A stretch of DNA of 10,103 bases from Cyclostephanos tholiformis (taxonomy: Eukaryota; Bacillariophyta; Thalassiosirophyceae; Thalassiosirales; Thalassiosiraceae). The position numbers were made by a program, and so were the translations under genes. Positions 1-10,103 of the stretch are shown here, piece after piece. The stretch lies in the NCBI GenBank assembly GCA_036939975.1, contig JALLPB010001381.1, forward strand, positions 1-10,103, given 5' to 3'. The number at the start of each line of letters is the position of its first letter. The stretch's first letter is position 1. Under the pieces are notes generated by a model. It had not been told where the DNA came from and made no database searches. It saw nothing but the letters and a program-made list of their open reading frames with translations.

Positions 1-2
1 CA

Positions 3-587
3 AGTGGCGACAAGCTCTTTTTCATCGCCCATACGATCGGCACGTTGACTCGTGAGTGGCGGCTCGTCCGGGTTGCATTCCAGGACTCCATCTCGCTCTA
101 CCCTGCCGCCCTCCAAGACGGTTGCTTCCTTGTCGAGTTCTACATTTCGCACCCAAACGACGTACGCTGCAACGCTATCAATCAGCGTTTTTGGTTGCAA
201 TATCGCGATCATATCGCCCCCACTTTTGGGCATGTTGATAGCCATCTCATCACACCTTCCGACACATCCGAGAGCAGAGCTTTGCAACTCAATCTGATTC
301 CAGTTCGCTGTTGGGTGAATCTTACCCACAGCAACACCTTCATCCATGGTCCTTTCGACTTTGTGACCGTTTGGGGTCGCAAAACACGCGACCGTGTGGG
401 TCAACAGGATTGGGATGTACTTTGCAGCAAATCCTCCATGTTTGTCAACAAGGTGCCATCGTTTTCTCTACCGACGTATTCCATCCATTCGGACCGCGGC
501 GTCCACACAATTCTCCCAAATTCTCTGGCTGTCTCCGATTTCATCGACTCGCCAGCTTCTTCGGCCATTCGACCCGGCATTGGTTGA
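3..587 (+). CDS. pol: Pol polyprotein, C-terminal fragment of the upstream element copy (partial)
   Basis: The reading frame is open from the window edge to a TGA at 585-587 and encodes about 194 residues equivalent to the last part of the complete pol at 3808-9432. A start codon inside the window is not expected, since the protein begins upstream. The segment is the conserved post-integrase C-terminal domain, with the shared motifs LFFIAH, REWRLVRVAFQDS, RFWLQYRD and HGPFDF. By hand count 18 residues differ from the downstream copy, while 25 codons differ synonymously, which suggests the domain has been kept by purifying selection. No frameshift or premature stop is present. Confidence 0.9.
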   Translation, partial: SGDKLFFIAHTIGTLTREWRLVRVAFQDSISLYPAALQDGCFLVEFYISHPNDVRCNAINQRFWLQYRDHIAPTFGHVDSHLITPSDTSESRALQLNLIPVRCWVNLTHSNTFIHGPFDFVTVWGRKTRDRVGQQDWDVLCSKSSMFVNKVPSFSLPTYSIHSDRGVHTILPNSLAVSDFIDSPASSAIRPGIG

Positions 588-616
588 CAAAAGGTCTTCT
601 GAGCTACCCCCAATAA

Positions 617-635
617 TTTTTTTTCTTTTTCTTCT
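617..635 (+). promoter_or_regulatory. Pyrimidine tract downstream of pol stop
   Basis: A run of eight T followed by CTTTTTCTTCT begins 30 nt after the upstream pol stop. It is preserved at 9458-9476 although its flanks differ by indels. A U-rich box near the 3' end of retroelement RNA can assist plus-strand priming or 3' processing; which role applies here is unknown. On this strand it is pyrimidine-rich, so it is not itself the polypurine tract. Confidence 0.4.
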
Positions 636-735
636 GGCATATCGCCGCAGTTGTCCAAATGGATCATTGCCCTATGTTGTTGCAACGAGGAAACGATATT
701 TAGCTCAGTTATTGCGCTCCAGCAATTGGTATTGG

Positions 736-790
736 GTCTGACTCTCACAATTTGCAATCAGATTTACACGATTTGCAGTCTGACTCTCAC
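736..790 (+). repeat. Short direct repeat, two perfect 13-bp units
   Basis: The unit GTCTGACTCTCAC occurs at 736-748 and 778-790, 42 bp apart, with ATTTGCA also repeated between them (750-756 and 771-777). In the second inter-element region both units survive but are degraded, so the duplication predates the split of the copies and seems unconstrained. Confidence 0.5.
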
Positions 791-846
791 CCCAGTCCCT
801 CCAGCTGTTTGACTCGGCTTGCCTCGTCTTCTAATTTAGGGTCGCT

Positions 847-867
847 TAAGTGAGCTGGACTCACTTA
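847..867 (+). other. Hairpin A (8-bp perfect stem, 5-nt loop)
   Basis: TAAGTGAG pairs with CTCACTTA around the loop CTGGA. The counterpart at 9687-9707 keeps both arms exactly and changes only the first loop base (ATGGA). Conserved arms with a varying loop suggest the fold, or a protein site with dyad symmetry, is maintained. It sits in the presumed LTR. Confidence 0.6.
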
Positions 868-884
868 TCAGCCATTTGGGACTG

Positions 885-921
885 GTGTCACGAGTGTCAC
901 TTCTTGACACCTTCGTGACAC
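885..921 (+). other. Hairpin B (9-bp + 6-bp stem with compensatory change)
   Basis: GTGTCACGA (885-893) pairs perfectly with TCGTGACAC (913-921). Inside it GTGTCA (894-899) pairs with TGACAC (905-910) around a 5-nt loop, with a 2-nt bulge at 911-912. In the second copy C891 is T and its partner G915 is A, so pairing is kept. This may be an RNA structure in the LTR transcript, or a cluster of TGTCA/TGACA protein half-sites. Confidence 0.65.
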
Positions 922-993
922 ATGTGTGATACCTCCTGGAAATAGCGTAGTCTAAAAACTAGCTATAATCTTTCCCTTCTAGCCACACTTAAG

Positions 994-1005
994 TGGTGCT
1001 CCATG
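994..1005 (+). promoter_or_regulatory. Primer-binding site candidate (tRNA 3' end complement)
   Basis: TGGTGCTCCATG begins with the TGG that pairs with a tRNA CCA end and lies 136 nt upstream of the gag ATG. It is identical in both copies within a diverged leader. The complement ends in TGGAGCACCA, which fits the acceptor arm of eukaryotic tRNA-Ile(UAU) as I remember it; that assignment is tentative. Six nucleotides further on, AATCGAACCCCC (1011-1022) resembles the complement of a tRNA T-arm and is also identical in both copies. Confidence 0.5.
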
Positions 1006-1129
1006 AAAATAATCGAACCCCCACATTCTACCCATCCTTTGCCATTGAGCTATTCCCCCATTCGACCCTGCCGGTCTGCTCCTCCCGTGCGATATCAGCA
1101 GGATTCTTGACGAGCGGTACTCTCGAAGA

Positions 1130-3613
1130 ATGAGCGTCAATAACGCTGCGGTGTCTATCCGAGGCGAGATGAGCTTTGCACCCCTCGACCTCGTCGAGGC
1201 TCGCGTCGGCAGTAATTCCCTCAAGCTCTACCCCCCTATCTCGAAGGACATGCCCGTCTGGGAGCGTGGGCATGCTTTTCAGGTTAACAAGGCCGCCCTC
1301 GCTAATCTACCGGCGGATATTAGCCTCATCTTGGACGCCTTCGGCGCCCAGCTCAATTCGAGCTCGACGGTCGAAGGCATTATCAGCGACTGGCGTCGAG
1401 TCTTCAAGGAACGATGGATGGACTTCTCTCATCTGAGTATTCTCTCTTTCCATCGCTCCGATGGCAATCGCCTTGACAACACGACCACCGCGGCTGACCG
1501 CTCGGTTCTTCTCCCCATCACCGACGGACCCCTTGCGAATTCTCGCAAGCAGGACGTGAAGTTCGTTCGCGTCAATCTGACGCTCGACTTTTCGACCAAA
1601 CAGGGGCTCATCACCTTAAACCCCTATCCTGTTAGTACCATCCTTCGCACGTCGTTCTATATCGAGCTGCCCCAAGGCAGTCGCCAGGTCCAAGACGGAA
1701 ACGGGAACGCTTACCAGTTGGTTTCTTTCCTCGGCACCGACGACCTCCGTACCTTGACACGTGAGCAAGTGCTTACCGACATATTAGATGTCGTTCAGCA
1801 AACCGGCCCCATGCTGCTTCGTGCCTCAGACTTCAATCTTCAGGTTGCAAACACGGACGCCCACGACATCGCCCGTGACATCGATCACAAGATCTTGACG
1901 ATGGCTTGGCACCAGATTTGCGCTTCCGTCTTCGAAGAAATCTGTACAGGTTATACGAATCAGCCCCAGGCCGCCCTCGACCACATCAAGCAAAGCTTCG
2001 TTGATTCAGACGGCAATGCAGTCTGCATCCCTGTGTATGCGTATTATCAACGCATGATGAGCGCAATGCGCCCATTCGCGAGTGACGAGCGATTCCCGAA
2101 GAGCGTTTGCAACGCACTCATCGACGGAATGGACGGCCGTCTCCTCCGAGTTTTCAAAAAATATTATCCCGATCACTCAGTCCTCCACAACCTCTCCGCC
2201 ACTTTCCAACGCGAGCGCTTTCGTCAGATCCTCGCGGCCATGCAGACCGCTGAAGACGAGGTCTATTCCATCTCCGACATTGCCCGCGAGTCAATCGGCG
2301 GCCAGGCCTTCCATGCGACGGCGTACGCAAGCCAGTGTGAGCGCACTCTCGAGCGCTACCCATCAGGTGGCGGATACTCCTCCGGCGACGGCTATCGTTC
2401 AGACGGAGGATATCGCTCCGACGGTGGTCGATCTGACTCTTCGCGAGGATCCCGGGGCGGTTTTGGACGTCATCACAAATGTTTCGGGTGCGGGAGCACC
2501 CAGCATTCATGGATCAAAGAGAAAGTCATCGTGTGCCCAAATAAGGACAAGCCCGGTGTCAAGGAAGCCGCCGAGAGGAACTATCAGGAGTACATCGCAA
2601 ACTCCCGCAGGCGAAACAAGAAACGTAAGGAGTCCAAAGAAAAACCAGCATTCGACTACTCCAGCCTTAGCGCCAAGGATAAGGCTGCGGCTAGGGAGGG
2701 TGTCCTCGCTGATTTATGCATCGGGGCCCGCAGCGACGAGGCATCCACAATCACTCAGGACTCTTATCGCGCTAATGACCGCCCTCGTGACACCAAGAAA
2801 GGGAAGATGACGATCCTCGTTATCGACGTTTCCGTCCTTTCATCAAACAGCAGCAACAAAAGTCTGCTACCGGCGCCAATTGTGACAAACTTCCCCCACA
2901 TTTTGCTGCAACTAGGGACCGAGTTGGATTGCCCCAGGTGCCCGGTTTTGCGCTGCGTCATCGATACTGCAGCTGCTTTATCTACAGGGAACTTTCATTT
3001 CATCGCCGCAGTTGCGAAACGTTATCCCCATTGCGTGGCAAAAATATTTGTCCCCGAAGATTACAATCCAATAGTACTCTCCGGCATCGTGCAACGCGGT
3101 GGCGAATCCGTTTCCACCGAGCTCACGGTTGGCTTCCAATTTTACCTGCCGTACCTCACGAAGGACGGCTCGCCCACCAGCATTGTGATAGCAACGGGCC
3201 CGCATGTGACCGTGAATCTCATCGTTGGCCTTCCCTTCATCCAGGCGACTCGGGCGATTATCGACTTATCCGACGATGTTGCCGACCTCCGCGAGTTGGA
3301 CGCCCCTCCCTTCCCCATCGAATACCGCCGCGCAACGGTGCACGTACCTGTTATCGAGGAAGGCGTCGACCGCCCCGTTCATCTATCGGCTTCTGAGTCC
3401 GCAATCATCCAAGATGTCGAACGCCTCGAGGCGTATTTTCTCAACTTTGACGAGGGAATGGAGGGGACTAGTTCCCGGCGCGTCTCTTTTGGATCGAGCC
3501 CCGGAAAAAACTTCCCATCCTTCACTCCTCCACCCGCGTCCCCAAATGGGTTTGTGGACTCTAGCATGGAGTATTACAGTGTTCCGGGTATGGGGCCCGA
3601 TTCATTCCAGTGA
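1130..3613 (+). CDS. gag: Gag-protease polyprotein (ORF1) of Ty3/gypsy-like retrotransposon
   Basis: This 827-residue protein is expected to form the cytoplasmic particle, bind element RNA and supply the protease. Residues 1-405 have no motif I can name and fill the capsid position. Residues 410-446 are a Gly/Ser/Tyr/Arg/Asp-rich linker with YRSDGG repeats. A zinc-knuckle-like C451-x2-C454-x4-H459-x9-C469 follows; the last spacing is longer than the usual x4. A basic patch lies at 491-505. Residues ~600-710 form a retropepsin with D612 in DTAA and the flap-distal IVGLPF at 698-703; residues ~727-827 are an unassigned tail. The ATG has A at -3 and aligns with the downstream copy. The TGA at 3611 overlaps a splice donor. 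ORF1 carrying the protease while ORF2 starts at RT is unlike most Ty3/gypsy elements. Confidence 0.88.
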   Translation: MSVNNAAVSIRGEMSFAPLDLVEARVGSNSLKLYPPISKDMPVWERGHAFQVNKAALANLPADISLILDAFGAQLNSSSTVEGIISDWRRVFKERWMDFSHLSILSFHRSDGNRLDNTTTAADRSVLLPITDGPLANSRKQDVKFVRVNLTLDFSTKQGLITLNPYPVSTILRTSFYIELPQGSRQVQDGNGNAYQLVSFLGTDDLRTLTREQVLTDILDVVQQTGPMLLRASDFNLQVANTDAHDIARDIDHKILTMAWHQICASVFEEICTGYTNQPQAALDHIKQSFVDSDGNAVCIPVYAYYQRMMSAMRPFASDERFPKSVCNALIDGMDGRLLRVFKKYYPDHSVLHNLSATFQRERFRQILAAMQTAEDEVYSISDIARESIGGQAFHATAYASQCERTLERYPSGGGYSSGDGYRSDGGYRSDGGRSDSSRGSRGGFGRHHKCFGCGSTQHSWIKEKVIVCPNKDKPGVKEAAERNYQEYIANSRRRNKKRKESKEKPAFDYSSLSAKDKAAAREGVLADLCIGARSDEASTITQDSYRANDRPRDTKKGKMTILVIDVSVLSSNSSNKSLLPAPIVTNFPHILLQLGTELDCPRCPVLRCVIDTAAALSTGNFHFIAAVAKRYPHCVAKIFVPEDYNPIVLSGIVQRGGESVSTELTVGFQFYLPYLTKDGSPTSIVIATGPHVTVNLIVGLPFIQATRAIIDLSDDVADLRELDAPPFPIEYRRATVHVPVIEEGVDRPVHLSASESAIIQDVERLEAYFLNFDEGMEGTSSRRVSFGSSPGKNFPSFTPPPASPNGFVDSSMEYYSVPGMGPDSFQ

Positions 3614-3797
3614 GTGTTACCACTGCCGTTCCGGGTGTGCTTCGGTCAACAGATTACACACCGGCATCGAACACTGTTGCATATCCACGGGGAATTGAGT
3701 GCTATATAATTATTATCTAAGCACACAGCCTCTATTAAACCCATTCATATATCTGACCCCGCATTCATTACGGTATCTCATACATCTGTGACGATAG
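3610..3797 (+). other. Predicted GT-AG intron joining gag-pro and pol in frame
   Basis: GTGAGT (3610-3615), a full match to the GTRAGT donor core, overlaps the gag stop. CTGAC (3753-3757) fits the branch-point consensus CTRAY, and the first AG after it is 3796-3797, 41 nt from the branch A. Removing these 188 nt regenerates Gln827 (CA|G) and continues through Ala-Arg-Ile into the pol ATG. It deletes the gag stop (TGA 3611) and both nearest pol-frame stops (TAA 3736, TGA 3754). The exon side of the donor (CCA) is weak. Splicing is inferred from sequence alone. The plant Ogre elements are a precedent for an intron between protease and RT. Confidence 0.6.
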
Positions 3798-3807
3798 GGC
3801 GCGTATC

Positions 3808-6800
3808 ATGTCCTCCGTCCCCCCATCGGGACCGCATGACTCATCGCGAGTCCCATCAGCAGCGCTGGACTCCATTCGGGTAGCGCCCAAACCTTCATTT
3901 CGTGCAAAGAAGAAGGCGCGGAACGTGTTTTACGACGATCGTGGCTTCCCGGACCAATCGTCTGATTACGATAATCTCCTCCACAACATTGACGGCGGCG
4001 TGGTTCTCCGCCGCCGAAAGTTCGTTGCCCCAACCCTCGATATTGATGACCCACTCTTCAACTTCACCTTTTCCGAGGATCGCGACGGACCCCAACTTGC
4101 GAAGGACCTGGACCTCTCCCATTTGGAACCTGCGCAACGCGATCGAGTAACGGCTTTGATTAAAAAATATTGGTGTGTTTTTGACGATCGTGGCACCTTT
4201 GTCCCTGTCAAGCACTACCAGTGCATCATCGACACTGGTACCGCCACCCCTATCGCCATGAAGAATATACGATACGGACCTCGTGAGATCCCTATTATGG
4301 AAAAGAGCATCGCCGCACTCGCGAAAATGGGACAGATTAGGCAAATACACGACGGGCCATGGCTGTTCAAGGCGTTACTCGCACCGAAGCCGCATCAGGA
4401 ACGTGTCCGCAATATTGACGACTTCGTCTGGCGTTTCTGCGTCAATTACATTCCGCTAAATCAGGTCACGCGTCTCATTGCATACCCGATCCCGCGCTGC
4501 GACGATGCTGTCGAGTTCGCCTTCCAAGGGTTTTGGATGTGGCTATACGACGCCGTCATGGGTTATCACCAGATCTCTGTCGCACCGGAATCGCAGGATA
4601 AACTTGCATTCCAAGGCCCAAACGCGATTAAATGGACTTACACGGTTATGCCATTTGGCCCCACCAATGGCCCAGCTACCTTCATTATGATGATCCACGA
4701 CATCGATAGTGTCTGGAAGGAGGCTGCCTCTTTGTTGGGTCTGTCGATAGGCAATCATGTCGATACTAAAATCATTGTGGATGATATCATTAATTGGGGC
4801 GACTCCTTCGACACGGCACTAAAATATATTGAATGCCAACTTCGCGTCGCAAAGGCATATCGCCTCACGTTGAGCCTAAAAAAGAGTCATTTCTTCCCAC
4901 GGCGTTTTGAATTCGTCGGGATCGACGTTTCCCCTGACGGCAACCGTCCGGCAATGTCAAAGCATGACCTCCTCCGCACCTGGCCAACCCCGACGGTCGT
5001 GCGTGATATTGCCAGCTTTGTTGGGTTCCTCCAATTTTACAGCAAATTCATCCCATGCTTTGAACTACGAATCGAACCCCTCCGCAACATCATGCTAAGG
5101 GACTACACTGAGCCAATCGGTGATTTGTGGACCGCGGAAGCTCAAGAATGTTTCAATTCACTTCGCACGTCGATCTTGGATGACCCCTGCCTTCGGAGAT
5201 TCGACCCGTCGAAGTTGACTGTGCTCCGAACAGACTTTTCATCTAAGGGATTTGGTTACGTCGTGTGTCAACCTGACGCCGACGACATATCCTTGTCCCT
5301 CGTCGCCGAATTCATGTCTGGTAACGGTTTTCGTTTCTTGACAAAACATGATAAAGGCACGTTGCACCCTGTCGCATTCGGTAGCCGGCGCGCCCGCGGC
5401 AACGAAAAATATCTCCACTCATACCTAGGTGAAGCCTTTTGCGGTGATTATGCCATGAACAAATTTCGCCACATGTGTTGGGGCCGTCGTTTTGTATGGG
5501 TCACTGACTGCTACGCAGTGAAATTCATCCTTTCGTACGATGGCGCGAACCAGGCCATTCTGCGCCTTCAGATGCGCCTGATGGGATGGGACGTGGATAT
5601 TGTCCACCGCCGCAACGAACACCTTGTCGACGCCGATTATTGGTCGCGCCTTGATGCCGACTTATGCTACGACCCGACGTTTCGTACCTATCTCCATCTT
5701 ACCAATCACTTCAAGCATACCAACCCACCACCTGCCGAGATACCGATTGAGGATCGGCACATGCCATACTATCGTGGCCCCCGCCTTCAGCAGCCATGCG
5801 CGCCGCGTGATAATGATATTCCCGGTGAATCACCTCCAGCACCTGTCGATGCGCCAGACCACGCCAATGCAACCTTGCTGGCTCGCATTGTGACAGATGG
5901 CGACCAGGGGTTCACCACCCTCTCCCATCGCCCGGTTCGTTTCGGCTGTTTCAATCCCCCGGGGACATACCCCCAGTCAACCCCACCGAAGGTGCTTTAC
6001 AACGCCGAATTACCTATGATCGCATATTCTGCATCGCACTTCCCTTGGGCCGTTTACGGCTTTAACTCTGGTCACTTCACATCAACAATCGAGCATCGCA
6101 ATTTACCATTCTCAATCGTTCTTGCTTGCGACCCATATACCTACGGCCGAGCCCTTTTCCACGAAGTGGCGAAATGCGACACGGTCCTTTTGGGTGCTAC
6201 TGAGCTCTTGAGTCACATCCGGGGATCCGGCATCATCAGCCCTGTTGACGGCTACCTCATTCATTCACATCGCTACCAGTCTGGCGAGCCCGCCACCATC
6301 TTCTGGTCTCTTCAGGCTTCTATCGTTGAGCAACTTTATGCCATCCGCAAATTACGCATTTTTGTTGCATTCGTACACCCCGACCATGATAGTCGGAGCG
6401 TTACCAAGTTCGTCAATCGACTCCACTCACTTAGCTGGGTCATCACAAAGACTGACTGCAGTTTTCCTGACTACGGCGATTCGGTAGTGGGCACATGCTC
6501 TGTCATTATTGGCGTCCACGGCGGATCGCAGCCAACGGTCAACCCCCTATTGTTCAGGATGCCACCAACTCGTCGGCCGCTTCCCTTATCTTCATTCATA
6601 TGGGAACCATTTAATACCACGGAGTACCAGGTATCGTTTGCTCGTGGTGATACTAAATTCGATGTTCCTTCGGAATCAGCGTCCATGATTGCCACCTCAC
6701 CTACCCCAAAGGTTTCTGCATCGCTCCCCGCGGGTCTTATCATCTTGTACTACCTCCATCGACACGACGGGAATGTCTCCAGTCTTACCGGATCGGCAGT

Positions 6801-9432
6801 CCTTTCACTGGACAGCCTATGCCCTCAATTCGACAGCTGCCCAAATGAGAACATTTTTCGCGGTCATTTCGGTATCGAGTATTATGTTGACGGCACCCAA
6901 TACGTTAGGGCCATCTCACCGTTCGAATTCGCATCGTGTTACGGGCTCATCGATCGGCTTCGTTACTGCCTGGCGCAGCCTGCCCACTGGTTCGCGCTCG
7001 ATATGGGCATCCCAGCACTCACATCCGCCTGGATATTTGATCATATCAACGACCGTCTATGCGATATTCGTGACAGCAATACCGAGATTTTTCCGCCCCG
7101 GCAATATGCTGCCCCAGCCGCCCACATTCAAGCATTCGTCAATGGCACCATCGCCACTCGACTCCCCGACCGCCAACGATGGATCGACGAATATGGGTCA
7201 GACTCTGTGTTATCCAAGGTCCGACACATCGTTTTGAACCCCGGGGCGCTATCTAAAGAAACCCTAAAGGACATTCCATTTAACTATCACTCGATGCTGC
7301 GACAGGCGTTGGTTGTCATCGAAGATGACATGCTTGTCTTTCGCGAGCCAATTTCGGGCGGGTTATCTTACACCAAATTGATTCTGGTGCCAGCCTCTTT
7401 ACGGAACATAATATTCATTGCCTTCCATTCAAACGCCATCGGTGGTCACTTCAACGCCGTCCGAACACTGCACCGCATTCGCCTTCGTTATTATTGGCCA
7501 GGAATGTATTCCTACATCAAACGGATGTGCGCCGCATGCCCTGGTTGCACCCTCTCCAACGCAACAAAATCAAAATCCAGCGAGTTGATTTACAATTTCC
7601 CGACCGAAGCCCCATTCATGGTCCTTCACGTTGATGCCTATATGGCTGGTTCACACACTGGTTTTGAGGGCTCTGAGGTCTACCTCGTCGCATGTTGTGG
7701 TATGTGTACCTTTGGCGCTCTCGAGCCGGTAGCCGGAGCTAACTCAACTACATTTGCATCGGCCATTATGAAAATTCAACTCAGATATGGGTTCTGTCAT
7801 ACTGTAGTCTTGGATAAAGATACAAAGTTCTTTGGTGTTTGTCGTGAGGCCTTGGATCTGTTAAAGATCAATTGCCACGTCCTCTCGGGAGACAATCACA
7901 ATCCTATGCTTGTCGAGCGCCTTTGCCGATATTTCAACAAGGGATTGACAATTATGTGCAACGAACGCAATTCCGTCCGCGTCGCGCTTGAATGCCTTCT
8001 CCTCCTCCTTTATGCGTGGAATTCATGCCCTGTCCCGGGCACGGACATATCTCGGAGCCTTGTGGCAGTCGGCCGGGAATTCGCATTTCCAATAGACTTT
8101 TCCAGCGGCAGGCACTGGCAATTGACATCATCACCCGCCACCGTTGAGAGTTACTCAAAGGAGCTTGCTACACGCTTAAGCTCGTGCCGCGCGATCGCCG
8201 ATATTTTAGTTTCGGAGCAACGCGATTGGCATCGTGCCCTCGTCAATTCCCGACGGCCTAACCCGCGCGTCTATTCACCCGGTGATATCGTCTTTGCTCG
8301 TCGCGCAACCCGTTCCGTTGCAAGCAAAGGTCGCGTTGGCAAACTTGAATACAAATTCACCGGCCCGTGGCGTATTGTCGAATCGTTACGCGGCGCGTCG
8401 TATGCCATCGAACACTGCCACTTGCCTTCGCGTAGGGAGAAAAAGCACGCGTCAGATTTGACGCCATACCCGATGGAACTCATTCCATTTGAACCTGTCG
8501 ATGGCGCCGATACTCGCTATGGTCAGCTCTACAAGCCAATCGGCGAAAACCCTTTCAAAGAAGCCGGCCTCAAAGGTTTCAATCCCGCCGCTCCCTTCAA
8601 GGTCGCAGCACAGTTTCTCAATGTTGGCGACTATAAAGACTTCCGCTGGCCTTCGCTTGCGGAGCTCAATGATGAATTTGATCCGTGGGAATGGCTTAAC
8701 GACGAGGAACGACGGAGCTTCATGCGTGATAACGACCCGTTCTCACCCCCCGCTCTTTATACTGGACCTCCCCCAAGCCCGCCCACTGCCAACACTCCGC
8801 CACCATCGGCACCGTCGATTACCGACCTTGCGCCGCGGATCATTTCCAGTAACGACAAGCTATTTTTCATCGCCCACTCAATTGGTACGTCGACTCGTGA
8901 GTGGCGGCTCGTCCGGGTTGCATTTCAGGACTCCATCTCGCTCTACCCTGCCGCCCTCCAAGATGGTCGCTTCCTTGTCGAGTTCTACCTTTCGCACCCG
9001 AACGACGTACGTTGCAACGCCATCAATCAGCGTTTTTGGTTACAATATCGCGATCATGTTGCCCCCACTTTTGGGCATATTGATAGCCATCTCATCACAC
9101 CTTCCGACACCTCTGAGAGCAAAGCTTTGCAACTCAATCTGATTCCGGTCCGCTGTTGGGTGAATCTTACCCACATCGACACCTTCATCCATGGTCCCTT
9201 CGACTTTGCGACTGTTCGGGGTCGCAAAACGCGCGACCGTGTGGGACAAATGGATTGGGATGTACTTTGCACCAAATCCTCCATGTTCGTCAACAAGGTG
9301 CCTTCGTTTTCTCTACCAACGTATTCCATCCATTCGGACCGCGGCGTCCACACTATTCTCCCGAATTCTCTGGAAGTCTCCGACTTCATGGACTCGCCAG
9401 CTTCTTCGGCCATTCACCCCAGCATCGGTTGA
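3808..9432 (+). CDS. pol: Pol polyprotein (ORF2): reverse transcriptase, RNase H, methyltransferase-like domain, integrase, C-terminal domain
   Basis: The 1,874-residue protein copies element RNA to DNA and integrates it. RT (~115-385) shows D248 in YDAVMGYHQI, MPFGPTNGPATF (281-292) and D325/D326 in IIVDDI, where Ty3 elements usually have an aromatic residue before xDD. RNase H (~470-615) has D476, E542, D567 and D610. A domain at ~735-1083 resembles a degraded C5 DNA methyltransferase. Integrase has a zinc-binding H1207-x6-H1214...C1244-x2-C1247, core residues D1276, D1336 and E1370 (33 residues between the last two), and a GPY/F-type module at ~1492-1545 (TGPWRIV). A proline-rich linker (~1645-1675) leads to a conserved ~190-residue C-terminal domain. 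There is no protease, which lies in ORF1. The frame is open only from 3757; ATG 3808 is the first Met, but translation may enter by splicing from gag. All catalytic positions look intact. Confidence 0.93.
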   Translation: MSSVPPSGPHDSSRVPSAALDSIRVAPKPSFRAKKKARNVFYDDRGFPDQSSDYDNLLHNIDGGVVLRRRKFVAPTLDIDDPLFNFTFSEDRDGPQLAKDLDLSHLEPAQRDRVTALIKKYWCVFDDRGTFVPVKHYQCIIDTGTATPIAMKNIRYGPREIPIMEKSIAALAKMGQIRQIHDGPWLFKALLAPKPHQERVRNIDDFVWRFCVNYIPLNQVTRLIAYPIPRCDDAVEFAFQGFWMWLYDAVMGYHQISVAPESQDKLAFQGPNAIKWTYTVMPFGPTNGPATFIMMIHDIDSVWKEAASLLGLSIGNHVDTKIIVDDIINWGDSFDTALKYIECQLRVAKAYRLTLSLKKSHFFPRRFEFVGIDVSPDGNRPAMSKHDLLRTWPTPTVVRDIASFVGFLQFYSKFIPCFELRIEPLRNIMLRDYTEPIGDLWTAEAQECFNSLRTSILDDPCLRRFDPSKLTVLRTDFSSKGFGYVVCQPDADDISLSLVAEFMSGNGFRFLTKHDKGTLHPVAFGSRRARGNEKYLHSYLGEAFCGDYAMNKFRHMCWGRRFVWVTDCYAVKFILSYDGANQAILRLQMRLMGWDVDIVHRRNEHLVDADYWSRLDADLCYDPTFRTYLHLTNHFKHTNPPPAEIPIEDRHMPYYRGPRLQQPCAPRDNDIPGESPPAPVDAPDHANATLLARIVTDGDQGFTTLSHRPVRFGCFNPPGTYPQSTPPKVLYNAELPMIAYSASHFPWAVYGFNSGHFTSTIEHRNLPFSIVLACDPYTYGRALFHEVAKCDTVLLGATELLSHIRGSGIISPVDGYLIHSHRYQSGEPATIFWSLQASIVEQLYAIRKLRIFVAFVHPDHDSRSVTKFVNRLHSLSWVITKTDCSFPDYGDSVVGTCSVIIGVHGGSQPTVNPLLFRMPPTRRPLPLSSFIWEPFNTTEYQVSFARGDTKFDVPSESASMIATSPTPKVSASLPAGLIILYYLHRHDGNVSSLTGSAVLSLDSLCPQFDSCPNENIFRGHFGIEYYVDGTQYVRAISPFEFASCYGLIDRLRYCLAQPAHWFALDMGIPALTSAWIFDHINDRLCDIRDSNTEIFPPRQYAAPAAHIQAFVNGTIATRLPDRQRWIDEYGSDSVLSKVRHIVLNPGALSKETLKDIPFNYHSMLRQALVVIEDDMLVFREPISGGLSYTKLILVPASLRNIIFIAFHSNAIGGHFNAVRTLHRIRLRYYWPGMYSYIKRMCAACPGCTLSNATKSKSSELIYNFPTEAPFMVLHVDAYMAGSHTGFEGSEVYLVACCGMCTFGALEPVAGANSTTFASAIMKIQLRYGFCHTVVLDKDTKFFGVCREALDLLKINCHVLSGDNHNPMLVERLCRYFNKGLTIMCNERNSVRVALECLLLLLYAWNSCPVPGTDISRSLVAVGREFAFPIDFSSGRHWQLTSSPATVESYSKELATRLSSCRAIADILVSEQRDWHRALVNSRRPNPRVYSPGDIVFARRATRSVASKGRVGKLEYKFTGPWRIVESLRGASYAIEHCHLPSRREKKHASDLTPYPMELIPFEPVDGADTRYGQLYKPIGENPFKEAGLKGFNPAAPFKVAAQFLNVGDYKDFRWPSLAELNDEFDPWEWLNDEERRSFMRDNDPFSPPALYTGPPPSPPTANTPPPSAPSITDLAPRIISSNDKLFFIAHSIGTSTREWRLVRVAFQDSISLYPAALQDGRFLVEFYLSHPNDVRCNAINQRFWLQYRDHVAPTFGHIDSHLITPSDTSESKALQLNLIPVRCWVNLTHIDTFIHGPFDFATVRGRKTRDRVGQMDWDVLCTKSSMFVNKVPSFSLPTYSIHSDRGVHTILPNSLEVSDFMDSPASSAIHPSIG
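6010..7056 (+). other. Degenerate C5-cytosine DNA methyltransferase-like domain within Pol (residues ~735-1083)
   Basis: Located between RNase H and integrase. Motif order follows C5 methyltransferases. A motif I/II-like stretch runs from YGFNSGHF (750-757) to ACDPYTYG (773-780), matching the usual glycine-rich loop followed by an acidic residue before Pro-Tyr. VDGYLIHSHRYQ (813-824) sits where PPCQ belongs, with Tyr823 in place of the catalytic Cys. FVAFVHPDHD (852-861) takes the ENV position, and SFPDYGD...SVIIGV (885-903) the GVPQxRxR region. A target-recognition-like segment ends in LSLDSLCPQF (999-1008). VRAISPFEFASCYGLID (1033-1049) matches motif IX, and MGIPALTSAWIF (1066-1077) motif X. 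All catalytic signatures are lost, so a binding or structural role is more likely than methylation. The assignment is by eye. Confidence 0.55.
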
Positions 9433-9457
9433 CAAAAGGTCTCCTATGCTACCCCAA

Positions 9458-9476
9458 TTTTTTTTCTTTTTCTTCT
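9458..9476 (+). promoter_or_regulatory. Pyrimidine tract downstream of pol stop (second copy)
   Basis: Identical to 617-635 over the eight-T run and the following CTTTTTCTTCT, 25 nt after the pol stop. Its preservation amid indels supports a role in RNA 3' processing or DNA-strand priming, which cannot be told apart from sequence. Confidence 0.4.
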
Positions 9477-9686
9477 GGCACATCGCCGCAGTTGTCCGAT
9501 TGGATCGTTGCCCTTTTTTGTTGCGACGAGGAAACGATATTTGGCTCAGTTATTGCGCTCCAGCAATTGGTATTGGGTCCGACTTTCACTACTTCGCAAT
9601 CAGGTTTATGATTTGCTGTACGACTCTCATCACAGTCCCTCCAGCTGTTTGACTCGGCTTGCCTCGTCTTCTAATTTTGGGTGGCT

Positions 9687-9707
9687 TAAGTGAGATGGAC
9701 TCACTTA
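9687..9707 (+). other. Hairpin A (second copy)
   Basis: TAAGTGAG and CTCACTTA arms are identical to those at 847-867; the 5-nt loop is ATGGA and not CTGGA. Confidence 0.6.
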
Positions 9708-9724
9708 TCAGCCATTCGGGACTG

Positions 9725-9761
9725 GTGTCATGAGTGTCATTCCATGACACCTTCATGACAC
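9725..9761 (+). other. Hairpin B (second copy)
   Basis: GTGTCATGA (9725-9733) pairs with TCATGACAC (9753-9761), and GTGTCAT (9734-9740) with ATGACAC (9744-9750) around a 3-nt loop, with the same 2-nt CT bulge as the upstream copy. The T9731-A9755 pair replaces C891-G915, and the inner stem gains one pair. Confidence 0.65.
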
Positions 9762-9833
9762 GTGTGTGACACCATCTGGAAATAGCGTAGCCTAAAAACT
9801 AGCCATAATCTTTCCCTTCTAACCACACTTAAG

Positions 9834-9845
9834 TGGTGCTCCATG
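9834..9845 (+). promoter_or_regulatory. Primer-binding site candidate (second copy)
   Basis: TGGTGCTCCATG is identical to 994-1005 and lies 137 nt upstream of the downstream gag ATG. The T-arm-like AATCGAACCCCC recurs at 9851-9862. The only changes across both blocks are two bases just after the first one (AA to TT). Confidence 0.5.
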
Positions 9846-9970
9846 TTAATAATCGAACCCCCGAATTCGCCCATCCTTCTCTGCCTTTGGGCTCTCCCCC
9901 CTCCGACCCTGCCGGTCTGATCCCTTCGTGCGATAGCAGCAGGTCTCTCAACGAGCAGCACTCTCGAAGA

Positions 9971-10103
9971 ATGAGCATCAACAATGCGGCAGCGTCCATC
10001 CGAGGCGAGATGAGCTTTGCACCCCTCGACCTCGTCGAGGCTCGCGTTGGCAGTAATTCCCTCAAGCTCTACCCCCCTATCTCGAAGGACATGCCCGTCT
10101 GGG
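9971..10103 (+). CDS. gag: Gag-protease polyprotein, N-terminal fragment of the downstream element copy (partial)
   Basis: The first 44 codons of the next gag copy run off the window. The ATG context (GAAGAATGAGC) matches the complete gag at 1130. Codons 3-9 carry seven nucleotide differences from that copy, two of which change residues (Val3 to Ile, Val8 to Ala). The following 106 nt differ at only one synonymous position. No stop or frameshift is seen. Whether this third copy is complete cannot be told. Confidence 0.88.
   Translation, partial: MSINNAAASIRGEMSFAPLDLVEARVGSNSLKLYPPISKDMPVW

What the first reader, a model, noticed from the sequence alone, without database searches (positions are those of the whole stretch)
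6010..7056. A catalytically dead C5-cytosine methyltransferase-like domain between RNase H and integrase
The ~350-residue spacer between RNase H and integrase is far longer than the usual Ty3/gypsy linker. Its hydrophobic and motif pattern follows C5 DNA methyltransferases in order: I/II-like (750-780), the PPCQ position (HSHRYQ, 819-824), the ENV position (FVH, 855-857), the QxRxR region (885-903), a target-recognition-like segment, motif IX (VRAISPFEFASCYGLID, 1033-1049) and motif X (MGIPALTSAWIF, 1066-1077). Cys, ENV and QxRxR are all replaced. Active cytosine methyltransferases have been reported inside retrotransposons of some algae and dinoflagellates. Here the fold seems kept without chemistry, perhaps for DNA recognition, target choice or interference with host methylation.
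Basis: partly seen in the sequence, partly recalled or inferred. Interest (0 to 1): 0.87.

Follow-up and report, generated by a model that had tools for sequence, protein, structure and literature searches.

The report
Dead DNA methyltransferase inside retrotransposon Pol
A family of jumping genes, whose few named relatives are in diatoms, carries between its RNase H and its integrase a protein part that is predicted to fold like a DNA-cytosine methyltransferase but lacks the residues such enzymes use to methylate, so it likely binds or recognises DNA instead of modifying it.

The parts
3..1262 (+). 5' LTR (at least this long; the contig begins inside or at it)
   Evidence: Direct repeat with 8848-10103, 90.0% identical over 1259 columns
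1130..3613 (+). ORF 1, Gag-protease (827 aa); Cys-rich CFGCGSTQHS at 2480-2509 and DTA protease-like motif at 2957-2977
   Evidence: no Pfam match, so the names rest on motifs and position
3808..9432 (+). ORF 2, Pol (1874 aa), uninterrupted; last 194 codons lie inside the 3' LTR
4534..4926 (+). Reverse transcriptase (PF00078), VDD at residues 324-326
5128..5583 (+). RNase H (PF17919/PF17917)
6010..7086 (+). C5-methyltransferase-fold domain without the catalytic residues (Pol 735-1093)
   Evidence: Predicted structure and fold search, profile-profile, alignment
6037..6522 (+). Rossmann half, positions of motifs I to VIII (GFNSGHF 6058-6078, HSHRYQ 6262-6279, FVHPDHD 6370-6390, YGDSVVG 6472-6492)
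6523..6867 (+). Target-recognition-domain position (limits set by me); fastest-changing part of the domain
   Evidence: 27-56% identity between copies against 55-67% for the Rossmann half
6868..7086 (+). Positions of motif IX (VRAISPFEF 6904-6930) and motif X (MGIPALTSAWIF 7003-7038)
7387..7563 (+). Integrase zinc-binding domain (PF17921)
7588..8247 (+). Integrase core (limits set by me); D1275, D1336, E1370 in place
   Evidence: sequence reading; rve was not reported by Pfam
8848..10103 (+). 3' LTR (runs to the contig end)

Best explanation
This is a conserved Pol domain of a Ty3/gypsy-like retrotransposon lineage that is predicted to have the complete C5-cytosine-methyltransferase fold, lacks the catalytic residues, and likely works as a DNA-binding module that helps the neighbouring integrase hold or choose DNA. 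Shown by calls: the position between RNase H and integrase, the spread over the lineage, the absence of PC, EN and the first Arg of QxRxR, the shortened loop, the retained motif IX pair, and purifying selection in four copies. Predicted: the fold. Inferred: an ancestral element took up a C5-methyltransferase; catalysis was lost before the sampled lineage spread; the DNA-facing scaffold (motif IX plus a fast-changing target-recognition region) was kept, so the domain now reads or clamps DNA (the new cDNA or the target) as an extension of the integrase N-terminus.
Against: No DNA-binding, partner or target-site result exists. 24 of 116 sequences, 20 of them in the diverged 46, have a Cys within the six residues around the motif IV position, often as CP, and 9 of 116 have a Glu one residue before the ENV position, so leftover or altered chemistry in part of the lineage is not ruled out. 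In the 70 near relatives the most conserved residues also lie at the former cofactor pocket (Gly of motif I 68, His 63, acidic end of strand 2 69 of 70), which a pure DNA clamp would not need. Fast change in the TRD region may be mere relaxation. One related Pol, P0109, goes from RNase H to integrase without the domain, so the domain may be dispensable.
Confidence: 0.45

Rival explanations
1. The domain still binds AdoMet, AdoHcy or a nucleotide and acts as a pseudo-DNMT: it senses the cofactor, or binds host methyltransferases or chromatin, much as DNMT3L does (recalled), to bias methylation of the new copy.
For: Acidic residue at the end of strand 2 in 69 of 70 near relatives and Gly of motif I in 68 of 70; the host genome has a C5-methyltransferase gene with FPCQ and ENV.
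Against: In the diverged group of 46 I could not recognise motifs I and II, yet the domain is kept; no interaction data.
Confidence: 0.22
2. The active site was rebuilt for other chemistry: HSHR, HPDHD, GDS and GFNSGH replace the methylation residues in the near group, and a shifted Cys may serve in part of the diverged group.
For: The replacement residues are themselves strongly conserved in the near group; 24 of 116 have a Cys near the motif IV position.
Against: The set changes in the P0023 branch (HCPRT, HLHPST) and in the diverged group; a profile search of solved-structure sequences gave only two chance hits.
Confidence: 0.13
3. It is a structural spacer that holds RT-RNase H and integrase apart or helps Pol assemble, with no DNA recognition.
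For: Length is kept (119 of 123 spacers at least 400 residues) while sequence drifts; retroviral RT has a comparable degenerate connection domain (recalled).
Against: Motif IX R and E are near-invariant in 116 sequences, more than a spacer needs.
Confidence: 0.18
4. Chance resemblance: the domain is an unrelated fold or a disordered linker.
For: Pfam PF00145 finds nothing, nor does an HMM of 82 C5-methyltransferases (best E 0.31).
Against: Two models and three profile comparisons agree.
Confidence: 0.02

Closest known systems
KnitGypsy-Dnmt3 of Klebsormidium nitens (de Mendoza et al. 2018, PMC5890265; abstract, sections 6, 9, 11 and passages read)
   Same: C5-methyltransferase domain inside the Pol ORF of an LTR Gypsy element, under purifying selection
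   Different: There the key functional residues are conserved and the domain is recognised as Dnmt3; here they are absent in 116 of 116 and Pfam sees nothing. Its exact place relative to RNase H and integrase was not in the text I read; its repeats are said to be arranged as in DIRS elements.
SymbioDIRS-Dnmt3 and SymbioLINE-Dnmt of Symbiodinium (same paper)
   Same: Retrotransposon-borne C5-methyltransferases
   Different: DIRS and LINE classes, functional residues kept; SymbioDIRS-Dnmt3 DNMTs methylated CG in the paper's yeast assay, the SymbioLINE one tested did not
M.HhaI and other C5-cytosine methyltransferases (PF00145)
   Same: Whole predicted fold including the target-recognition region; motif IX R...E with the same spacing; acidic residue after strand 2 in near relatives
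   Different: No PC, no ENV, no first Arg of QxRxR, catalytic loop about half length or less
Ty3/Gypsy elements with an extra archaeal-type RNase H (Tat; Chronos and Archon of oomycetes; PMC5348765, 12 of 41 passages seen)
   Same: Ty3/Gypsy Pol that has taken up an additional domain
   Different: The added domain is an RNase H
GyDi Ty3/gypsy elements of Thalassiosira pseudonana (Maumus et al. 2009, PMC2806351, 12 of 21 passages seen)
   Same: Diatom Ty3/gypsy elements; perhaps the same broad lineage (inference from hosts only)
   Different: Not compared by sequence here; the passages seen mention no such domain
DNMT3L (recalled)
   Same: Catalytically inactive C5-methyltransferase homologue kept for another role
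   Different: A host regulator, not part of a mobile element

Membership tests
C5-cytosine DNA methyltransferases (PF00145) | Overall fold | tested here: met
C5-cytosine DNA methyltransferases (PF00145) | Match to the family HMM above cut-off | tested here: not met
   No PF00145 match at E up to 1 for Pol and spacer, nor at E up to 10 for any of 22 domain sequences (the program's filters drop most matches above about 0.1)
C5-cytosine DNA methyltransferases (PF00145) | Motif IV PC nucleophile | tested here: not met
   0 of 116, 11 of them with a gap at the position; 24 of 116 have a Cys elsewhere in residues 819-824. The comparison set of 82 was picked for carrying PCQ, so it is no control for this motif
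C5-cytosine DNA methyltransferases (PF00145) | Motif VI ENV | tested here: not met
   EN 0 of 116, aligned Glu 0 of 116, Glu one residue earlier in 9; Glu in 82 of 82 C5-methyltransferases
C5-cytosine DNA methyltransferases (PF00145) | Motif VIII QxRxR | tested here: not met
   First Arg 0 of 116 and Gln 0 of 116; second Arg in 42 of 116, 41 of them in the diverged 46; both Arg in 82 of 82 C5-methyltransferases
C5-cytosine DNA methyltransferases (PF00145) | Motif IX R...E, spacing 6 | tested here: met
   R 113/116, E 113/116, spacing 116/116
C5-cytosine DNA methyltransferases (PF00145) | AdoMet binding (motif I, motif II acid, motif X) | tested here: inconclusive
   Residues partly kept in 70 near relatives, not recognised in the diverged 46; binding itself not testable here
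Ty3/gypsy LTR retrotransposons | LTRs and Pol order RT, RNase H, integrase | tested here: met
   placement in a Ty3 clade by tree was not resolved
Active DNMT-retrotransposons (KnitGypsy-Dnmt3 kind) | Functional DNMT residues inside Pol | tested here: not met

The most novel reading that the evidence does not exclude
A large, old lineage of Ty3/gypsy retrotransposons of diatoms turned a captured DNA methyltransferase into a non-catalytic DNA reader fused to its integrase, which chooses integration sites by sequence or methylation state: a new way, beside chromodomains and integrase tails, by which retrotransposons aim.
Probability: 0.25. Interest if true: 0.88.

Novelty: new variant of a known kind. 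Interest (0 to 1): 0.78.

Why it matters
Retrotransposons are known to have taken up active DNA methyltransferases. This lineage would show a next step: the chemistry is gone while the predicted fold and one DNA-facing motif have been kept through deep divergence. It gives a natural test of what a methyltransferase scaffold is worth without methylation, and a candidate targeting device beside an integrase in ecologically major algae. It also explains a spacer of 400 residues or more that domain annotation leaves blank in these Pol proteins.

Tried and rejected
Sequence-only detection: Pfam, solved-structure sequences (two chance hits at E 1.8 and 2) and a plain HMM of 82 C5-methyltransferases (best E 0.31) do not find the relation. 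Global hhalign gave nothing (score 1.5); forced full-length alignment was meaningless for the first ~140 columns. An active relative was looked for and not found: none of the 120 rows shown of 399 RT-related Pols lists PF00145; 0 of 116 spacers have PC at motif IV; and none of the own-genome copies L001-L008 in which that segment aligned has it. PC[QTS] and EN[VI] strings elsewhere in the spacers were placed on the alignment: none lies in motif IV or, for EN, in motif VI. The near/diverged split (70/46) is a working one by database rank, not a clade. RT tree: two of three domain-less outgroups were too short to enter and the third sat on a branch of length 10, so a single origin of the domain was not tested. 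dS is saturated, so no dN/dS ratio is given for the domain. Target sites in the own genome could not be studied (tool busy). Host name: unknown; 5 of the 120 rows bear a species name (Cyclotella cryptica, C. meneghiniana, Skeletonema dohrnii); two of these were confirmed as diatoms, C. meneghiniana gave only synonym entries. Paper searches on the question; of these 52, 57, 60, 64 and 88 returned no paper, and most papers listed by the others were seen as listings only.

Full report
What the window is. The 10,103-base window is one whole contig (G000:C1342) of an unnamed 25 Mb genome. It holds an LTR retrotransposon: a repeat pair 3-1262 and 8848-10103 (90.0% identical over 1259 columns), a Gag-protease ORF (1130-3613) and a Pol ORF of 1874 codons without a stop (3808-9432). 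Pfam finds RT, RNase H and the integrase zinc domain in Ty3/gypsy order; RT VDD and integrase D1275, D1336, E1370 are in place by reading.

The observation. Between RNase H (Pfam match ends at 592) and the zinc domain (starts at 1194) lie about 600 residues. In another Ty3-like Pol of the same genome (L122) the matching parts are 63 residues apart where the window's Pol has 598. Pfam leaves the window's spacer blank.

Homology by sequence. The comparison profile holds M.HhaI, the host's own methyltransferase and 80 prokaryotic ones; these were fetched and kept for carrying a PCQ motif, so they are no control for that motif. Against it the 22-sequence profile scores 34.2 (60 shuffles: maximum 23.9; reversed 13.3), a 28-sequence profile 34.1 (100 shuffles: maximum 24.9; reversed 15.0), and a separate profile of 46 diverged relatives 37.4 (60 shuffles: maximum 18.3). 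Probabilities are modest (23-40%), so the comparison with controls is what counts. Profiles of RT, RNase H, integrase and the C-terminus of the same proteins score 12.8-20.2. The program itself aligns GDSV with PQxRER and VRAISPFEFASC with RKLHPRECARV, and does the same for the diverged group. Motifs I-VI are not aligned with confidence by sequence; their register comes from the model's strands.

Spread. A domain-centred search found 22 proteins, a second from P0023 five more, an RT-centred search 399, of which 120 were listed. Five of those 120 rows bear a species name: Cyclotella cryptica, C. meneghiniana, Skeletonema dohrnii, i.e. diatoms. Of 128 proteins held, 123 had both RNase H and integrase matches, and 119 of these have a spacer of at least 400 residues. 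After dropping 7 by length (four short, one of 400, two of 706 and 968), 116 of 116 spacers join one family by iterated HMM, and the diverged 46 match the near profile at E 3.6e-17 over 324 columns. In the own genome 12 of 47 integrase zinc-domain places lie on contigs with a domain match.

Loss of catalysis. In 116 aligned sequences none has PC in the motif IV segment and none a Cys at the aligned position (11 have a gap there); none has EN, or a Glu at the aligned position, at motif VI; none has the first Arg of QxRxR; the second remains in 42, 41 of them in the diverged 46. From the Cys-equivalent to the next helix there are 5-16 residues in 116 of 116 (10 in 73, 9 in 36), where 82 of 82 C5-methyltransferases have 20-30: the base-flipping loop (name recalled) is largely gone. 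In the near group the Cys position is mostly Arg (39 of 70). Against a clean loss: 24 of 116, 20 of them diverged, have a Cys elsewhere in residues 819-824, often as CP, and 9 of 116 have a Glu one residue before the ENV position. The window's own domain and its seven copies L002-L008, where read, have neither PC nor ENV.

What is kept. Motif IX R (113 of 116) and E (113 of 116, 3 Asp) with spacing 6 in 116 of 116; the C5-methyltransferases have R 82, E 81 and D 1, spacing 6, of 82. Motif X Pro 114 of 115; an acidic residue at the end of strand 2 in 69 of 70 near relatives, at the place of Glu40 of M.HhaI; motif I Gly 68 of 70 (all). That motif IX holds the target-recognition region in place is recalled knowledge. 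In the diverged 46 I could not recognise motifs I and II, so a working AdoMet site is unlikely to be the common function.

Selection. Four copies in G000 have open frames across the domain (L001-L004). In six pairs domain dN is 0.29-0.54 while fourfold sites differ at 0.69-0.84, that is, near saturation. The TRD position is 27-56% identical and the Rossmann half 55-67%; RT, RNase H and integrase core change more slowly than the domain in all six pairs.

Mechanism. Shown: position, spread, loss of the catalytic residues, retained motif IX, purifying selection. Predicted: the fold. Inferred: capture of an active C5-methyltransferase by an ancestral Ty3-like element, loss of catalysis before the sampled lineage radiated, and use of the remaining DNA-facing scaffold as an N-terminal extension of integrase that binds cDNA or target DNA. 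Rivals are a cofactor- or partner-binding pseudo-DNMT, a rebuilt active site, and a structural spacer. P0109, which lacks the domain and groups with P0106 and P0096 (SH-aLRT 80), suggests that the domain can be lost.

Known work. de Mendoza et al. 2018 (PMC5890265; abstract, sections 6, 9 and 11 and passages read) report DNMTs with conserved functional residues in Pol of a Klebsormidium Gypsy element and in Symbiodinium DIRS and LINE elements. A survey of microeukaryotic DNMTs with a diatom focus (PMC9998398, passages seen), the diatom GyDi paper (PMC2806351, 12 of 21 passages) and a Leptocylindrus transposon paper (PMC7017206, passages) do not mention this domain in what I saw. My searches for an inactive or additional methyltransferase domain in a retroelement returned no paper; the library lacks most subscription journals and preprints.

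Noticed in passing
window 8848-9432 and 3-587: The last 194 codons of Pol lie inside the 3' LTR, and the 5' LTR keeps the same frame open; Gag's first 44 codons lie in the 5' LTR and recur at 9971-10102. Both ORFs overlap the LTRs.
   Followed up: partly
window 3-584 against 8848-9429: The two LTR copies of the Pol tail differ with dN 0.049 and dS 0.24 (18 of 194 residues), i.e. under constraint. Simple decay after one insertion would not give this: the contig may join two copies, or the element is a recombinant, so LTR dating is unsafe.
   Followed up: partly
G000:C425:10659-11654 (L009), G000:C446:13007-13879: The host genome has a C5-methyltransferase gene with FPCQ and ENV and fragments of another, so cytosine methylation in the host is plausible.
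   Followed up: partly
protein P0109: A related Pol that runs from RNase H to integrase without the domain; possible natural loss.
   Followed up: partly
proteins P0073-P0128 (diverged group of 46): 41 of 46 keep an Arg at the second Arg of QxRxR, which the window's own group has lost, and 20 of 46 have a Cys near the motif IV position, often as CP: possible traces of the order in which the active site decayed, or of changed chemistry.
   Followed up: partly
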